The notes beneath the pieces are model-generated. The model had not been told where the DNA came from and did no database searches. It saw nothing but the letters and a program-made list of their open reading frames with translations. Positions 1-64,000 of a stretch of DNA of 64,000 bases are shown here, piece after piece (position 1 is the first letter of the stretch; each line of letters starts with the position of its first letter). The translations under genes were made by a program, and so were the position numbers. Source of the DNA: an uncultured Prolixibacteraceae bacterium (GTDB lineage Bacteria; Bacteroidota; Bacteroidia; Bacteroidales; Prolixibacteraceae); contig CAILJH010000114.1 of the NCBI GenBank assembly GCA_903834475.1, forward strand, positions 1-64,000, written 5' to 3'.

Positions 1-69
1 CGAATAAACGTAAATTGTAATAATATAGAATCATTTTCCCCCTTTGGGGGAATTAAAGGGGGCTACTTC

Positions 70-903
70 ATGAATAAACAACAACTTTTCGAACAGATCA
101 AACAGAAACGCAGCTTTTTGTGCATCGGACTGGACACGGATATCCTGAAAATCCCACGTTTTCTGAACGATACCAGCGATCCGACATTTGCTTTCAACAA
201 GGAAATTATTGATGCTACTCACGATTTATGCGTGGCTTATAAACCGAACCTTGCCTTTTACGAAAGTCAGGGAGTTGCCGGCTGGATCAGCCTTGAAAAA
301 ACGGTACGATACATTCGTGAGAAATATCCGAAACAATTCATCATTGCGGATGCCAAACGTGGCGACATCGGAAATACTTCAAATTTGTATGCCCGGGCTT
401 TTTTCGAACATATGGATTTTGATGCGGTCACTGTTGCGCCATACATGGGCGAAGATTCCATCAAACCGTTCATGACATACCTCGATCGCTGGGTAATTGT
501 TCTGGCACTGACCTCGAACAAAGGCGCAGCCGATTTTCAATACCTAAAAAATGCCGAAACCGGCGAACAGCTTTTTGAGACTGTCCTGAAAAAGTCCCAA
601 ACCTGGGGAACGACCGATAATATGATGTATGTGGTTGGTGCTACCAAAGCCGAAAAACTGGAAGAAATCCGTGAACTGGTTCCCGATCATTTTCTGTTGG
701 TTCCGGGAGTAGGAGCACAAGGTGGAAGCCTTCAGGAAGTTGCTAAATTCGGAATGAACGACATGTGTGGATTGCTGGTCAACTCGTCGCGCCAGATTAT
801 TTATGCTTCAGATGGTGAAGACTTTGCCGAAAAAGCCCGAAATGAAGCGATTAATGTTCAGCTTGAAATGGAAGAACTGCTGTTAGAAGCTGAATTGCTG
901 TAA
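70..903 (+). CDS. pyrF: Orotidine 5'-phosphate decarboxylase
   Basis: Catalyses the last step of UMP synthesis, decarboxylating OMP in the cytoplasm. The 277-residue length and the motif [14 protein letters not shown] (about residues 92-105, with the catalytic Asp-Lys-Asp set) place it in the longer type-2 PyrF group common in Bacteroidota and Mycobacterium. A second phosphate-binding region, [10 protein letters not shown], lies near residue 213. The ATG at 70 follows a C-rich/G-rich leader and is the natural start. The gene stands alone; its end is marked by a 16-bp palindrome shared with the convergent membrane-protein gene. Nothing is odd in the sequence. Confidence 0.96.
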
Positions 904-907
904 GGTT

Positions 908-942
908 AATACCTGACAGGTTTTGGAAACCTGTCAGGTATT
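908..942. repeat. 16-bp perfect palindrome between convergent genes
   Basis: Arms 908-923 and 927-942 are perfect inverted repeats with a 3-nt loop (TGG), core CCTGACAGGTTT. The palindrome begins just after the pyrF stop and includes the first bases of the stop codon of the minus-strand gene that ends at 941. It can act as a two-way terminator and belongs to a family seen again at 20457 and, degraded, at 37901. Confidence 0.8.
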
Positions 943-1468
943 AAAAAATCAGTGTCATCAGCAAATACCTGCCTATCAGCCCGGCCAGGCTGTAAACCAA
1001 AGCATCTTTAACGTGGTATTTCAACATTCCGGCAGCAAGCGAAATTACCGGAGATGAAAGAGGCAGCAGATTGCTAAAAAACAAGGTTAGCTTACCATAC
1101 TTCCTGATTTCGAATTCAGCTTTTTCATATCGTTTTCGACCGATCAGACGATCAATTATTCCTGTACTGAAAAAATAGCCAATCAGGTAATCAATCACTT
1201 GTGAAGCCATTGCAGTTCCGATGGCTACCAGGTTAAGAATTAAAGGATCATAACCGGTCCGGAGGTAATAAATAAATGGCAGTTCAACAGGCATTAAAAG
1301 AAAGAAAAATAAATAGCCCGAAAAATTTACAATGGCAAAAGAAAGCAGACTTTTCTCGTTATGTTCGTATATGTCTCTCCCAATGGTAAGTGAAGCAATC
1401 ACAGCCATCACAATGATCAGAAAAATGATCACTGTCAAACGTGTGTAATCAATCCTTTTCACTTTCAT
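941..1468 (-). CDS. VTT-domain (DedA/SNARE-associated type) membrane protein
   Basis: A 175-residue inner-membrane protein of the VTT/DedA superfamily; some relatives move lipid carriers, but this protein's substrate cannot be inferred. A basic N-terminus precedes a first membrane helix (about residues 9-28). Further hydrophobic stretches lie near 43-65 and 77-100, and a re-entrant-like segment rich in Pro, Ser and Gly (SNLLPLSSPVISLAAGM, about 132-148) is the VTT signature. The stop codon lies inside the 908-942 palindrome. It is convergent with pyrF and divergent from apbE. Confidence in the superfamily is good; function is unknown. Confidence 0.75.
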   Translation of the reverse strand: MKVKRIDYTRLTVIIFLIIVMAVIASLTIGRDIYEHNEKSLLSFAIVNFSGYLFFFLLMPVELPFIYYLRTGYDPLILNLVAIGTAMASQVIDYLIGYFFSTGIIDRLIGRKRYEKAEFEIRKYGKLTLFFSNLLPLSSPVISLAAGMLKYHVKDALVYSLAGLIGRYLLMTLIF

Positions 1469-1589
1469 ATTCTGCCCATCCGGTTAAACTAATTCCTTCA
1501 TTCAAATTTAGTTAATCATTCTGAGAATGTCAGAAAATAAACCCAAATTGCATCAAAGACTTTTACAGTAAACCATTAAAGTAAACTTC

Positions 1590-2600
1590 ATGAAATTCAT
1601 TGGATTAGCCCTCTTTGTTCTGCTTTTTCTGACCGCCTGTCAACCAAAAAAAAGCGAATACATGAAAGTCTCAGGTTTCGCGCAAGGTACCACTTACAGT
1701 ATCACCTACGAGAATTCGAACAATCAGGATTACAGTCAGGATATTGATTCCATTCTGAAAGCTTTCAATCGTTCACTTTCCATCTACGATTCAACCTCCA
1801 TTATTTCCAGGATAAATAACAACGATCCGACAGCTGAGGCAGACGATTGGTTTATTCAGGTTTTTAATAAGTCTGCCGAGGTAAATGCAAGTTCCGGTGG
1901 AGCTTTCGATATTACCGTTGGCCCGGTTTGCAAGGCCTGGGGGTTTGGAAGCGGACCGGTCATGAAACACGACACGGCTTATATCGACAGTTTGCTGCAA
2001 TTTGTTGGTATGGATAAAGTCAAACTTGAAGGTCGCAAAGTAATCAAGAAGTATTCAGGGGTAAAACTTGATGTCAATGCACTTGCGCAGGGCTATTCAA
2101 CTGATTTGGTTTGTGATTTTTTTAAAAGCAAAGGCCTGAAAAATTACCTGGTTGAGATTGGCGGTGAAGTTCGGGGAATTGGAACCAATGCAAAGGACCA
2201 ATTCTGGCATATCGGGATTGACCGTCCAAAAGACGACAACATGATGCCTGGAAGCGATCTTCAGGCAATTGTCGAAATCAATAATAAAGCCTTGTCAACT
2301 TCCGGAAATTACCGTAGCTTTTTTGTAGAGAAAGGTGTAAAATATGCTCATACCATCGATCCAAAAACCGGCTTTCCGGCCCGGAATACCTTGCTGAGCG
2401 CTTCTGTTGTCAGCGACGATTGCATGACCGCTGATGCCTATGCAACTACGTTCATGGTTCTGGGTGTTGAAAAGAGCAAGCAGCTCTTATCCAGACTTCC
2501 AGGTATAGAAGTCTATTTTGTATACACCGATGAGCAGGGGAACTATGAAGTATTCTTTACTGAAGGAATGAAAGCCATGATATTAGAACAAAAGAAATAA
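1590..2600 (+). CDS. apbE: FAD:protein FMN transferase (ApbE family lipoprotein)
   Basis: Attaches FMN covalently to Thr or Ser of target flavoproteins, such as Na+-NQR and RNF subunits, outside the inner membrane. The first 17 residues are a lipoprotein signal peptide with lipobox LTAC. Family motifs are visible: LDVNALAQGYSTD (about 165-177), EIGGEVRGIG (about 188-197) and the metal/substrate motif DDCMTADAYATTF near 272-284. At 336 residues the length is normal. No flavoprotein target is encoded beside it. Confidence 0.93.
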   Translation: MKFIGLALFVLLFLTACQPKKSEYMKVSGFAQGTTYSITYENSNNQDYSQDIDSILKAFNRSLSIYDSTSIISRINNNDPTAEADDWFIQVFNKSAEVNASSGGAFDITVGPVCKAWGFGSGPVMKHDTAYIDSLLQFVGMDKVKLEGRKVIKKYSGVKLDVNALAQGYSTDLVCDFFKSKGLKNYLVEIGGEVRGIGTNAKDQFWHIGIDRPKDDNMMPGSDLQAIVEINNKALSTSGNYRSFFVEKGVKYAHTIDPKTGFPARNTLLSASVVSDDCMTADAYATTFMVLGVEKSKQLLSRLPGIEVYFVYTDEQGNYEVFFTEGMKAMILEQKK

Positions 2601-2676
2601 GCCATTTGCAGAAGTAGCAATAAGATTATCCCATTTGCATCTGGCCTTTTTTCATTGGCGTTTTATATGGTGCCAC

Positions 2677-2707
2677 TTGGTAAAGTACCAATATTGTAGT
2701 ATTTTTG
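2677..2707 (+). promoter_or_regulatory. Bacteroidota-type promoter with a dyad over the -33 box
   Basis: A -33 TTG (2677-2679) is separated by 20 bp from a perfect -7 box TATTTTTG (2700-2707, consensus TAnnTTTG), 60 bp before the exporter start. The dyad TTGGTA-AAG-TACCAA (2677-2691) has perfect 6-nt arms and covers the -33 element, as a repressor operator would. The regulator is not identified. Confidence 0.55.
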
Positions 2708-2767
2708 GGCGCAATAAAGCGTTATACATAAACATCTGATTATAAAACAGATCATTATTTCCTGCTA

Positions 2768-5170
2768 ATGTTTACATATATTTCCCGATTCATCCTTAGA
2801 AACAGATTTCTCCTTGTTGTCGTTCTGATACTGATGACCATATTTATGGCCTACAAAGGCAAAGATGTAAAGCTTTCGTACGACAATGCTCCGATGCTGC
2901 CCGACAAGGATAGCACCAGGATTCAATACCTTGAGTTCAAAAAACTGTTTGGAGAAGATGGAAATTTAATTGTGGTCGGAGCTATTAATCCGGACATTTT
3001 CACGCTCAGCCAGTTTAACGCCTGGGCAGACCTTGGGACTAAAATTCGCGAAATAGACGGAGTTAAGGAGGTAGTAAATATCTCGAGGGCGGTAACCCTG
3101 ATAAAAAATGAAGCAGACCATAAGTTCATTATCAAGCCGCTGGTTACTCAAAAACCCACCACTCAGGTTGAAGTCGACAGTCTGAAAAATGTAATTCTTA
3201 GCCTGAAATTTTACGAGGGCATGTTGTTCAATCCCAAAACCAAGGCTTCGCTGATGACGATCGCATTGGACAAAAATAAGCTGAATGATGTCAGCCGGAT
3301 TGCATTGATTGACAATGTTGTTAAAGCTGTTGAGGCCTACCGTACTCAAAACAAGGTAGAGATTCACTACTCCGGAATGCCTTATATCCGGACTGTCACC
3401 ATGGGAAAGATAAAACATGAACTTTTCCTTTTCGTGTTGATCAGTATTGCAGTTGCCGCATTTATCATGTTTTTGTTTTTCAGATCAGTCCGGGTTGTTT
3501 TAAGTTCGTTGCTGATTGTTGCAATTAGCATCACCTGGGTATTGGGAACGTTGTCTCTATTTAATTACAAAATCACCATCCTGAGTGGAGTAATTCCATC
3601 GCTGATTGTAATTATCGTGATTGAAAACTGCATATACATTCTGAATAAATACCATTGGGAGTATAAAAATCACGGAAACAAAATGAGGGCATTATCACAG
3701 GTGATCCATCGAATCGGGTTTGCCTCACTCATGACCAATGCCGCTACTGCTCTTGGTTTTGCCGCTTTTATTTTGGTTCCTAATCAGTTGCTTCGTGAAT
3801 TTGGGCTCATTACCGCTCTCAACATCATGATTTTATATGTATTGTGCATCGTATTGCTCCCCATCATTTTCAGCTTGCTGGCACCGCCCACGCCGAAACA
3901 TCTTAAACATCTCGACAATAACTTCTTTGGCGCCGTGCTCGACAAAGTGATTTACCTGATCAGTTTTAGGCGAAACCTGATTTACGGCATTGCCGGAAGC
4001 CTTGTTATAGTTGGTTTTATTGGTTTGAGCATGATGAAAACTTCAGGAAAAATAGTTGACGATTTCAGAACTAATGATCCGGTTTACATCGACCTCAAAT
4101 TCTTTGAGAATAACTTTGGAGGAGTAATGCCGTTTGAAATATCGGTAGATACCAAAAAGAAAAACGGGGTGATGACCTATTCAACCATCCAGAAAATTGA
4201 CCGACTGCAAAACATGATCAACCAACACCCTGAATTTTCGAAACCACTTTCGCTGGTCGAGGTGTTTAAATTTGCGCGCCAATCTTATTACGGAGGCGAT
4301 TCAAGCAAATACTCACTTCCAAGTTCGATGGAAAAGAACTTCATTTTAAGCTATATTCCACAAAAAGTACAGGGAAGCGGCGGCGATTTACTGAAAACAT
4401 TCATCGACAGTACCAAGCAGATAACCAGAATCAGTTTCCAGATGGCTGATGTGGGCACAAAACACATGGATGCGCTGATGTCTAATATACTTCCGCAGGT
4501 TGACAGTATTTTTGATAAATCAAAATTCAACGTAAAAGTTACCGGCAACAGCGTTCTTTATGCCAAAGGAACCAACTTCCTGATCCTGAATTTATTTGAA
4601 AGTGTAATTATCGCGATCATCCTGATCTCGATTCTCATGGCATTTCTGTTTTCATCCTTCCGCATGATTCTTGTTTCCATGGGCCCAAACATCGTTCCTT
4701 TGCTGATCACAGGTGCAATCATGGGATTTTCCGGGATTCCGATCAAACCATCAACCATCATTGTATTCAGCATAGCACTCGGTATTTCGGTTGATAATGC
4801 CATTCAGTACCTATCCCGATACCGGCACGAACTGAAAGTCAATGACGGCGCGATAAAAATTTCCGCATTAAATGCACTTCGCGAAGCCGGGTTCAGCATG
4901 ATTTACACGAGCATCGTACTTGTACTTGGATTCAGCGTATTCATTGTTTCCGAATTTGGCGGAACTCAGGCCTTGGGTATCCTGATTTCAACCACCCTGC
5001 TGTTTGCCATGTTCTTCAATATCATGGTTCTCCCTTCATTGTTACTCACTCTCGACAAACGACTGGTTAGCAAAGCATTTACTGAACCAATCATTGAAAT
5101 ATACGAAGAGAATGAGGAGGAAGATTCCGCACTTGAGGCTGAATTTCCGGAAGAAAATGAAGTAAAATAG
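2768..5170 (+). CDS. RND superfamily exporter, MMPL/HAE3 type
   Basis: An 800-residue inner-membrane protein with two halves, each an N-terminal helix followed by a periplasmic domain and a five-helix bundle. Helices are evident at about 14-30, 215-375 and 405-425, then about 620-775. Such HAE3/MMPL proteins are proton-driven exporters of lipids, hopanoids or other hydrophobic molecules and work without a TolC partner; the substrate here is unknown. Conserved membrane segments include a VIVIIVIENCIYI region and IALGISVDNAIQYLSRYRHE in the second half. The C-terminal tail is very acidic (EENEEEDSALEAEFPEE). It appears to be transcribed alone from the promoter at 2677. Confidence 0.88.
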   Translation: MFTYISRFILRNRFLLVVVLILMTIFMAYKGKDVKLSYDNAPMLPDKDSTRIQYLEFKKLFGEDGNLIVVGAINPDIFTLSQFNAWADLGTKIREIDGVKEVVNISRAVTLIKNEADHKFIIKPLVTQKPTTQVEVDSLKNVILSLKFYEGMLFNPKTKASLMTIALDKNKLNDVSRIALIDNVVKAVEAYRTQNKVEIHYSGMPYIRTVTMGKIKHELFLFVLISIAVAAFIMFLFFRSVRVVLSSLLIVAISITWVLGTLSLFNYKITILSGVIPSLIVIIVIENCIYILNKYHWEYKNHGNKMRALSQVIHRIGFASLMTNAATALGFAAFILVPNQLLREFGLITALNIMILYVLCIVLLPIIFSLLAPPTPKHLKHLDNNFFGAVLDKVIYLISFRRNLIYGIAGSLVIVGFIGLSMMKTSGKIVDDFRTNDPVYIDLKFFENNFGGVMPFEISVDTKKKNGVMTYSTIQKIDRLQNMINQHPEFSKPLSLVEVFKFARQSYYGGDSSKYSLPSSMEKNFILSYIPQKVQGSGGDLLKTFIDSTKQITRISFQMADVGTKHMDALMSNILPQVDSIFDKSKFNVKVTGNSVLYAKGTNFLILNLFESVIIAIILISILMAFLFSSFRMILVSMGPNIVPLLITGAIMGFSGIPIKPSTIIVFSIALGISVDNAIQYLSRYRHELKVNDGAIKISALNALREAGFSMIYTSIVLVLGFSVFIVSEFGGTQALGILISTTLLFAMFFNIMVLPSLLLTLDKRLVSKAFTEPIIEIYEENEEEDSALEAEFPEENEVK

Positions 5171-5223
5171 AATCTAATTCATTATTGTATTTTTACACCT
5201 GAAAACTAATCAATCAACCTGCA

Positions 5224-6519
5224 ATGAAAACCAGATTCCTGTCCTCATTTTTTATCCTGTTCCTTTTAATTTTCGCCTGTACTGTTCATGCTCAAACAAT
5301 TATCCTGAAGCAAACTCATGAAAACGGGATATACAAAAAGGGTCAAAAGATCCAAATCACAGCAATAATCAGTCAGGAAACCAAAGATTCGATGTTTGTA
5401 AAAGTTCGGAAGAACAACAATCAAATCCTTTTAAATAATGCTTTTCTACCTACTCAAGATTCGTTCGTAATTTTCGAAGGGACTTTCAAAGAACCTTGTT
5501 CGGTAATTATCGAAGCAAAAATCAAAGAGAAAAAGCAAAGTATCGGATTAATCGTTGATCCGAAAAAAATCAAACCGGGAAGCGAATGCCCCAAAGACCT
5601 GAAAGAATACTGGAATCAGGAAAAACAAAGACTGAATGCTCAGCGGATGGAGGTGAAATTGAAAAAAGTAGAAGTCAGCGAGAAAGGCTTTGTATGTTTC
5701 GATACCGAGATCAATTGTGCCAACTCAAAAACAGCAAAGGGTTATTTTGCAAAACCCGAAAAAGCCGTGATGCGGTCACTTCCAATCGTTTTGATGGTTC
5801 ATGCGGCCGGTGTCAAAGGATCGTGGTGTCGTTCGGAAGTTGCGAATGCAGTGAACTATGCAAAAAAGGGGAAAGGAGCTCTTTGCTTCGACCTGAATGC
5901 TCACGGAATGCTCAACGGCCAGCCGGACGAATATTACAACAATCTGGATGCCGGCGAATTGAAGAATTATTACGTCAGCGGCTTCGAAAGCCGTGAAGAT
6001 TTCTACTTCAGGGGTATGTATCTGCGACTAATCCGTACGATCGAGTTTCTGACCAGACAACCGGAATGGGACGGAAAACGCATTTTGGTAATCGGAGAAA
6101 GTCAGGGTGGCGGACAAGCATTGGCTGCAGCCGGTCTCGACAGCCGGGTTTCGGCAGTGGTAGCAACAGTTCCGGCCATGTGCGACTGGGGAGGAACTTT
6201 TGCAAATCGTAAAAGTGGATGGCCTCAACCGTACGAACATTCGGGCGATCAGGAAAAAATAAAGAAGGCAATTCCCTACTTTGATACAGCAAACCTCTTG
6301 CAATTTTCGAAAGCCACAATTGTTGTTGAAATCGGGCTGATCGATCAGACTTGTCCTTCCACTTCGGTTTATGCTGCAATTAATCAGGCAAAAGGCAAAA
6401 AGATCATCTATCCGGTTCCATACCACGAACATAATTTGAACAACGAAACTCCACGGGCTCTTTGGAACAAAACTGTTTCCGAACCTAAAAATGCGTTTAT
6501 CGAGAATTACCTGAAATAA
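5224..6519 (+). CDS. Acetylxylan esterase-like hydrolase (CE7/AXE1 family)
   Basis: A secreted alpha/beta hydrolase that probably removes acetyl groups from xylan-type glycans or oligosaccharides. A signal peptide covers about residues 1-24 (cleavage after VHAQ). An extra beta-rich domain of roughly 80 residues precedes the AXE1 domain (about 115-431). The catalytic Ser293 lies in GESQGGG, with a likely Asp in LIDQTCPS and His in PYHEHN. Typical CE7 enzymes are about 320 residues, so the N-terminal domain is an addition. The fold and family are clear; the exact substrate is inferred. Confidence 0.85.
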   Translation: MKTRFLSSFFILFLLIFACTVHAQTIILKQTHENGIYKKGQKIQITAIISQETKDSMFVKVRKNNNQILLNNAFLPTQDSFVIFEGTFKEPCSVIIEAKIKEKKQSIGLIVDPKKIKPGSECPKDLKEYWNQEKQRLNAQRMEVKLKKVEVSEKGFVCFDTEINCANSKTAKGYFAKPEKAVMRSLPIVLMVHAAGVKGSWCRSEVANAVNYAKKGKGALCFDLNAHGMLNGQPDEYYNNLDAGELKNYYVSGFESREDFYFRGMYLRLIRTIEFLTRQPEWDGKRILVIGESQGGGQALAAAGLDSRVSAVVATVPAMCDWGGTFANRKSGWPQPYEHSGDQEKIKKAIPYFDTANLLQFSKATIVVEIGLIDQTCPSTSVYAAINQAKGKKIIYPVPYHEHNLNNETPRALWNKTVSEPKNAFIENYLK

Positions 6520-6530
6520 AACGAAAACTT

Positions 6531-6611
6531 GTCATTCATTGTCATTGGTAGTCATTTGTTGCTGCTCAGAAGTAAACTGAGATTACCAAAAGACGACCAA
6601 TGACAATGAAA
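6531..6611. repeat. Inverted array of 10-nt words after the esterase gene
   Basis: The left part reads as three successive 10-nt words beginning GTCATT (6531-6560). The right part, reverse-complemented, has similar phasing. Outer arms 6535-6549 and 6596-6610 are perfect 15-nt inverted repeats, and an inner CTCAG...CTGAG pair closes the loop. It may act as a terminator. It resembles in plan the 7-nt word arrays at 40342, 50471 and 51401. Confidence 0.65.
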
Positions 6612-6634
6612 TATTCTTTGAAAAGACATATAAA

Positions 6635-6793
6635 CTAGTGTTGTGTTAACTTAATTCTGACAAGTACCAGTCACCCCGAATTCATTTCGGGGTCTCATTC
6701 TATTAAGGGATGCCGAAACAAGCCTTCGACGTGAGCTCAGTCGAACGTTCGGCATGACAATGCATCGATTCTTGATTAAGACAACACTAATAG
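6635..6793. mobile_element. MITE-like element, about 159 bp
   Basis: Terminal inverted repeats TAGTGTTGTGTTAA (from 6637) and the reverse complement TAGTGTTGTCTTAA (ending about 6791) match at 13 of 14 positions. Inside lie two further palindromes: ACCCCGAATTCATTTCGGGGT (6672-6692) and TTCGAC...GTCGAA. There is no coding capacity and no transposase in the window. The right end overlaps the upstream part of the marC ORF given in the ORF track, which argues that marC really starts at 6820. Confidence 0.7.
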
Positions 6794-6819
6794 TATTTAT
6801 CATCAACAAAAAACTTTCG

Positions 6820-7452
6820 ATGCAAGACTCCATCTCATTCGGTTTACTTTGTTTTACATCCTTTTTCACCCTGATCAATCCGCTGGGAACGATGCCTATT
6901 TTCATGACCATGACCTCGGAGCTGGATGTGAAACACCGGAATTCCACTGCAAAAAAGGCTTCAATCATTGGATTTATAACGATCGTGTTTTTTGCCCTTT
7001 CAGGTCAATTGCTGTTCAAATTCTTTGGAATTTCAGTGAACAGCTTCCGGATTGTTGGCGGGGTAATTTTCTTTATCATGGGCATGGATATGCTTCAGGC
7101 AAGATTAGGTCAGGTAAAAATAAAGGACTCTGAGGTTAAGAGTTATGTCAGCGATATTTCAATCACTCCATTGGCAATACCAATGATTTGCGGCCCGGGT
7201 GCCATTACCAACGCCATTGTTTTAATGGAAGATGCAGCCACTTTCGAACGAAAAACCATTCTTTTTGGAGCTATCTTCCTCGTGATTCTGATTACTTACC
7301 TGATTTTATACAGCTCGTCCAGGATCATTAAAATTCTCGGGCAAACCGGTAATAATGTGATGATGCGTCTGATGGGACTGATCGTAATGGTCATTGCTGT
7401 TGAATTCTTCTTTAGCGGACTAAAACCAATTATTCTGGATATGATGAAGTAA
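6820..7452 (+). CDS. MarC/UPF0056 family integral membrane protein
   Basis: A 210-residue inner-membrane protein of the MarC family, whose function is not settled. Six hydrophobic segments are visible, with family motifs NPLGTMPIF (near residue 19) and the GPGAITNAIVL segment near the middle. The ORF extends upstream to 6754, but that part lies in a MITE-like element and the family starts at MQDSISFG, so I use the ATG at 6820, which also gives the usual length. It stands alone. Confidence 0.88.
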   Translation: MQDSISFGLLCFTSFFTLINPLGTMPIFMTMTSELDVKHRNSTAKKASIIGFITIVFFALSGQLLFKFFGISVNSFRIVGGVIFFIMGMDMLQARLGQVKIKDSEVKSYVSDISITPLAIPMICGPGAITNAIVLMEDAATFERKTILFGAIFLVILITYLILYSSSRIIKILGQTGNNVMMRLMGLIVMVIAVEFFFSGLKPIILDMMK

Positions 7453-7780
7453 GTCCTGGATTTCATTTTCAGACAGCTTTTTATATCCATGTGAATTTTA
7501 CGATAATCCAATAATTTCCAGATATTCTTCCAAAATGCCACTGCCAATATCCAGCTTACTCCGGAAAGATGCAGACACGAAAAACGGCAATCAGAATGTA
7601 ATGCGAATTAAGAGTTGAACAATAGTTGAAACATAATGCCGAAGGCATGGCAGGATAATTTCACCCTGCCCGAAGCAGGCGGGCACTTCGTGGTTTAAAG
7701 CTGCTTTTTTCAACATTATCTACAATCATGTCAACCCTCTGGGTTTAAAAATCCAACCCTGATTCGCGTATTTAATGAAA
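7453..7780. other. Intergenic stretch with REP-like repeat
   Basis: No gene is visible here. The region about 7605-7760 contains nested small palindromes: ATGCCGAAGGCAT (about 7636-7648) and a CCTGCC...GCAGG hairpin. It is bounded by GTTGAA and TTCAAC/GTCAAC words, and reads like a dispersed Bacteroidota intergenic repeat. I see no ORF with coding character. Confidence 0.45.
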
Positions 7781-7812
7781 GAAGCCTCACTAAAAACAAT
7801 CAGTAAGGCTTC
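7781..7812 (-). terminator. Terminator after maeB
   Basis: Inverted repeat GAAGCCTCACT...AGTAAGGCTTC (arms about 12 nt with one mismatch) lies 43 bp past the maeB stop. On the minus strand it is followed by TTTCATTAAAT. On the plus strand it is followed by TTCATTTATTC, so it may work both ways. Confidence 0.6.
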
Positions 7813-7854
7813 TTCATTTATTCTAAATTCAGTTCTATTCCTGAAGACTCCAAC

Positions 7855-10146
7855 TTATGGAACAAGGTTTTTAGCCTTCATTTCTTCAAATTGTGCATCA
7901 ACTACCGCGATGGTTACCATATTCAGGATATCACGAACCGAGCTTTCCACATCCAGGATATGGATCGGTTTGTTTAATCCCATTTGTATTGGTCCGATCG
8001 TGTCGCTCATACCCAATTCAAGCATTAATTTATAGGCGATATTAGACGAACTGAGGTTCGGAAAAATAAGCGTATTTACATTCAACCCGTCAATTTTCGA
8101 AAACGGGTATTTATCGTGACGCAAATCGCGATCAAGGGCAAAATTCACCTGCATCTCGCCGTCAATCATCATTTCCGGATTATTCTTATGCAAAAATTCA
8201 ACTGCTTCGTGGATCATTGCAGGGCTCCCAACCGCACGTTCACCGAAATTCGAATACGAAACCATCGCCATTACCGGTTCGGTATTGAACAGTTTAACTG
8301 CATTTTGCGTCAGTTTGGCAATGTCAATAAGGGTCTCCTTTGATGGATGATTGTTCACCATAGTATCGGCAAAGAAGAAAGTGCCCAGTTTGGTGGTTAC
8401 GATATTCAGTCCGGCAATGTGGTTGAGTCCTTCGCGCATCCCGACAATTTCGATGGCAGGAATAATGGCATCCTGATATTTGGTATATACACCGGTTATA
8501 AATGCATCAGCATCGCCGGATTCAACCATCATCATACCAAAATAGTTGCGGTCGAACATTTTTTCATAGGCTTCATCGTAAGTCATACCTTCACGCTGAC
8601 GTTTGGCAGACAGCATTTTGGCATACTTTTTACGTTTTGATCCTTCCCTGTCGTGGCGAAGATTCACAATTTCTACCCCATCCAGATCAATACTGTGTTT
8701 TTTGATCAGTTTCTCAATTCGCTCCTCGTTTCCTAACAGAATTGGAATGCAGATCCCCTCGGCACGTGCTACCGACGCAGCTTTCAACATATTGATGTGG
8801 TTGGCTTCGGCGAAAACAACGCGTTTAGGATTTTCCTGGGCTTTCTCCGTCAATCCGCGGATCAATTTATTGTCAAGACCCATCCGCTGAAGCAGACCCT
8901 CGGTATATTTATCCCAGTCTTTAATTGGTTTTCGGGCCACACCGCTGTCCATAGCTGCTTTTGCAACTGCCGGAGCAACTGTAACCAACAAACGTGGATC
9001 AAGCGGTTTTGGAATAATATACTGACGTCCAAAACTGAGCGAGGTAGTATTGTAAGCCGCGGTCACTACTTCCGGAACAGGTTTTTTAGCCAGCTCAGCA
9101 ATAGCACGAACTGCTGCAACTTTCATCTCTTCATTAATTCCGGTTGAACGTACGTCCAGTGCACCCCGGAAAATATAAGGAAATCCAAGAACATTATTCA
9201 CCTGATTAGGATGATCGCTTCGTCCGGTTGCAAAAATTAAATCAGGGCGAGAAGCGATTGCATCGGCATAAGGAATTTCAGGATTCGGATTGGCCAAAGC
9301 AAATACAATCGGGTTATCTGCCATGCTCCGGACCATATCCTGAGACAAAATATCAGCAACCGAAAGTCCCAGAAAAACATCTGCACCGGCAACCGCCTCA
9401 GCAAGAGTATTGCATGGAAGTTCCGTGGCAAATGGTTTTTTACGGCTGTTCAGGTCGGTACGGCGAACCGAAATCACACCTTTGCTATCAACCATCACCA
9501 ACTTCTTCGGATCGGCACCTAAGCGTATGTAAAGCAGCGAACAGGCCGAGGCAGAGGCCCCTGCACCATTAACAACTATTCGTACATCTTCAATTTTCTT
9601 TCCCACCAATTCGAGGGCATTCAATAATCCTGCTCCTGAAATAATAGCTGTTCCGTGCTGATCGTCGTGCATGATTGGAATATCAAGCGCTTCCTTTAGC
9701 TTTTCTTCAATTTCAAAACATTCGGGGGCTTTAATATCTTCGAGATTGATACCGCCAAAAGTGCATGCAATGGCTTTCACCACTTCAATAAATTTTGCCG
9801 GATCTTTCTCATCCACTTCAATGTCGAATACATCGATGTCAGCAAATATTTTAAACAAGAGGCCTTTCCCTTCCATTACCGGCTTACCGGCCAGTGCTCC
9901 AATATCGCCCAGTCCGAGTACTGCCGTTCCGTTAGATATGACCGCAACCAGATTCCCTTTGGCGGTGTAATCGTAGGCACATTGAAGGTCTTTTTCGATC
10001 TCCAGGCAAGGAATCGCCACTCCCGGTGAATAGGCCAGCGATAAATCACGTTGGGTACTGTAAGGTTTAGTGGGCACCACCTGAATCTTTCCAGGCCTGC
10101 CCTTTTTGTGGTAGTCTAAAGCTTCCTGATTTTTTGAATTTTCCAT
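7855..10146 (-). CDS. maeB: NADP-dependent malic enzyme with C-terminal phosphotransacetylase-like domain
   Basis: Decarboxylates malate to pyruvate, linking the C4 branch to pyruvate and supplying reducing power. At 763 residues it has the full MaeB layout: malic N-terminal domain (about 15-150, with SLAYSPGVA), the dinucleotide-binding domain with VVNGAGASASAC (about 190-205), and a PTA-like domain (about 430-755) that is usually regulatory and binds acetyl-CoA rather than acting as an enzyme. The start ATG at 10146 is clear. It is a single gene with its own terminator at 7781 and a -7 box at 10251. Confidence 0.95.
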   Translation of the reverse strand: MENSKNQEALDYHKKGRPGKIQVVPTKPYSTQRDLSLAYSPGVAIPCLEIEKDLQCAYDYTAKGNLVAVISNGTAVLGLGDIGALAGKPVMEGKGLLFKIFADIDVFDIEVDEKDPAKFIEVVKAIACTFGGINLEDIKAPECFEIEEKLKEALDIPIMHDDQHGTAIISGAGLLNALELVGKKIEDVRIVVNGAGASASACSLLYIRLGADPKKLVMVDSKGVISVRRTDLNSRKKPFATELPCNTLAEAVAGADVFLGLSVADILSQDMVRSMADNPIVFALANPNPEIPYADAIASRPDLIFATGRSDHPNQVNNVLGFPYIFRGALDVRSTGINEEMKVAAVRAIAELAKKPVPEVVTAAYNTTSLSFGRQYIIPKPLDPRLLVTVAPAVAKAAMDSGVARKPIKDWDKYTEGLLQRMGLDNKLIRGLTEKAQENPKRVVFAEANHINMLKAASVARAEGICIPILLGNEERIEKLIKKHSIDLDGVEIVNLRHDREGSKRKKYAKMLSAKRQREGMTYDEAYEKMFDRNYFGMMMVESGDADAFITGVYTKYQDAIIPAIEIVGMREGLNHIAGLNIVTTKLGTFFFADTMVNNHPSKETLIDIAKLTQNAVKLFNTEPVMAMVSYSNFGERAVGSPAMIHEAVEFLHKNNPEMMIDGEMQVNFALDRDLRHDKYPFSKIDGLNVNTLIFPNLSSSNIAYKLMLELGMSDTIGPIQMGLNKPIHILDVESSVRDILNMVTIAVVDAQFEEMKAKNLVP

Positions 10147-10625
10147 CCCGATTAAATATTTTAGTTAATACTTTTAAATGAATATGATTCATTCCACTTT
10201 CCAATTGTCATAAAAATTGGGAAGATTAATGATCCTAAATTTAAGGTCACCAAAAGTATTCTGAAATACGTTGATTTGATCATTTGGAGAGGTAAACGTC
10301 AGATAAAATTAACATACGATTATTCTTCAATTGTGCTGATAAGTCAATAGGAAGCAAGTCCAGAAGGTAGTTGCTGAAGTTCGGATTTTGCACCTAACAG
10401 ACTAACTTGTTGATCCATTTATCAAATCATTCGTAACGCAAATTTCCCAAAACGAGAACCTCTCCCTTCAATTTCCCGAAGGACCGCGAAGTTCTCCCTG
10501 TTGCTGATTATTCAGCACCCAAATTGGTTTTGCCAGGCCTGAATAGAATTCATTCAATTCCATCCAATAGAATGAATACGCTCAAATTTTCTTTTGATTT
10601 TCCTAATTGCAGGATGACAAGATTA
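10147..10625. other. 479-bp intergenic stretch between esterase and maeB
   Basis: No convincing gene on either strand; the track ORF at 10550-10846 is a shadow of the esterase. The only recognisable signal is a perfect minus-strand -7 box TACTTTTG (plus-strand 10251-10258), about 105 bp before maeB, without a good -33 box. A weak dyad ATTCATTC...GAATGAAT sits near 10548-10577. Confidence 0.5.
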
Positions 10626-11495
10626 TTAAAATTGGTGAAACGATTGAGAGACAAATTCCAATACATTCGGTAAAGCTTCTCGCCAGTAAGTCCAGTTGTG
10701 TGCGCCGTCGCGGATGCGGAATTCATGAGGAATTTCCTTTTTACGCATGGCGATATGGACCAAACAGTTTCCTTCGAACAGAAAATCATCGTCACCACAA
10801 TCGATGTACCAGCGCACCGCTTTTTTCTGATCGTCTGGCATGGCATTTACCAATTCAAGAGCACTGTGCCGAACAAAATATTTGGTGAGTTCATCTTTCG
10901 AAATTCCCGGATATTGTTTTTCCCATCGGGTTGCAGCTTCTACCATCGAGATTGGACCTGTTGAAGCGCTCAGCGGACAAGCCGAAGAGAACAGTTCCGG
11001 ATGATGCAATGCATACATGAAAGTTCCGCCGCCACCCATCGATAAGCCTGAAATCGCCCGGTATTTTTTATCGGCGCGGATATGGTAAGTTTTTTCGATG
11101 AAAGGCATAAACTCCTGAAAGAAGAAATCTTCGTAATTCCAGTCACCTTTGGGACTGTTGAAATAGCCACGTTGTCCGGTATTTCCATCAGGCATTACGA
11201 TAATCATGGCAGTACACTTTCCTTCCTGAATGGCTTTATCTGCAATGTTTTTTACTTCTCCAAACTGAACCCAGCCTGTTTGGTCGTCGCCTGAGCCGTG
11301 CAAAAGATAAAGAACCGGATAACTTCGATCCGAAGTTTCATAATCGGGAGGAAGGTAAATGGCATATTTACGATCCATTTTCAATATTTTACTGGTCATT
11401 GAAAGGTTGTCGGATACCTTGCTGCCAGATTCAGCAAACAACACGGATGTTGTCAATAAGCAAAATGTCAGGATTGACACGAATTGGTTTTTCAT
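10626..11495 (-). CDS. Secreted esterase, PF00756 (esterase D/feruloyl esterase-like) family
   Basis: A 289-residue alpha/beta hydrolase with a signal peptide (about 1-21, ending VLFAE). The nucleophile elbow GLSMGGGG holds the catalytic Ser at about residue 150, and a His in DGAHNWTYW near the C-terminus completes the active site. Relatives hydrolyse acyl or feruloyl esters on plant or microbial glycans. The length matches a single catalytic domain without a binding module. It is followed on the minus strand by no clear terminator. Confidence 0.83.
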   Translation of the reverse strand: MKNQFVSILTFCLLTTSVLFAESGSKVSDNLSMTSKILKMDRKYAIYLPPDYETSDRSYPVLYLLHGSGDDQTGWVQFGEVKNIADKAIQEGKCTAMIIVMPDGNTGQRGYFNSPKGDWNYEDFFFQEFMPFIEKTYHIRADKKYRAISGLSMGGGGTFMYALHHPELFSSACPLSASTGPISMVEAATRWEKQYPGISKDELTKYFVRHSALELVNAMPDDQKKAVRWYIDCGDDDFLFEGNCLVHIAMRKKEIPHEFRIRDGAHNWTYWREALPNVLEFVSQSFHQF

Positions 11496-11602
11496 GGATA
11501 GGTTTAGTTTTTGGTTTACTCAGTAAAAATACAAATCTTAAATTTCATTTCCGTCCCTATGATCCGTTGATTCAAAATAATATGCGCTCGACTTGCCAAA
11601 TT

Positions 11603-11638
11603 ACAATGCCACCCGTTTTGTAAAACAAGTGGCATTGT
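11603..11638 (-). terminator. Hairpin between purN and the esterase gene
   Basis: ACAATGCCAC (from 11603) pairs with GTGGCATTGT (to 11638) around an inner GTTTTGTAAAAC. It lies 33 bp past the purN stop on the minus strand. The following minus-strand bases are only moderately T-rich, so termination is likely but not certain. Confidence 0.55.
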
Positions 11639-11670
11639 ATCAATTATATACTTTCAACAAGGATTACTTG

Positions 11671-12246
11671 TCAGTTCTCGTCTTCATCATTCAAAAGGAC
11701 CTCTTCAATCACACGAGGGTAATTCTGATGCTCCAGTTCGTGGATCCGTGTGGCAAGTGTTTCCGGAGTATCCTTGGGTAAAATCGGGCAGGTTGCCTGA
11801 AATATGACTTTCCCTTTATCGTAATCCTGGTTCACCTGATGGATGGTTATTCCTGATTCTTTATCCTTTGATGCCAATACAGCTTTATGAACATTCATTC
11901 CATACATACCTTTACCTCCATATTTAGGCAACAAGGCGGGATGAATATTTACCACGGTAAATAATTCAGTCAGATTACGTGGAACAAGCCATAGAAAACC
12001 AGCCAGAACGATCATGTCAATCCGGTGATCGTACAAACGATCCAGAATATCATTGCTTCGGTAAAATTCATCACTGTCGAACGTAATTGTTTCAATACCT
12101 AATTTTTCAGCCCTGATTAAAACATAGGCATTTTCGTCATTTGACCAAACAGAGTCAACAACAACCTCCTTACTGCTTGAAAAATAATCAATTATCTTTT
12201 CAGCATTGGTTCCGGAACCAGAGGCAAAAATGGCAATTCTTTTCAT
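11671..12246 (-). CDS. purN: Phosphoribosylglycinamide formyltransferase
   Basis: Transfers the formyl group from 10-formyl-THF to GAR in purine synthesis. The 191-residue protein has the N-terminal FASGSGTNAEKII phosphate-binding loop (about 7-19) and the catalytic region NIHPALLPKYGGKGMYG (about residues 101-117), where the HP motif holds the catalytic His. The length is normal. It is divergent from acpP, and the two promoters lie in the 192-bp gap between them. Confidence 0.95.
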   Translation of the reverse strand: MKRIAIFASGSGTNAEKIIDYFSSSKEVVVDSVWSNDENAYVLIRAEKLGIETITFDSDEFYRSNDILDRLYDHRIDMIVLAGFLWLVPRNLTELFTVVNIHPALLPKYGGKGMYGMNVHKAVLASKDKESGITIHQVNQDYDKGKVIFQATCPILPKDTPETLATRIHELEHQNYPRVIEEVLLNDEDEN

Positions 12247-12297
12247 TTATCGTTTGTTTAATAATTTATGTTTAATAGAATTTTGGAATGAACGATT

Positions 12298-12329
12298 CAA
12301 ATATAGCCGAAGCAATGATATCATTAAAA
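12298..12329 (-). promoter_or_regulatory. purN promoter
   Basis: On the minus strand a TTTT (consensus TTTG) at 12329-12326 is followed after 20 bp by a perfect -7 box TATATTTG (12305-12298), about 50 bp before the purN ATG. The 12-nt palindrome AATGATATCATT (12313-12324) lies within the spacer. Confidence 0.5.
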
Positions 12330-12358
12330 CTTTATTCATTCATTTAAATCATTTTTTG

Positions 12359-12390
12359 TTTGAAATATCAGGTGTAAATTTATTACTTTG
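12359..12390 (+). promoter_or_regulatory. acpP-fabF-rnc promoter
   Basis: TTTG (12359-12362), a 20-bp spacer and TTACTTTG (12383-12390; one mismatch to TAnnTTTG) form a good Bacteroidota-type promoter 48 bp before the acpP start. Confidence 0.6.
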
Positions 12391-12438
12391 CATCGAATTT
12401 TTTGAAACAATTTTAATATTAACCAAAAATTTAGAATT

Positions 12439-12675
12439 ATGTCTGACGTTGCAGCAAAAGTAAAAGCAATTATTGTTGACAAATTAGGAGTTGATGAAAG
12501 TGAAGTAACCAATGAAGCTTCATTCACCAATGACCTTGGTGCTGATTCACTTGACACCGTTGAATTGATTATGGAATTTGAGAAGGAATTTGATTTGGCT
12601 ATTCCAGATGATCAAGCCGAAAAAATCTCAACTGTAGGTGAGGCAATCAACCACATCGAAGCAAATCTGAAGTAA
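12439..12675 (+). CDS. acpP: Acyl carrier protein
   Basis: Carries growing acyl chains on a phosphopantetheine arm during fatty acid synthesis. The 78-residue acidic protein has the canonical [10 protein letters not shown] motif; Ser37 is the attachment site. It is first in the acpP-fabF-rnc cluster, 19 bp before fabF, an order conserved in many Bacteroidota. Confidence 0.98.
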
Positions 12676-12694
12676 TAATAATTAAGCAAAATTT

Positions 12695-13936
12695 ATGGAA
12701 TTTAAACGGGTAGTTGTTACCGGCCTTGGAACTGTAAACCCGCTTGGTAATTCTATTGAGGAATATTGGGAAGGCTTGAAAAATGGGAAAAGCGGCGCAG
12801 GCCCTATAACCCATTTTGATGCCACAACACACAAAACAACTTTTGCCTGCGAACTGAAGAATTTCGATCCTTCAGTTTACGTTGAGAAAAAAGAAATCAG
12901 GAAACATGATCCGTTTACATTGTATGCGTATGCAGCAGCAGCGCAGGCAATAGAAGATTCAGGCCTTGATCTCGAAAAGCTGAACAAAGAGAGGGCTGGA
13001 GTTGTATGGGGTGCCGGTATCGGAGGTTTACAAACCTTCTTTGAAGAAACGTTGAATTACAAAAGCGAGATGCCTCGTTATTCTCCTTTCTTTATTCCGA
13101 AAATGATTGCCAATATTGCAAGCGGATTGCTATCCATTCGATACGGATTCAGGGGGCCAAATTTCACAACGGTAACAGCTTGTGCTTCTTCGTCTACTGC
13201 CCTTATCGAAGCGATGAATTATATTCGTCTGGGTAAAGTGGATGTTTTTATCTCCGGAGGTTCTGAGGCAGCAATTAATCCTGCAGGTTTAGCCGGGTTC
13301 AATTCGATGCGAGCCCTCTCTACCCGAAATGATGATCCGTTAACAGCATCACGTCCTTTTGATTTGGGCCGCGATGGATTTGTAATGGGAGAAGGTTCAG
13401 CTGCCCTCATTTTAGAGGAATATGAACATGCTGTTAAACGTGGTGCAAAAATTTATGCGGAATTAGCTGGCGGAGGTATGTCGGCCGATGCTTACCACAT
13501 GACTGCCCCAGACCCTGAATCAGGTGGTGCAATTTTATGCATGAAATGGGCTTTGGAAGATGCAGGGTTAAATGCAGAAGACATTGATTACATTAATGTT
13601 CACGGAACTTCAACTCCTTTGGGAGATATTGCTGAACCACAAGCTATCCAGAAATTATTTAAAGAACATGCTTACAAATTAAGCATCAGTTCGACTAAAT
13701 CGATGACTGGTCACCTTTTGGGAGCCACCGGAGCTGTTGAAGCAATTGCATGTATCCTCGCAATGCAGGATGGTATTATACCGCCTACAATTAATCACTT
13801 TACTGATGATCCTGAAATTGACCCAAAACTTGATTTCACTTTCAATGTAGCTAAAGAACGCAAAATCAAAACTGCTTTAAGTAACACCTTTGGTTTTGGC
13901 GGGCATAATGCTACTGTTATCTTCAAGAAAATCTAA
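12695..13936 (+). CDS. fabF: 3-oxoacyl-[acyl-carrier-protein] synthase II
   Basis: Condenses malonyl-ACP with acyl-ACP. The 413-residue protein has the active-site Cys163 in TACASSS, the first His in NVHGTSTPLGD (about 303) and the second in MTGHLLGATGAVE (about 340), giving the Cys-His-His triad of KAS II. Its stop codon is 5 bp before the GTG start of rnc, which suggests coupled translation. Confidence 0.97.
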   Translation: MEFKRVVVTGLGTVNPLGNSIEEYWEGLKNGKSGAGPITHFDATTHKTTFACELKNFDPSVYVEKKEIRKHDPFTLYAYAAAAQAIEDSGLDLEKLNKERAGVVWGAGIGGLQTFFEETLNYKSEMPRYSPFFIPKMIANIASGLLSIRYGFRGPNFTTVTACASSSTALIEAMNYIRLGKVDVFISGGSEAAINPAGLAGFNSMRALSTRNDDPLTASRPFDLGRDGFVMGEGSAALILEEYEHAVKRGAKIYAELAGGGMSADAYHMTAPDPESGGAILCMKWALEDAGLNAEDIDYINVHGTSTPLGDIAEPQAIQKLFKEHAYKLSISSTKSMTGHLLGATGAVEAIACILAMQDGIIPPTINHFTDDPEIDPKLDFTFNVAKERKIKTALSNTFGFGGHNATVIFKKI

Positions 13937-13941
13937 TTAAA

Positions 13942-14697
13942 GTGATACGAACTATAGTTCAAAGAATAAAACTCTTTTCTTCTTCTAGAAAAGAGTTTTA
14001 TTTATTTTTGAGATCACTGTTGGGTTTTTATCCGACAAATTTACGGATTTACGATATCGCTGTCATTCACAAGTCGGCTTCAAAAATTGATTCGCAGGGA
14101 AATTATGTGAACAATGAGCGGCTTGAATACCTGGGTGATGCCATTTTGGGAGCAGCCATTGCCGACTTCTTGTACAACCGGTTCCCAAACCAGGATGAAG
14201 GTTACCTGACCCAAATGAGATCAAAACTGGTCAACCGCAGCTTTCTGACACAACTTACTTATCAAATCGGTCTCAATCATTTCATTCAGTCGAACACAAC
14301 CTCGACTATGGAATCAAGTCACATTTATGGCGATACGCTTGAAGCACTCATTGGCGCAATCTACCTCGACAAAGGTTATCCTGAAGCGAAAAAATTCATT
14401 ACCCGTAAACTGCTGAACAATTATGTCAATCTGGTTGAAGTGCAAAATACGAACACCAATTATAAAAGCCAACTGATTGAATGGTCGCAGAAAAATAAAA
14501 AAACTGTTTCGATTGATACGGTCGACGAAAGCAAAAACGATGGTAAACAGCCCTGGTTTATCGCAACTATTGAAGTCGACAATGAACTTCTTGGCAAAGG
14601 TTCCGGGACATCAAAAAAAGAGGCACAGCAAAACGCGTCGAAAGTTGCCGTCGATAAAATTAAGGAACTATCAGAAGATGCTTCTTCATCAGAATAA
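13942..14697 (+). CDS. rnc: Ribonuclease III
   Basis: Cleaves double-stranded RNA in rRNA and mRNA processing. The 251-residue protein has the catalytic signature NNERLEYLGDAILGA (about residues 53-67), the second acidic cluster GDTLEALIGAIYLD (about 131-144), and a C-terminal dsRNA-binding domain (about 172-240). The start is GTG at 13942. The N-terminal stretch through LLGFYP resembles other Bacteroidota RNase III proteins, so I do not move the start downstream even though a strong hairpin (13967-14000) lies inside codons 9-20. Confidence 0.95.
   Translation: MIRTIVQRIKLFSSSRKEFYLFLRSLLGFYPTNLRIYDIAVIHKSASKIDSQGNYVNNERLEYLGDAILGAAIADFLYNRFPNQDEGYLTQMRSKLVNRSFLTQLTYQIGLNHFIQSNTTSTMESSHIYGDTLEALIGAIYLDKGYPEAKKFITRKLLNNYVNLVEVQNTNTNYKSQLIEWSQKNKKTVSIDTVDESKNDGKQPWFIATIEVDNELLGKGSGTSKKEAQQNASKVAVDKIKELSEDASSSE
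13967..14000 (+). promoter_or_regulatory. Perfect 14-bp hairpin with U-rich tail inside the rnc 5' coding region
   Basis: Arms 13967-13980 and 13987-14000 are perfectly complementary (TAAAACTCTTTTCT with its reverse complement), with a 6-nt loop TCTTCT, followed at once by TTTATTTTT. It has the form of an intrinsic terminator or attenuator, or of an RNase III processing site in rnc's own mRNA. Which of these applies is inference. Confidence 0.7.
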
Positions 14698-14854
14698 ACT
14701 GACAAAATCAGATTCTCAGTTTCCATTTACGACCAAATTCCAGAGCGAAAATTAAGGCAATTCTATTCATTTTTTGATCCTATCCGGTTGTTGTTAACGA
14801 ACAAAAACCGATGTTAAATATTGTTAAGTATTTATTATCAGCGACTTTTAAGGC

Positions 14855-14862
14855 TATATTTG
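14855..14862 (+). promoter_or_regulatory. Perfect -7 box four bases before the sensor kinase ATG
   Basis: TATATTTG matches TAnnTTTG exactly and ends 4 bp before the ATG at 14867, so a transcript from it would have almost no 5' leader. No good -33 box is seen 19-21 bp upstream. Confidence 0.4.
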
Positions 14863-14866
14863 TGCT

Positions 14867-16483
14867 ATGAGCAGAAGGGTAATTATAACTTTGATTGTTT
14901 TAATGGTTTTGGTAATGACCAGCTTAATTCTGGTACAAACTAATTCGATCATAAAAGCACTCGAGATTAAAGAAGAACAATTTGATGCTGCAGTTAAAAG
15001 TGCCCTGATACAGGTTTCCAACCGTCTTGAATTAGAAGAGGTATCGTTACTTGCAGAGCATGACCGGACTCTCTTCCCAAAAAGGAACAGCGGTATTTTT
15101 CCGGGGAACAATCAACATTCTATTTCAGAGACCCTAAGTCAGCAGAATGCTCTACTTTCATTCCGTTATTCTCAAAAAGCTTCAGGAAGTACAGTTACTG
15201 AAGAGTTGAAAATTGACTATAATGTGCCGAAGAAGGATGAAAAGAATGAAAGAGGACGTCCGGGTGATTACCCGAATGCGTTTGATGTCATTCATGAATA
15301 CAATAGTTTTGTTAGTCAGAAATACGAGGAGCGAATGGATCAGAAAGCCCGTATGCTTGAACTGCAGACCTTTGCTGCCCTACTTTCAGAATCGCCCATC
15401 GAAGACCGGATTAACGCAAGTACACTCGGACTTTCGATCAAAATGGAATTAAAACGTCAGGGAATCAACCTGGATTTCAGGCATGCCGTAAAAACATTTC
15501 CACAAGGCAAAGAACGATTCATTTCCGGAGATAAAAATTACAGTTCAAACCAGCAGAATGAATACCGGATCGTATTGTTTCCAAACGATGAAAATCCAAA
15601 ACCAAACTGGCTTTATGTGTACTTTCCAAAACAGAATACCTTTCTGCTGAAAGAAACCGGCATTCTGGTTATTCCAACCTTTGTGCTGACAGCCATGCTA
15701 ATCGGAATTTTTGTATTTACCATCCTGATTATCCTGAGGCAGAAGAAACTCTCGAACATCAAAAACGACTTCATTAACAACATGACTCACGAGCTGAAAA
15801 CTCCCATTTCAACCATTTCACTGGCCAGTCAGATGTTGCGTGACAATACGGTGAACAATACCCCAAAAAGCATTGATCACATCTCCGGAATAATTTATCA
15901 GGAAAGCAAGCGCCTGACCACTCAGGTTGAAAAAGTGCTGCAAATGGCAGTCTTTAATGAAGGTAATCTGAAGCTTAAATTTAAGGAAGTTAATATCAAC
16001 AGCTTAATTCATTCCGTAGTTTTAAACTTTGAACTGCGAGTCAAGTCAAAGAACGGTGAATTAACTTCAGAGTTAAAAGCTGATCCCGCCATCATAAAAG
16101 GAGATGAAGTTCATATTACAAATGTTTTATTTAACTTGCTCGATAATGCGGTAAAATATAGCAAGGACGAACCGAGAATCATCATTTCTACCGAACTCAA
16201 AGATGAATATCTGGTAGTTTCCGTAAAAGATCATGGGATCGGAATTCTAAGCGAACATGTTGGCCAGATATTTGAACGGTTTTACCGCGTCCCGACAGGC
16301 AATGTTCACGATGTAAAAGGCTTCGGTCTTGGATTGAGTTACGTTAAGAAAATTGTTGACGCCCATAAGGGCAAAATTAAAGTTGAAAGTGCACTGAATA
16401 AAGGAACAAAATTCATGATATATTTTCCAATTAACTTAGAAGAACATGGAAAAAAAAGTAAAATTGCTTTTGGCCGAGGATGA
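14867..16483 (+). CDS. rprX: Sensor histidine kinase, RprX-like
   Basis: A membrane sensor kinase of 538 residues. Helix 1 is at about 5-24, a large extracytoplasmic region at about 25-262, helix 2 at about 264-287, then the HisKA domain with NNMTHELKTP (phospho-acceptor His308), the N box LFNLLDNAVKYS, and the ATP lid motifs VKDHGIGI and GFGLGLSYVKK. It overlaps the response regulator gene by 38 bp, which indicates one operon. The partner closely resembles Bacteroides RprY, so I name this RprX; the signal sensed is unknown. Confidence 0.85.
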   Translation: MSRRVIITLIVLMVLVMTSLILVQTNSIIKALEIKEEQFDAAVKSALIQVSNRLELEEVSLLAEHDRTLFPKRNSGIFPGNNQHSISETLSQQNALLSFRYSQKASGSTVTEELKIDYNVPKKDEKNERGRPGDYPNAFDVIHEYNSFVSQKYEERMDQKARMLELQTFAALLSESPIEDRINASTLGLSIKMELKRQGINLDFRHAVKTFPQGKERFISGDKNYSSNQQNEYRIVLFPNDENPKPNWLYVYFPKQNTFLLKETGILVIPTFVLTAMLIGIFVFTILIILRQKKLSNIKNDFINNMTHELKTPISTISLASQMLRDNTVNNTPKSIDHISGIIYQESKRLTTQVEKVLQMAVFNEGNLKLKFKEVNINSLIHSVVLNFELRVKSKNGELTSELKADPAIIKGDEVHITNVLFNLLDNAVKYSKDEPRIIISTELKDEYLVVSVKDHGIGILSEHVGQIFERFYRVPTGNVHDVKGFGLGLSYVKKIVDAHKGKIKVESALNKGTKFMIYFPINLEEHGKKSKIAFGRG

Positions 16484-17138
16484 TGAAAACCTTGGTATGT
16501 TACTTAAAGAATACCTGGTTGCCAAAGGATACGAAACTGATTTGTATCCCGACGGAGAGGCCGCCTATAAAGGATTCACGAAAAATAATTCGTATAACCT
16601 TTGCATTCTGGATATTATGATGCCAAAAAAAGACGGTATTACTCTGGCCAAAGATATTCGTTTACTCAATATGGATATTCCTATTATTTTTCTGACGGCC
16701 AAAAATCTAAAGGAAGATGTCCTGGAAGGATTCAAGATTGGTGCCGACGACTATATCACCAAACCGTTCAGTATGGAAGAACTAATCTTTCGCATTGAAG
16801 CCATCATGCGGCGGATCAGTCAGGATACCAATTCGTTGGAAGATGCCATCTACAAACTTGGAATCTATACCTTCGATTCGCGCAAACAGATTCTTTCGGG
16901 AGGTGAAGATGAAGTTAAGTTAACCACCAAAGAAGCTGAGCTGCTCCGACTGCTTTGCAACAACGCCAATAAGGTTCTGGAGCGCAACTTTGCCCTGAAA
17001 ACCATCTGGATCGACGACAACTATTTCAATGCCCGCAGCATGGATGTGTATATTACAAAACTCCGGAAACATCTGAAAGATGATCCAAAAGTGGAAATCA
17101 TCAACGTTCACGGCAAAGGCTATAAACTGATCATGTAA
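16446..17138 (+). CDS. rprY: Response regulator, OmpR family, RprY-like
   Basis: A 230-residue DNA-binding response regulator. The receiver domain (about 1-120) has the acidic pair in AEDDENLG, phospho-acceptor Asp56 in CILDIMMPKKDG, and Lys in DDYITKPFSMEE. The C-terminal winged helix (about 135-228) includes LTTKEAELLRLL and SMDVYITKLRKHL. The receiver strongly resembles B. fragilis RprY as I remember it. The gene starts inside rprX and ends at a strong terminator at 17164. Confidence 0.88.
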   Translation: MEKKVKLLLAEDDENLGMLLKEYLVAKGYETDLYPDGEAAYKGFTKNNSYNLCILDIMMPKKDGITLAKDIRLLNMDIPIIFLTAKNLKEDVLEGFKIGADDYITKPFSMEELIFRIEAIMRRISQDTNSLEDAIYKLGIYTFDSRKQILSGGEDEVKLTTKEAELLRLLCNNANKVLERNFALKTIWIDDNYFNARSMDVYITKLRKHLKDDPKVEIINVHGKGYKLIM

Positions 17139-17163
17139 TCTGAGACCTGAAAATTATAGAGAT

Positions 17164-17192
17164 AAAATCCTGCTGAAAAGCGGGATTTTTTG
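17164..17192 (+). terminator. Intrinsic terminator of rprXY
   Basis: AAAATCCTGC (17164-17173) pairs with GCGGGATTTT (17180-17189) and runs into TTTTTTG, 25 bp after the rprY stop. Confidence 0.85.
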
Positions 17193-17204
17193 TTTATCCA
17201 AGCT

Positions 17205-17237
17205 ACTCACGGGGTGACTTGGAGTCACCCCGTGAGT
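17205..17237. repeat. 15-bp perfect palindrome
   Basis: ACTCACGGGGTGACT (17205-17219) and its exact complement (17223-17237) with loop TGG, between the rprXY terminator and the convergent GH18 gene. It could serve as the minus-strand terminator. No T-run follows on either strand. Confidence 0.65.
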
Positions 17238-17272
17238 GCCTAAAAAAAAACTAAAGTGGGATTTTCTGTTTG

Positions 17273-18511
17273 TTATTCCTTTATAAACAAGCCCGAAAAA
17301 TTGCCTTCCGGAGAATTTAACCGGCAAATGTAAGTTCCATTGGCTAAGGATGAAATATCAATACGGTTGATTTTGTCCTTGCCATTTTCTGGCTGAAAGG
17401 TTTTTTTCAATTCGCCCAGAAGGTTCAGCACCTCAATCGATGAAGTTTTCAACGAATTCAAATGATCAATGAACAGTTCATTTCCGGCAGGATTTGGATA
17501 TATTGAAATTCCTTTTGGTTTTTGAAGAGTATTGGAAGTCGAAGTTTTTAGTGAGTCAACAGTTGCCGAGATCACTTTCAGTAATGATTTGTCGCTTTTA
17601 ACATCATTCGACAATTCCCATAGCATTACTCCTGAAGTTTCGGCAATGGCCAGCTTTGTTTTCTTCCAAATCGTTGACATCCCATTATAATAGATTGTAT
17701 CTCCAACCTGATCTTTTTGCCAGGCATCCGGATATTTGGCCAAGATATCAACGTAGTTGAAGCTTCCCGGTGTTTTGTAAAAACCATAGCCGTAAAATGG
17801 AAGTCCCAAACACAGATTTTCCTTTTTTACTCCCCGGATTTTCCATGCTTTAATCATTTGCTGGGCAAACCAGTATGGTGAATGCTGTCCGGGATCTGAC
17901 AAATTCCAGTTTCCCTTGTAATCGTAAGCCATCAGATTGACCCAATCGAAAAGCGGCAGGCATGAATTTGGAATGTTCTCAGCCCCCCAGCCTACCGCAG
18001 CGGTCAGAAGCTTTCCCTGAGGTTTTAATGAGTCGGCCAACTGTTTGATAAAAGTTCCATAATAAGAATTGATGGCCGGACCTTCTTCATCAACATCCAA
18101 ACCATCGAGCTTGAATTTATTCAGATAGATGACGATTTTATGTATGAAACCGGCCCTTTTTGCTGAAGTACTGATCAGATCCTGATAATAGGTCTTGACC
18201 GGAACGTCTACAGAGCCAGCTCCTCCAAGCGAAATCAGAACCTTTACATTATTTTGGTGAGCCTTTTCAATTAGAATGGTCAATCCCGTATTGCTATCAA
18301 CCAGATCGCCGGTTGAATTCGGATTTTGAAAGGCATAGTTGATGTGTGTGACCTGCTTGTAATTAAAATTCAAGGCAAATGAACTTACATTGATCCAATT
18401 GGGAACATAGCCAACAATTCGGAAAGAACTGGACTGACCGTTCAGATTGACTGTGACAGTTATCAGAAGAAACACTGAAAGTAAAAGAGAATTCTTTCTG
18501 AAAAGATGCAT
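17273..18511 (-). CDS. Secreted GH18 family protein (chitinase-like) with T9SS sorting domain
   Basis: A 412-residue exported protein. A signal peptide (MHLFRKNSLLLS...LNGQ, about 1-26) is followed by a GH18 TIM barrel (about 30-310) with the catalytic signature LDGLDVDEEG, whose last Glu of DGxDxDxE is the proton donor. A C-terminal domain (about 335-412) with ISIYPNPAGNELFID and a final GLFIKE fits a type A T9SS sorting signal. The track start at 18553 adds 14 unlikely residues, so I use the ATG at 18511. Substrate is probably chitin-like GlcNAc polymers or N-glycans (endoglycosidase), which the sequence cannot separate. Confidence 0.85.
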   Translation of the reverse strand: MHLFRKNSLLLSVFLLITVTVNLNGQSSSFRIVGYVPNWINVSSFALNFNYKQVTHINYAFQNPNSTGDLVDSNTGLTILIEKAHQNNVKVLISLGGAGSVDVPVKTYYQDLISTSAKRAGFIHKIVIYLNKFKLDGLDVDEEGPAINSYYGTFIKQLADSLKPQGKLLTAAVGWGAENIPNSCLPLFDWVNLMAYDYKGNWNLSDPGQHSPYWFAQQMIKAWKIRGVKKENLCLGLPFYGYGFYKTPGSFNYVDILAKYPDAWQKDQVGDTIYYNGMSTIWKKTKLAIAETSGVMLWELSNDVKSDKSLLKVISATVDSLKTSTSNTLQKPKGISIYPNPAGNELFIDHLNSLKTSSIEVLNLLGELKKTFQPENGKDKINRIDISSLANGTYICRLNSPEGNFSGLFIKE

Positions 18512-18572
18512 GATGTAAATATTATTTAAATACTCATGTGGTGGAAATTTCAATTAAGCTCTGTTCAAATGA

Positions 18573-20360
18573 TCAATCCAATTTCAGCACCGCTAAAAAA
18601 GCATTCTGCGGAACTTCCACATTGCCTACCTGCTTCATGCGTTTTTTTCCTTTTTTCTGTTTCTCAAGCAGCTTGCGTTTACGGGTAATGTCACCTCCAT
18701 AGCATTTGGCTGTTACGTCTTTCCGCACTGCTTTTACAGTTTCGCGCGAAATGATTTTTGCCCCAATGGCTGCCTGAATGGCTATATCGAACTGCTGGCG
18801 TGGAATCAACTCTTTTAGTTTCTCGCACATCCGTTTACCAAAACTATATGCATTGCTGACATGAATCAGGGTCGACAAAGCATCAACCATTTCGCCGTTC
18901 AGCAGAATATCCAAACGTACCAGTTTGGCCGGCCTGAAATCGAGCATATGGTAATCGAACGAAGCGTATCCTTTCGAGATACTTTTCAGTTTATCGTAAA
19001 AGTCGAAAACAATTTCGCCCAGCGGAAGATCGAAAACCATCTCAACCCTATCGATGGTAAGATAATCCTGCTTTAAAAGCAATCCGCGTTTCTCCAAACA
19101 CAAAGTCATGATTGGCCCAATATAATCGGAAGCAGTGATAATGTTGGCACGGATAAACGGCTCGTCAATATCGTCGATGGTGGTTGTGGCCGGAAGTCCG
19201 GAAGGGTTGTAAACGTTGATTGTTTCGCCCTTGGTGGTATGCACGTGATACAACACGTTGGGAACCGTTGTAATCACGTTCATATCGTATTCGCGATCGA
19301 GGCGCTCCTGAACAATTTCCATATGCAACAGTCCGAGGAATCCGCAACGGAAACCAAATCCCAAAGCTGCTGAAGATTCGGGTTCGTAGGTAAGCGAAGC
19401 ATCATTTAACTGCAGTTTCTCCATCGACGAGCGAAGATCTTCATAATCCTCCGAATCAATGGGATAAACTCCTGCAAAAACCATCGGTTTTACTTCTTCA
19501 AAACCATCGATAGCCTTTTGGCAGGGCGCTTTCGAATGCGTAACAGTATCTCCAACTTTTACTTCACGGGCCATTTTAATCCCGCATATAATGTATCCAA
19601 CGCTTCCGGCCTTCAGTTCAGGACGTTCAAACATCCCGAGTTTCAGTGCTCCGACTTCGTCAACAACATATTCTTTTGATGCATTAACGAATTTTACCTG
19701 ATCGCCTTTCCGGATTACACCATTTTCAACTTTCAGATAAGCAATAACTCCCCGGAACGAATTAAAAACCGAGTCGAAAATTAATGCCTGAAGCGGTGCA
19801 TCGTCAACTCCCTTTGGTTCAGGAATATCATTGACGATCCGCTCCAGAATTTCTTCGATTCCTAAGCCTGTTTTACCGCTCGCACGGATAATATCAGTCC
19901 GTCGGCAGCCAATCAAACCAATAATCTGGTCCTCAACAACTTCAGGCATGGCATTATCAAGATCCATCTTGTTCAGGATCGGGATAATTTCCAAATCGTG
20001 ATCGATGGCCAAATATAAATTCGAAATAGTTTGTGCCTGAATTCCCTGCGTTGAATCAATAATGAGCAAAGCGCCTTCGCAGGCCGCAATAGAGCGCGAT
20101 ACTTCGTATGAAAAATCAACGTGTCCGGGTGTATCAATCAGGTTCAGGATATATTCCTGTCCTTTGTATGTGTATAACATCTGGATGGCGTGGCTCTTTA
20201 TTGTAATTCCACGTTCCTGTTCGAGATCCATACTGTCGAGAACCTGAGCTTTCATCGCCCGGCCGTCAACAGTTTTGGTATATTCAAGCAGCCTGTCGGC
20301 CAGTGTACTTTTTCCGTGATCGATATGCGCAATAATGCAAAAATTACGTATGTTCTTCAT
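18573..20360 (-). CDS. lepA: Elongation factor 4 (back-translocating GTPase)
   Basis: A ribosome-bound GTPase that helps stalled or misplaced translocation complexes. At 595 residues it has the full set: G1 [16 protein letters not shown] (about 10-25), G3 DTPGHVDF (about 77-84), G4 NKMDL (about 131-135), and the LepA-specific C-terminal domain with [16 protein letters not shown] near 550. It lies 61 bp upstream of the GH18 gene on the same strand. Confidence 0.98.
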
Positions 20361-20456
20361 TCCTGAATTTTCTAAAAACCTTATTAATCAAATCCTCTGG
20401 TCGTATTGCCGCAAAGATATTCAATTTTTGGTAAAGACAACCAATGCCAATTTGCC

Positions 20457-20489
20457 AAAGCTGACAGGTTTTGAAAACCTGTCAGCTTT
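20457..20489. repeat. 15-bp perfect palindrome, CTGACAGGTTT family
   Basis: Arms 20457-20471 and 20475-20489 are perfect complements around loop TGA, in the divergent gap between lepA and the DUF6452-like gene. The core matches the palindrome at 908. As this is a divergent gap, a terminator role is unlikely here. Confidence 0.75.
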
Positions 20490-20566
20490 CAGTGAAGTAA
20501 AAAACTGCCCTGATTTTCCGATTCAGACTGAATATACCTACATTTACGGCATTCAAAAAATACTGT

Positions 20567-21025
20567 ATGAAGATATTTTTTTATCTGATCTTTATCCTGA
20601 TTGTCGTATCGGCCTGCAAAGAAGTGTATGATCCGCCTCATCAAGCCTTTGCTGGAACTTACTTTCTGAATACCAACACGCAAAAGGCGTTTTCTTCAAA
20701 TATCACGGTATGGGGAGATGGCCGGAAAGATTTATGGCTAAAAGATACCACAGTTCAAAAAGTAATGCTGCCACTTTCATCCAACGACACGACAAAACTT
20801 ATGATTTCATTTGACTCATATGTTGACACGATAACCTTTATTCATGAAACATATCAAAAATATGAGTCTATGGAAACAGGATTCTATTTTGAATATAAAT
20901 TAAAATCAATCGATTACACTCATCACCGAATTGCTGACATACAAATTGCTGACAGTCTGGTAACTATAAACTGGCATGAGAATATTATACTATACCTTCG
21001 TCCTTTGCCTGCTGGCGGTATTTAG
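20567..21025 (+). CDS. DUF6452-like lipoprotein
   Basis: A 152-residue lipoprotein of unknown function. Residues 1-17 form a signal peptide with lipobox VSAC. The mature part is mostly beta-strand-like (pairs such as TKLMISFDSYVDTITF). The assignment to DUF6452 rests on size, lipoprotein form and position just before a DUF6048-like gene, a pairing I recall from other Bacteroidota. Its last 50 bp overlap that gene in another frame, so the two are probably translated together. Confidence 0.6.
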   Translation: MKIFFYLIFILIVVSACKEVYDPPHQAFAGTYFLNTNTQKAFSSNITVWGDGRKDLWLKDTTVQKVMLPLSSNDTTKLMISFDSYVDTITFIHETYQKYESMETGFYFEYKLKSIDYTHHRIADIQIADSLVTINWHENIILYLRPLPAGGI

Positions 21026-21740
21026 CTTTGGTCAGGCTGAAAAGGAAAAGAAAGTAGCACCAAAAAGAACAGATAATTTTATCCGGATGCGTGGAATTCG
21101 GGTGGGCATGGATTTGACCCGTCCTTTCCAGTATTTATGGGTGAAAGGAACCCGGTATGGCTATGAGTTTTCTGCTGATATGGAACTCAGACCCAATCTG
21201 TTCCCGGTATTCGAAAACGGATATGACATCATGAAAATCACAACCAAATACATAAATTACAAAGGACAGGGCACTTATTCGAGAATCGGAATAGACTACA
21301 ACTTACTGGAAGCAAAAAGCATCAACGAAAGGGATCTTTTTTACGTCGGATTCCGGTACGGTTTTACACTGGCCAATCAACAAGTTAAACAATATATGAT
21401 TGATTCCTATTGGGGATCAACAACAAGCCAGTTCGGTAATCAGAGTTATTTCGCTCATTGGGGTGAAATTCTTGTTGGCATCAAAGGTGAAATATTTCAC
21501 AACTTCTACATGGGATGGTCTGTACGTGGAAAAGTAAGATTCAACAAGGCAGATCTGAACATGCCACCAGTTTACTTCATCCCGGGTTATGGTCATGCAG
21601 AGAAAAAATTCACCCTCGATTTTACCTATTCGGTGTTCTACAATCTTCCATGGGATTTCCGGAAACAGATAGTAAATAAAAAAGCAGAGCCTGCGAAGGG
21701 AACCACCCAGGCGACAAAAAAACCGGCAACTAAAAAATAA
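20976..21740 (+). CDS. DUF6048-like outer-membrane-type protein
   Basis: A 254-residue exported protein with a signal peptide (about 1-19, ending SFGQ) and a body rich in aromatic, alternating strands typical of a small beta-barrel (MRGIRVGMDLTRPFQYL, then RIGIDYNLLEA). The C-terminus carries a Lys/Ala/Thr-rich low-complexity tail (about 230-254) that should be disordered. Function is unknown. The overlap with the upstream lipoprotein gene suggests a two-protein envelope unit. Confidence 0.65.
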   Translation: MRILYYTFVLCLLAVFSFGQAEKEKKVAPKRTDNFIRMRGIRVGMDLTRPFQYLWVKGTRYGYEFSADMELRPNLFPVFENGYDIMKITTKYINYKGQGTYSRIGIDYNLLEAKSINERDLFYVGFRYGFTLANQQVKQYMIDSYWGSTTSQFGNQSYFAHWGEILVGIKGEIFHNFYMGWSVRGKVRFNKADLNMPPVYFIPGYGHAEKKFTLDFTYSVFYNLPWDFRKQIVNKKAEPAKGTTQATKKPATKK

Positions 21741-21808
21741 CCTCTTAAAATAAACTGAACTTTGTGATTTTAAATCATTCGGATTCTACCGGAATGGTAA
21801 AACCGTGA

Positions 21809-21849
21809 TAAAATAAAAATGACCAGCATTGCCGGTCATTTTTATTTTA
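21809..21849. terminator. Bidirectional terminator
   Basis: TAAAATAAAAATGACC (21809-21824) pairs with GGTCATTTTTATTTTA (21834-21849). GACC/GGTC form the stem base next to the loop, with A-rich and T-rich arms outside. It sits between convergent genes ending at 21740 and 21866 and can stop both transcripts. Confidence 0.85.
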
Positions 21850-21865
21850 TCCTACTCACAAAAGA

Positions 21866-22066
21866 TTATTTTACATCTTTTTTTGGAGTTTCAGCTTTTG
21901 AATCTTTTGAACAGCCAGCTTTTGCATCTTTGCAGCATGCTTTCTTTTCTGTTGAAGTACATTCAGTTTTTGCTTTTGTTTTGTCGTCTTTTGTTGATGC
22001 AGATACAGTTGATACAGCCAGGCCCATTGTAAAAGCCATTGCTAAAACCATTGCTAATTTTTTCAT
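21866..22066 (-). CDS. Small exported Cys/Lys-rich protein
   Basis: A 66-residue protein with a clear signal peptide (MKKLAMVLAMAFTMGLAVSTVSAS, about 1-24). The mature peptide of about 42 residues is hydrophilic, Lys-rich, and has four Cys, two adjacent (TECTS, ACCKD, AGCSK). The Cys pattern could bind metal or form disulfides, but no family is recognised. The signal peptide, its own terminator and good codon structure make it a real gene. Confidence 0.65.
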   Translation of the reverse strand: MKKLAMVLAMAFTMGLAVSTVSASTKDDKTKAKTECTSTEKKACCKDAKAGCSKDSKAETPKKDVK

Positions 22067-22439
22067 GATATCAATTTTTTATTGGTTACTATTAAAAACT
22101 ATGGCCAAGCTAAAGATATTTTCCAGAACAAAAAAGCTCATTAACAATTATTTAGAATAATTACAAATAGCAATACTTTACCACCCATAGGGAACCTGGT
22201 GCTATTTCCATTTCACAATATCCTAATTTACTCAACTGCTGATAATTAAAATCTTATCCTGTCAATGTGCCGACCCAGTTGAAACGCTGATCCTCTTTTA
22301 TTTTTTTAACAGAATCTCAGACTTATTGTGTGCCAAAAAACTTGCAATATTTAAGATCACAGCAGTTGAATAAACACATTTGCCATGAATCGTTTTCCCT
22401 GCTTTTCACTTTCTGAATTCAATCCGGTTGGAGAATTGT
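22067..22439. other. 373-bp intergenic stretch upstream of the small Cys-rich gene
   Basis: No gene is visible on either strand. The part nearest 22066 is AT-rich and should hold the promoter of the small exported protein, with a near-match -7 box TATCTTTA on the minus strand near 22110. I see no clear terminator for hydG. Confidence 0.4.
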
Positions 22440-23825
22440 TTAGCAATACATATCGTGTTGTCCCTTTTTAACTTTTTCGAGTAAGAGAATGGCACGTTCG
22501 CGCGCAACACCTTCCATCGAATTGATTACATCCTCAATCAGGTCTTCGCCGATGAGCCTGGTTTCGTAAGATGCATAGTCCATCAGGTATTCCATAAAAG
22601 TGGAAATGGCATTCGGACCGCAATGATTTTTAATATCACCAGGCTTTGCACGATCCATAAAATCCTGACCAGTACGCCCCAGCCTGTAACAACCTGTACA
22701 GAATGATGGAATGTAACCCATCTCAGCCACATCGCGGATCACCTCGTCCAAAGAGCGGTGATCTCCTAAGCAGAACTGACTTCCGTCATCATCGTGCAGC
22801 GAATCGGTGTAACCGCCCGGATTGGTGCGGCTTCCGGCTGAAATCTGAGATACTCCAAGCGCAAATGTTTCGCGTCGCATCTGTGCTGCTTCGCGGGTTG
22901 ACATGATGATTCCGGTATAAGGCACTGCCAGGCGAAGTATCGCCACAATTTTCCGGAAATCGAGATCCGAAACTGCAAATGGCGGATGTGAGGCAATATC
23001 GGAGCCGGTAGCTGGTTCGAGACGCGGGACACTGACTGTATGAGGTCCGCATCCGAATACCGTTTCAAGTTCACGAATATGCTGCATGAGTGCCAGCAAC
23101 TCAAACCGGTGGTCAGCAAGCCCGAAAAGAACACCGATTCCAACATCGCTGATTCCGGCTTCCATGGCCCGGTGAAGTGCAGTTACCCGGTAATCGTAGT
23201 CTTTTTTCCTTCCCCCGGTATGTACCTGATGATAAGTTTCGTGGTGGTATGTTTCCTGAAAAAGCTGATAGGTTCCAATCTTGGCATCCTTCAATAATTT
23301 AAACTGTTCTATTTCGAGTGGAGCAACATTCACGTTCACCCTCCGGATTTCACCATTCCCAACTTTGGCATCGTAAACCGAAGCAATGGAATCGATCACA
23401 TAATTAAAATCATTCTTTGGATATGATTCTCCGGCAACCAGTAGAATCCGTTTATGCCCCTGCTTGACAAGGATTTCGGCTTCACGTTTAATTTCTGTCT
23501 GAGTAAGCGACCGGCGAACAAGGGCTTTGTTTTTTGCCCTGAATGCACAATAGGTACATTCGTTTTCGCACAGATTAGAAATGTAAAGCGGTGCGAAAAT
23601 AACCAGCCTTTTCCCGTAAATATTTTCCTTAACATGATTGGCCGTCTCAAATAGCTCGAACAGCTGCATCGGATCATTAATATAGGTAAGCACAGCAACA
23701 TCTTCCATGTTAAGACCTTTCATTTCCTTGGCCTTATTGAGCACATCAGTCACTCTTTTCGGATCTGGGTTCCGGGTCAGTTCGAGAACACGGGCAATTT
23801 CAATTTCATTTATAAATGATGGCAT
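22440..23825 (-). CDS. hydG: [FeFe]-hydrogenase maturase HydG (radical SAM tyrosine lyase)
   Basis: Cleaves tyrosine to give the CO and CN- ligands of the [FeFe]-hydrogenase H-cluster. The radical SAM motif CENECTYC places Cys86, Cys90 and Cys93 on the first [4Fe-4S] cluster. The C-terminal CX2CX22C motif (Cys376, Cys379, Cys402) holds the second cluster. That motif and the 461-residue length separate HydG from its shorter relative ThiH. No hydE, hydF or hydrogenase gene lies in this window, so partners must be elsewhere. Confidence 0.93.
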   Translation of the reverse strand: MPSFINEIEIARVLELTRNPDPKRVTDVLNKAKEMKGLNMEDVAVLTYINDPMQLFELFETANHVKENIYGKRLVIFAPLYISNLCENECTYCAFRAKNKALVRRSLTQTEIKREAEILVKQGHKRILLVAGESYPKNDFNYVIDSIASVYDAKVGNGEIRRVNVNVAPLEIEQFKLLKDAKIGTYQLFQETYHHETYHQVHTGGRKKDYDYRVTALHRAMEAGISDVGIGVLFGLADHRFELLALMQHIRELETVFGCGPHTVSVPRLEPATGSDIASHPPFAVSDLDFRKIVAILRLAVPYTGIIMSTREAAQMRRETFALGVSQISAGSRTNPGGYTDSLHDDDGSQFCLGDHRSLDEVIRDVAEMGYIPSFCTGCYRLGRTGQDFMDRAKPGDIKNHCGPNAISTFMEYLMDYASYETRLIGEDLIEDVINSMEGVARERAILLLEKVKKGQHDMYC

Positions 23826-23849
23826 GAATGGGAAGTTTTAATAAAAAGT

Positions 23850-23857
23850 CAAAGGTA
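23850..23857 (-). promoter_or_regulatory. -7 box of hydG
   Basis: Minus-strand TACCTTTG matches TAnnTTTG exactly, 25 bp before the hydG ATG. I do not see a good -33 box at the expected distance, so an activator may be needed. Confidence 0.4.
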
Positions 23858-23941
23858 ATATTCGGGACTCAAATTGTATGATTTTATGTCCAATTATTGT
23901 GATATACTTGCATCTTCTTTTCAACCTGATGAAATAATAAA

Positions 23942-24547
23942 ATGGATGAAAGCCTGATCCGGAGCATCTCCATAATTAGTGTGTCGCTCCTGAACCTTGC
24001 CATTACATTCTGGTATTGCTGGCTCACCTACAAACAGCGAATTAAACCGGCATTAGCCATGTGGATTTTTTTCACTATTGCGGTAGGAATCAGCCTGGCC
24101 ACCTATATGAAAGCAGATCATTTCAGCCTGCTCGACAACATTCTGAACACAACCGACCTGGCTTTGACTGCCATTATTTCCATCGCCATATATTTATTTG
24201 GTGATCATACCACCCGGTTTAGCCGGTTCGACAAAGGTTGCCTGATTGCAGTGTCGATCATTGTGCTTTTTTGGTTCGTAACCAAAAACCATGTGGTAAC
24301 CCACACCCTGACTCAGGGAATACTTGTAATTGCCTATTTTCCGGTCATCAGCAGATTATGGAAAACCAGGGAAAACGGGGAATCATTTCTCATCTGGACC
24401 GGCATGTTGCTTGCTCCTGCCCTTTCACTTTTATCGAGCAAAGGAATGCTTGCAACCATTTATTCCGTGCGTGCAATTGTTTGCATTTCAATCCTGATGA
24501 TTTTGATGCTTCGGGTTGAATACTTAAAGCAAAAACGGCTTGTGTGA
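23942..24547 (+). CDS. Hypothetical polytopic membrane protein
   Basis: A 201-residue protein with about six or seven hydrophobic segments covering almost its whole length (for example LLNLAITFWYCWL, then WIFFTIAVGISLATY) and short polar loops. I do not recognise a family. It is divergent from hydG and followed 49 bp later by the XRE-cupin gene, whose promoter overlaps its stop codon, so the two need not be one operon. Confidence 0.7.
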   Translation: MDESLIRSISIISVSLLNLAITFWYCWLTYKQRIKPALAMWIFFTIAVGISLATYMKADHFSLLDNILNTTDLALTAIISIAIYLFGDHTTRFSRFDKGCLIAVSIIVLFWFVTKNHVVTHTLTQGILVIAYFPVISRLWKTRENGESFLIWTGMLLAPALSLLSSKGMLATIYSVRAIVCISILMILMLRVEYLKQKRLV

Positions 24548-24569
24548 GTGCAAAATAATTCTAATTTTG
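24540..24569 (+). promoter_or_regulatory. Promoter of the XRE-cupin gene
   Basis: TTG (24540-24542), 19-bp spacer, then TAATTTTG (24562-24569), an exact -7 match, 27 bp before the ATG at 24597. The -33 box overlaps the end of the upstream coding region. Confidence 0.6.
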
Positions 24570-24596
24570 TACATCACTCTCTAAAATACTACTGCT

Positions 24597-25172
24597 ATGA
24601 CCGCTGAAAATACCATTGGAGAAAAAATCAAACAAATTCGGGAAATGCGGAAGGTCAGCATCGAAGAGTTGTCCGAAAGAAGTGGAATGGATATCTCCCT
24701 GGTCCAAAAAATTGAGGAAGGGAAAAATGTTCCGTCGCTTGCCCCGCTTATTAAAATTGCCCGTGCACTTGGGGTGAGGCTGGGTACTTTTCTCGACGAC
24801 AGCGATTCATACGGACCGGTAGTAGTTCGTTCAGGCAATCATCAAAAAGGGGTCAGGTTTACCTCTCAATCAAGCGATGTTCGAGAACATCTGAACTTTT
24901 TCTCGCTGGCATTCGATAAAGCCGGACGAAATATGGAACCTTTTATAGTTGATATTGAACCCGGGCAACAGTCAGATTATATGCTATCGTCACACGAAGG
25001 CGAAGAGTTTATCTATGTTCTGGAAGGTGAAGTTGAAATCAATTACGGCAAAGAAATATACAAGCTTGGAAAAGGCGATAGTATCTATCTCGACTCCATC
25101 GTGTTGCACAATGTTCACGCCGGGAACAAGCAGTCGGCCCGGATTCTGGCCGTAATTTATGCACCCTTCTAA
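24597..25172 (+). CDS. XRE-family regulator with C-terminal cupin domain
   Basis: A 191-residue transcription factor. The N-terminal helix-turn-helix (about 8-62) includes [22 protein letters not shown]. The C-terminal cupin (about 115-185), with [16 protein letters not shown] and [12 protein letters not shown], probably binds a small ligand. The same pair of domains often sits next to an acyl-CoA synthetase, which is 29 bp downstream here, so it likely controls that gene. Confidence 0.9.
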
Positions 25173-25201
25173 CTTCTGATTTATCCTTTCAAACCAATTC
25201 C

Positions 25202-26854
25202 ATGCAATTACTCGATTATACTCTGGGCGAACTACTCGAAAAATACGCCATCGAAGCACCCGACAGGGAATTCATGGTATATGCCGACCGGAATTTACGG
25301 TTCACTTATTCGCAGTTTAACGATAGGGTGGATCAGTTGGCCAAAGGACTTTTATATATTGGAGTAGTACCAGGCGATAACGTTGGCATCTGGGCAAATA
25401 ATGTTCCCGATTGGCTCACCTTTATGTTTGCAACAGCCAAGATCGGTGCGGTGCTGGTTACAATCAATACCAGTTACAAATCAACTGAGTTGGAATACCT
25501 GCTTCGGAATGCAGACATTCACACCCTTTGCATGGTCGATGGTTTCCGCGACAGCGATTATGTGAACATGATATTTGATTTGGTGCCTGAATTAAAAAAC
25601 AGTCAGCGTGGAAGTTTGAAAAGCGAAAAATTTCCAAAACTCACGAATGTAATATTCATCGGCCCACAAAAACACCGAGGAATGTACAACACTTCCGAAC
25701 TCATGCTTTTGGGAAGCCACATCGATGAATTCGAACTGGAACAGATTAAAGAAAATATTTCCTGCCACGATGTGGTCAACATGCAATATACTTCCGGAAC
25801 AACCGGCTTTCCCAAAGGAGTCATGCTCACTCACCACAACATCCTGAACAACGGCTTCGCTGCCGGCGAATGCATGAAATTCACTTCGAGGGAACGTTTG
25901 CTGGTTTGTGTGCCGCTTTTTCATTGTTTTGGCTGTGTTCTGGCTCTTTGTGCCGTAATTACTCATGGCTGCACAATGGTCATGGTCGAGGATTTTGATC
26001 CTTTGATGGTACTGGCTTCCGTAGAAAAAGAAAAATGTACTGCATTGTATGGCGTTCCGACCATGTTTATCGCCGAGCTGAACCATCCCATGTTCGGCAT
26101 GTTCGATTTGAGTTCGCTGCGAACCGGAATCATGGCCGGCGCACTCTGCCCCATCGAAACAATGAATCAGGTGATGCAGAAAATGAATATGAAAGATATC
26201 ATCATCGTGTATGGCCTGACTGAAACTTCTCCGGGAATGACTGCCACACGAACGCACAATTCTCCTGAAGTTCGTGCCACCACCGTCGGCTTTGAATTTC
26301 CCAACGTGGAAGTTAAAATTGTCAATCCGGAAACAGGAAAAGATTCTCCCGATGGCGAACAAGGTGAAATTTGTTGCCGGGGCTACAACCTGATGAAAGG
26401 CTATTACAACAATCCGGAAGAAACTGCAAAAGTAATCGATCAGGATGGCTGGCTGCATTCAGGCGATCTGGGAGTGAAAACTCCGGATGGATTCTACCGA
26501 ATCACCGGACGCATCAAAGACCTGATTATCCGTGGCGGCGAAAACATCTCACCCCGCGAAATTGAGAACTTCATTTATACCATTTCCGAAGTGGAAGCCG
26601 TAGAAGTAGTTGGTATTCCAAGCAAAAAATACGGCGAACAAGTTGTTGCTTTTGTCAAACTAAAAACTGACGCACACCTTACAGAGGAAGACATTCAGGA
26701 ATTTTGTCGCGGTAAAATTGCGCGTTATAAAATTCCTCAGTTTGTCTTTTTTGTAAATGAATTTCCAATGACCGCCAGTGGCAAAATCCAGAAATACAAA
26801 CTCAGGGAAAAAAGCCTTGAATTACTTAAAAAAAGTGGGATTGAAGTAGTCTAA
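25202..26854 (+). CDS. AMP-dependent acyl-CoA synthetase/ligase
   Basis: Activates a carboxylic acid as acyl-AMP and then acyl-CoA. The 550-residue protein has the AMP-binding loop [18 protein letters not shown] (about 196-213), a YGLTETSPG motif, and the C-terminal signature [20 protein letters not shown] (about 438-457) with the adenylation Lys in [13 protein letters not shown] near the end. The layout is that of medium- to long-chain fatty acyl-CoA ligases; the exact acid is unknown. It lies in one unit with the XRE-cupin regulator. Confidence 0.92.
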
Positions 26855-27260
26855 TCGGCCACGTCCGGCGTCTTTCATATCTGGTTCAATATTTGAGCCT
26901 TGATTAAATTCATCCCATTTTCAGCAAAGCAGATGCTTTTACAGATTTCAAATTAGGTGGTATGATACTTCGACCACTTTCTTTTAACTTACAATTGGCG
27001 GATAAATTTTTTAATATCTATAAATCTATATATTTGCATAATATGTAGATTTATAGACACAGAATAAAATTATTTTTTTGACTATTTACAAATCAAAGTC
27101 ATAGGATAAGAAGTAGGCATTCAATATCTTTAAACAAAACTAAAAGTTGACAAAAGCAAACTGTTCCAGAAGTTTGCGAGTTTTAACTAATTCCGATGCG
27201 CAATAAAACTAAGAAGACAAAATTGATATCTTAAAAATGTTTAATTAAAACTATGTCGTT
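26855..27260. other. 406-bp intergenic leader before the LamG gene
   Basis: No gene is visible. The stretch 27000-27070 is very AT-rich and holds the dyad and -7 box annotated separately. From that box to the ATG at 27261 there would be a 5' UTR of about 215 nt, long enough for regulation, although I see no known riboswitch fold. Confidence 0.45.
27017..27057 (+). promoter_or_regulatory. Dyad enclosing a -7 box
   Basis: TCTATAAATCTA (27017-27028) and TAGATTTATAGA (27046-27057) are perfect 12-nt inverted repeats. Between them lies TATATTTG (27029-27036), an exact -7 match. A protein bound to both arms would bracket the transcription start. Confidence 0.5.
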
Positions 27261-29480
27261 ATGAAAAAACGTTTACCTTGGTTATTTGGATTATTGATTG
27301 TTCTGTTTGTGAATTTCACTGCCTCTGCGCAGGTTCCTGAAAGAAAAGGCTGGTGGAAATTTGATGATGCCGCGAATCTTCTCAAAGCCGATATCGGAAC
27401 TGCCCTAACCGGGGACGGAACACCCGTTGAAGGTCCTACTGCCAACAATAAGGCCATCCAGGTTGCACTTGGAAGCTATTTGACTATGAATCATGGTATT
27501 GCTGCGAATGGCGGTGGTACTACTGTAAATGAATATACACTTCAAATCGATTTTTCTGTTCCGGAAACGGGAAAATGGTACTCCTTCTTCCAGACAGATC
27601 TTACAAACGAAAGTGATGCAGAATTATTTATCAAAAACTCCTCCAATTCTATCGGTGTCGGAGATGTAGGATACACCAGCAAAGTCGTTGCAGCAAACAC
27701 CTGGTACAGAATGCTGGTATCTGTCAAAAATGGAGAATTTTTCAAGGTTTATATTGATGGGGCGCTATGGCTCGATGGAACCGGACAAGCTGTTGATGGC
27801 AGGTTTGGACTTTTGAGTTCACTTTTGATTTTTGCAGATAATGATGGAGATGATGCCACCATAAATTGCTCTGAACTCGGTATTTGGGACCTTGCATTGG
27901 ATGCTGACCAGGCAGCTGCATTAGGTGGAGCAAATAATGCGCGTGTTCCGGTAAGAACCAAATTGGGCTGGTGGAAATTTGACGATCCGGCTAACTTATT
28001 AAAAGCTGAAATCGGAAGTCCATTAGTATTAACCGGTACCCAGGAATCGATTGCCGGACCAACCATAACTAATAAAGCTACAAAAATTGGTCTGGGAAGC
28101 TACCTGGAAATGACAGATGGTCTGATTGCCAACGGAGGTGGAACCATGGTAAATGAATACTCCATTCAGCTCGATTTTTCTATTCCGGAGACGGGCAAAT
28201 GGTATTCGTTTATTCAGACTGACCTAACAAATACAAGTGATGCAGACCTTTTTATAAACAAAAACTTCAATACAATCGGAACTGCGACCACCAACTATTC
28301 TACCAATACTGTGTCAGCAAATACCTGGTACCGAATGGTCATTACAGTTAAAAACGGAGAGTTTTTCAAAGTTTATGTCAATGGCGAACTTTGGTTGAAT
28401 GGTGCAGGACAACCGGTGGACGGAAGGTGGGCCCTTGCAGATAAGCTTTTGTTATTTGCCGACAACGATGGAGACGATTCTCCAATTCTGTGCTCTGAGG
28501 CAGCCATCTGGGAAGTTGCCTTAACCGAAGCCGAAGTCCTTGCTCTTGGCACTGATCCTACTGCCAATATTCCTGAACGCATGGGTTTATGGAAGTTTGA
28601 TGATCCTTCCAATTTAATGAAAGCTGACGCTGGTCTCGACCTTGGAGAAACAGGACCGAATTCGTCCGTTGCCGGACCTGTATCCGGAAACGGCGCAATT
28701 GAGGTTCCGCTGGGAAGCTTTTTAACTATGAAACATGGCAGCTACGGTAATGGAGGCGGTCTTATGGTGAATGAATACACACTGCAGATCGATTTTTCTG
28801 TGCCAGCGCTTGCAACCTGGTACACATTCTTCCAGACTGATCCGACAAACGGCAGCGACGGAGACTTGTTTGTCAGCAAAAATACCAACGCGATTGGAAC
28901 CCAGCAAACCTCTTATACGTCCAAAACGGTTACCGCAAATACCTGGTACCGTATGCTGGTTACAGTTAAAAACGGTGAATTCTTCAAAGTATACATGAAT
29001 GGCGAATTATGGCTCGATGGCGCTGGCCAGGCCATTGATGACCGGTTTGCACTTGCCGATGTTCTTCTGTTGTTTGCTGATAACGATGGAGATGATGGAA
29101 CAATTGATTGCTCTGAAGTAGCATTCTGGGATGTTGCCCTGAATCCTGATCAGGCTGCCAAATTAGGAAATGCTTCTACTGTAATTACCGGGATTGCTCA
29201 GCAAAACTTAAGCGGAAACGCTTCGGATCTTGGTCAGAACTACCCTAATCCGTTCACAAATTCCACCATTTTCCCATACCAGATTCAAAAAACCGGAAAT
29301 GTCAGCTTCCGCGTTATGGATATCGCCGGAAAAGAATTGAGAGTAATCAATGAAGGAGTATTGTCACCAGGAAAATACAACCTGGAAATCCATTCTAATC
29401 AGCTGAAAAATGGAATTTACTTCCTGCAGATGAAATCTGAACAAGGCGTAATTACACGAAAAATGGTTGTAACACAATAA
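27261..29480 (+). CDS. T9SS-secreted protein with three LamG-like repeats
   Basis: A 739-residue exported protein. A signal peptide (about 1-24, ending ASAQ) precedes three tandem copies of a jelly-roll domain of about 205 residues, near 25-230, 232-438 and 440-650. Each opens with a GWWKFDD/GLWKFDD motif, contains NTWYRM, GEFFKVY and LLLFADNDGDD, and ends with a helix around ALG/KLG. These match LamG/concanavalin-A-like carbohydrate- or protein-binding domains. The last ~75 residues (YPNPFTNSTIFPYQI ... MVVTQ) are a type A T9SS C-terminal sorting domain. No catalytic domain is seen, so a binding or adhesive surface role is likely. Confidence 0.8.
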   Translation: MKKRLPWLFGLLIVLFVNFTASAQVPERKGWWKFDDAANLLKADIGTALTGDGTPVEGPTANNKAIQVALGSYLTMNHGIAANGGGTTVNEYTLQIDFSVPETGKWYSFFQTDLTNESDAELFIKNSSNSIGVGDVGYTSKVVAANTWYRMLVSVKNGEFFKVYIDGALWLDGTGQAVDGRFGLLSSLLIFADNDGDDATINCSELGIWDLALDADQAAALGGANNARVPVRTKLGWWKFDDPANLLKAEIGSPLVLTGTQESIAGPTITNKATKIGLGSYLEMTDGLIANGGGTMVNEYSIQLDFSIPETGKWYSFIQTDLTNTSDADLFINKNFNTIGTATTNYSTNTVSANTWYRMVITVKNGEFFKVYVNGELWLNGAGQPVDGRWALADKLLLFADNDGDDSPILCSEAAIWEVALTEAEVLALGTDPTANIPERMGLWKFDDPSNLMKADAGLDLGETGPNSSVAGPVSGNGAIEVPLGSFLTMKHGSYGNGGGLMVNEYTLQIDFSVPALATWYTFFQTDPTNGSDGDLFVSKNTNAIGTQQTSYTSKTVTANTWYRMLVTVKNGEFFKVYMNGELWLDGAGQAIDDRFALADVLLLFADNDGDDGTIDCSEVAFWDVALNPDQAAKLGNASTVITGIAQQNLSGNASDLGQNYPNPFTNSTIFPYQIQKTGNVSFRVMDIAGKELRVINEGVLSPGKYNLEIHSNQLKNGIYFLQMKSEQGVITRKMVVTQ

Positions 29481-29503
29481 TTTTCGATCCCAAACTTTAT
29501 TAA

Positions 29504-29538
29504 AAAGAGGGTGTCTCCAAAATGGAGTCACCCTCTTT
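29504..29538 (+). terminator. Terminator after the triple-LamG gene
   Basis: AAAGAGGGTG...TCCA pairs with TGGA...CACCCTCTTT around an AAAA loop (about 15 paired bases with one mismatch), followed by AATTAG. It lies 24 bp after the stop. Confidence 0.7.
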
Positions 29539-29615
29539 AATTAGCTCCATTGTTCAGCATTTCTTTGTAAATTGCACTTTCTCAAACTAACTGAAATACC
29601 AATAGGCATAGCTCC

Positions 29616-32147
29616 ATGAAAAGATTAATACATTTTGCCCCGGCATTATTTCTACTATTATTATCAGCTCTGTCTAATGCAACAATCCCTCAAAGAACTG
29701 GCTGGTGGAAATTCGATAATCCTTCAAATCTCTCAAAAGCTGAAGCCGGATTTGGAACTGATCTTGCTCTCACAGGAACCCAGTCTGCTGCTACCGGACC
29801 GGAATCCGGAAACGGAGCAGTATTGATCGGCCCGGGCAGCTATTACAAGATGAGCCATCAAATAGTTCCGAAAGCTCCGGAGACCTATGTGAATGAATAT
29901 TCTCTCCAGTACGATTTTAAAGTGCCTGCCAATGGAATATGGCACAGTTTTTTTCAAACTTCAGCGACCAATACCAACGACGGCGATTTCTTTATCAATC
30001 CTTCCGGAAACATTGGTGTGGCAGCAGTTGGATACAGTAGTTTTGCCGTTTCCCCCAATGAATGGTACCGCATGGTCATTTCAGTAAAAAACGGAAGCAA
30101 CTTTAACTGCTACCTCGATGGTAAACTGCTCATGAATGGAACTGTACAAACCATCGATGGACGTTTTTCGCTAAGTGATTTGTTGCTGATTTTTGCGGAT
30201 GACGACGGTGAAGATGGAAATATATACTGCTCTGAACTGGCGTTATGGAGTCAGGCACTTACCGCTGATCAAGCCAAGGAACTGGGTGGTTTTGGTCATG
30301 CCGTAAACCCTAATCTGATGACAAGAATTCCTTATTTGCAAGGTCAGGGTCAAACCACCATGAATGTTTGCTGGCATGATACCGCCACCACAGGAACAAA
30401 AGTAGAATATGGTCTTGACACAACACTAAAGCTTTCGGCTGCAGGCAGCAGTGAACTTATCAGCGATCCGTTTCGCTGGCATACGGTCAAATTAACCGGA
30501 TTGCAGGCCAATACCCGGTATTTTTACCGGGTGGCAAGTGGCACCGGAAAATCAGAAATCTTTTCGTTCAAAACCTTGCCGGATTTGAGTTATACCGGCA
30601 AAATCAGGTTTGTCATGTGCAGCGATACGCATGATTCCGACACAACAAATTCATCCAGAGTGCTTCGGGCAGCAAAAGCGAAAATTTCGCAATTGTATGG
30701 TTCCGATATTGAAAATCATGTCAACGGAATATTTCACTCCGGCGATATCACAATGAGTGGAAATGTTCCTGAACAATATACCTCGCAGTACTTTCGACCA
30801 ATGTCTGCATTGTCATCCAATATTCCAACCATGGTCGTGGCCGGAAATCATGAAGGCGAAAGTCCGTTTTTCTATAAATACCTGAAACTCGACGATCAAT
30901 CGGTATTCCCGACGAATCTCGCCCTGAATGAAAAAATATGGCAAGAACGGGTCGGAAACTCATTGTTTATTGGGCTGAACACCAACATTACCGCGCAATA
31001 CGGCACAGCCATGGCAAACTGGCTTGATACCAAACTGAAAGAAACGGAGAGTGACAGCAGCATCGATTTTGTGTTTTTGTTTATGCATCATCCACCGTAC
31101 TCCGAACTTTGGTTCGATGTGAGCACTTTTGATGGAGGCCCAACCTATATTAAAAATGTGCTGTTTCCGGTTATAAAAAAATACACCAAAGTTCAGCAAC
31201 TGAATTCCGGCCATACCCACGGTTTCGAACGCGGCTCTGTTCTGTCAGGCAAGGCTGACGGTGATTTCAGGTTTATTATTGGCGGTGGTGGTGGTGGCGC
31301 GCTCGACAACTGGGGCGATTTTACAAATTACGATTACCCGGATATTCACATCGCACTCGATCATTTTTGTTTTCAGATTCTGGAAATCGATATTGCCAAC
31401 CATTCCTTTCAAAGTTCAATGTATAGCCTGGGCAACCAGTTTAAATCGCGAAATTCGGAGTTGATGGATACCTGGTATAAAAAACCACTTCAGCCGGGTC
31501 CGGCAACTCCAGCTGTCGAAAATGCATCAATCAATCCTGAAACAATCCAGTTCAATACTTCCGCTTTTTCCGGAACAGATTCCCTGATGACGGTTGAAAT
31601 GAAGATTAATGAACGCTCCGCCAATTCACCAATCGTGTTGGATAGTCTTGCAAACTGGGAAAACATCTATGGCACCGACCAGAATTTTATTCCAATAGAT
31701 AAGAACAGGTCGATAAATCTGAATCAGTTAAAGATCAAAAAGGCAAAACTATCGGTGGGAAAATCTTATGACTTCAGCGTCCGCTACCGCGATCATAACC
31801 TGAAATGGAGTGCCTGGTCAAATTCTGTTCCATTCAATACCTCCGGAATAATCAGTGGAGTGGATGCACTTGCCAATTCTTCGGATAATTCCCGACTCAA
31901 TCAAAACTATCCGAATCCTTTCCGCGGCAATACCATCATCACATACACCATTCCAGAAAAAAGTGAAGTTCTTATTCGAATTTATGATAAAAACGGACGG
32001 ATGGTTGACGAAATAAGCGAAGGAGTGAAACTCAAAGGAAGATACCTTCTTGATTACAAGGCAAATCATTTAAGCAGCGGAATGTATTTCTACCAGCTGA
32101 TTACCGGTAAATTATCGATTACCAAAAAGATGGTGAAAATAGAGTAA
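29616..32147 (+). CDS. T9SS-secreted LamG-metallophosphoesterase
   Basis: An 843-residue exported enzyme. Order: signal peptide (about 1-22); one LamG-like domain (about 25-230) of the same type as those next door, opening GWWKFDNPS; a purple-acid-phosphatase-type fibronectin domain (about 240-325); a calcineurin-like phosphoesterase domain (about 328-600) with CSDTHD, HSGDIT, VAGNHEG, MHHPPYS and SGHTHGFERG, the full two-metal site; a linker; and a type A T9SS sorting domain (about 765-843, YPNPFRGNTIITYTI). It probably releases phosphate from extracellular esters while anchored by the LamG domain. The shared N-terminal domain shows the two neighbours come from one family. Confidence 0.85.
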   Translation: MKRLIHFAPALFLLLLSALSNATIPQRTGWWKFDNPSNLSKAEAGFGTDLALTGTQSAATGPESGNGAVLIGPGSYYKMSHQIVPKAPETYVNEYSLQYDFKVPANGIWHSFFQTSATNTNDGDFFINPSGNIGVAAVGYSSFAVSPNEWYRMVISVKNGSNFNCYLDGKLLMNGTVQTIDGRFSLSDLLLIFADDDGEDGNIYCSELALWSQALTADQAKELGGFGHAVNPNLMTRIPYLQGQGQTTMNVCWHDTATTGTKVEYGLDTTLKLSAAGSSELISDPFRWHTVKLTGLQANTRYFYRVASGTGKSEIFSFKTLPDLSYTGKIRFVMCSDTHDSDTTNSSRVLRAAKAKISQLYGSDIENHVNGIFHSGDITMSGNVPEQYTSQYFRPMSALSSNIPTMVVAGNHEGESPFFYKYLKLDDQSVFPTNLALNEKIWQERVGNSLFIGLNTNITAQYGTAMANWLDTKLKETESDSSIDFVFLFMHHPPYSELWFDVSTFDGGPTYIKNVLFPVIKKYTKVQQLNSGHTHGFERGSVLSGKADGDFRFIIGGGGGGALDNWGDFTNYDYPDIHIALDHFCFQILEIDIANHSFQSSMYSLGNQFKSRNSELMDTWYKKPLQPGPATPAVENASINPETIQFNTSAFSGTDSLMTVEMKINERSANSPIVLDSLANWENIYGTDQNFIPIDKNRSINLNQLKIKKAKLSVGKSYDFSVRYRDHNLKWSAWSNSVPFNTSGIISGVDALANSSDNSRLNQNYPNPFRGNTIITYTIPEKSEVLIRIYDKNGRMVDEISEGVKLKGRYLLDYKANHLSSGMYFYQLITGKLSITKKMVKIE

Positions 32148-32447
32148 AAAGGAAAATGGAAAAGGTATTAACGCACCCTGAGAATCATTTTTTTCGTTCT
32201 CAAAGAGGACGAAGGATTAGGAAAATGATTGCTTCACCGGAAGGTGAGGCTGTCTCATAAGTCAAAATACTCGAGGATTTGGTCATCCCGAATTTATTTC
32301 GGGATCTGATTTACAATTCGATGGGATCCTGAACCAAGTTCAGGATGACGGATACAAGAACTTTTGAGATAGCCTCATAAAGCGATAATTCATCTATTCC
32401 TATAAACCTGAGAACCCTTTGGTTTCTCAAAAACAAATAAAAAAACT
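32148..32447. other. Intergenic stretch holding a MITE-like element
   Basis: This 300-bp gap has no gene. Near 32183-32228 an AATCATTTTT/AAAATGATT pair and a CTTCACC-GGAA-GGTGAG hairpin may end the upstream transcript. The MITE-like element fills 32245-32377, and a TGAGAACC...GGTTTCTCA hairpin (about 32409-32430) precedes the kdsB stop. Confidence 0.5.
32245..32377. mobile_element. MITE-like element, about 133 bp
   Basis: Terminal inverted repeats TGAGGCTGTCTCATAAGT (32245-32262) and the complement of 32360-32377 match at 16 of 18 positions. Inside are two palindromes: a CATCCCGAA...TTCGGGATC unit (from about 32284) and TCCTGAAC-CAA-GTTCAGGA. The first is a near match to the core of the element at 6635, although the terminal repeats differ. 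There is no coding capacity. Confidence 0.7.
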
Positions 32448-33191
32448 TCAGGCTATCAGAAATTTCTCTGCCTGTTCCAAATCTTCCGGAGTATCGATGC
32501 CAATACTTTCGAATTGCGTTTGTGCCGTTTTGATGCGATAACCATTCTCGAGCCAGCGCAACTGTTCAAGCGATTCGGCTTTTTCCAGCATTCCAGTCGG
32601 CAATTGAGTTAATTCAAGCAGAATATTGAACCGGTAGGCGTACATTCCGATGTGGCTGTAAAACGTGTTCCGTTTAATCCAATCTTCCGAAGGAACATCT
32701 CGAACAAACGGAATGGTTGAACGGCTGAAATACATGGCATCCTGATTCTTGTTGATCACCACTTTCGGGCGGTTGATGTTGGTAATTTCCAGCGGGTTCG
32801 TAATGGGCTTAATCAATGTTGCAATTTCAGTTTCCGGAGAATTGAAACAATCCTTCAGTCCTTCAATCTGTTCGGTCCGGATAAAAGGTTCGTCGCCCTG
32901 AATGTTGATGACAACATCGAATTTTAGCTTTTCTGCCACTTTCATCGCAGCTTCAGCACAGCGGTCAGTTCCGCTTTGGTGGCTTGGTGACGTATAAACG
33001 GCCTTTCCGCCAAAAGCCTCAACTGCTGAATAAATCCGTTCATCATCGGTTGCAACAAACACTTCAGAAACACTCTTTTTAGCATTTTCATAGACCCATT
33101 GAATGATGGGTTTTCCTCCAAGCAAAACAAGTGGTTTCCCCGGAAAACGGGTCGATTGAAACCGGGCAGGGATAATTGCGATAAAATTCAT
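32448..33191 (-). CDS. kdsB: 3-deoxy-manno-octulosonate cytidylyltransferase
   Basis: Activates Kdo as CMP-Kdo for lipopolysaccharide inner core synthesis. The 247-residue protein has the N-terminal nucleotide-binding motif IIPARFQSTRFPGKPL (about 5-20), VINIQGDEPFI (about 94-104) and the C-terminal GIDTPEDLEQAE. Length and motifs are standard. It is divergent from the sigma54 regulator cluster, which includes lptE, another LPS gene. Confidence 0.97.
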   Translation of the reverse strand: MNFIAIIPARFQSTRFPGKPLVLLGGKPIIQWVYENAKKSVSEVFVATDDERIYSAVEAFGGKAVYTSPSHQSGTDRCAEAAMKVAEKLKFDVVINIQGDEPFIRTEQIEGLKDCFNSPETEIATLIKPITNPLEITNINRPKVVINKNQDAMYFSRSTIPFVRDVPSEDWIKRNTFYSHIGMYAYRFNILLELTQLPTGMLEKAESLEQLRWLENGYRIKTAQTQFESIGIDTPEDLEQAEKFLIA

Positions 33192-33229
33192 AGTTTAATC
33201 TGAACTTAAACGTTTTAATAGTAATTTCG

Positions 33230-33237
33230 CAAAGTTA
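33230..33237 (-). promoter_or_regulatory. -7 box of kdsB
   Basis: Minus-strand TAACTTTG matches TAnnTTTG exactly, about 39 bp before the kdsB ATG; the -33 region is weak. Confidence 0.4.
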
Positions 33238-33254
33238 AACATATTGTCCTTAAA

Positions 33255-34487
33255 ATGGATGTTCAGGAAATAAAACAACGATTTGGAATCATTGGCAACT
33301 CACCCGAGTTGTTGCGTGTGATCGGTATTGCAGTTCAGGTTGCACCAACCGATCTTTCGGTATTAATAAGCGGCGAAAGTGGAACGGGAAAGGAATCATT
33401 TCCGCAGATCATTCATCAGTTCTCCACCCGCAAACATGGCAAATACATCGCGGTTAATTGTGGTGCTATTCCTGAAGGCACTATCGATTCAGAACTTTTT
33501 GGTCACGAAAAAGGTTCCTTTACCGGAGCTCTGTCCGACCGCAAAGGCTACTTTGAAGAAGCTGACGGCGGCACTATTTTTCTGGACGAAATTGGCGAAC
33601 TGCCACTTTCGACACAGGTTCGTTTGCTTCGTGTACTCGAAGCCGGAGAGTTTATGAAAGTGGGTTCTTCGAAAGTACTGAAAACGAATGTGCGTGTTGT
33701 CGCTGCAACGAATGTACTGATTACAGAAGCCATTGAAAAAGGAAAATTTCGTGAAGATTTGTATTACCGCCTGAATACTGTGCCCATCCGGGTTTTGCCA
33801 TTGCGCGACCGGAAGGAAGATATTCATCTGCTTTTCCGGAAATTCGCATCCGACTTTGCCGATAAATACCGCATGCCACCAATCAGGCTCGACAACGAGG
33901 CCGTTTCGTTGCTGATTAGCTACAATTGGCCCGGTAATGTCAGGCAGTTAAAAAATATTACCGAGCAAATTTCGATTATCGAAAAAGAAAGGCTGATTGA
34001 TGCCAAAAACCTTCTGCAATATATTCCGGTGCAGAATGGGAATAAGCTTCCGGCGTTATATCACAATGTGGATGAAAAAACATTCTCATCGGAACGCGAA
34101 ATTTTGTACCAGATTCTGTTCGACATGAAGAAAGACATGAACGACCTGAAAAAGCTGGTTCACGACATTCTTCAGAATGAAGCCACGACGAACGATATTC
34201 GGGACGACAATGCACAGCTGATCCGAAAACTCTACCAAAACGAGAGCGGTAATTATGTTCCCGATCAGGCCTCATCCAACCGGGTAACAGTAAATCCGGC
34301 AGCAAAAGAAACTATTTTCGATACCGAAGAATTTGTGGAAGAATCCTTATCGCTCGAAGACAAGGAAGTTGAAATGATCCGTAAATCACTCGAAAAACAT
34401 AAGGGCAAGCGAAAACATGCTGCGCGTGAACTGGGAATTTCAGAACGCACGCTGTACCGGAAAATCAAAGAATACAACATCGATTAA
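33255..34487 (+). CDS. Sigma54-interacting transcriptional regulator without receiver domain
   Basis: A 410-residue AAA+ activator of sigma54 RNA polymerase. It begins almost directly with the AAA+ domain: Walker A GESGTGKE (residues 40-47), sigma54-contact loop GSFTGA (family GAFTGA, with Ser replacing Ala), Walker B GGTIFLDEIGELP, and the R-finger region. A linker (about 250-350) leads to a Fis-type helix-turn-helix (about 372-408, HAARELGISERTLYRKIKEY). No N-terminal sensory domain is present. Its stop overlaps the lptE start by 1 bp, so it is first in the lptE-secG operon. Confidence 0.9.
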   Translation: MDVQEIKQRFGIIGNSPELLRVIGIAVQVAPTDLSVLISGESGTGKESFPQIIHQFSTRKHGKYIAVNCGAIPEGTIDSELFGHEKGSFTGALSDRKGYFEEADGGTIFLDEIGELPLSTQVRLLRVLEAGEFMKVGSSKVLKTNVRVVAATNVLITEAIEKGKFREDLYYRLNTVPIRVLPLRDRKEDIHLLFRKFASDFADKYRMPPIRLDNEAVSLLISYNWPGNVRQLKNITEQISIIEKERLIDAKNLLQYIPVQNGNKLPALYHNVDEKTFSSEREILYQILFDMKKDMNDLKKLVHDILQNEATTNDIRDDNAQLIRKLYQNESGNYVPDQASSNRVTVNPAAKETIFDTEEFVEESLSLEDKEVEMIRKSLEKHKGKRKHAARELGISERTLYRKIKEYNID

Positions 34488-35011
34488 TGACTATGAAGAC
34501 ACGAAATTTGTTGCTAATCCTGCTTTCAGTAATACTTTCTGTGGCAGTTTTTACTTCTTGTAAAGTGGGGTACTCGTTTACCGGAGCCTCCATCTCTCCA
34601 AGCGTTAAAACCTTTACGGTTCCGTATTTTCCAAACCGTGCCCGATTGGTTAATCCAAACCTGAGTCAGCTGTTCACCGAAGGACTGCAGGAAAAACTGG
34701 TAAAACAGACTTCATTAAACCAGATTACAGATGGTGGTGATCTTGAATACACCGGTCAGATTACCGAGTATGAAGTGAGACCGATGAATATTCAGCAAGG
34801 TGACCTTGCTGCACAGAACAGGCTGACTATTGGCGTTAAGATCAAATTCACCAATACCAAGGATCATGAGCAAGACTGGGAGAAATCATTTTCTGCCTAT
34901 GAAGATTTTGACAGCAACAATTCACTCAGTGATATTGAAGGCGAGCTGGTTCCGCTAATTGTCACCAAACTGACCGACGATATTTTCAATGCCTCGGTTG
35001 CAAACTGGTAA
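34487..35011 (+). CDS. lptE: LPS assembly lipoprotein LptE (Bacteroidota type)
   Basis: The outer-membrane lipoprotein that plugs LptD and helps insert LPS. The 174-residue protein has a signal peptide with lipobox near residue 25 (VFTSC) and the Bacteroidota LptE opening YSFTGASISP, followed by strands and a conserved LSQLFTEGLQEKL helix. It starts in the stop codon of the upstream regulator; a second ATG two codons later could also be used. The assignment rests on motif memory and on the conserved regulator-lptE-TPR-secG order. Confidence 0.85.
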   Translation: MTMKTRNLLLILLSVILSVAVFTSCKVGYSFTGASISPSVKTFTVPYFPNRARLVNPNLSQLFTEGLQEKLVKQTSLNQITDGGDLEYTGQITEYEVRPMNIQQGDLAAQNRLTIGVKIKFTNTKDHEQDWEKSFSAYEDFDSNNSLSDIEGELVPLIVTKLTDDIFNASVANW

Positions 35012-35014
35012 GCT

Positions 35015-35671
35015 ATGACGGCAGAACAAATCATTCAATGTATTCAGGCTCCTGAAAAGCTAAACATGGAAACCCTTCCATTCCTGAAAGAATTGACTGC
35101 GCAGCATCCGGCATTTGAAGCGGGTTGGATATTATACCTGAAAAACCTGAAAAACCTGAATGATTCATCATTCGGACAGGAACTGATCAACGGAGCCATC
35201 CGGATTCAGGACAGACGGAGGTTATACCTGTTTCTGAACACGAAGATCAACGGAAAAGAACCGGAACAAACAGCCTCATCTGAAACTGATCCCGATATTT
35301 TCAACCTCATTTTTGCCCCGGAATACCGGTTGGAAGCGCCGGAAGAAGCAGAAACGTCAAACGATGAAAATGCACGGTCGATTCCGAATGAGTCGGAAAA
35401 GAAATTCAAGCTGATTGATAGATTTCTGGAAGCTCAGCCGAAAATGCCACAGATAAAAAACGAAGAAACAACTTCTCCAATGGAGCGGCAACTCGAAAAT
35501 CAGGAAGAAAATGATGACCTGGTGACAGAAACCCTGGCGATGATCTATGCCAAACAAGGTTACAATCGGAAAGCTATCCAGATATTTGAGAAGTTAAGTT
35601 TGAAATATCCGGAAAAAAGTACTTACTTTGCCGCTCAGATTGAAAAAATCAAACTATTAATGAACAATTAA
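35015..35671 (+). CDS. Hypothetical protein with C-terminal TPR-like repeat
   Basis: A 218-residue, mostly helical, acidic cytoplasmic protein. The C-terminal part (about 168-215) reads as a TPR-like helix pair (LAMIYAKQGYNRKAIQIFEKLSLKYP). The middle (about 100-160) is Glu-rich and probably disordered. No catalytic motif is seen. It lies 3 bp after lptE and 10 bp before secG, a position held by similar proteins in many Bacteroidota; its role is unknown. Confidence 0.75.
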   Translation: MTAEQIIQCIQAPEKLNMETLPFLKELTAQHPAFEAGWILYLKNLKNLNDSSFGQELINGAIRIQDRRRLYLFLNTKINGKEPEQTASSETDPDIFNLIFAPEYRLEAPEEAETSNDENARSIPNESEKKFKLIDRFLEAQPKMPQIKNEETTSPMERQLENQEENDDLVTETLAMIYAKQGYNRKAIQIFEKLSLKYPEKSTYFAAQIEKIKLLMNN

Positions 35672-35681
35672 TTCCTTTCAT

Positions 35682-36074
35682 ATGTACACACTTATCACCG
35701 TTTTATTATTCATTGTCTGTATTTTGCTGATTCTTATTGTATTGGTTCAAAACTCAAAAGGCGGTGGATTAGCAAGTAACTTTCAGTCGTCAAACCAGAT
35801 CATGGGAGTTCGCAAAACAAACGACTTTCTCGAAAAAGCAACATGGATACTTGCCGGAGCACTTTTGATTTTGTCAATTGGAGGTACCGCATTTATTTCA
35901 AGAGATAGCAAGTCTGGGGCACAGTCAGCGATTAAAGATCAGATTCAAAACTCAGTTGATCCGAATCAGGTTCCAAGTTTTCCTGCTCCTACTCCTGCTG
36001 GCGCAAAAACGGCTGCTCCTGCAACAACACAGCCTGCCGCAACGCCGGCTCCTGCTCCTGCTGCTAAAAAATAA
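35682..36074 (+). CDS. secG: Protein translocase subunit SecG
   Basis: Auxiliary subunit of the SecYEG channel. The 130-residue protein has two membrane helices (about 2-22 and 56-74) and the SecG motif IVLVQNSKGGGLAS between them (about 19-32). The C-terminal tail (about 95-130) is low-complexity Ala/Pro/Thr, longer than in E. coli but usual in this phylum. It is the last gene of the operon, which ends at the terminator at 36113. Confidence 0.95.
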   Translation: MYTLITVLLFIVCILLILIVLVQNSKGGGLASNFQSSNQIMGVRKTNDFLEKATWILAGALLILSIGGTAFISRDSKSGAQSAIKDQIQNSVDPNQVPSFPAPTPAGAKTAAPATTQPAATPAPAPAAKK

Positions 36075-36112
36075 AGATTCTTCAGGAAAACTATTTTATA
36101 AGCGATAAATGG

Positions 36113-36147
36113 AAGTCTTCAATGTGAAAACATTGAAGACTTTTTTT
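36113..36147 (+). terminator. Strong intrinsic terminator after secG
   Basis: AAGTCTTCAATGT (36113-36125), loop GAAA, perfect complement (36130-36142), then a T-run: a 13-bp stem and textbook form. Confidence 0.92.
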
Positions 36148-36187
36148 GTTAGTTTTACACTGTAACCCAAACGAAAATCAACTCAGA

Positions 36188-37645
36188 ATGAACCGAATAT
36201 TTTCCTTTCCCGTCTATCGTCTGCTGATTAGTATATTCGTCGTATCTGCCTGCAATTCTCCAGTACTTCCGCCAGCACCGTTACTGCCGGTTCCGACTGA
36301 CCGCCAGTTGGCGTGGCACGAAATGGAGCAATATGCATTTGTGCATTTTACCACCAACACCTTTACCGACAAGGAATGGGGATTCGGCGACGAAAGTGAA
36401 TCCGTTTTCAATCCAACGGCCATGGATGTAACCCAATGGACGAAAACCTTCAAGGCAGCCGGCCTGAAAGGTTTGGTACTTACCTGCAAGCACCACGATG
36501 GTTTTTGTTTGTGGCCCAGCAAGTATACCGAACATTCAGTCAAAAACAGTCCGTATAAAAACGGTAAGGGCAATGTGGTTGATGAAGTGGAGAAAGCCTG
36601 TCGGGCCGATGGCCTGAAGTTTGGCGTTTACCTCTCACCCTGGGACCGGAATCGTGCTGATTATGGATCACCTTCCTATGTGGAGTATTACCGTAACCAG
36701 CTGAAGGAACTGTTTTCAGCTCATTCACCGATATTCGAAATGTGGTTTGACGGTGCAAACGGCGGTGACGGTTTTTATGGCGGTGCAAAAGAAAAACGTA
36801 AAATTGATGGCAAAACCTATTACGACTGGCCAACGACATTGAAGCTTGTTCGCGGAATGGAGCCCAATGTGATTTTCTTCAGCGATGCCGGACCTGACAT
36901 TCGCTGGTGCGGCAACGAGAGCGGATTTGTCAACGAAACCAACTGGAATACGATTACTCCTGACAGCATTTATGCCGGCAAAAGCGGAATAGAGAAATTG
37001 CTGAATACCGGAAATGAAAATGGCTCAAGCTGGATACCGGCTGAAGTAGATGTTTCGATCCGACCGGGCTGGTTTTACCATGCCAAACAAGATTCGCTGG
37101 TGAAAACTCCGGAACAATTATTCAACATTTACCTGAATTCGGTAGGTCGCGGAGCCAATTTGATCCTGAATATCCCACCCGATCGCCGGGGATTAGTTAA
37201 CGAAATTGACGTGGCTTCGCTTCTGGGCTGGAAAAAGCTGATTGACGAACGATTTAAAACCAATCTGGCCCTGAATAAACCAGTGAAAGCTTCTGCTTTT
37301 CGCGGAAATTCGCCGGTTTATTCAGCCGATAATATTACCGATGGAAAAAAGGAAACATACTGGGCTACCAATGATCAGGAAAATACAGGCAATCTTGAAG
37401 TTGACCTGGGTGAAAAAAAACTGATCAGTTTTGTGCTTATTCAGGAATACATTAAACTTGGGCAGCGTGTAAAAAGCTTTTCGGTTGAAGTTGAAAAGGA
37501 TGGAAAATGGCTGGAAGTGGCGAAAGGAACTACTGTCGGATACAAGCGAATCCTTCGTATCAATCCGGTTGAGGCTCAAAAGTTGCGTTTGGTAATTTCT
37601 GACTCGAAAGCATGTCCTGCCATTTCAAACGTGGAAGTATATTAA
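36188..37645 (+). CDS. Alpha-L-fucosidase (GH29) with F5/8-type binding domain
   Basis: Removes alpha-linked fucose from glycans outside the cytoplasm. Residues 1-22 form a lipoprotein signal (lipobox VSAC). The GH29 barrel (about 45-365) carries LTCKHHDGFCLWPS and the nucleophile Asp188 in MWFDGANGG. The C-terminal ~115 residues (from LALNKPVKASAF) form an F5/8-type C (CBM32-like) domain. I use the ATG at 36188, not the track start at 36146, because only the later start gives a clean signal peptide. Subfamily B (alpha-1,3/4) is plausible but unproven. Confidence 0.9.
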   Translation: MNRIFSFPVYRLLISIFVVSACNSPVLPPAPLLPVPTDRQLAWHEMEQYAFVHFTTNTFTDKEWGFGDESESVFNPTAMDVTQWTKTFKAAGLKGLVLTCKHHDGFCLWPSKYTEHSVKNSPYKNGKGNVVDEVEKACRADGLKFGVYLSPWDRNRADYGSPSYVEYYRNQLKELFSAHSPIFEMWFDGANGGDGFYGGAKEKRKIDGKTYYDWPTTLKLVRGMEPNVIFFSDAGPDIRWCGNESGFVNETNWNTITPDSIYAGKSGIEKLLNTGNENGSSWIPAEVDVSIRPGWFYHAKQDSLVKTPEQLFNIYLNSVGRGANLILNIPPDRRGLVNEIDVASLLGWKKLIDERFKTNLALNKPVKASAFRGNSPVYSADNITDGKKETYWATNDQENTGNLEVDLGEKKLISFVLIQEYIKLGQRVKSFSVEVEKDGKWLEVAKGTTVGYKRILRINPVEAQKLRLVISDSKACPAISNVEVY

Positions 37646-37900
37646 AAAATCAGTACGATTTACTTCATGAATTCGATCTTCTAATGAACGATGATCCGAT
37701 GACCTGACTTCGGATCAGTAAATAAAAACATGCCTTTCGCCGAAAAAACCTGCCCTTTCTCCATTTTCATTCTTGTATGTATGAACATAAAGATGTTTCA
37801 TTTGTCCGTCATTAAAGAAAAACAAAATCATAGCATCGATGTAATTTTAACAGGTAGTTTGGCAACTTATTCAATAAAAATCAATCCATATATCAGTCTC

Positions 37901-37929
37901 AATCCTGGTTTTGAAAACCTGTCAGGATT
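37901..37929. repeat. Degenerate copy of the CTGACAGGTTT palindrome
   Basis: AATCCTGGTTTTGAAAACC followed by TGTCAGGATT is the same palindrome as at 908 and 20457 with about four bases lost from the left arm. It lies 25 bp before the TonB-receptor start. The 69-codon ORF of the track spanning it is not a gene. Confidence 0.6.
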
Positions 37930-37953
37930 CATGAAATAAATGTTCAGAAAACA

Positions 37954-40299
37954 ATGAAACAATTCCATATTATTCTACTCCTTTTTTGCCTGTCGTTCGG
38001 GGGATTTGCCACCAATGTGACTTTAAGCGGATACCTCAAGGACAAGGCCAACGGGGAAGCCCTGATCGGTGCCACAATTTATGTTCCCAAATTAAAAACC
38101 GGTGTAATTACGAATGCCTACGGATTCTATTCCCTTTCGGTTCCACAGGGAAGCTATACCGTGAACTTTTCCTATGTTGGCTTCCAGGCACAATCTCCGC
38201 TAATCGACCTGAATGCAAGCAAGCAACTGAATATCCTGCTCGAAGAAGATTCAAAACAAATTGCTGAGGTGGTAGTCACGGCAGAAAAGACGAACCAGAA
38301 TGTGGAAAGCCTTCAGATGAGTATGGAAAAGGTTCAGGTTAAAATGATCAAAAAGCTGCCCTCATTCATGGGCGAAGTGGATATTATCAAGAGCATTACC
38401 TTATTGCCCGGAATTCAGAATGGAGGAGAAGGAAGTTCCGGATTGTACGTCAGAGGCGGCGGACCTGATGAAAACCTGATGCTTTTGGATGAAGCGCCGG
38501 TGTACAACGCCTCCCATTTGCTTGGTTTCTTCTCAGTATTTAATTCGGATGCAATCAAAGACATTCAGGTATTCAAAGGTGGAATTCCGGCGGAATACGG
38601 AGGCAAAGCCTCTGCAGTAATCGATATCCGGATGAAAGACGGAAACTCGCAGAAATTGGGTATGAGCGGAGGGATCGGAAATATTTCGAGCAGGCTAACC
38701 GTTGAAGGCCCCATCATCAAGGACAAATGGAGTTTCATTGTATCCGGGCGGCGAACCTATGCCGATTACCTCGGAAAACTGATCGGCCTGGAACAACTGA
38801 AAAATAACCAGCTCTACTTTTATGACCTGAACCTGAAAACCAGTGCTCAAATCAATGATAAGAACCGGATATATCTTTCAGCCTACACAGGCGACGATTA
38901 TTTCAAATCGGGTTCATCGATTTACATGCGCTGGGGAAACCTGACATCGACTGCCCGCTGGAATCACCTGTTCAGCAATAAGCTTTTCTCAAATACTTCG
39001 CTTATTTTTTCGCGGTACAACTACAGCCTGGGGGTGCCAAGTTCAGGAGCAGATCAGTTCGACTGGACTTCGCAGATTTCGGATTACAACTTCAAGGAGG
39101 ATGTCTCGTGGTATTTAAATCCGAGCAATAAACTGACTCTCGGATTCAACACGATTTACCATCATTTTGACCCCGGTCAGGTTTCTGCCAGTCAGGGATC
39201 CTACTTCTCCGATTTAAAACTGACCAATTACAATGCGCTGGATAATTCGCTGTATGTTTCGAACGAACAAACCATCGGGCCCAAATTGTCGCTGAGGTAT
39301 GGATTGCGTTATTCATACTTTCAGCAAATTGGTGAAGGAAAAGTCACTGAATACCAGAATCCGGAAGCACCAAAATCCAATGAAGTTACCGGAGTAAAAA
39401 AATACAGTTCCGGTCAATTGATTTCGCCTGGTTATTACAACCTGGAACCGCGTATGGCAATCAAATTCATGCTCGATGAAAATAGTTCTCTTAAAGCATC
39501 GTACAATCGGATGGCTCAGAATCTGCACCTCATCTCGAATACCAACTCGCCCACTCCGCTCGATATCTGGCTGCCCAGCAACACCTACATTAAACCACTG
39601 ATTGCCAATCAGATTGGCCTTGGTTATTTCAGAAATCTGAAGAACAACATGTTCGAAACTTCAGCAGAAGTGTATTACAAAAAAATGAAAAACGTAATCG
39701 ACTACATTGATGGAGCTCAATTATTCCTGAAAGAAAATCTGGAAACCGAGCTGCTGCATGGTAGCGGATATGCCTATGGACTTGAAATTTATGCCAAGAA
39801 ACAGGAAGGACGTTTAACCGGCTGGCTCAGTTATACTTTGTCTAAGTCGATGCGAAAAATTCCGGGGATCAACAATGGCAATGCCTATCCATCGAGTTAC
39901 GACCGCACGCACAACATTTCGCTGGTTGCCAGCTACGAACTGGCGCGGAGATTGAATATTTCATCGACCTGGGTGTTTTCGACCGGGAACCCTACTTCCT
40001 ATCCGATTGCCAAATACGATATTCAGGGAAACACCATTTATTTCTATGCTGACCGCAACAGCAACCGGATTCCGGATTATCACCGGCTCGACGTTTCGCT
40101 GACCTACGATTTCAGGAAAAATGATAGCCGGAAGTATAAGCAATCGCTGAACTTTTCGATTTACAACGTTTATGCACGCCGGAATGCCTATTCAGTCACT
40201 TTCCGGCAAAACGAAGATAAGCCCAACGTTTCTGATGCCACCCGACTGTCGATCATCGGAACCATGATTCCTTCGGTTACTTACAATTTCAATTTCTAA
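37954..40299 (+). CDS. TonB-dependent outer-membrane receptor
   Basis: A 781-residue outer-membrane transporter. A signal peptide (about 1-19) precedes a carboxypeptidase-regulatory-like domain (about 22-105, with GYLKDKANGEALIGATIYV), a TonB plug (about 120-235, including GLYVRGGGPDENLMLLDEAPV), and a 22-strand-type barrel ending in the aromatic PSVTYNFNF. It is smaller than SusC proteins and lacks a SusD partner; the gene 12 bp downstream is a DUF4249 lipoprotein, a common alternative partner. The substrate is unknown. Confidence 0.9.
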   Translation: MKQFHIILLLFCLSFGGFATNVTLSGYLKDKANGEALIGATIYVPKLKTGVITNAYGFYSLSVPQGSYTVNFSYVGFQAQSPLIDLNASKQLNILLEEDSKQIAEVVVTAEKTNQNVESLQMSMEKVQVKMIKKLPSFMGEVDIIKSITLLPGIQNGGEGSSGLYVRGGGPDENLMLLDEAPVYNASHLLGFFSVFNSDAIKDIQVFKGGIPAEYGGKASAVIDIRMKDGNSQKLGMSGGIGNISSRLTVEGPIIKDKWSFIVSGRRTYADYLGKLIGLEQLKNNQLYFYDLNLKTSAQINDKNRIYLSAYTGDDYFKSGSSIYMRWGNLTSTARWNHLFSNKLFSNTSLIFSRYNYSLGVPSSGADQFDWTSQISDYNFKEDVSWYLNPSNKLTLGFNTIYHHFDPGQVSASQGSYFSDLKLTNYNALDNSLYVSNEQTIGPKLSLRYGLRYSYFQQIGEGKVTEYQNPEAPKSNEVTGVKKYSSGQLISPGYYNLEPRMAIKFMLDENSSLKASYNRMAQNLHLISNTNSPTPLDIWLPSNTYIKPLIANQIGLGYFRNLKNNMFETSAEVYYKKMKNVIDYIDGAQLFLKENLETELLHGSGYAYGLEIYAKKQEGRLTGWLSYTLSKSMRKIPGINNGNAYPSSYDRTHNISLVASYELARRLNISSTWVFSTGNPTSYPIAKYDIQGNTIYFYADRNSNRIPDYHRLDVSLTYDFRKNDSRKYKQSLNFSIYNVYARRNAYSVTFRQNEDKPNVSDATRLSIIGTMIPSVTYNFNF

Positions 40300-40311
40300 A
40301 AATTAGCAGCT

Positions 40312-41292
40312 ATGAAAAGCAATATATTTCAAAGAAAAAATGCTGCAAGCCACAAGCCACAAGCTTCATGCTTTAGCTTGCAGCTTGCAGCTTGCAGCCG
40401 GAATCTGTATAATCTGGCATTCTTTCTGTTCGTTGCCTCAACCATACTGAGTTCGTGCGAAGACGTGATTGACGTTAAACTGAGCAAAGAAGATTTGAAC
40501 CTGTTTGGAGTTGAGGCCCGAATTACCACATTGGATGGACCAACAGTTTTTCTTTATCAAACCCTGAAGGTTGATCAGGATATCAGCTATCCGGGAATCA
40601 GCGGGGCAGTAATTACGGTTTCGGATGGTGCAACTCCTGCCAATAAAATTAAACTTACCGAAGATCAGGCAAAACCCGGACATTACAGTGTTCCAAAAAA
40701 ATCGAATTACTTTGGTGTTGCCGGCCGGGAATATACGTTAAGCATCCTGTCTTCAGGAATCACTTTAACTGCAAAAGAAAAACTGTCGAAGGTTGAGCCG
40801 CTCGATTCAATCGTGGTTAAGCCGTCGATGCGCGGAAATAAAATTTTCCTTGGAATTTTTACCTATGGAAGAGAACCTGCAGGATTGGGAAATTTCTACA
40901 AATGGGATGTGTTTGTGAACGACACACTGCTAAATAAAGCCGACCGGATATCAATAGCAAGTGATGAATTTGTTGATGGAAACTACATTCCGGGACTGGA
41001 AGTCTATACTGATTTTCATGATCAGAAAAAACCGAAGGATCGCAAACTGAATCTGAATGATATGATTGTAGTAAAACAAAACTCGATTTCTGAATTTGGG
41101 TATAATTTCTATTTTCAGATGATAAACCAAAGCAGTACCGGTTCACTGTTCAGTATTCCACCGGCAAATGTAAAAAGCAATTTCACTTCGAGCGACGGGA
41201 GACCGGTACTGGGACTATTTGCTGCAGAAGACGTTTCGGTCTCCAATATTGTTGAAATTAATCAGGCCATTGAAGACCAGCTGACAAAATAA
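40312..41292 (+). CDS. DUF4249 family lipoprotein
   Basis: A 326-residue cell-surface lipoprotein that pairs with the upstream TonB receptor. The lipobox is LSSC at about residues 45-48, followed by EDVIDVKL, typical of DUF4249. The signal peptide is unusually long: between MKSNIFQ and NLYNLAFFLFVAS lies a ~20-residue Cys/Ala/Gln/His-rich stretch encoded entirely by an inverted array of 7-nt words (40342-40398), so the leader seems to carry an in-frame insertion. A hairpin (41265-41309) spans the stop codon. Confidence 0.85.
   Translation: MKSNIFQRKNAASHKPQASCFSLQLAACSRNLYNLAFFLFVASTILSSCEDVIDVKLSKEDLNLFGVEARITTLDGPTVFLYQTLKVDQDISYPGISGAVITVSDGATPANKIKLTEDQAKPGHYSVPKKSNYFGVAGREYTLSILSSGITLTAKEKLSKVEPLDSIVVKPSMRGNKIFLGIFTYGREPAGLGNFYKWDVFVNDTLLNKADRISIASDEFVDGNYIPGLEVYTDFHDQKKPKDRKLNLNDMIVVKQNSISEFGYNFYFQMINQSSTGSLFSIPPANVKSNFTSSDGRPVLGLFAAEDVSVSNIVEINQAIEDQLTK
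40342..40398. repeat. Inverted 7-nt word array inside a signal-peptide region
   Basis: Left words GCAAGCC-ACAAGCC-ACAAGCT and right words CAGCTTG-type repeats form 24-nt inverted arms (about 20 of 24 pair) around TCATGCTTT. The 57-bp unit is a multiple of three and keeps the DUF4249 frame open. Confidence 0.75.
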
Positions 41293-41309
41293 GCTGATCT
41301 TCAATGGCC
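41265..41309 (+). terminator. Hairpin across the DUF4249 stop codon
   Basis: GGCCATTGAAGA (41265-41276) and its exact complement (41298-41309) enclose the stop codon, with an inner CAGCT/AGCTG pair. It lies in the 48-bp gap to the convergent FAS1 gene. No T-run follows, so termination is inferred from position. Confidence 0.5.
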
Positions 41310-41340
41310 CAATATATCTTCGTTGACAACTATTTACGAT

Positions 41341-42852
41341 CTATTTCACGGGTGTAAAAATAATGGTATCCCAGAAGAGCACTCCCCAGCCCGTACAGAC
41401 TAACTTAACTTTATGTACTTCGGTTTTTGAATAGTCAACTTCTCCAAAATTCATTTTGGTACTTGATATTCTGGCATTGATGTTACTTGCTGTCCGGATT
41501 CCATCCACATAGGCATCAAAGATTGGTAAATCATCGCCACCCGTCCAGATATTGGCACTCACCGCATATTTTCCTTTCATGATTTTGGGGGTGGTAATCT
41601 CTATGGTCCAAAAACCTAAGATCGACAGGCAATCGCTGTGCAAAATTGGTGTTCGACCATTGTTAACTTTGTAATAGTAAAGCAGATAATCGCCCTCCCA
41701 TTTAATATTGGCAAAAGTATTCTTGCCGTCATGCCATTTCATGTAGTATTTGCCGATATAATCACCCTGCTGGATATCAAAAAAATCGGTTGTTTCCACA
41801 GTAATAACTCCGGGTTCAGGTTGAGTTACAGGTAATAAATTATTAATTGAATGCAAGGCTCCGTTTTTTGCCGGAGTATTTGAGGCCGGAACATTGAACC
41901 CGACATACTTCTTGGTTTTGGAATTTTCATTGATTTTATAATCCGTATCAACCCTGACCGATATGTTATTGTCATGCGACAAAATCGGGTATAACTGGGT
42001 AATTAAATCTGAAAGATATTCGGTACCGGTAAGGCAATGGTATTCCATATACCGGTAGAATGGATTATTCAGGAAGGTTATGCTATCCGGGTTGGCACCG
42101 GTCCATTTGATTAAGTCATTTACTGAATTAATTCCATAGCGGTTATAGATCGTATCCGCTACGGCCAGGACGGTAAACCGTGTGCGTGCAACCCTTTTCC
42201 CGTATGGAAACCGAATCAGCTGAAGGGTGTCCTTCAATCCGGACTTCAGAAGTCCTTCAGCAAATATCTTGTACGATGGATTTTCAGCAATTATGGTGTA
42301 AATATCTTTCGTAATAGGGTCAATTACCTTATTTAGGATGTGTACATATCCGTTGGCAACCCGAATATCCCGTTTGATAATTTTTGCATATTTATTAATG
42401 ATAATGTCTGCTCCCTCAAATTCAGTTACCAGGAAATCGCCAATGGCATTGGTATCACGAAGAGCACCCAGACCGATATCGCCTGTTGTTATCTCAGCTA
42501 CAATGATGTGGTTACGAACTAAATCCACAAGTGCATTCATGGGAAAATCCATCAATGAGCTCATATTTTTTTGCTTGTAATAGGCAAACATGGCTTCGTT
42601 GTTCGGAAGCAAAACGGTATAAGGTCCGCGAATTCCAAGTAATGGTCCGTAACCGGTCACTTCAACCAGTTTTGCAAATTCAGAATAATCCGGATCGCTT
42701 TTAATATAATCCCCGGCAACCTGATCAGTAGATTTTAGCTTCCAAATTTGAGGTTCCTGAGTACAATAGCAAAGAAGCAAAATGGCAAATACTCCAAAAA
42801 AGAATGTCTTTTGATATTTGTAAATCGCTTTAAATAAACATGAAATATTCAT
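41341..42852 (-). CDS. FAS1 (fasciclin) domain lipoprotein, copy 1
   Basis: A 503-residue exported protein. The hydrophobic N-terminus (FFFGVFAILLLCYC) followed by TQEPQ looks like a lipoprotein signal with an atypical lipobox. Two FAS1-like domains follow (about 45-185 and 190-350), the first with YTVLLPNNEAMFAYY and VANGYVHILNKVIDP. A C-terminal beta-rich domain of about 150 residues is not recognised. FAS1 proteins mediate adhesion or glycan binding and occur in PULs. It is a tandem paralogue of the next gene. I use the ATG at 42852 because the track start adds a hydrophilic extension not shared by the paralogue. Confidence 0.8.
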   Translation of the reverse strand: MNISCLFKAIYKYQKTFFFGVFAILLLCYCTQEPQIWKLKSTDQVAGDYIKSDPDYSEFAKLVEVTGYGPLLGIRGPYTVLLPNNEAMFAYYKQKNMSSLMDFPMNALVDLVRNHIIVAEITTGDIGLGALRDTNAIGDFLVTEFEGADIIINKYAKIIKRDIRVANGYVHILNKVIDPITKDIYTIIAENPSYKIFAEGLLKSGLKDTLQLIRFPYGKRVARTRFTVLAVADTIYNRYGINSVNDLIKWTGANPDSITFLNNPFYRYMEYHCLTGTEYLSDLITQLYPILSHDNNISVRVDTDYKINENSKTKKYVGFNVPASNTPAKNGALHSINNLLPVTQPEPGVITVETTDFFDIQQGDYIGKYYMKWHDGKNTFANIKWEGDYLLYYYKVNNGRTPILHSDCLSILGFWTIEITTPKIMKGKYAVSANIWTGGDDLPIFDAYVDGIRTASNINARISSTKMNFGEVDYSKTEVHKVKLVCTGWGVLFWDTIIFTPVK

Positions 42853-42941
42853 GATATGTAGGTTTTGTTTGGATATTTTACAAATTGAATCATCAATCAA
42901 AAGAAATACAAACAGTTGATTAGCAAATACTTACGATTTAA

Positions 42942-44462
42942 TTACTTTATCGGCTTAAATTGGACATAATCCCAAAATGCCATTCCGTAGAAATAATTTT
43001 CCAATCGTATGGTATGCCTGCTGGTAGTTTTAAAATCAACATCAGCAACCTTCTGTAATCCTCCTGGTCCACCTGTTCTTGGTCCCAGATAATTGGTAGG
43101 TGTCTTCACATCATCAATGTAAACTCTGCACGATGTTACATCCTGCCAGTTCGGTTGATAGATTGAGACTTCCCATTTCCCTTTCATCACTTTTGGAAAA
43201 GTGACAGAAAGTGAAAACCAACCGATCATTTGTAAACAATCCTCACTCTTAAGAGTACCACCTGTTCCGGCTACTTTAAAGTGATACTGCAGATAATCAC
43301 CTACCCAATGGATATCGGCAAAACTATTTTCACCATCTGAAAATTTCTGATAATGCGTCTTAAAATATTCTCCCTGCTTAAAATCAAAAAAATCGGTAGT
43401 CTCAAATATAATCGTAGTAGGATCAGGATCAATGACAGGCAACAAATCATTAATGGCATGAATTGCACCATTTTTTGCCGGAACATTGCATCCGGGAATA
43501 TTGAAGGCTGTGTACTTTTGGGTTTTGGGAAAGAGATTGATTTTATAGTCCGTGTTAATGGTCATAGAGACATTGTTATCAGAAGATAATATTGGGTATA
43601 AAGTCGATTCAAAAGTATTTAGATAATATGTGCCAATTAAACAATGGTATTCCATGTACCGGTAAAACGGGTTATTCAGGTAAGTCACACTGTCCGGATT
43701 CGCACCGGTCCACTTAATCAGGTCGTTAACATTTTTAATTCCCTTGCGTTGATAAATTGTATCGGGGACTGCCAATATCGTGAAGCGGGTGCGGGCCGTC
43801 CGATTGCCATATTTAAAATTAACTATCTGCAAGGTGTCTTTAATACCTGAAATTTTCAGTCCTTCAGAAAAGATTTTGTATGAAGGATCATCTGCCAATA
43901 CGGTATATATGTCTTTGATCACCGGATCAATAACCCGATCGATGACATGAGCATAGCCATTGGCCAGCCGAATATCACGGTGGATAATTTTTGATTTTTT
44001 ATTCAAAATTATATCCGAGCCCTGAAATTCTGTAACCAGATAATCTCCTAACGCATTGGTATCTCGAACTGCACCAAGACCAATATCTCCGGAAGATATT
44101 TCGTTTGTAATCAAATGATTACGGATGAGCTGATGCAGAAAATCGACACTAAATTCATCCAACGATTTTTTGCCATTTTCCTTATAGTAGGCAAACATGG
44201 CATCGTTGTTTGGAAGCATGACAGTGTAAGGTCCACGAATCTTTAATAAAGGTCCATATCCGGTGACTTCAACCAGTTTTGCAAATTCTGAAAACTCTGG
44301 TCTACTCAAAATAAAATCACCGGCAACCTGATCGGAAGATTTTTTCTTCCACATTTGAGGTTCTTGTGTACAGAAACTTAGAAGAAGAATTGCAAATACT
44401 CCAAAAATAATTACCCTTTGATATCTGGAAATAGCTTTAAATAAGAGAGAAACATTCATCAT
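42942..44462 (-). CDS. FAS1 (fasciclin) domain lipoprotein, copy 2
   Basis: A 506-residue paralogue of the adjacent gene, colinear over its whole length (VAGDFILSRPEFSEFAKLVE against VAGDYIKSDPDYSEFAKLVE). It has the same leader (GVFAILLLSFC-TQEPQ), two FAS1 domains with YTVMLPNNDAMFAYY and VANGYAHVIDRV-like VIDPV, and the same C-terminal domain ending WDYVQFKPIK. By eye over half the residues are identical, less at the C-terminus. The 89-bp gap suggests one transcript with copy 1. Confidence 0.8.
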   Translation of the reverse strand: MMNVSLLFKAISRYQRVIIFGVFAILLLSFCTQEPQMWKKKSSDQVAGDFILSRPEFSEFAKLVEVTGYGPLLKIRGPYTVMLPNNDAMFAYYKENGKKSLDEFSVDFLHQLIRNHLITNEISSGDIGLGAVRDTNALGDYLVTEFQGSDIILNKKSKIIHRDIRLANGYAHVIDRVIDPVIKDIYTVLADDPSYKIFSEGLKISGIKDTLQIVNFKYGNRTARTRFTILAVPDTIYQRKGIKNVNDLIKWTGANPDSVTYLNNPFYRYMEYHCLIGTYYLNTFESTLYPILSSDNNVSMTINTDYKINLFPKTQKYTAFNIPGCNVPAKNGAIHAINDLLPVIDPDPTTIIFETTDFFDFKQGEYFKTHYQKFSDGENSFADIHWVGDYLQYHFKVAGTGGTLKSEDCLQMIGWFSLSVTFPKVMKGKWEVSIYQPNWQDVTSCRVYIDDVKTPTNYLGPRTGGPGGLQKVADVDFKTTSRHTIRLENYFYGMAFWDYVQFKPIK

Positions 44463-44627
44463 AAAGAGGTCTGGTTGGTTAAGTTCATTAATCTGTTTAT
44501 GCGATTTTGTGATGATTAATTCTGTTTAATACGATGTAAAGATATAGTTTATGTATTATTACGAAAATATCTGGCTTTGTATTTCTAAATGCCCTGAAAT
44601 GATCAAGCATTCAGACAACCGGAAATC

Positions 44628-47423
44628 CTATTTCATTTCAAAACAAATGGTTGGATCTATTGGATACCGGCCAAAGTTTTCACCATAAATCGCCAGTCCA
44701 CCCGGAAATGACGAATCAACCTCAAATCGAACCAGCAAATCTTTCCCCTGGCTTTGTTTGATGAGTGAACCTGGAATATTGGCCTCCACGAGATAACCAT
44801 ACGAACCGGCTTCTTTCAGCGTTTTATCATGTTTTTGCGAATTCCATGAAAGAATTCCGCGATGATCTGCCGGATCGTCTTCCAGGTTATAGGAACCAAG
44901 GCAATTGCCATTCACGAAAATTTTCACGATGGAAGGAAATTTCTTCTCATCAGTCATCGGATACGAATTGGGGTTCAGGCTTGGGTCGTTTGTCCCTTTT
45001 CCGGCCATGTAATCGCCGTCAATTTTTGTCGAACCCGCCTTATCTTTTCCGAAAAGTTGCTTGGCCGACAATTCAGCAACGATTCGCACAGACGCAAGAT
45101 CCTCTGCTTTCAAACTTGCCGGAAGAGCAACTTTGTACTCAAAGAAACCTGAACCTGCACCATTCACTTTTAAACCATCCATAACATTCCATTGTTTTAG
45201 CGACCATTTTGAATTCGTGAACGTATTGGGTGCAAAACGAACCAACTCTACTTGTTTCCCATTCTGCTGAACCGTTTCAATGCGAGGTGATTGACCGTTT
45301 GAAATATTGAACGTGGTGAAATTCCGTGCCAAAACTTGTCCTGAAAGTGTTTCCAGGCTCATCCGAAGAACAGCCACCGATTGTTTCGCCGGCATCTGAA
45401 CGGCTATTTTGCCGATGTTTTTTGTCATCCATGGTGTGTAAGGTGCATTCAACGAATAGTTTGAATAGGTTTCAAATCGTCCAAGATTATCCCAGCCACA
45501 CAATTCGGCTTTGACAACAAGGTTAGTCGCTGCCAGCTGATCGTTCAGAACCGACAAGTAAACAGGAACATCAATTTTTGCAGATGGAACAACCGTTTGA
45601 CAAAGTTCACTTCCGGAACTGATGTAATACGAATTGTGCAGATCATTGATGGTCATTCCGGGCATCAGGTCTTCTATTCCCGTAAATTTGTGCGAACGGT
45701 CGAAGCGGTAGTAACCGTTCCATTCGTTAATCACATCGTGATGTTCGGTGTACAGCCAACCGCACATTTTGGGGTGCATTCTGAATTCATTCATCATGAT
45801 GTGGTAATCCCAGCTCCAGTCCACATCGCCGGTACTTCCGTCATATCCCCAGACATTTCCGCATTCGCTGTTCAGCATGGGCTCATTTCCCTGTTTATTT
45901 CCACCGATATAATTCCATTTCGAACCCGGATAAGTATTGGCAACTGTTTCGTCCAGCATTTTTTTCCAGTCGTAACCGGGCAAATAGGCATGCCATGAGT
46001 TTAAATCGGTCACCACATGGTCGTTGTTGCAGGCCGAGTTGTCTTCAATTAGCCGGCTTTGATCCAAACTTTTTGCCTTTTTATACATGTCGGCAACCCA
46101 GGCTTGTGTTTCAGGATAGTAGGCGCGTTTGCCGTCTTTCTTCGAAAAAAGGCCCCAGGTTTCATTGTATAAAATCCAGGAGAAAATGGCCGGGTGATTG
46201 AAATCCCGTTTAATCATGCCACGCATGGCGAATTCAGATTCTTTCTGCATGTCGGCATCGGGCTCGCCCCACGAATTGGGAACATCGGCCATAATCAAAA
46301 GCCCAAGTTTGTCGGCCCAGTAGAGCTTTCGCGGAACTTCAACTTTGATGTGAATGCGGTTTCCATTGAGTCCGATTCGTTTGGACATCAGGATTTCATT
46401 CCGCATAAATTCGTCGCTCGGAAAAGTATAGAAACCATCAGGATGATAGGATTGATCGAGTGTCAATTGCAGATAAATGGGTTTGTTGTTCAAGGCGACA
46501 TATGGATAATCGCTTCCGGGAAGCTGGGTGACGCTGATTTTTCGCATGCCAAAATAGGTCGAAACCTGATCCATATCTTTTCCTTCGTCAGCCAGCGAGA
46601 CTTCCGTTTCATAAAGAAACGGATCGTCCAGATTCCAAAGACGGGCATTCGGGATAGCAATTTCAAACTGAGTTTGTTTCTCTCCCATTTTGACTTTTGC
46701 AATGTAGGTCTGAACTTCTCCTGTGTTGAATTTTACCTTGATTTCGGTATTTTTTCCGGCAGCTTGGTTCAGGGAAATCTCAACTTTTACCTTGTCGTTA
46801 TCAATATCCGGAGTAAAATGGATCATATCGAAGTAGTTACTGCCACGGGCTTCCACGTAAACCGTTTGCCAAAAGCCCTTAGCATCGCCGTAACCTTGTT
46901 TTCCATAGAGTTTGAAAGGAAGGTTGGAGTCATCGACTTTAAATACCAGGTTTTGCTCACTTCCCCAGGTCACGTTTGAAGTGAGTTCAAATTCGAAAGG
47001 AGTGTATCCGCCTCGATTTGAACCTACCGGCTTGCCAGCTAACCAACCCGTTGTAGTCCAGTCGCTGGCGCCAACAATCACAAAAATCCGTTTACCTTTC
47101 CAGCTTTCAGGAACTCTAATTTTGCGGGCATACCAAGCAATATCGGCTTCGTTGGCCACTTCCGAAAGTTTGCTTCCCCATGGAAAAGGAACCATAATTT
47201 TTCTGGTAAATGCACTTGGGTTCTCGAACCATTTCTGTGTTTCACCCACATTCTCCTTATCGAACATGAAATTCCAGTGCCCATTCAGGTTGAGCCAGTC
47301 TGAACGCATAAAATCGGGGCGCGGATGCTCAGGTAGTGGAATATTTTCAGTCACGGGATTTTGACTGTTTGCTGAAAGATAAAAGCACAAGATGAATGCG
47401 AATAGGAAAAATTGGTTTTTCAT
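44628..47423 (-). CDS. GH2 family glycoside hydrolase (beta-galactosidase/glucuronidase type)
   Basis: A 931-residue secreted enzyme. A signal peptide (about 1-20) precedes the GH2 sugar-binding jelly roll (from WLNLNGHWNFMFD), an immunoglobulin-like domain and the TIM barrel. The acid/base Glu is in SWILYNETWGLF, and the likely nucleophile Glu is in MLNSECGNVWGY. The extra C-terminal part (about 640-931) holds beta domains not recognised. The overall form is of beta-galactosidase or beta-glucuronidase relatives in PULs; the sugar cannot be named. Confidence 0.88.
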   Translation of the reverse strand: MKNQFFLFAFILCFYLSANSQNPVTENIPLPEHPRPDFMRSDWLNLNGHWNFMFDKENVGETQKWFENPSAFTRKIMVPFPWGSKLSEVANEADIAWYARKIRVPESWKGKRIFVIVGASDWTTTGWLAGKPVGSNRGGYTPFEFELTSNVTWGSEQNLVFKVDDSNLPFKLYGKQGYGDAKGFWQTVYVEARGSNYFDMIHFTPDIDNDKVKVEISLNQAAGKNTEIKVKFNTGEVQTYIAKVKMGEKQTQFEIAIPNARLWNLDDPFLYETEVSLADEGKDMDQVSTYFGMRKISVTQLPGSDYPYVALNNKPIYLQLTLDQSYHPDGFYTFPSDEFMRNEILMSKRIGLNGNRIHIKVEVPRKLYWADKLGLLIMADVPNSWGEPDADMQKESEFAMRGMIKRDFNHPAIFSWILYNETWGLFSKKDGKRAYYPETQAWVADMYKKAKSLDQSRLIEDNSACNNDHVVTDLNSWHAYLPGYDWKKMLDETVANTYPGSKWNYIGGNKQGNEPMLNSECGNVWGYDGSTGDVDWSWDYHIMMNEFRMHPKMCGWLYTEHHDVINEWNGYYRFDRSHKFTGIEDLMPGMTINDLHNSYYISSGSELCQTVVPSAKIDVPVYLSVLNDQLAATNLVVKAELCGWDNLGRFETYSNYSLNAPYTPWMTKNIGKIAVQMPAKQSVAVLRMSLETLSGQVLARNFTTFNISNGQSPRIETVQQNGKQVELVRFAPNTFTNSKWSLKQWNVMDGLKVNGAGSGFFEYKVALPASLKAEDLASVRIVAELSAKQLFGKDKAGSTKIDGDYMAGKGTNDPSLNPNSYPMTDEKKFPSIVKIFVNGNCLGSYNLEDDPADHRGILSWNSQKHDKTLKEAGSYGYLVEANIPGSLIKQSQGKDLLVRFEVDSSFPGGLAIYGENFGRYPIDPTICFEMK

Positions 47424-47734
47424 AGGTTTTGTTTAGCGTGCCAAATTTAGTATAAAAACATTTTGGAATAATGAAAAGCAACAGTAATTTGAAGAACCCA
47501 TTAAACTTGTTCATTTCCATGTAAAAGCTCAGTTTTGCCGACGTATGCAAATATTAGTTTTTCAATTAAACCTACAACAAGCGGATGTCCTCAAATTTTA
47601 ATTTCTATTATCGTAGGTAAGAAGTGTATCCTGAAACCATAGTTTTCTAAGGGTTACCGGGAGCAATGAATTTAATTATTAACCAAACCTTTGACCTTCC
47701 TGATGTCAAAATCTGAATGATAAGATTGGTCGCA
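47424..47734. other. Gap with the downstream half of a decayed repeat copy
   Basis: No intact gene. From about 47580 the sequence matches, with gaps, the region downstream of the lolC/E-like gene (about 49035-49239). Together with the pseudogene piece at 47735 it forms one copy of a long imperfect direct repeat around the ATPase gene. The 47424-47580 part contains only the GH2 promoter region. Confidence 0.55.
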
Positions 47735-47815
47735 CTATTTGGTTGGAGCGGTCTAATATTTTCAGGAGATAAACCGGATGGAATACCAGGCAGCCAGGAA
47801 ACCAATACTGGTTAC
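47735..47815 (-). pseudogene. Decayed 3' fragment of a lolC/E-like permease gene
   Basis: Read on the minus strand this 81-bp piece gives VTSIGFLAAWYSIRFIS, stop, KY, stop, TAPTK, stop. It aligns without gaps to the last 27 codons of the permease gene (49240-49320), with about 70 of 81 bases equal by my count. Two in-frame stops show decay. It overlaps the last codons of the ATPase gene, whose TAA lies inside it. Confidence 0.8.
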
Positions 47816-48963
47816 CACTTCCAACCCGTTCCATATAGATTGGTCAGCCACAAGCCAAAGAAGCGATCGTAAACCTGGTAAACATTGTTTTCGGAAGTGA
47901 TGATTTCTTTATCGAACAACTGTTTCACGGCAGTCTGGACAGAACTTTGAGATAGTAATCCATGCCTTTTTATGAATTTGCCTGAAGTAACACCAGACGC
48001 TTTGCCCTCTTTGGCAATGGCATATAGAATTTCTTTCTGCCGTTCGGGCAAAAGCGACAAGCTACTTTGGTACAAAGGTTTGTATGATTCAACCTTATTT
48101 TCAATAGCCTCTTGTGCCAGTTCGAATGAGCAGGTTTCATTCTTAGCTGTTAATGAAAACAGTTCGTTGAAAATATTCTGTATATACCATGTATGTCCTT
48201 CAAAAAGTTGATAAACCTTGCTAATCAATTCGTCCGAAATATCTTTTTGGTCATTGGCAAAGTGGCTACCAACAAAGCGGATATATTCTTTTTCTTTGAT
48301 TGCATCCAGTTGCAGCAAACTGACACTCTGATAAAACGGACCTGAAGAACTGAAAAAAATATTTTGCATCAAATGCCTCTGGCTCCCTGCAAAAATGAAG
48401 TTGGTATTTTTACACTGTTGAATATGAGTCCTGAGCATAGCTTCAATATTTTTTTCAGGATACCTGGAAATTTGTTGAAACTCATCAATTGCTATAATGC
48501 AAGGCTGATCGGCAGATTCAAGATATTTAAAAATCTCTTCCAAAGAGAATGCGGCCTGATGAATCTCTCCAATACCGATGTCAAAAGTCGGAGTGCCTGA
48601 AACTGAATCAAGTTTAAATGCCGGACGAAGGGAACTAATCATCGAGAAAAAGCGATCCACAAATTGTTTTCCTTTAGGTTTTAGCGTTTCAAAAATTTCT
48701 TTACCTAACTTATACACTAATTCTTTCAAGGTATCGGTCGCATAAATATCAATAAAGAAGGTGTGGTAGTGATCCGCTATTTCCGGCTGATGAAAGAAAT
48801 GCTTAATCAAACCGGTTTTCCCCATTCTGCGGGGTGAAATGATTGCCAGATTGTTACCATTGGTAATTGTCCGGATGACTTCTTTGGTTTCCTGAATGCG
48901 ATCGCAAAAATACTCGCTCGAAACGTATCCTCCAGTAATAAAGGGATTATTGACGGTTCTCAT
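47812..48963 (-). CDS. AAA-family ATPase (PF01637-like)
   Basis: A 383-residue P-loop ATPase of the type once called archaeal ATPase. The opening NNPFITGGYVSSEYFCDR is typical, Walker A is SPRRMGKT (43-50), Walker B is CIIAIDEFQQISR, and a sensor-like FIFAGSQRHLM follows. The C-terminal ~100 residues look like a winged helix (SGKFIKRHGLLSQSSVQTAVKQL). Bacteroidota carry many such genes, often variable between strains; function is unknown. I use the ATG at 48963. The gene lies between two copies of a lolC/E-derived repeat, a sign of acquisition or duplication. Confidence 0.85.
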   Translation of the reverse strand: MRTVNNPFITGGYVSSEYFCDRIQETKEVIRTITNGNNLAIISPRRMGKTGLIKHFFHQPEIADHYHTFFIDIYATDTLKELVYKLGKEIFETLKPKGKQFVDRFFSMISSLRPAFKLDSVSGTPTFDIGIGEIHQAAFSLEEIFKYLESADQPCIIAIDEFQQISRYPEKNIEAMLRTHIQQCKNTNFIFAGSQRHLMQNIFFSSSGPFYQSVSLLQLDAIKEKEYIRFVGSHFANDQKDISDELISKVYQLFEGHTWYIQNIFNELFSLTAKNETCSFELAQEAIENKVESYKPLYQSSLSLLPERQKEILYAIAKEGKASGVTSGKFIKRHGLLSQSSVQTAVKQLFDKEIITSENNVYQVYDRFFGLWLTNLYGTGWKW

Positions 48964-49034
48964 CGTTCTGTTCTTTCTGCAAATATAATTATTGAATGTC
49001 AATTACCAAATTTTAATTACCAAATTACAATAAT

Positions 49035-49320
49035 GAGATTGTCTGACTCCAAATTTCAATTTCAACTGTGCTAATCAAGTGGTGTCTTCTGTAACCAAGG
49101 GTTTCAAAGGTTTTTCGAAAGCAATGAATTCGCATATTCTACTACTCCTTCGGAGTCGAACGAAATGGAAGATGCTTCCATTCTATAAACCTTTTAACCT
49201 CTCAGAGGTCAGAATATCTGATTAGTGAGATTGACACTGCTATTTGGTAGGAGTACTCAAATATTTTCCGGAGATAAACCGGATAGGATACCAGGCCGCC
49301 AGGAAACCAATACCGGTAAC
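49035..49320. repeat. Intact-side copy of the direct repeat flanking the ATPase gene
   Basis: This stretch comprises the last 81 bp of the lolC/E-like gene and about 205 bp downstream. It matches 47580-47815 with several gaps, the largest being about 50 bp (CTACTACTCCTTCGGAGTCG and following) present only here. Edges are estimated by eye. Confidence 0.65.
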
Positions 49321-50472
49321 GAGAAGAAAAATGGCTGCCAGATCGCCAATCCGGATTTCGACCGGGTAACTCGAAAAGATGAATGAACCTTCGTTGCCCG
49401 GAATTTTCAGAATTCCGTATTTAATCTGGATCCAGCAGATCAGGATTCCCAGGATCAGGCCGAAAACAGCTCCGCATAATGAAATCATCCAGCCTTCAAA
49501 AAGAAAAATGGTGCGGATCAGTTTCTGGTTGGCACCCATGCTCTGAAGAATAGCAATGTCTGCCCTTTTGTCGATAATCAACATCGAGAGCGATCCCAGA
49601 ATATTGAAAGAAGCGATAACAAGGATAAATCCGAGAATGATAAAAATGGCCCATTTCTCGGATTTCATCACCCGGTAAAAGAGTTCATGCTGCTCAAACT
49701 GTGTTTTTACCACAAACTTTTCGCCCATTATCCGGCGAATTTCAGGCTGCACGGATTCTCCCGAAACGCCTTTCTTTAATCCAAGTTCCACCGCACTGAT
49801 GCGGGTTCCCATTTGAAATAATTCCTGCGCATATCCGAAAGGAACCAACATGTATTTCGAATCGATTTCCTGCTGGTTGGCAAAAATTCCGGAGGCATAA
49901 ATAGTGCTGTGATTAAACGCATTGGCCAGCGTTGGCCGGCCATTGACGCCCTTTTTCAGGGTATAAATATGTACCGGATCGGTAAAATTTAGGCCCACCG
50001 ATAAATAGTAGGCCACTCCCTGGCCAACTACCGCATAGGGAACTTGTTTGGCTTCGAGAAGAAACCGGCCGCTGGTAATGCAACTGGTGTCGAGACCTGA
50101 AGTTTCACTGTAATTAACCGGTACTCCTTTGACTGTGGCAAAATATTGGCGGTCGCCATACCGAAGCAGCGCATCTTCTTCAATAACCGGAGTTACCGAT
50201 ACAATTCCATTCAAACTTTTAAGAGCATCAAAATCACCATCTTTCAGCTCGAAGGATTTGCCTTTGACTGCCGATATTTTGATATCCGGATCGAACGACG
50301 AAAACAAGGTTTTGATGGAAGTATCGAGACCGTTGAAAACAGAAAGGATGACAATCAATGCAAAGGTGCCAACGGTTACTCCTGCAATCGAGATTCCGGA
50401 AATGATGTTGATTACATTCACCGATTTTTTCGAAATCAGGTAACGGCGGGCGATATAGAAGGCAGTTTTCAA
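49240..50472 (-). CDS. LolC/LolE-type ABC transporter permease
   Basis: A 410-residue FtsX-family permease, likely part of the complex that releases lipoproteins from the inner membrane towards the Lol chaperone. A helix near 20-45 is followed by a periplasmic MacB-like domain (about 50-260) and three helices (about 275-300, 320-350, 375-395). The opening ARRYLISKKSVNVINIISGISIAG is highly typical. The start codon is TTG at 50472: an in-frame TAA lies two codons upstream, and a 7-nt word array directly abuts the start. No ATPase subunit gene is adjacent. Confidence 0.88.
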   Translation of the reverse strand: MKTAFYIARRYLISKKSVNVINIISGISIAGVTVGTFALIVILSVFNGLDTSIKTLFSSFDPDIKISAVKGKSFELKDGDFDALKSLNGIVSVTPVIEEDALLRYGDRQYFATVKGVPVNYSETSGLDTSCITSGRFLLEAKQVPYAVVGQGVAYYLSVGLNFTDPVHIYTLKKGVNGRPTLANAFNHSTIYASGIFANQQEIDSKYMLVPFGYAQELFQMGTRISAVELGLKKGVSGESVQPEIRRIMGEKFVVKTQFEQHELFYRVMKSEKWAIFIILGFILVIASFNILGSLSMLIIDKRADIAILQSMGANQKLIRTIFLFEGWMISLCGAVFGLILGILICWIQIKYGILKIPGNEGSFIFSSYPVEIRIGDLAAIFLLVTGIGFLAAWYPIRFISGKYLSTPTK

Positions 50473-50569
50473 TGGTTAATGATTAATGGTCAATGATCAT
50501 TTAACTGGAATCCTATTATTCATCGATTCAAAATAACAAATTATCATTTATAATTCATCATTAACAATT
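50471..50569. repeat. Inverted array of 7-nt words filling an intergenic gap
   Basis: Left arm: four phased heptads AATGGTT, AATGATT, AATGGTC, AATGATC (50471-50498). Right arm: TTATCAT, TTATAAT, TCATCAT, TAACAAT (50541-50568), whose complements follow the same AATKRTN pattern. The array spans the whole gap between the permease start (50472) and the methyltransferase stop (50572). Confidence 0.8.
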
Positions 50570-50571
50570 TT

Positions 50572-51393
50572 CTATTTCCAGGCTTTTACGATTAAGCCGG
50601 TTCCACTTTCGTGTTTCATATACAGATCGAAAAAATTCAGAACCAGGGCAAACGGAAAAACAAGCAGGTAATAAAACGGCAGAATCACGAAGTACAATTT
50701 GCTGGCTCCAAGCATGAGTATCGGGCATTTCATCGACAGTTTCCATGATATTTTCCCGGGCGTACCGTATGAATAGCGCGCTTCAACCTTCGAAAACCCG
50801 GCAGATTTCAGCTTGGTTTCAATTTCAGTGATGTTGTAACCGTCGCGAACATGTTCGTCGATAAAACCGTGAACCCCTTCTTCGTGATCGTGATCATGCG
50901 AGTCGGATCCACCCTGATCGGAAGGAGTTGAAATCAGCAATAATCCACCTTTTTTCATTGACGCATGAAAATTTCGGAAAACTAAAACATCTTCCTCAAT
51001 GTGCTCCATCACATCAACCGAAAGAACCAGATCGTACCGTTCATTTTCCTGAAATTTAGTCAGGTCGGCCAGTTCGAATTTTACGCGACCGTCCAATCCA
51101 GCCTTTTGCATAAACTGTGTACAGTCCTCAATTTGTTCGGGTTTGATGTCAACCGCTTTAATTCCGGCCTTCGGAAACCAGAGGGCCATGCGGTAAGTAT
51201 ATTGACCGAATCCTGAACCTGCGTCCAGAATGGTTTTTACTTCAGGAGTAGCAAGTGAGCGTTGCCGAAGCTCTTTACGGATGTGCCAGGCCCGAAGCAA
51301 AAGCAAATCGAGCAAATGGTAGAATAACCTGCGCAAAACCGGATTCTGGTTAAAAACACTTCCCAGCGAACGTTTTATCGGATCGTATTGCAT
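50572..51393 (-). CDS. Class I SAM-dependent methyltransferase
   Basis: A 273-residue methyltransferase. Motif I is ILDAGSGFGQYTYRM (about 55-69), an acidic motif II is VKFELADLTKF, and LVLSVDVMEHIEED (about 125-138) is the post-II region of UbiE/COQ5-type folds. A His/Asp-rich stretch (SDHDHDHEEGVHG-like, about 170-180) is unusual. The C-terminal ~50 residues are hydrophobic and may hold the protein at the membrane, pointing to a lipid or envelope substrate; the exact one is unknown. Confidence 0.82.
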   Translation of the reverse strand: MQYDPIKRSLGSVFNQNPVLRRLFYHLLDLLLLRAWHIRKELRQRSLATPEVKTILDAGSGFGQYTYRMALWFPKAGIKAVDIKPEQIEDCTQFMQKAGLDGRVKFELADLTKFQENERYDLVLSVDVMEHIEEDVLVFRNFHASMKKGGLLLISTPSDQGGSDSHDHDHEEGVHGFIDEHVRDGYNITEIETKLKSAGFSKVEARYSYGTPGKISWKLSMKCPILMLGASKLYFVILPFYYLLVFPFALVLNFFDLYMKHESGTGLIVKAWK

Positions 51394-51400
51394 TTTTATT

Positions 51401-51485
51401 AATCTTGAGCGTTAGAATATTAGAGTCTTGAGTATTCGGGTTCAGAATTGTTTTCACTCAAGATTTGAAATTAGAAATTCAAGAT
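51401..51485. repeat. Second inverted 7-nt word array in the next gap
   Basis: Right arm: heptads TCAAGAT, TTGAAAT, TAGAAAT, TCAAGAT (51458-51485). Left arm (51401-51440) carries AATCTTGAG, GAGTCTT and GAGTATT words in looser phase. It fills the 91-bp gap between the methyltransferase start and the rbfA stop. The word differs from the array at 50471. Confidence 0.65.
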
Positions 51486-51823
51486 TATTCCTTGAGTAGT
51501 CGGTCAATGTTGTCGATGTAATCGAGACTGTCGTCGATATGAAAGTCGAGTTGAGGAACAATCCGGAGCTGTTTCCCGACTTTTAAGCCAAGCAATCCTC
51601 TTATTTTGGAGGTATGTTTTTTGATTTCGAGCAATGTTTCGGCCCCTTTTTCAGAAGGAAAAATGCTCAGGTAAATCCTGGCAATAGATAGATCCGGCGT
51701 AATCCTCACATTCGTTACACTGACCAAAATCCCATGAAACAGATCTTTGCCTTCTTTTTGCAGAATGTCCGCAAGGTCTTTCTGCAACAGTCGTGATATT
51801 TTATTTTGACGGGTCGTTTCCAT
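51485..51823 (-). CDS. rbfA: Ribosome-binding factor A
   Basis: A small KH-fold protein needed for 30S maturation. With the start at 51823 (METTRQNKISRLLQKDL) it has 112 residues, the normal length; the track start adds ten residues not seen in the family. The pattern DLSIARIYLSIFP and the C-terminal LDFHIDDSLDYIDNIDRLL are diagnostic. It is followed by the methyltransferase and permease genes on the same strand. Confidence 0.93.
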   Translation of the reverse strand: METTRQNKISRLLQKDLADILQKEGKDLFHGILVSVTNVRITPDLSIARIYLSIFPSEKGAETLLEIKKHTSKIRGLLGLKVGKQLRIVPQLDFHIDDSLDYIDNIDRLLKE

Positions 51824-51990
51824 GGTATTTGTATTTGAAAAATTAGGTTTCAAAGGTAGTTAAAATTGTTTGAACAACAGGAAGCCCAATTGGTTCTAAG
51901 CTTCGAATATGCTATCTGTTATTCCGGGATCGTTTATTTTCCTTAAGTTCGCACGCTGAAATTTTCTCCTTTTTCCTTTTTCTTTAATTT

Positions 51991-52431
51991 ATGGGTGGAC
52001 TTTTTGATTACAGCCTTTGGGGACTTTTTCTGGCCAGTTTTCTGGCCGCAACGGTTGTGCCCTTTAGTTCCGAAGCCATTCTGACTTTTCTGATCGCCAA
52101 TGGAACCGATGTCACTTCTGCCGTTCTGGTTGCCACGGCCGGAAACTGGCTGGGCGGCATGAGCAGTTTTGTCATTGGTTACCTCGGAAAATGGGAATGG
52201 ATCGAAAAATACCTGCGCATCAAACGTGAAACCATTGAAAAATGGCACAACCGCTTGTATAAACGCGGAGCCATCTTTGCTTTTCTGAGCTGGGTTCCGG
52301 GAGTCGGTGATGTTTTTGCAGTCGGTTTGGGTCTTTTACGAACCAACATCTGGATCACCGCAGTTGCCATGCTTGCCGGTAAATTTTTGCGCTACGTAGT
52401 TTGGGCCTGGCTCACCGGATTAGTTTTTTAA
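51991..52431 (+). CDS. YqaA family membrane protein (VTT superfamily)
   Basis: A 146-residue inner-membrane protein. Segments at about 8-35, 45-65, 95-115 and 122-142 are hydrophobic. FLAATVVPFSSEAIL near the N-terminus and FLSWVPGVGDVFAVGLGLL (about 97-115) are the re-entrant-type motifs of the YqaA/DedA group. Function is unknown; relatives handle lipids. Its stop is 13 bp from that of the convergent toroid-like gene. Confidence 0.88.
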   Translation: MGGLFDYSLWGLFLASFLAATVVPFSSEAILTFLIANGTDVTSAVLVATAGNWLGGMSSFVIGYLGKWEWIEKYLRIKRETIEKWHNRLYKRGAIFAFLSWVPGVGDVFAVGLGLLRTNIWITAVAMLAGKFLRYVVWAWLTGLVF

Positions 52432-52444
52432 AAGATTACAATTC

Positions 52445-54085
52445 TCATTTCATCAAAATTACCTTGCTCCCGTTTTCTCGCCGGATCACAAGCAATCCGC
52501 CGGAAGGCAGCAAACTCCATTCATATCCTTCCCCGTCTTTATTTTCAAGCATTGGCTTATTATCCAACAAAACAGCAACTGGCTTTTTCCTCAGCGTTAT
52601 CTTTTCCGTTCCTGATAAATCAAAGGTTCTGTAGAATAATTTTACCTGACTACTATCCACATTTTCAAAGTTGAGGCCAAAGAATTTTTTCAGGCTTCCT
52701 TCATAGTCTGCCTGCTGAATAATGGAAGTTGATGAAATAATATGATCTTCGTCTGGCGGAGCCAGGGAAGGTATGGCATCCATCGCCCGCAGGTAATGCC
52801 TTACATAGTCGCCATATCCATCGGTCAGCCATGGTTCGTCGCCCGGAAACCTGTTTTTTCCGTCAAAATCAACCATGTACGTGGCCCAGTTAAGCTCGCG
52901 CACGGCATTTTCGTAATAACTTTTGTCGCCCGATAAGCTAACGTACAACAATTCATCTGCGGCTTGCCTCGAAGAATGACTTTGTGCCGGCCACTGATAG
53001 ACTGTTTGCTCGTTGGTTACCACAACACCGTATTTTTTCCATTTGTCGTTGCCAAAGGTCTGATGCGACCAGGCAATTATTTTTTGTACGTCATTTTTCC
53101 ATTCGGGAAAATATTCCCGGTGCTCCATAATAAAGCGTGCAAAGGTCATTGCGTTGATTTGTGTCTCGCTCCACCAGTCCACATCTTCGAAAAACGGCCC
53201 CCATTTGTTTTCTTTCATCGGATATGCTTTCATCCAGTTGAGCAAAATGTCAAAGCACTTCCGATATGCTTCTGTTTTACCGGTTTTCAGTTTGATCAGA
53301 TCGAGATACAATTGCATGGTTGGAGCCCAGTTACTTGTATATCCGGCACTGTCGATCCAGGTGCCTGTAAAATCATGGCTCCGGAGTAAAACGATTTCGC
53401 CGGTGAATACATTTACTTTATACGGAAGTGGCGAATAATTAATATTTCCTTTCCTGATATGCGCTGCAAGTGTATTGGCTATCTTTTCTGCTGCTTCAAG
53501 GTAATATTTGTTCTCACCAACATTGTAGGCCAGACTCATTTTATAAAGATGAACCAGTTCCAAGCCGAACGATCCGGCTTTATCAGGCTGCGCCACGCCC
53601 CTACCGTTGCGCATATCTCCATCATAAATTCCTCCATAAATAAGGGTGTTGTATGGAAAAGGAATATTGGGCCATCTGGCATATCCAGGCGAGATGCCAT
53701 GTGAAATGTAATAATCAGCAATAAAATACATGTTTGCCTTGACCCGTTCGTTTCCTCTGTATGAATAATACAACTGCCAGGATGAGAGTGCCATAGCAAA
53801 CTGGTCACCGCCAATTCCACGCGGGTCGTTAAATTTTGGATTCCATACCTGATGGTTCATATAATAGGGAAGACCATTCATATCCATGCGCATATGATCC
53901 CAGAAATCCCAGACCAGATTGATGACATGATCATATGATTTACCAGGGTTTTCATCGTACCAGGGAACAATTTTTCCGGCCCGGTCAGTTTGGATTGGAT
54001 GATAGATCAGGATTTCCTTCTCTTGAGAGTAGGCCTTCAGGATAAAAAATAAAACTGTACAGATAAGTATAGATCTCCGTCGCAT
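52445..54085 (-). CDS. Secreted (alpha/alpha)-toroid-like protein, probably glycan-active
   Basis: A 546-residue exported protein I cannot assign to a named family. A signal peptide (about 1-20, ending KAYSQ) precedes a body rich in paired helices and aromatic residues (WDFWDHMRMD, SWQLYYSYRG, DEPWLTDGYGDYVRHYLRAM), which suggests a six- or seven-hairpin toroid as in glycoside hydrolases, lyases and the C-terminal domain of D-glucuronyl C5-epimerase. The last ~90 residues look like a small beta domain. Candidate acidic residues are WGPFFEDVDWW and WLTDGYGD, but no catalytic motif can be fixed. Confidence 0.6.
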   Translation of the reverse strand: MRRRSILICTVLFFILKAYSQEKEILIYHPIQTDRAGKIVPWYDENPGKSYDHVINLVWDFWDHMRMDMNGLPYYMNHQVWNPKFNDPRGIGGDQFAMALSSWQLYYSYRGNERVKANMYFIADYYISHGISPGYARWPNIPFPYNTLIYGGIYDGDMRNGRGVAQPDKAGSFGLELVHLYKMSLAYNVGENKYYLEAAEKIANTLAAHIRKGNINYSPLPYKVNVFTGEIVLLRSHDFTGTWIDSAGYTSNWAPTMQLYLDLIKLKTGKTEAYRKCFDILLNWMKAYPMKENKWGPFFEDVDWWSETQINAMTFARFIMEHREYFPEWKNDVQKIIAWSHQTFGNDKWKKYGVVVTNEQTVYQWPAQSHSSRQAADELLYVSLSGDKSYYENAVRELNWATYMVDFDGKNRFPGDEPWLTDGYGDYVRHYLRAMDAIPSLAPPDEDHIISSTSIIQQADYEGSLKKFFGLNFENVDSSQVKLFYRTFDLSGTEKITLRKKPVAVLLDNKPMLENKDGEGYEWSLLPSGGLLVIRRENGSKVILMK

Positions 54086-54133
54086 GGCTGAATGTATTTT
54101 GAATTTAAAGATAGTATTTTATTTATCCCCTAA

Positions 54134-54166
54134 AATCAGTCATTCACCTTTTTGAATGGACTGATT
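54134..54166. promoter_or_regulatory. Palindrome upstream of the toroid-like gene
   Basis: AATCAGTCATTCA (54134-54146) pairs with TGAATGGACTGATT (54153-54166) with one bulge, in a divergent gap 49 bp before the minus-strand ATG. In this position an operator is more likely than a terminator. Confidence 0.4.
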
Positions 54167-54239
54167 ATCTACTTTGCTGATCTGGCTGCAAAAGAAATCA
54201 GAAAATTTGGTGCCAAAAATTAACAATCACTTTACATTC

Positions 54240-54269
54240 AGGAAACGTTTCTTGTCATAAATGTTTCCT
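54240..54269 (+). promoter_or_regulatory. Possible TetR operator
   Basis: AGGAAAC (54240-54246) and GTTTCCT (54263-54269) are perfect 7-nt inverted repeats with 16 bp between, 33 bp before the likely tetR start at 54303. The place and form fit self-repression by the TetR-family protein, which is inference. Confidence 0.45.
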
Positions 54270-54302
54270 TCCTTTGTACTGAAATATAAATCAGACAAAA
54301 AA

Positions 54303-54962
54303 ATGCAGGACAAATTCAATTTTGATGATCCGAAATTACGGGAAATTCTGGAAAGAACGGTTGAGTTATTTTCTGAATTCGGGATTCGGAATTTAAATAT
54401 GGATGACATTAGCCGAAGTCTGGGGATTTCGAAAAAGACACTATACTTATCGGTAAAAAGCAAGGAGGATCTGATTGAGAAACTCTTCAGCTTTGATGAT
54501 TTCAAGATGGATGCTGAATTTGCAAAAATAAAGGCTGAAAATCTGAATGCCATCGAAGTTTTGATTCGGGTCAGTCTGATTGTTTTCGAGGAGATGGGAA
54601 AATTCGATCCCAAATTAACATTTGAACTCAAAAAATATTACGAATCAATATTTAATCAGTTCATGGTTCGGAAGCAGAACCACATTTTCAACCTGATCAG
54701 CAAAAATATTGAAAAAGGCATTGCGGAAGGCTTATACCGGAAGGATCTGAACATTGAACTGGTAGCTGGTCTCTATGTCAGGAATTTAGTTCTGATGCAC
54801 AACAAAGATTTTTGCATCGTCGAAAAAGTCACTTTCGTACAGGTTTTCGAGGTAATGTTTGAAAATCACATCCGGGCCATTTCGAATGCTGAAGGCCTCA
54901 CCTATTTTGAAAAACGAAAAGCAGAAATTATACATTTTAACAACGAAAATATTAACCATTAA
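54303..54962 (+). CDS. TetR/AcrR family transcriptional regulator
   Basis: A 219-residue regulator. The N-terminal helix-turn-helix (about 20-52) includes MDDISRSLGISKKTLYLSVKSKEDL; the helical C-terminal part should bind ligand and dimerise. The ORF can extend to 54261, but MQDKFNFDDP at 54303 is a more natural start and leaves the dyad at 54240 upstream of the gene. It lies 12 bp before the tolC-like gene and probably controls the efflux operon. Confidence 0.9.
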   Translation: MQDKFNFDDPKLREILERTVELFSEFGIRNLNMDDISRSLGISKKTLYLSVKSKEDLIEKLFSFDDFKMDAEFAKIKAENLNAIEVLIRVSLIVFEEMGKFDPKLTFELKKYYESIFNQFMVRKQNHIFNLISKNIEKGIAEGLYRKDLNIELVAGLYVRNLVLMHNKDFCIVEKVTFVQVFEVMFENHIRAISNAEGLTYFEKRKAEIIHFNNENINH

Positions 54963-54974
54963 AGATTACAAAAC

Positions 54975-56408
54975 ATGTTCAGAAAACACAAACAGATTGT
55001 CCTGCTGATGACTATGTTCCTATGTGGAACGTGGTTTTCCGAAGCGCAGGAATCCCAGAAACTCACGCTCAAGGAGGCCGTCAACATGGCCTTGCAGCAA
55101 AACACCAACATCTTGAATTCGGACCTTGATCTGAAAATTGCTCAGAAGAAAGTTTGGGAAACGATGGCCTCAGGGCTTCCACAGATTAATGCGAAAGGAG
55201 CTTATTCGCACATTTTTAAAGTTCCTACCTTGAGCTTTGGTGGTAAAACCGTTTTGTCAAATACGAATGTTCCTTGGGATCCAACCACCCAGAGTGGAAC
55301 AATGAGTTCGGTTTCACTTGCGAACGGAGAAAAGATTTACTTAAACAGTGAGCCAGGCACTCCGATTGAACTTGGTCTGAAGGACAATACTACCTTTGAT
55401 CTTACGCTTTCCCAATTGATTTTCAGTGGATCATATTTTGTTGGATTGCAGGCAACCAAGGTTTATTATGGCCTGACAAAAGAAAATGCCGAAAAAACTA
55501 AACTTGATGTTATTGAGACGGTTACAAATACGTATAACATGATTAAGCTGGCCGAAGAAAGCCGGAAAATTTTGACTCAGAACCTCGAAAACATCAATAA
55601 AACATTGTTCGAAATTTCGGAAATGAACAAACAGGGTTTTCTCGAAAAAACAGATGTTGACCAACTGGAATTAACTGCAAACACCGTTCGAAATGCGATG
55701 AACCAGATTGACAGCAATTTGGATATGGGATACCGTTTGTTGAAAATTCAACTGGGAATAGAAGAAATCATAAAAGTTGAATTAAGTGACATTTTAGAAT
55801 CGGACGAATCGCTTACCAAATCGAGCCTGCAATTGATAACTGAATCGTTCAATATTAATCAAAACGTGGATTATAAACTTATTCAAACTGCGGAGAAAGC
55901 GGCTAAACTCGAATTAGACCTATCCAAAACAGGCTTTATGCCAACCATCTCCGGCTATTACAATCACACCGAAAAATTGAAAACTCCAGCCTTCGATTTT
56001 GCACCAAAAGATTTAGTTGGTGTGAATTTGAGTTTGCCTATTTTCAGCAGTGGACAGCGCCTTTCAGTTTTAGCTCAGAGAAAGATGTCGCTGGAGAAAG
56101 CACAAAACACGACTAAATTAGTTTCAAGCAGCCTCTCGATGCAAGCCAGTCAATTTCAGAACGACCTGAAATTAAAGCTCGAAAAATATCAGAATCAGAA
56201 AAAAAGTAAGGAACTATCGGATGACATTTACCAACGTACACTTGAAAAATATAAACAAGGTATGACATCGAGTATGGATTTGATGACCAGTCAAAACCAA
56301 TACCTGACCAACCTGACCAACTATTACCAGTGTATCTATGATTTGCAGGGATCGAAGTCTAAATTAGAAAAACTGTTCAATATCAATCAGGGACCGGTGA
56401 TTCCGTAA
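54975..56408 (+). CDS. TolC-family outer-membrane efflux protein
   Basis: A 477-residue channel subunit with a signal peptide (about 1-24), then LTLKEAVNMALQQNTNILNSDLDLKIAQKK, typical of the first TolC helix, and two long helical repeats (about 40-250 and 265-470) separated by strand segments (LSLPIFSSGQRLS). It forms the outer-membrane exit duct for the RND pump encoded two genes downstream. Confidence 0.92.
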   Translation: MFRKHKQIVLLMTMFLCGTWFSEAQESQKLTLKEAVNMALQQNTNILNSDLDLKIAQKKVWETMASGLPQINAKGAYSHIFKVPTLSFGGKTVLSNTNVPWDPTTQSGTMSSVSLANGEKIYLNSEPGTPIELGLKDNTTFDLTLSQLIFSGSYFVGLQATKVYYGLTKENAEKTKLDVIETVTNTYNMIKLAEESRKILTQNLENINKTLFEISEMNKQGFLEKTDVDQLELTANTVRNAMNQIDSNLDMGYRLLKIQLGIEEIIKVELSDILESDESLTKSSLQLITESFNINQNVDYKLIQTAEKAAKLELDLSKTGFMPTISGYYNHTEKLKTPAFDFAPKDLVGVNLSLPIFSSGQRLSVLAQRKMSLEKAQNTTKLVSSSLSMQASQFQNDLKLKLEKYQNQKKSKELSDDIYQRTLEKYKQGMTSSMDLMTSQNQYLTNLTNYYQCIYDLQGSKSKLEKLFNINQGPVIP

Positions 56409-56467
56409 TCAGATTAAACAATTGTTTTCCAATACATTAAAATATTAATTAAAATAAAATAATACAA

Positions 56468-57586
56468 ATGAAAAAGATTATCTATTATTCAGCGCTGATC
56501 GCTTTACTGGTTTCGTGCAGTGCGCCAACCGACAATAAAGCGGAGCTTGAAAAGCTGAAATCGCAACGCGAACAACTGAACGCTCAAATTTTAAAGCTCG
56601 AAGCCGAAGTCAATCCAAATGGAGTAGTTGCCGATGTAAAAGCGGTTTCAGTAAAAATTACTCAGGCTACTGAATGTGTTTTTAACCATTACATTCAGGT
56701 ACAAGGTACGGTTGACGGGGATCAGAATATTGCCGTGAGCCCGCAAATGCCGGCCATTGTAACTGCTGTATATGTTACAGAAGGTTCAGTAGTGAAAAAG
56801 GGTCAGGTGCTTGCCGAACTTGATGCCTTAGTTTTAAAGCAATCGCTCGAAGAAGTGAATACGCAGTTGGCTTTGGCTACAAATATCTATGAAAAACAAA
56901 ATGCGCTTTGGCAGAAGAAAATTGGCAGCGAAGTTCAATATCTGCAGGCTAAAGCCAGCAAAGAATCGATGGAAATGCGTGCCAATACCATTAAGGAACA
57001 ATTGAAAATGGCAAAAATAGTTTCGCCTATCAGCGGTACGGTCGAAAGTGTTCCTTTGCGGGTAGGCCAAATGGCTTCACCCGGATTGCCGACTTCAACT
57101 ATTCGGGTAATAAACATGAATGTTGCTAAAATTTCAGCTGACGTTGCCGAAACCTATTCCACACGAATTAAAGACGGAAACACGGCGCTGGTTAGTTTTC
57201 CTGATTTAGGCAAAGATATTGAAACTAAGCTGAACTTCACCAGTCGTTTTATCGACCCAACCAACCGCACGTTCAAGGTTGAATGCAAAATTTCTTCCAA
57301 AGATGCTGAACTGCGCGCCAATATGATTGCGTACATCAAAATAAAGGATTATACCAACCCGAAAGCATTTTGCATTCCTGTGAATTATATCCAGAACGAT
57401 CAGGATGGTAAATTCATTTATATCGCCAAACAAAGCGGCAACGATTGGTCTGCCGAAAAAAGAATCGTCAAAACCGGTATGGATTACGACGGAACCATTG
57501 AGGTTCTGGAAGGTCTTATCGCCGGAGAAAAAATCGTAACTGCCGGATTTCAGAATCTGAACGCTGGTGAAAAAGTAGTTTTCTAA
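56468..57586 (+). CDS. RND efflux periplasmic adaptor (HlyD/MFP family) lipoprotein
   Basis: A 372-residue periplasmic adaptor. A lipobox at VSCS (Cys18) is followed by a coiled coil (about 25-47, ELEKLKSQREQLNAQILKLEAE), a biotinyl-lipoyl-like domain split around a hairpin (GSVVKKGQVLAELDALVLKQSL at about 100), and beta-barrel and membrane-proximal domains ending FQNLNAGEKVVF. It links the TolC-like duct to the RND pump; the genes are 59 and 18 bp apart. Confidence 0.93.
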   Translation: MKKIIYYSALIALLVSCSAPTDNKAELEKLKSQREQLNAQILKLEAEVNPNGVVADVKAVSVKITQATECVFNHYIQVQGTVDGDQNIAVSPQMPAIVTAVYVTEGSVVKKGQVLAELDALVLKQSLEEVNTQLALATNIYEKQNALWQKKIGSEVQYLQAKASKESMEMRANTIKEQLKMAKIVSPISGTVESVPLRVGQMASPGLPTSTIRVINMNVAKISADVAETYSTRIKDGNTALVSFPDLGKDIETKLNFTSRFIDPTNRTFKVECKISSKDAELRANMIAYIKIKDYTNPKAFCIPVNYIQNDQDGKFIYIAKQSGNDWSAEKRIVKTGMDYDGTIEVLEGLIAGEKIVTAGFQNLNAGEKVVF

Positions 57587-57604
57587 TTTCAAAAATGACC
57601 ACAC

Positions 57605-60600
57605 ATGTCGAAAGAAAACAAGTTTAAAGAATTTTTTGCAACGAGCTGGGCCATCGATAACCGGACAAGTGTTTACGTACTTGCGATTCTGATATCGGTA
57701 CTCGGAATGATGAATTACTATTTTATACCGAAGGAACAATTTCCGCAGGTCATCATTCCATACATCGTTGTCAGCACAGCATACCCAGGCACTTCGCCCT
57801 CAGATATCGAAAATCTGGTTACCCGTCCAATCGAAAAACAATTAAAATCGATTTCGGATGTGAAGAAAATAACCAGTAATTCGGTTCCTGATTTCTCTTC
57901 AATCATTGTTGAATTTGATCCTAATTTATCGATCGAAACAGCCAAACAGCGTGTTCGTGATGCTGTTGACAAATCGAAAAGTGATCTTCCGACGGATTTG
58001 CCTGCGGAGCCTTCGATTATGGATATCGATATTTCAGCAATGCCAGTGATGTACCTCAATATTTCAGGAAATTACGACCTGGATAAACTGAAACATTATG
58101 CCGAAATAACTCAGGATAAAATTGAAGGCCTGAAAGAAATTACCAGGGTTGATATTGTAGGAGCGCTTGATCGTGAAATTCAGGTGAACGCCGACATTTT
58201 CAAAATGCAGGCCGCCAAGGTCACATTTAGCGACATTGAACGTGCCGTTGCGATGGAGAACATGACCATTTCAGGTGGTATTTTAACCAATAACGGTGTC
58301 CGGAATACCGTCCGTATCAAAGGACAATTTGCTGATGTACAAACCTTGAAAGATATTGTAGTACATTCATCGAGTGGTGCTTTCGTAAAACTGAGCGATG
58401 TTGCGGATATAAAAGACAGCCATAAGGAACAGGAAAGCTTTGCCCGTCTCGACGGTAAAAATGTGATCACCCTGAATGTTATCAAAAAGAATGGAGCAAA
58501 TTTGCTGGATGCTTCTGATCAGATTAAAGAAATTGTTGACGAACTGAAAGCCCGTGAATTTCCAAAGGGCATGGAGGTTACCGTCACAGGTGACCAAAGC
58601 CGGCACACAAGGAATACGCTCGAAGAACTGAACAATACAATTATCATTGGATTTATCCTGGTTACCATTGTTTTGATGTTCTTCATGGGAATTACCAATG
58701 CATTCTTTGTTGGTTTGTCGGTACCATTATCCATCTTTGTGGCCTACCTGGTCCTTCCCGGACTTGGTTATACCATGAACATGATCGTAATGTTTGCGTT
58801 CATCTTTGCTCTGGGAATTGTAGTTGACGATGCCATTGTGGTCATCGAAAACACCCACCGTTTGCACAAGTTTAATCCTGACATCAATATTGCTGCTAAA
58901 AAAGCTGCGGGCGAAGTATTTCTGCCCATCTTATCGGGTACACTGACTACTCTGGCACCATTCTTCCCATTGGCATTCTGGCCCGGAATCGTAGGTCAGT
59001 TCATGCATTACCTGCCAGTTACTTTGATTATTACGCTATTCGCTTCCCTTTTTGTCGCCTACGTATTCAATCCTGTTTTCGCTGTTTCGTTTATGAAACA
59101 CGAATATGATCATGAATTTCAGGATGGAAGTGGCTGGAGACGCATGAAAAGGATCATGATTGTTATGCTCGTATTTGCAGCAGTATTCTATGCCACGAAA
59201 GTATATGGACTGGCCAACTTCCTGGTATTTGGTGTACTGATGATACTTCTTTTCCATTTTGCACTAAAGAAAATGATTTCGAACTTTCAGGAAAAAATAT
59301 GGCCCGGAATCATGGCGATATATGAAAGACAACTGCGCATGGTGCTGAAAGGCGGACGTCCGGTTTGGATATTGGGAGGAATGATTGCGCTGTTCTTCAT
59401 TACCATTTTCCTTACTGGAATGGTTAAACCAACCGTATTGTTTTTCCCGAATAACGACCCGAATAACATTTACGTGTACATCAAAATGCCTGGTGGAACT
59501 GATCAGAAAGTAACCGACAGCATCACCAGTGTAGCTGAACAACGTGTTTATAAAGTCATTGGAAAAAATAATCCTGATGTCGAGTCAATCATTTCGAACG
59601 TAACAATTGGTGCTGAGGAACAAGGTTTTGCATCTACCGGAACTCCTTTTAACAAGGGTAAAGTGTCCATTAACTTTGTGGAGCATAAATTTCGTACCAC
59701 CGGTATGAGTACAACTCAATACCTTGAATTGCTTCGTAAAGAAGTTGGAAATATTCCCGGCGCCCAAATTTCAGTCGATAAAAACAGCAGCGGACCGCCA
59801 ACCGGAAAGCCTATCAATGTTGAGATTACAAGCGAGAATATGGAAGACCTGGTTGCCGATGCCGATGCGTTCCGCGATCACATCAAATCGATGAATATTC
59901 CGGGTATAGAAGAATTGAAAACCGATTTTGAGATGAATTCTCCTGAAATCCTGGTTCAGATTGACCGTGACCGCGCTCAGCGCCTTGGAATTTCCACCGG
60001 ACAGATTGGACTGGAGATTCGTACCGCCTTGTACGGGAAAGAAATTTCGAAACTGAAACAGGATGAAGATGAATATCCGATCATGCTTCGTTACCAGAAG
60101 GTTACCCGCGATAACATCAACGCTTTGGTGAACTTGCTGATTACTTACCGGGATATGAATACCGGCATCTTGCGCAGTATTCCACTTTCGACCGTGGCCA
60201 AAATTGATTACACCTCCTCGTATGCCGGAATCAAGCGGCTCAATCAAAAACGTGTCATAACGGTCTATTCAAACGTACTGTCAGGTTATTCAGCCAACGA
60301 TATTGTTCCAATCATCAAACAGGAAGCAACGAAATTCACACTTCACGAAGGCACAAACATCAAGTTGACCGGAGAACAGGAAGATCAGGCTGAAACTGCT
60401 AAATTCCTCCTGAAAGCCATGATTATTGCCTTGGGAGCGATCTTCTTTATCCTGATTACCCAATTTGGCTCGGTCAGCAAATCGCTGATCATCCTGAGTG
60501 AGGTTATCTTCAGCATCATCGGTGTTTTGCTTGGAGTTATGATTTTCCGCATGGATCTCGTAATCATGATGACCGGACTGGGAGTTGTTGCTCTTGGAGG

Positions 60601-60997
60601 TATTGTCGTCCGAAACGGGATATTGATTGTTGAGTTCATCGATTCCAAGAAGAAGGAAGGAATTCCGACCAGACGGGCCATTATCGAAGGTGGAAAAACC
60701 CGTATGACGCCGGTAATCCTTACTGCGACTGCAACCATGCTTGGCTTGGTTCCTTTGGCCGTTGGTATGAACATCAACTTCACCACCATGTTTACCGAAC
60801 TGAATCCGCACATCTATTTTGGCGGAGACAATGTGGCATTCTGGGGACCATTGGCCTGGTCAATCATCTTTGGATTGAGCTTCGCTACATTCCTGACCCT
60901 AATGTTCGTTCCTGCTTTGTATGAGTTGGACTACACCATCAAGTTGAAAATGGCCAAAAAGAGAAATCTGAAACGGATTAAAGCGTTGAAGAAGTAA
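57605..60997 (+). CDS. RND multidrug efflux permease (AcrB/HAE1-like)
   Basis: A 1130-residue proton-driven pump. The N-terminal helix (about 20-40) is followed by porter domains (PSDIENLVTRPIEKQL, DAVDKSKSDLP), a helix bundle at about 340-550 with ALGIVVDDAIVVIEN (the proton-relay Asp pair DD), a second porter half (about 610-930), and a second bundle ending near 1110. It is longer than AcrB (1049) because of an insert of about 80 residues between the halves (about 500-600, HEYDHEFQDGSGWRRMKR and two helices). Substrate unknown. Confidence 0.95.
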   Translation: MSKENKFKEFFATSWAIDNRTSVYVLAILISVLGMMNYYFIPKEQFPQVIIPYIVVSTAYPGTSPSDIENLVTRPIEKQLKSISDVKKITSNSVPDFSSIIVEFDPNLSIETAKQRVRDAVDKSKSDLPTDLPAEPSIMDIDISAMPVMYLNISGNYDLDKLKHYAEITQDKIEGLKEITRVDIVGALDREIQVNADIFKMQAAKVTFSDIERAVAMENMTISGGILTNNGVRNTVRIKGQFADVQTLKDIVVHSSSGAFVKLSDVADIKDSHKEQESFARLDGKNVITLNVIKKNGANLLDASDQIKEIVDELKAREFPKGMEVTVTGDQSRHTRNTLEELNNTIIIGFILVTIVLMFFMGITNAFFVGLSVPLSIFVAYLVLPGLGYTMNMIVMFAFIFALGIVVDDAIVVIENTHRLHKFNPDINIAAKKAAGEVFLPILSGTLTTLAPFFPLAFWPGIVGQFMHYLPVTLIITLFASLFVAYVFNPVFAVSFMKHEYDHEFQDGSGWRRMKRIMIVMLVFAAVFYATKVYGLANFLVFGVLMILLFHFALKKMISNFQEKIWPGIMAIYERQLRMVLKGGRPVWILGGMIALFFITIFLTGMVKPTVLFFPNNDPNNIYVYIKMPGGTDQKVTDSITSVAEQRVYKVIGKNNPDVESIISNVTIGAEEQGFASTGTPFNKGKVSINFVEHKFRTTGMSTTQYLELLRKEVGNIPGAQISVDKNSSGPPTGKPINVEITSENMEDLVADADAFRDHIKSMNIPGIEELKTDFEMNSPEILVQIDRDRAQRLGISTGQIGLEIRTALYGKEISKLKQDEDEYPIMLRYQKVTRDNINALVNLLITYRDMNTGILRSIPLSTVAKIDYTSSYAGIKRLNQKRVITVYSNVLSGYSANDIVPIIKQEATKFTLHEGTNIKLTGEQEDQAETAKFLLKAMIIALGAIFFILITQFGSVSKSLIILSEVIFSIIGVLLGVMIFRMDLVIMMTGLGVVALGGIVVRNGILIVEFIDSKKKEGIPTRRAIIEGGKTRMTPVILTATATMLGLVPLAVGMNINFTTMFTELNPHIYFGGDNVAFWGPLAWSIIFGLSFATFLTLMFVPALYELDYTIKLKMAKKRNLKRIKALKK

Positions 60998-61018
60998 GGA
61001 TTTCCGATTTTCGTCTAT

Positions 61019-61055
61019 AAAAAACGGCGGAAAGGGTAACTTTTCCGCCGTTTTT
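61019..61055 (+). terminator. Terminator of the efflux operon
   Basis: AAAAAACGGCGGAAA pairs with TTTTCCGCCGTTTTT around GGGTAAC, a GC-rich 11-bp core with A and T tails, 22 bp after the pump stop. Confidence 0.9.
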
Positions 61056-61121
61056 CTATTTGATTTATCCAACTCATTGAGGAAGTTCAAATTTTGGAAC
61101 AAAGAATTGGTAGAGAATTAT

Positions 61122-61370
61122 TTACTTCTTAACCCATCCTTCAATTTCCTTTATGAGTTCTTCTATATCAGTCAGTTTGCCGTTATTTGAATCAAGAAGC
61201 GATTGGTCAATTCCATTATAGAACTCAACTAAAGTCATCGGGTAGAAGTCTTTTTCATTACTTCTACTCTTTTCCTTTTTAAGCATTTTTTCGAAGCGAT
61301 CCACAATATCCTCATTTTGAATAGTGAGAAATTCTCTCACAAAAGTCAATTTTCGAGTCTGTAAATCCAT
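61122..61370 (-). CDS. Small antitoxin-like protein
   Basis: An 82-residue, charged helical protein. The opening MDLQTRKLTFVREFL and the tail YNGIDQSLLDSNNGKLTDIEELIKEIEGWVKK resemble Bacteroidota antitoxins that pair with RelE/ParE-type toxins. I use the ATG at 61370; the track start adds 13 unrelated residues. No toxin gene follows within the 125 bp before the terminator of the efflux operon, so it is either a solitary antitoxin or has lost its partner. Confidence 0.6.
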   Translation of the reverse strand: MDLQTRKLTFVREFLTIQNEDIVDRFEKMLKKEKSRSNEKDFYPMTLVEFYNGIDQSLLDSNNGKLTDIEELIKEIEGWVKK

Positions 61371-61510
61371 TTTTATTTTTTCGTAAAAAAAAATTCCCGA
61401 TAAAAACACTTGAATATTTTTATACTATTCCAATCGATGGATTAGTTTTAATTCAATAGTCCCTCAGCATTTTTATGCAGCCCATATTCGAATAACTGGT
61501 GGAAACAGTA

Positions 61511-61630
61511 ATGATGAGGTTTAGCCCGGAACGGGCGAAATATGATAGCCCGGGGCAAGTGAGGTACGAACGTCGCCCCGGGTTGGAAAGAAAAAAGAAA
61601 CCCGTCCGCGTGAATGCGCTAATCAAGGCA
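61511..61630. repeat. GC-rich dispersed intergenic repeat
   Basis: Contains AGCCCGGAACGGGC and a CCCGGGGC...GCCCCGGG palindrome around GAGGTACGAACGTC, all more GC-rich than the neighbours. The wording AGCCC...GGGCGAAATATGATAGCCC is one I associate with repeats scattered in Bacteroidota genomes. Edges are approximate. Confidence 0.5.
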
Positions 61631-61692
61631 AATATCTCATTTCGGACGGAATTGTGCGGCCTTCAAAAAAGTAGTTACATAATAGAATGTTC

Positions 61693-61776
61693 TCAATTTC
61701 TCACATTGTCTTCCAAAAATGCTTCTATGGTTTTGGCATCAATTATTGGCTTGAAAAACTCAATGTCGTCTTTCGA
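61693..61776 (-). pseudogene. Possible short gene remnant
   Basis: On the minus strand the piece reads SKDDIEFFKPIIDAKTIEA and on to a stop at 61693, with coding-like composition but two stops just upstream and no start. It could be the tail of a lost gene, perhaps of the lost partner of the antitoxin-like gene. The family is not recognised and it may be chance. Confidence 0.3.
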
Positions 61777-61802
61777 TTATTAGGAACAAAATAAAAGTCC
61801 GT

Positions 61803-61810
61803 TATCTTTG
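61803..61810 (+). promoter_or_regulatory. -7 box of the chaN-like gene
   Basis: TATCTTTG is an exact match to TAnnTTTG, 28 bp before the ATG at 61839. No clear -33 box is seen. Confidence 0.4.
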
Positions 61811-61838
61811 TTTTCAACAAGTACAAATCGACGAAAAC

Positions 61839-62705
61839 ATGATAAATAAAATCCTGACTCTGACCGCTATTTCACTCCTGCTATTTGCTTTCAAAAGTGA
61901 TAAAAAAGCCTACCAGATCTTTGATGACAAAGGAAAAGAGATGCATTATTCTCAACTACTGGAAGCTGCAAAAGAGGCCGATGTGATTCTTTTTGGCGAA
62001 TTCCATGAAAATCCGATCGATCATTGGCTGGAACAGGAACTTGCCAAAGATCTCTTTTCAGAAAAAAAGAACAACCTTGTTTTGAGTGCTGAAATGTTTG
62101 AGTCGGATGACCAGATCACGCTCGATGAATACCTTTCGGGATCAGTTTCAGAAAAAACCCTGAAAGACGAGGCCAAACTATGGACCAATTTCCCGAGCGA
62201 CTATAAACCTTTGCTGGATTTTGCAAAGAAAAATAAACTGCATTTTGTTGCAGCCAATATTCCACGACGTTATGCGAGCATGGTCTACTCCAAAGGATTA
62301 TTGAAATTGGACAGTATCAATCCGGAAGCCAAAAAATGGATCGCTCCGCTGCCGATAGCTTATGATAGCACCCTCCAGTGTTATGCTGATATCTTCAAAA
62401 AAGCTGAAGGTCACGGCGGGCAAAATCTGCCCAAATCGCAGGCGGTCAAAGATGCGACCATGGCATACTTTATCCTGAAAAACTGGTCTGCAGGAAAAAC
62501 ACTGATTCACTTCAACGGATCGTACCACAGCGACAATCATCAGGGAATAGTATGGTACCTCAAAAAATCCAATCCGTCTCTAAAAATAGTAACCATCGGA
62601 GCTGCGGAACAGAAGGAACTTGATGAGCTGGATAAGGAAAGCCTTGGACAAGCCGATTTTATTATTTGCACACCTGAATCGATGAGCAAGTCATACCGGC
62701 CATAA
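61839..62705 (+). CDS. ChaN family protein (haem/iron-related, Tiki/EreA-like superfamily)
   Basis: A 288-residue exported protein with a signal peptide (about 1-19). The ChaN domain opens with ADVILFGEFHENPIDHWLEQEL (about 48-69, the conserved GE-H motif) and has later His motifs in LIHFNGSYHSDNHQGI (about 229-244). Relatives bind haem or iron at the cell surface; others are proteases or esterases of the same fold. It probably takes part in iron handling, but no haem transporter lies nearby. Confidence 0.85.
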   Translation: MINKILTLTAISLLLFAFKSDKKAYQIFDDKGKEMHYSQLLEAAKEADVILFGEFHENPIDHWLEQELAKDLFSEKKNNLVLSAEMFESDDQITLDEYLSGSVSEKTLKDEAKLWTNFPSDYKPLLDFAKKNKLHFVAANIPRRYASMVYSKGLLKLDSINPEAKKWIAPLPIAYDSTLQCYADIFKKAEGHGGQNLPKSQAVKDATMAYFILKNWSAGKTLIHFNGSYHSDNHQGIVWYLKKSNPSLKIVTIGAAEQKELDELDKESLGQADFIICTPESMSKSYRP

Positions 62706-62811
62706 GATTTTCAGTTTTCATATTGCTGAAATTTTCTGAAGACTTCGCATCAATACAATCCGGAATTTTCTGTAACTTTCAGTAATTCAAACCTACTGAA
62801 TATCCGGAATA

Positions 62812-63501
62812 ATGAATACTCCAATCCTCTTCTACCTGACCGAACTTCTTTTTCCACGGCTTTGCGTGGTTTGCGGCGACAAGCTGATTGAGCAGGAAAA
62901 TTGGATTTGCCTGCATTGTTTGCACCATATTCCGCGCACCAACTTCCATCTGGAAACTGAAAACCGGGTGGCACAATTGTTCTACGGACGGGTAGAAATT
63001 GAATACGCAACTTCCTTCTTTTATTTCAGCAAAGGCAGCAAATACCAATCATTGTTGCATAACCTGAAATACAAAGGAATGAAGGAATTGGGTGAAGAAA
63101 TCGGGAAACATTTCGGAATTGATTTGATGCAATCGCCTCAATTTTCTTCGGTGGATGTGATTTGTCCGGTTCCGCTTCATCCGCAAAAAGAGAAGAAACG
63201 CGGCTACAACCAAAGCTGGTGGATTGCTTCAGGAATTGCCGGCCAAATGCAAAAAGAATTGTCGGATGATAACCTGAAACGAATAACCGCTACCGAAACA
63301 CAAACCCGAAAAACACGGTTCGAACGCTGGCAAAATGTTGAAGGGATTTTTGAACTCTTTCATCCTGAAAAATTTTCAGGAAAACATATTTTGCTAGTTG
63401 ATGATGTTGTCACAACCGGATCAACGCTGGAAGCCTGCGCCCAGGCTATTCTTTCCAAAACCGATGCCAAAGTGAGTATAGCCACGCTTGCCACGGCCTG
63501 A
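62812..63501 (+). CDS. ComF family phosphoribosyltransferase-like protein
   Basis: A 229-residue cytoplasmic protein. Two CxxC pairs in CVVCGDKLIEQENWICLHC (about 18-36) form the N-terminal zinc-ribbon-like part. The C-terminal phosphoribosyltransferase-like domain has CPVPLHPQKEKKRGYNQS (about 117-134) and the PRPP loop LLVDDVVTTGSTLEAC (about 197-212). ComF proteins support DNA uptake in some bacteria and are of unclear role in others; no competence genes are close. Confidence 0.92.
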   Translation: MNTPILFYLTELLFPRLCVVCGDKLIEQENWICLHCLHHIPRTNFHLETENRVAQLFYGRVEIEYATSFFYFSKGSKYQSLLHNLKYKGMKELGEEIGKHFGIDLMQSPQFSSVDVICPVPLHPQKEKKRGYNQSWWIASGIAGQMQKELSDDNLKRITATETQTRKTRFERWQNVEGIFELFHPEKFSGKHILLVDDVVTTGSTLEACAQAILSKTDAKVSIATLATA

Positions 63502-63506
63502 AAAAA

Positions 63507-64000
63507 CTATTCAAAAAAATGAGGAACAAACCGGCTGGTATTGTTTGTAATCAGTCCGTCTGATTCGCGGATGCCCATTCCGGCAGGTTCTCCGCCAATC
63601 AGCCAGCTACCGATTACCGGATGATTGCCACCAAAATCGGGTAAGGCAGCATATTGCTGGTAAATATATCCTTCGCTTCCATATTCACCTCCGGTTTTTT
63701 CAACTGATTTGCCATTGACCCAGATATCCACATTGGATCCTTCGCGCGAATAGATGGGCTTTTCAACAAAGTCACCGGACAATGGACGGGTAGTTTTGCA
63801 TGGAAGAATATATGGCGATCGTGGGAAAAGATCGTGGAGCACGGTCAGGATCATTTTGTTTGAAAGGATCATTTTCCAGGCAGGTTCGATCCACCAGCAT
63901 TTTTCACGGGTAGTGATGAGTTCCGGACCAAATTCTTCAGCCAGCATCCATTCGTAAGGATAAAGTTTAAAAATGGTTTCAATTTCTTCAAACTGGTCGT
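63507..64000 (-). CDS. Glutathionylspermidine synthase-like protein (partial)
   Basis: The C-terminal part of a larger gene that runs out of the window; the reading frame stays open to base 64000. Visible motifs EPAWKMILSNKMILTVLHDLFP, PCKTTRPLSGDFVEKPIYSREG and SWLIGGEPAGMGIRESDGLITNN belong to the ATP-grasp C-terminal domain of the glutathionylspermidine synthase family (PF03738-like). Relatives ligate amines to peptides; in Bacteroidota the product is unknown. The ATG at 63947 in the track is internal. Confidence 0.85.
   Translation of the reverse strand, partial: DQFEEIETIFKLYPYEWMLAEEFGPELITTREKCWWIEPAWKMILSNKMILTVLHDLFPRSPYILPCKTTRPLSGDFVEKPIYSREGSNVDIWVNGKSVEKTGGEYGSEGYIYQQYAALPDFGGNHPVIGSWLIGGEPAGMGIRESDGLITNNTSRFVPHFFE

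Follow-up and report, generated by a model that had tools for sequence, protein, structure and literature searches.

The window, by which we mean the whole 64,000-nt stretch of DNA that was analysed, comes from contig C114 of G000, a metagenome-assembled genome of the Prolixibacteraceae that is 66% complete. Three genes follow one another on its minus strand in the order rbfA, SAM methyltransferase and LolE/FtsX-type permease. Their boundaries were set by a simple ORF rule, and their names, taken from sequence features, are presumptive. The genes and the repeat arrays around them are as follows.

49240–50472, minus strand: open reading frame with a TTG start, presumably a LolE/FtsX-type permease gene
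50471–50498, plus strand: left arm of the array, four heptads AATGGTT AATGATT AATGGTC AATGATC (lag-7 shuffles; TRF period 7/14)
50499–50541, no strand: loop of about 43 nt between the arms, read from the sequence; a search of the genus matched the arms only, and the loop is not common to other loci
50542–50569, minus strand: right arm of the array, inverted heptads AATTGTT AATGATG AATTATA AATGATA as read on the minus strand from 50569 to 50542 (lag 7; inverted repeat with the left arm)
50572–51393, minus strand: open reading frame, which we take to be a class I SAM methyltransferase gene
51394–51484, minus strand: gap between the rbfA and methyltransferase genes with a type A (CTTGAAT) array (lag-7 p=0.03, inverted repeat p=0.03 in G000)
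51485–51853, minus strand: open reading frame, which we assume to be rbfA (ribosome-binding factor A)
51963–51985, plus strand: lone heptad array (TTTTTCC), not inverted, upstream of rbfA (lag-7 region, 0/100 shuffles)

The array at 50471–50569 fills the 99-nt gap between the methyltransferase and the permease genes (50473–50571) and overlaps the TTG start codon of the permease gene (50472–50470) by two bases. Both its phase and its inverted repeat exceed what shuffled sequence yields. The left arm (50471–50498) has 17 of 21 possible matches at lag 7, which none of 2000 dinucleotide shuffles equalled, the right arm, taken over 50534–50569, is periodic at lag 7 with p=0.0035 in the shuffle test, and the array as a whole forms an inverted repeat with 32-nt arms that are 81% complementary (0/200 shuffles as good). 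An initial annotation of this DNA had described inverted heptads that fill the permease–methyltransferase gap, and this description is borne out. Its word form AATGRTY, given for both sides, is right for the left arm but too narrow for the right arm, which is looser since its minus-strand words, listed above, include AATTGTT and AATTATA beside AATGATG and AATGATA. The array has the tandem 7-nt units above chance that characterize heptameric simple-sequence-repeat arrays, and it has arrays of the same word lying close together in opposite orientation, as described for Xanthomonas; the AATGRTY words contain no G-tract and are not G-rich words capable of forming a quadruplex. Folding is predicted to be weak, with −18.6 kcal/mol and z −1.54 for RNA and z −1.20 for DNA. 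A scan of the operon for promoters and terminators found no terminator-like site within the array, and the number of promoter-like matches over the operon was close to the shuffled mean; two of these matches fall inside the array, one on each strand, and are indistinguishable from chance.

The initial annotation saw the same plan at 51401, 40342 and 6531, and this is true of the three sites to different degrees. The site at 51401, in the rbfA–methyltransferase gap, is weak in G000, where only one arm is periodic (p=0.0035, as against 0.09 for its partner) and the hairpin reaches a marginal p=0.03. The other two are strong, and they are the following.

40342–40398, plus strand: inverted heptad array (CAAGCCA / AGCTTGC), in frame in a lipoprotein open reading frame (40312–41292) ahead of the signal peptide (shuffles, inverted repeat)
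6529–6610, plus strand: hairpin of 10-nt words (GTCATT family; inverted repeat, lag 10)

At 40342–40398 each arm beats all 2000 shuffles at lag 7 and the hairpin has 24-nt arms at 83%, but this array is inside a gene, where it follows the start codon and precedes the lipoprotein signal peptide. A lag-7 array is found at this N-terminal spot in 15 of 21 species, in frame and with words that differ among species. The N-terminal extensions span 18 to 79 residues (window 40312–40470; loci L193–L213), and two of the 21 species (G003 and G005) have a bare 18-residue signal peptide. The sister species G021 is identical to G000 at this array, and the arrays are therefore not simply hypermutable. The 6531 site is a strong hairpin of 10-nt words, with 24-nt arms at 92%, in which the left arm has a clear lag of 10 (p=0.0015) and the right arm does not (p=0.16), and GTCATT arrays that resemble it are found elsewhere in the genome of the window. 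Just downstream of it, at 6670–6760, we also observe palindromic repeats, namely CACCCCGAATTCATTTCGGGGTC and a pair GATGCCGAA...TTCGGCATGACA.

Heptad arrays are met across the genus, for which we used a set of 23 genomes, mostly metagenome assemblies and one per species, with samples of about 0.4 Mb per species. One member, G011, is assembled into a single contig, and the array pattern holds there too. Intergenic arms at lag 7 numbered 18, 18 and 13 in the samples of three genus members; lags 5–6 and 8–13 averaged about 8, 7 and 4 arms in the same samples. Intergenic regions that beat all of 100 shuffles at lag 7 made up 14 of 202 in G000 and 9 of 208 in G011, where about 2 were expected; in three further genera of the family, which lack the excess, they made up 2 of 204, so that the periodicity test proposed by the initial annotation came out in favor of a 7-nt phase. 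Other Bacteroidales have sporadic arrays (11 of 278 regions beat 200/200 shuffles). That the arrays are chance patterns in AT-rich spacer DNA could draw on the weakness of the 51401 site and on lag 11, which in the intergenic sample of G000 has just as many arms as lag 7 (18 each; it is less frequent in G011 and G022). Against this stand the genus-wide excess and the shuffle tests at the 50471 locus, by which chance is already refuted for 50471–50569, and we regard it as a scarcely credible explanation in general.

Dispersal of the arrays in the genus is chiefly intergenic, the in-frame array at 40342 being an exception, and the arms adjoin genes: 32 of 49 lie at most 10 nt from a start or stop codon (KS p=7e-8 vs uniform placement). 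The inverted symmetry seen at 50471 is a minority trait among the heptad arms of the genus. A significant partner in the arm's own flank is inverted for 10 of the 49 arms and direct for another 10, where about 2 would be expected for each; since direct partners are as frequent (p=0.57), inversion is not the rule. Inverted similarity to the own flank nevertheless exceeds inverted similarity to other loci (p=0.001).

Orthologues of the methyltransferase are present in 19 of 22 genus relatives. The methyltransferase–permease gap measures 1–18 nt in 8 of 20 species and holds arrays of other words in most of the others, and among the gaps long enough to test, only that of the window species has a significant inverted repeat. 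The 50471 array is absent or different in every relative, the sister included. No target site duplication was apparent by eye between occupied and empty gaps, in a comparison where the empty gaps have only 1–18 nt and the nearest species with an empty gap is not the sister. We infer that the 50471 array probably has no conserved role and is a tolerated spacer whose hairpin is weak.

The rbfA–methyltransferase gap, which is near zero in length in outgroup genera, falls into several types within the genus: type A (CTTGAAT) in six species, type B (TTCAAAG) in four or five, type C (CAGTGTTCAGTCT, 13 nt) in four, other sequences in three, and empty in two. In a three-protein tree sister pairs disagree in type (G000 has A and G021 has B; G011 has A and G017 has C), and the tight clade of G010, G014, G008 and G006 has, in this order, A, an empty gap, C and an empty gap. 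Between G000 and G021 the 60-nt flanks of this gap are 93–98% identical and the gap itself 48%, and the arrays have therefore changed within the gap. Type A is more conserved than its flanking genes in the six species that carry it (82–99% identical, the genes there mostly 72–86%), yet it is absent or replaced elsewhere, including in a sister species. Type A is either constrained or exchanged in a very short tract. The arms of type C contain 2+2 words in G009 and G019 and 1+1 in G017, a symmetric change in words of 13 nt that is seen with one genome per species.

The conservation of type A is one of two observations that could speak for functional RNA or DNA elements which selection maintains, for instance as hairpins in mRNA, as terminators or as sites for regulators. 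The second concerns type C, whose right-hand words are followed by at least four T in 11 of 46 cases, against a background of 7%, with 9 of these 11 in terminator orientation. Part of the type C family may therefore terminate transcription, and judged from sequence a subset of its arrays looks like bidirectional terminators. Selection for a function is difficult to reconcile with the loss or difference of the 50471 array in all relatives and with its weak fold and its lack of a terminator-like site; there is furthermore no match to Rfam in the window above the gathering threshold, and no covariation was found in type A among 15 pairs tested. We consider such an explanation of the arrays unlikely. 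The contrary reading named in the initial annotation, a conserved functional leader in sister genomes, is false for the 50471 gap; it keeps some force at the rbfA gap, through type A.

The initial annotation also supposed that each locus has private words, which is not the case, as the words turn up again at numerous loci and across many species. Words of the 50471 array recur in 14 of the 23 genomes, none of which holds a second full-length copy of the array. In G016 the type B words were counted at 44 places, in G000 at none. Type C is present tens of times per genome and often fills gaps of 70–80 nt between convergent genes. The inverted 13-nt family CAGTGTTCAGTCT (L264–L289, L260–L263) is dispersed and often flanked by A-runs and T-runs. 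Loci selected by BLAST lean towards the query and are used for description only. Seeding of the words from the ends of the adjacent genes was tried as a local source and ruled out (mean p about 0.5).

Families of this kind raise the possibility that arrays are copied between loci and species as cassettes, by short-patch gene conversion or another templated insertion. The species-specific abundance of the type B and type C families, at tens of places per genome, would fit such copying, as would the confinement of replacement between sisters to the gap. Some type C copies at different loci are alike through the loop too, a likeness that is biased because the query to which the chosen loci had to be similar already contained the loop. 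What copies of related word families have in common is mostly the words, however, while loops and flanks differ; the type B apex recurs at one orthologous locus only, and no copy of type A was found outside its own gap. Cassette copying seems to us possible but doubtful, and it stays alive as a rival because local slippage misses the species-specific abundance of the word families.

The reading that we favor, with a probability of about one half, is that slippage, together with template switching at hairpins, makes the arrays at gene boundaries that tolerate them, and that a whole array is replaced from time to time. The 50471 array would then be one member of a population of degenerate heptad arrays that extends through the genus. 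Tandem 7-nt copies would come from slipped-strand replication of a short word, the phase being kept as letters change. Intrastrand template switching could write a complementary arm wherever such a copy folds back, and so produce an inverted array. Arrays would persist where insertions are tolerated, chiefly at gene boundaries, which would explain why they fill gaps that are nearly zero in relatives, and loss or replacement of a whole array does happen at times between species. The periodicity, the inversion, the placement beside genes, the empty or differently filled gaps and the disagreement between sisters are direct observations. We infer slippage and template switching as the cause from the anatomy of the arrays and from the literature. 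Polymerase slippage has been proposed as the cause of heptads (PMC4692102), PMC4679880, drawing on earlier work, reports that in many bacterial genomes no class of longer simple repeats is more abundant than heptads, and template switching is reported to create hairpins (PMC8794818). A copying or slippage process that makes inverted arrays had been suggested by the initial annotation, and the fixed phase with drifting letters, the lag-7 excess in the genus and the gaps that are empty or hold other words agree with it, but as a maker of inverted arrays in particular it fits less well, inversion not being the rule. Several findings count against slippage: word families are common to several loci and their abundance differs by species, neither of which local slippage predicts, the words do not come from adjacent gene ends, lag 11 equals lag 7 in G000, and the arms are not preferentially inverted.

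Inverted heptad arrays have been published before, in Xanthomonas and in the Nostoc trnL intron. The GGGAATC repeats of Xanthomonas, with 70 and 75 cases of close, oppositely oriented array pairs (Rehm et al. 2015, PMC4692102), are like the arrays described here in being degenerate intergenic heptads, there mostly of about 4 units, that recur in the same gaps of related species, where length and sequence vary. They form one G-rich, quadruplex-capable family, whereas here there are many AT-rich families that often differ between sisters at the same gap. In P6b of the Nostoc trnL intron (class I TDNGATT, class II NNTGAGT; PMC4476775) complementary heptads likewise occupy the two sides of a stem and one word class has repeatedly been replaced by another, but this takes place inside a group I intron stem, whereas here it concerns many loci in spacers or ahead of a signal peptide. 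The TAACTGA heptamers of Beggiatoaceae, Cyanobacteria and some Bacteroidetes (PMC4679880) are also intergenic near start codons, with shorter, repeat-free gaps in close relatives; unlike the present arrays they are direct repeats of one fixed word and almost never inverted. New in the present case are the diversity of the words, a series of gaps within one genus that stand empty or have been refilled, and arrays that lie in frame before a signal peptide.

A genus with genomes from more than 20 species, whose short gaps are empty in one species, filled in another and refilled with different words in a third, offers a natural series for the study of how arrays arise, how hairpins form from tandem words and whether cells use them. 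The in-frame arrays ahead of the lipoprotein signal peptide mean that the array-forming process alters proteins as well. We put forward, as a tentative idea, that a specific process beyond slippage alone or any known transposon swaps whole word arrays at fixed gene boundaries of this genus, and also in frame in the lipoprotein gene ahead of its signal peptide, and that word families increase in one species while its relatives lack them.

A kinship with miniature mobile elements, such as the BrickBuilt MITE of Porphyromonas gingivalis, had been raised by the initial annotation. BrickBuilt (PMC4596501) is similar in that it consists of imperfect intergenic tandem repeats in a Bacteroidota genome with predicted long stem-loops; its 23-nt units, leader, tail and IS5-like terminal inverted repeats were not found here. 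No mobile-element ends were found at the 50471 array, and as neither multiple copies with conserved ends nor a second full-length copy turned up in the 23 genomes, membership in BrickBuilt or another MITE family is not supported. More generally, movement as MITE-like elements, or as REP elements moved by RAYT transposases, would be compatible with the dispersal of several word families and with the Y1 transposase genes (PF01797) present in all 23 genomes of the genus, at 1–11 copies each. The lack of conserved ends and the differing loops and flanks argue against it, and heptad arrays are absent from the flanks of all four Y1 genes that could be read, at which a RAYT/REP origin was rejected; mobile elements are a very improbable source of the arrays.

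Three of these four Y1 (RAYT-like) genes are flanked instead by GC-rich palindromes, for example CCCAAGGCAACGCCTTGGG (L013:8250–8770, L022:2870–3900, L144:14740–16120).
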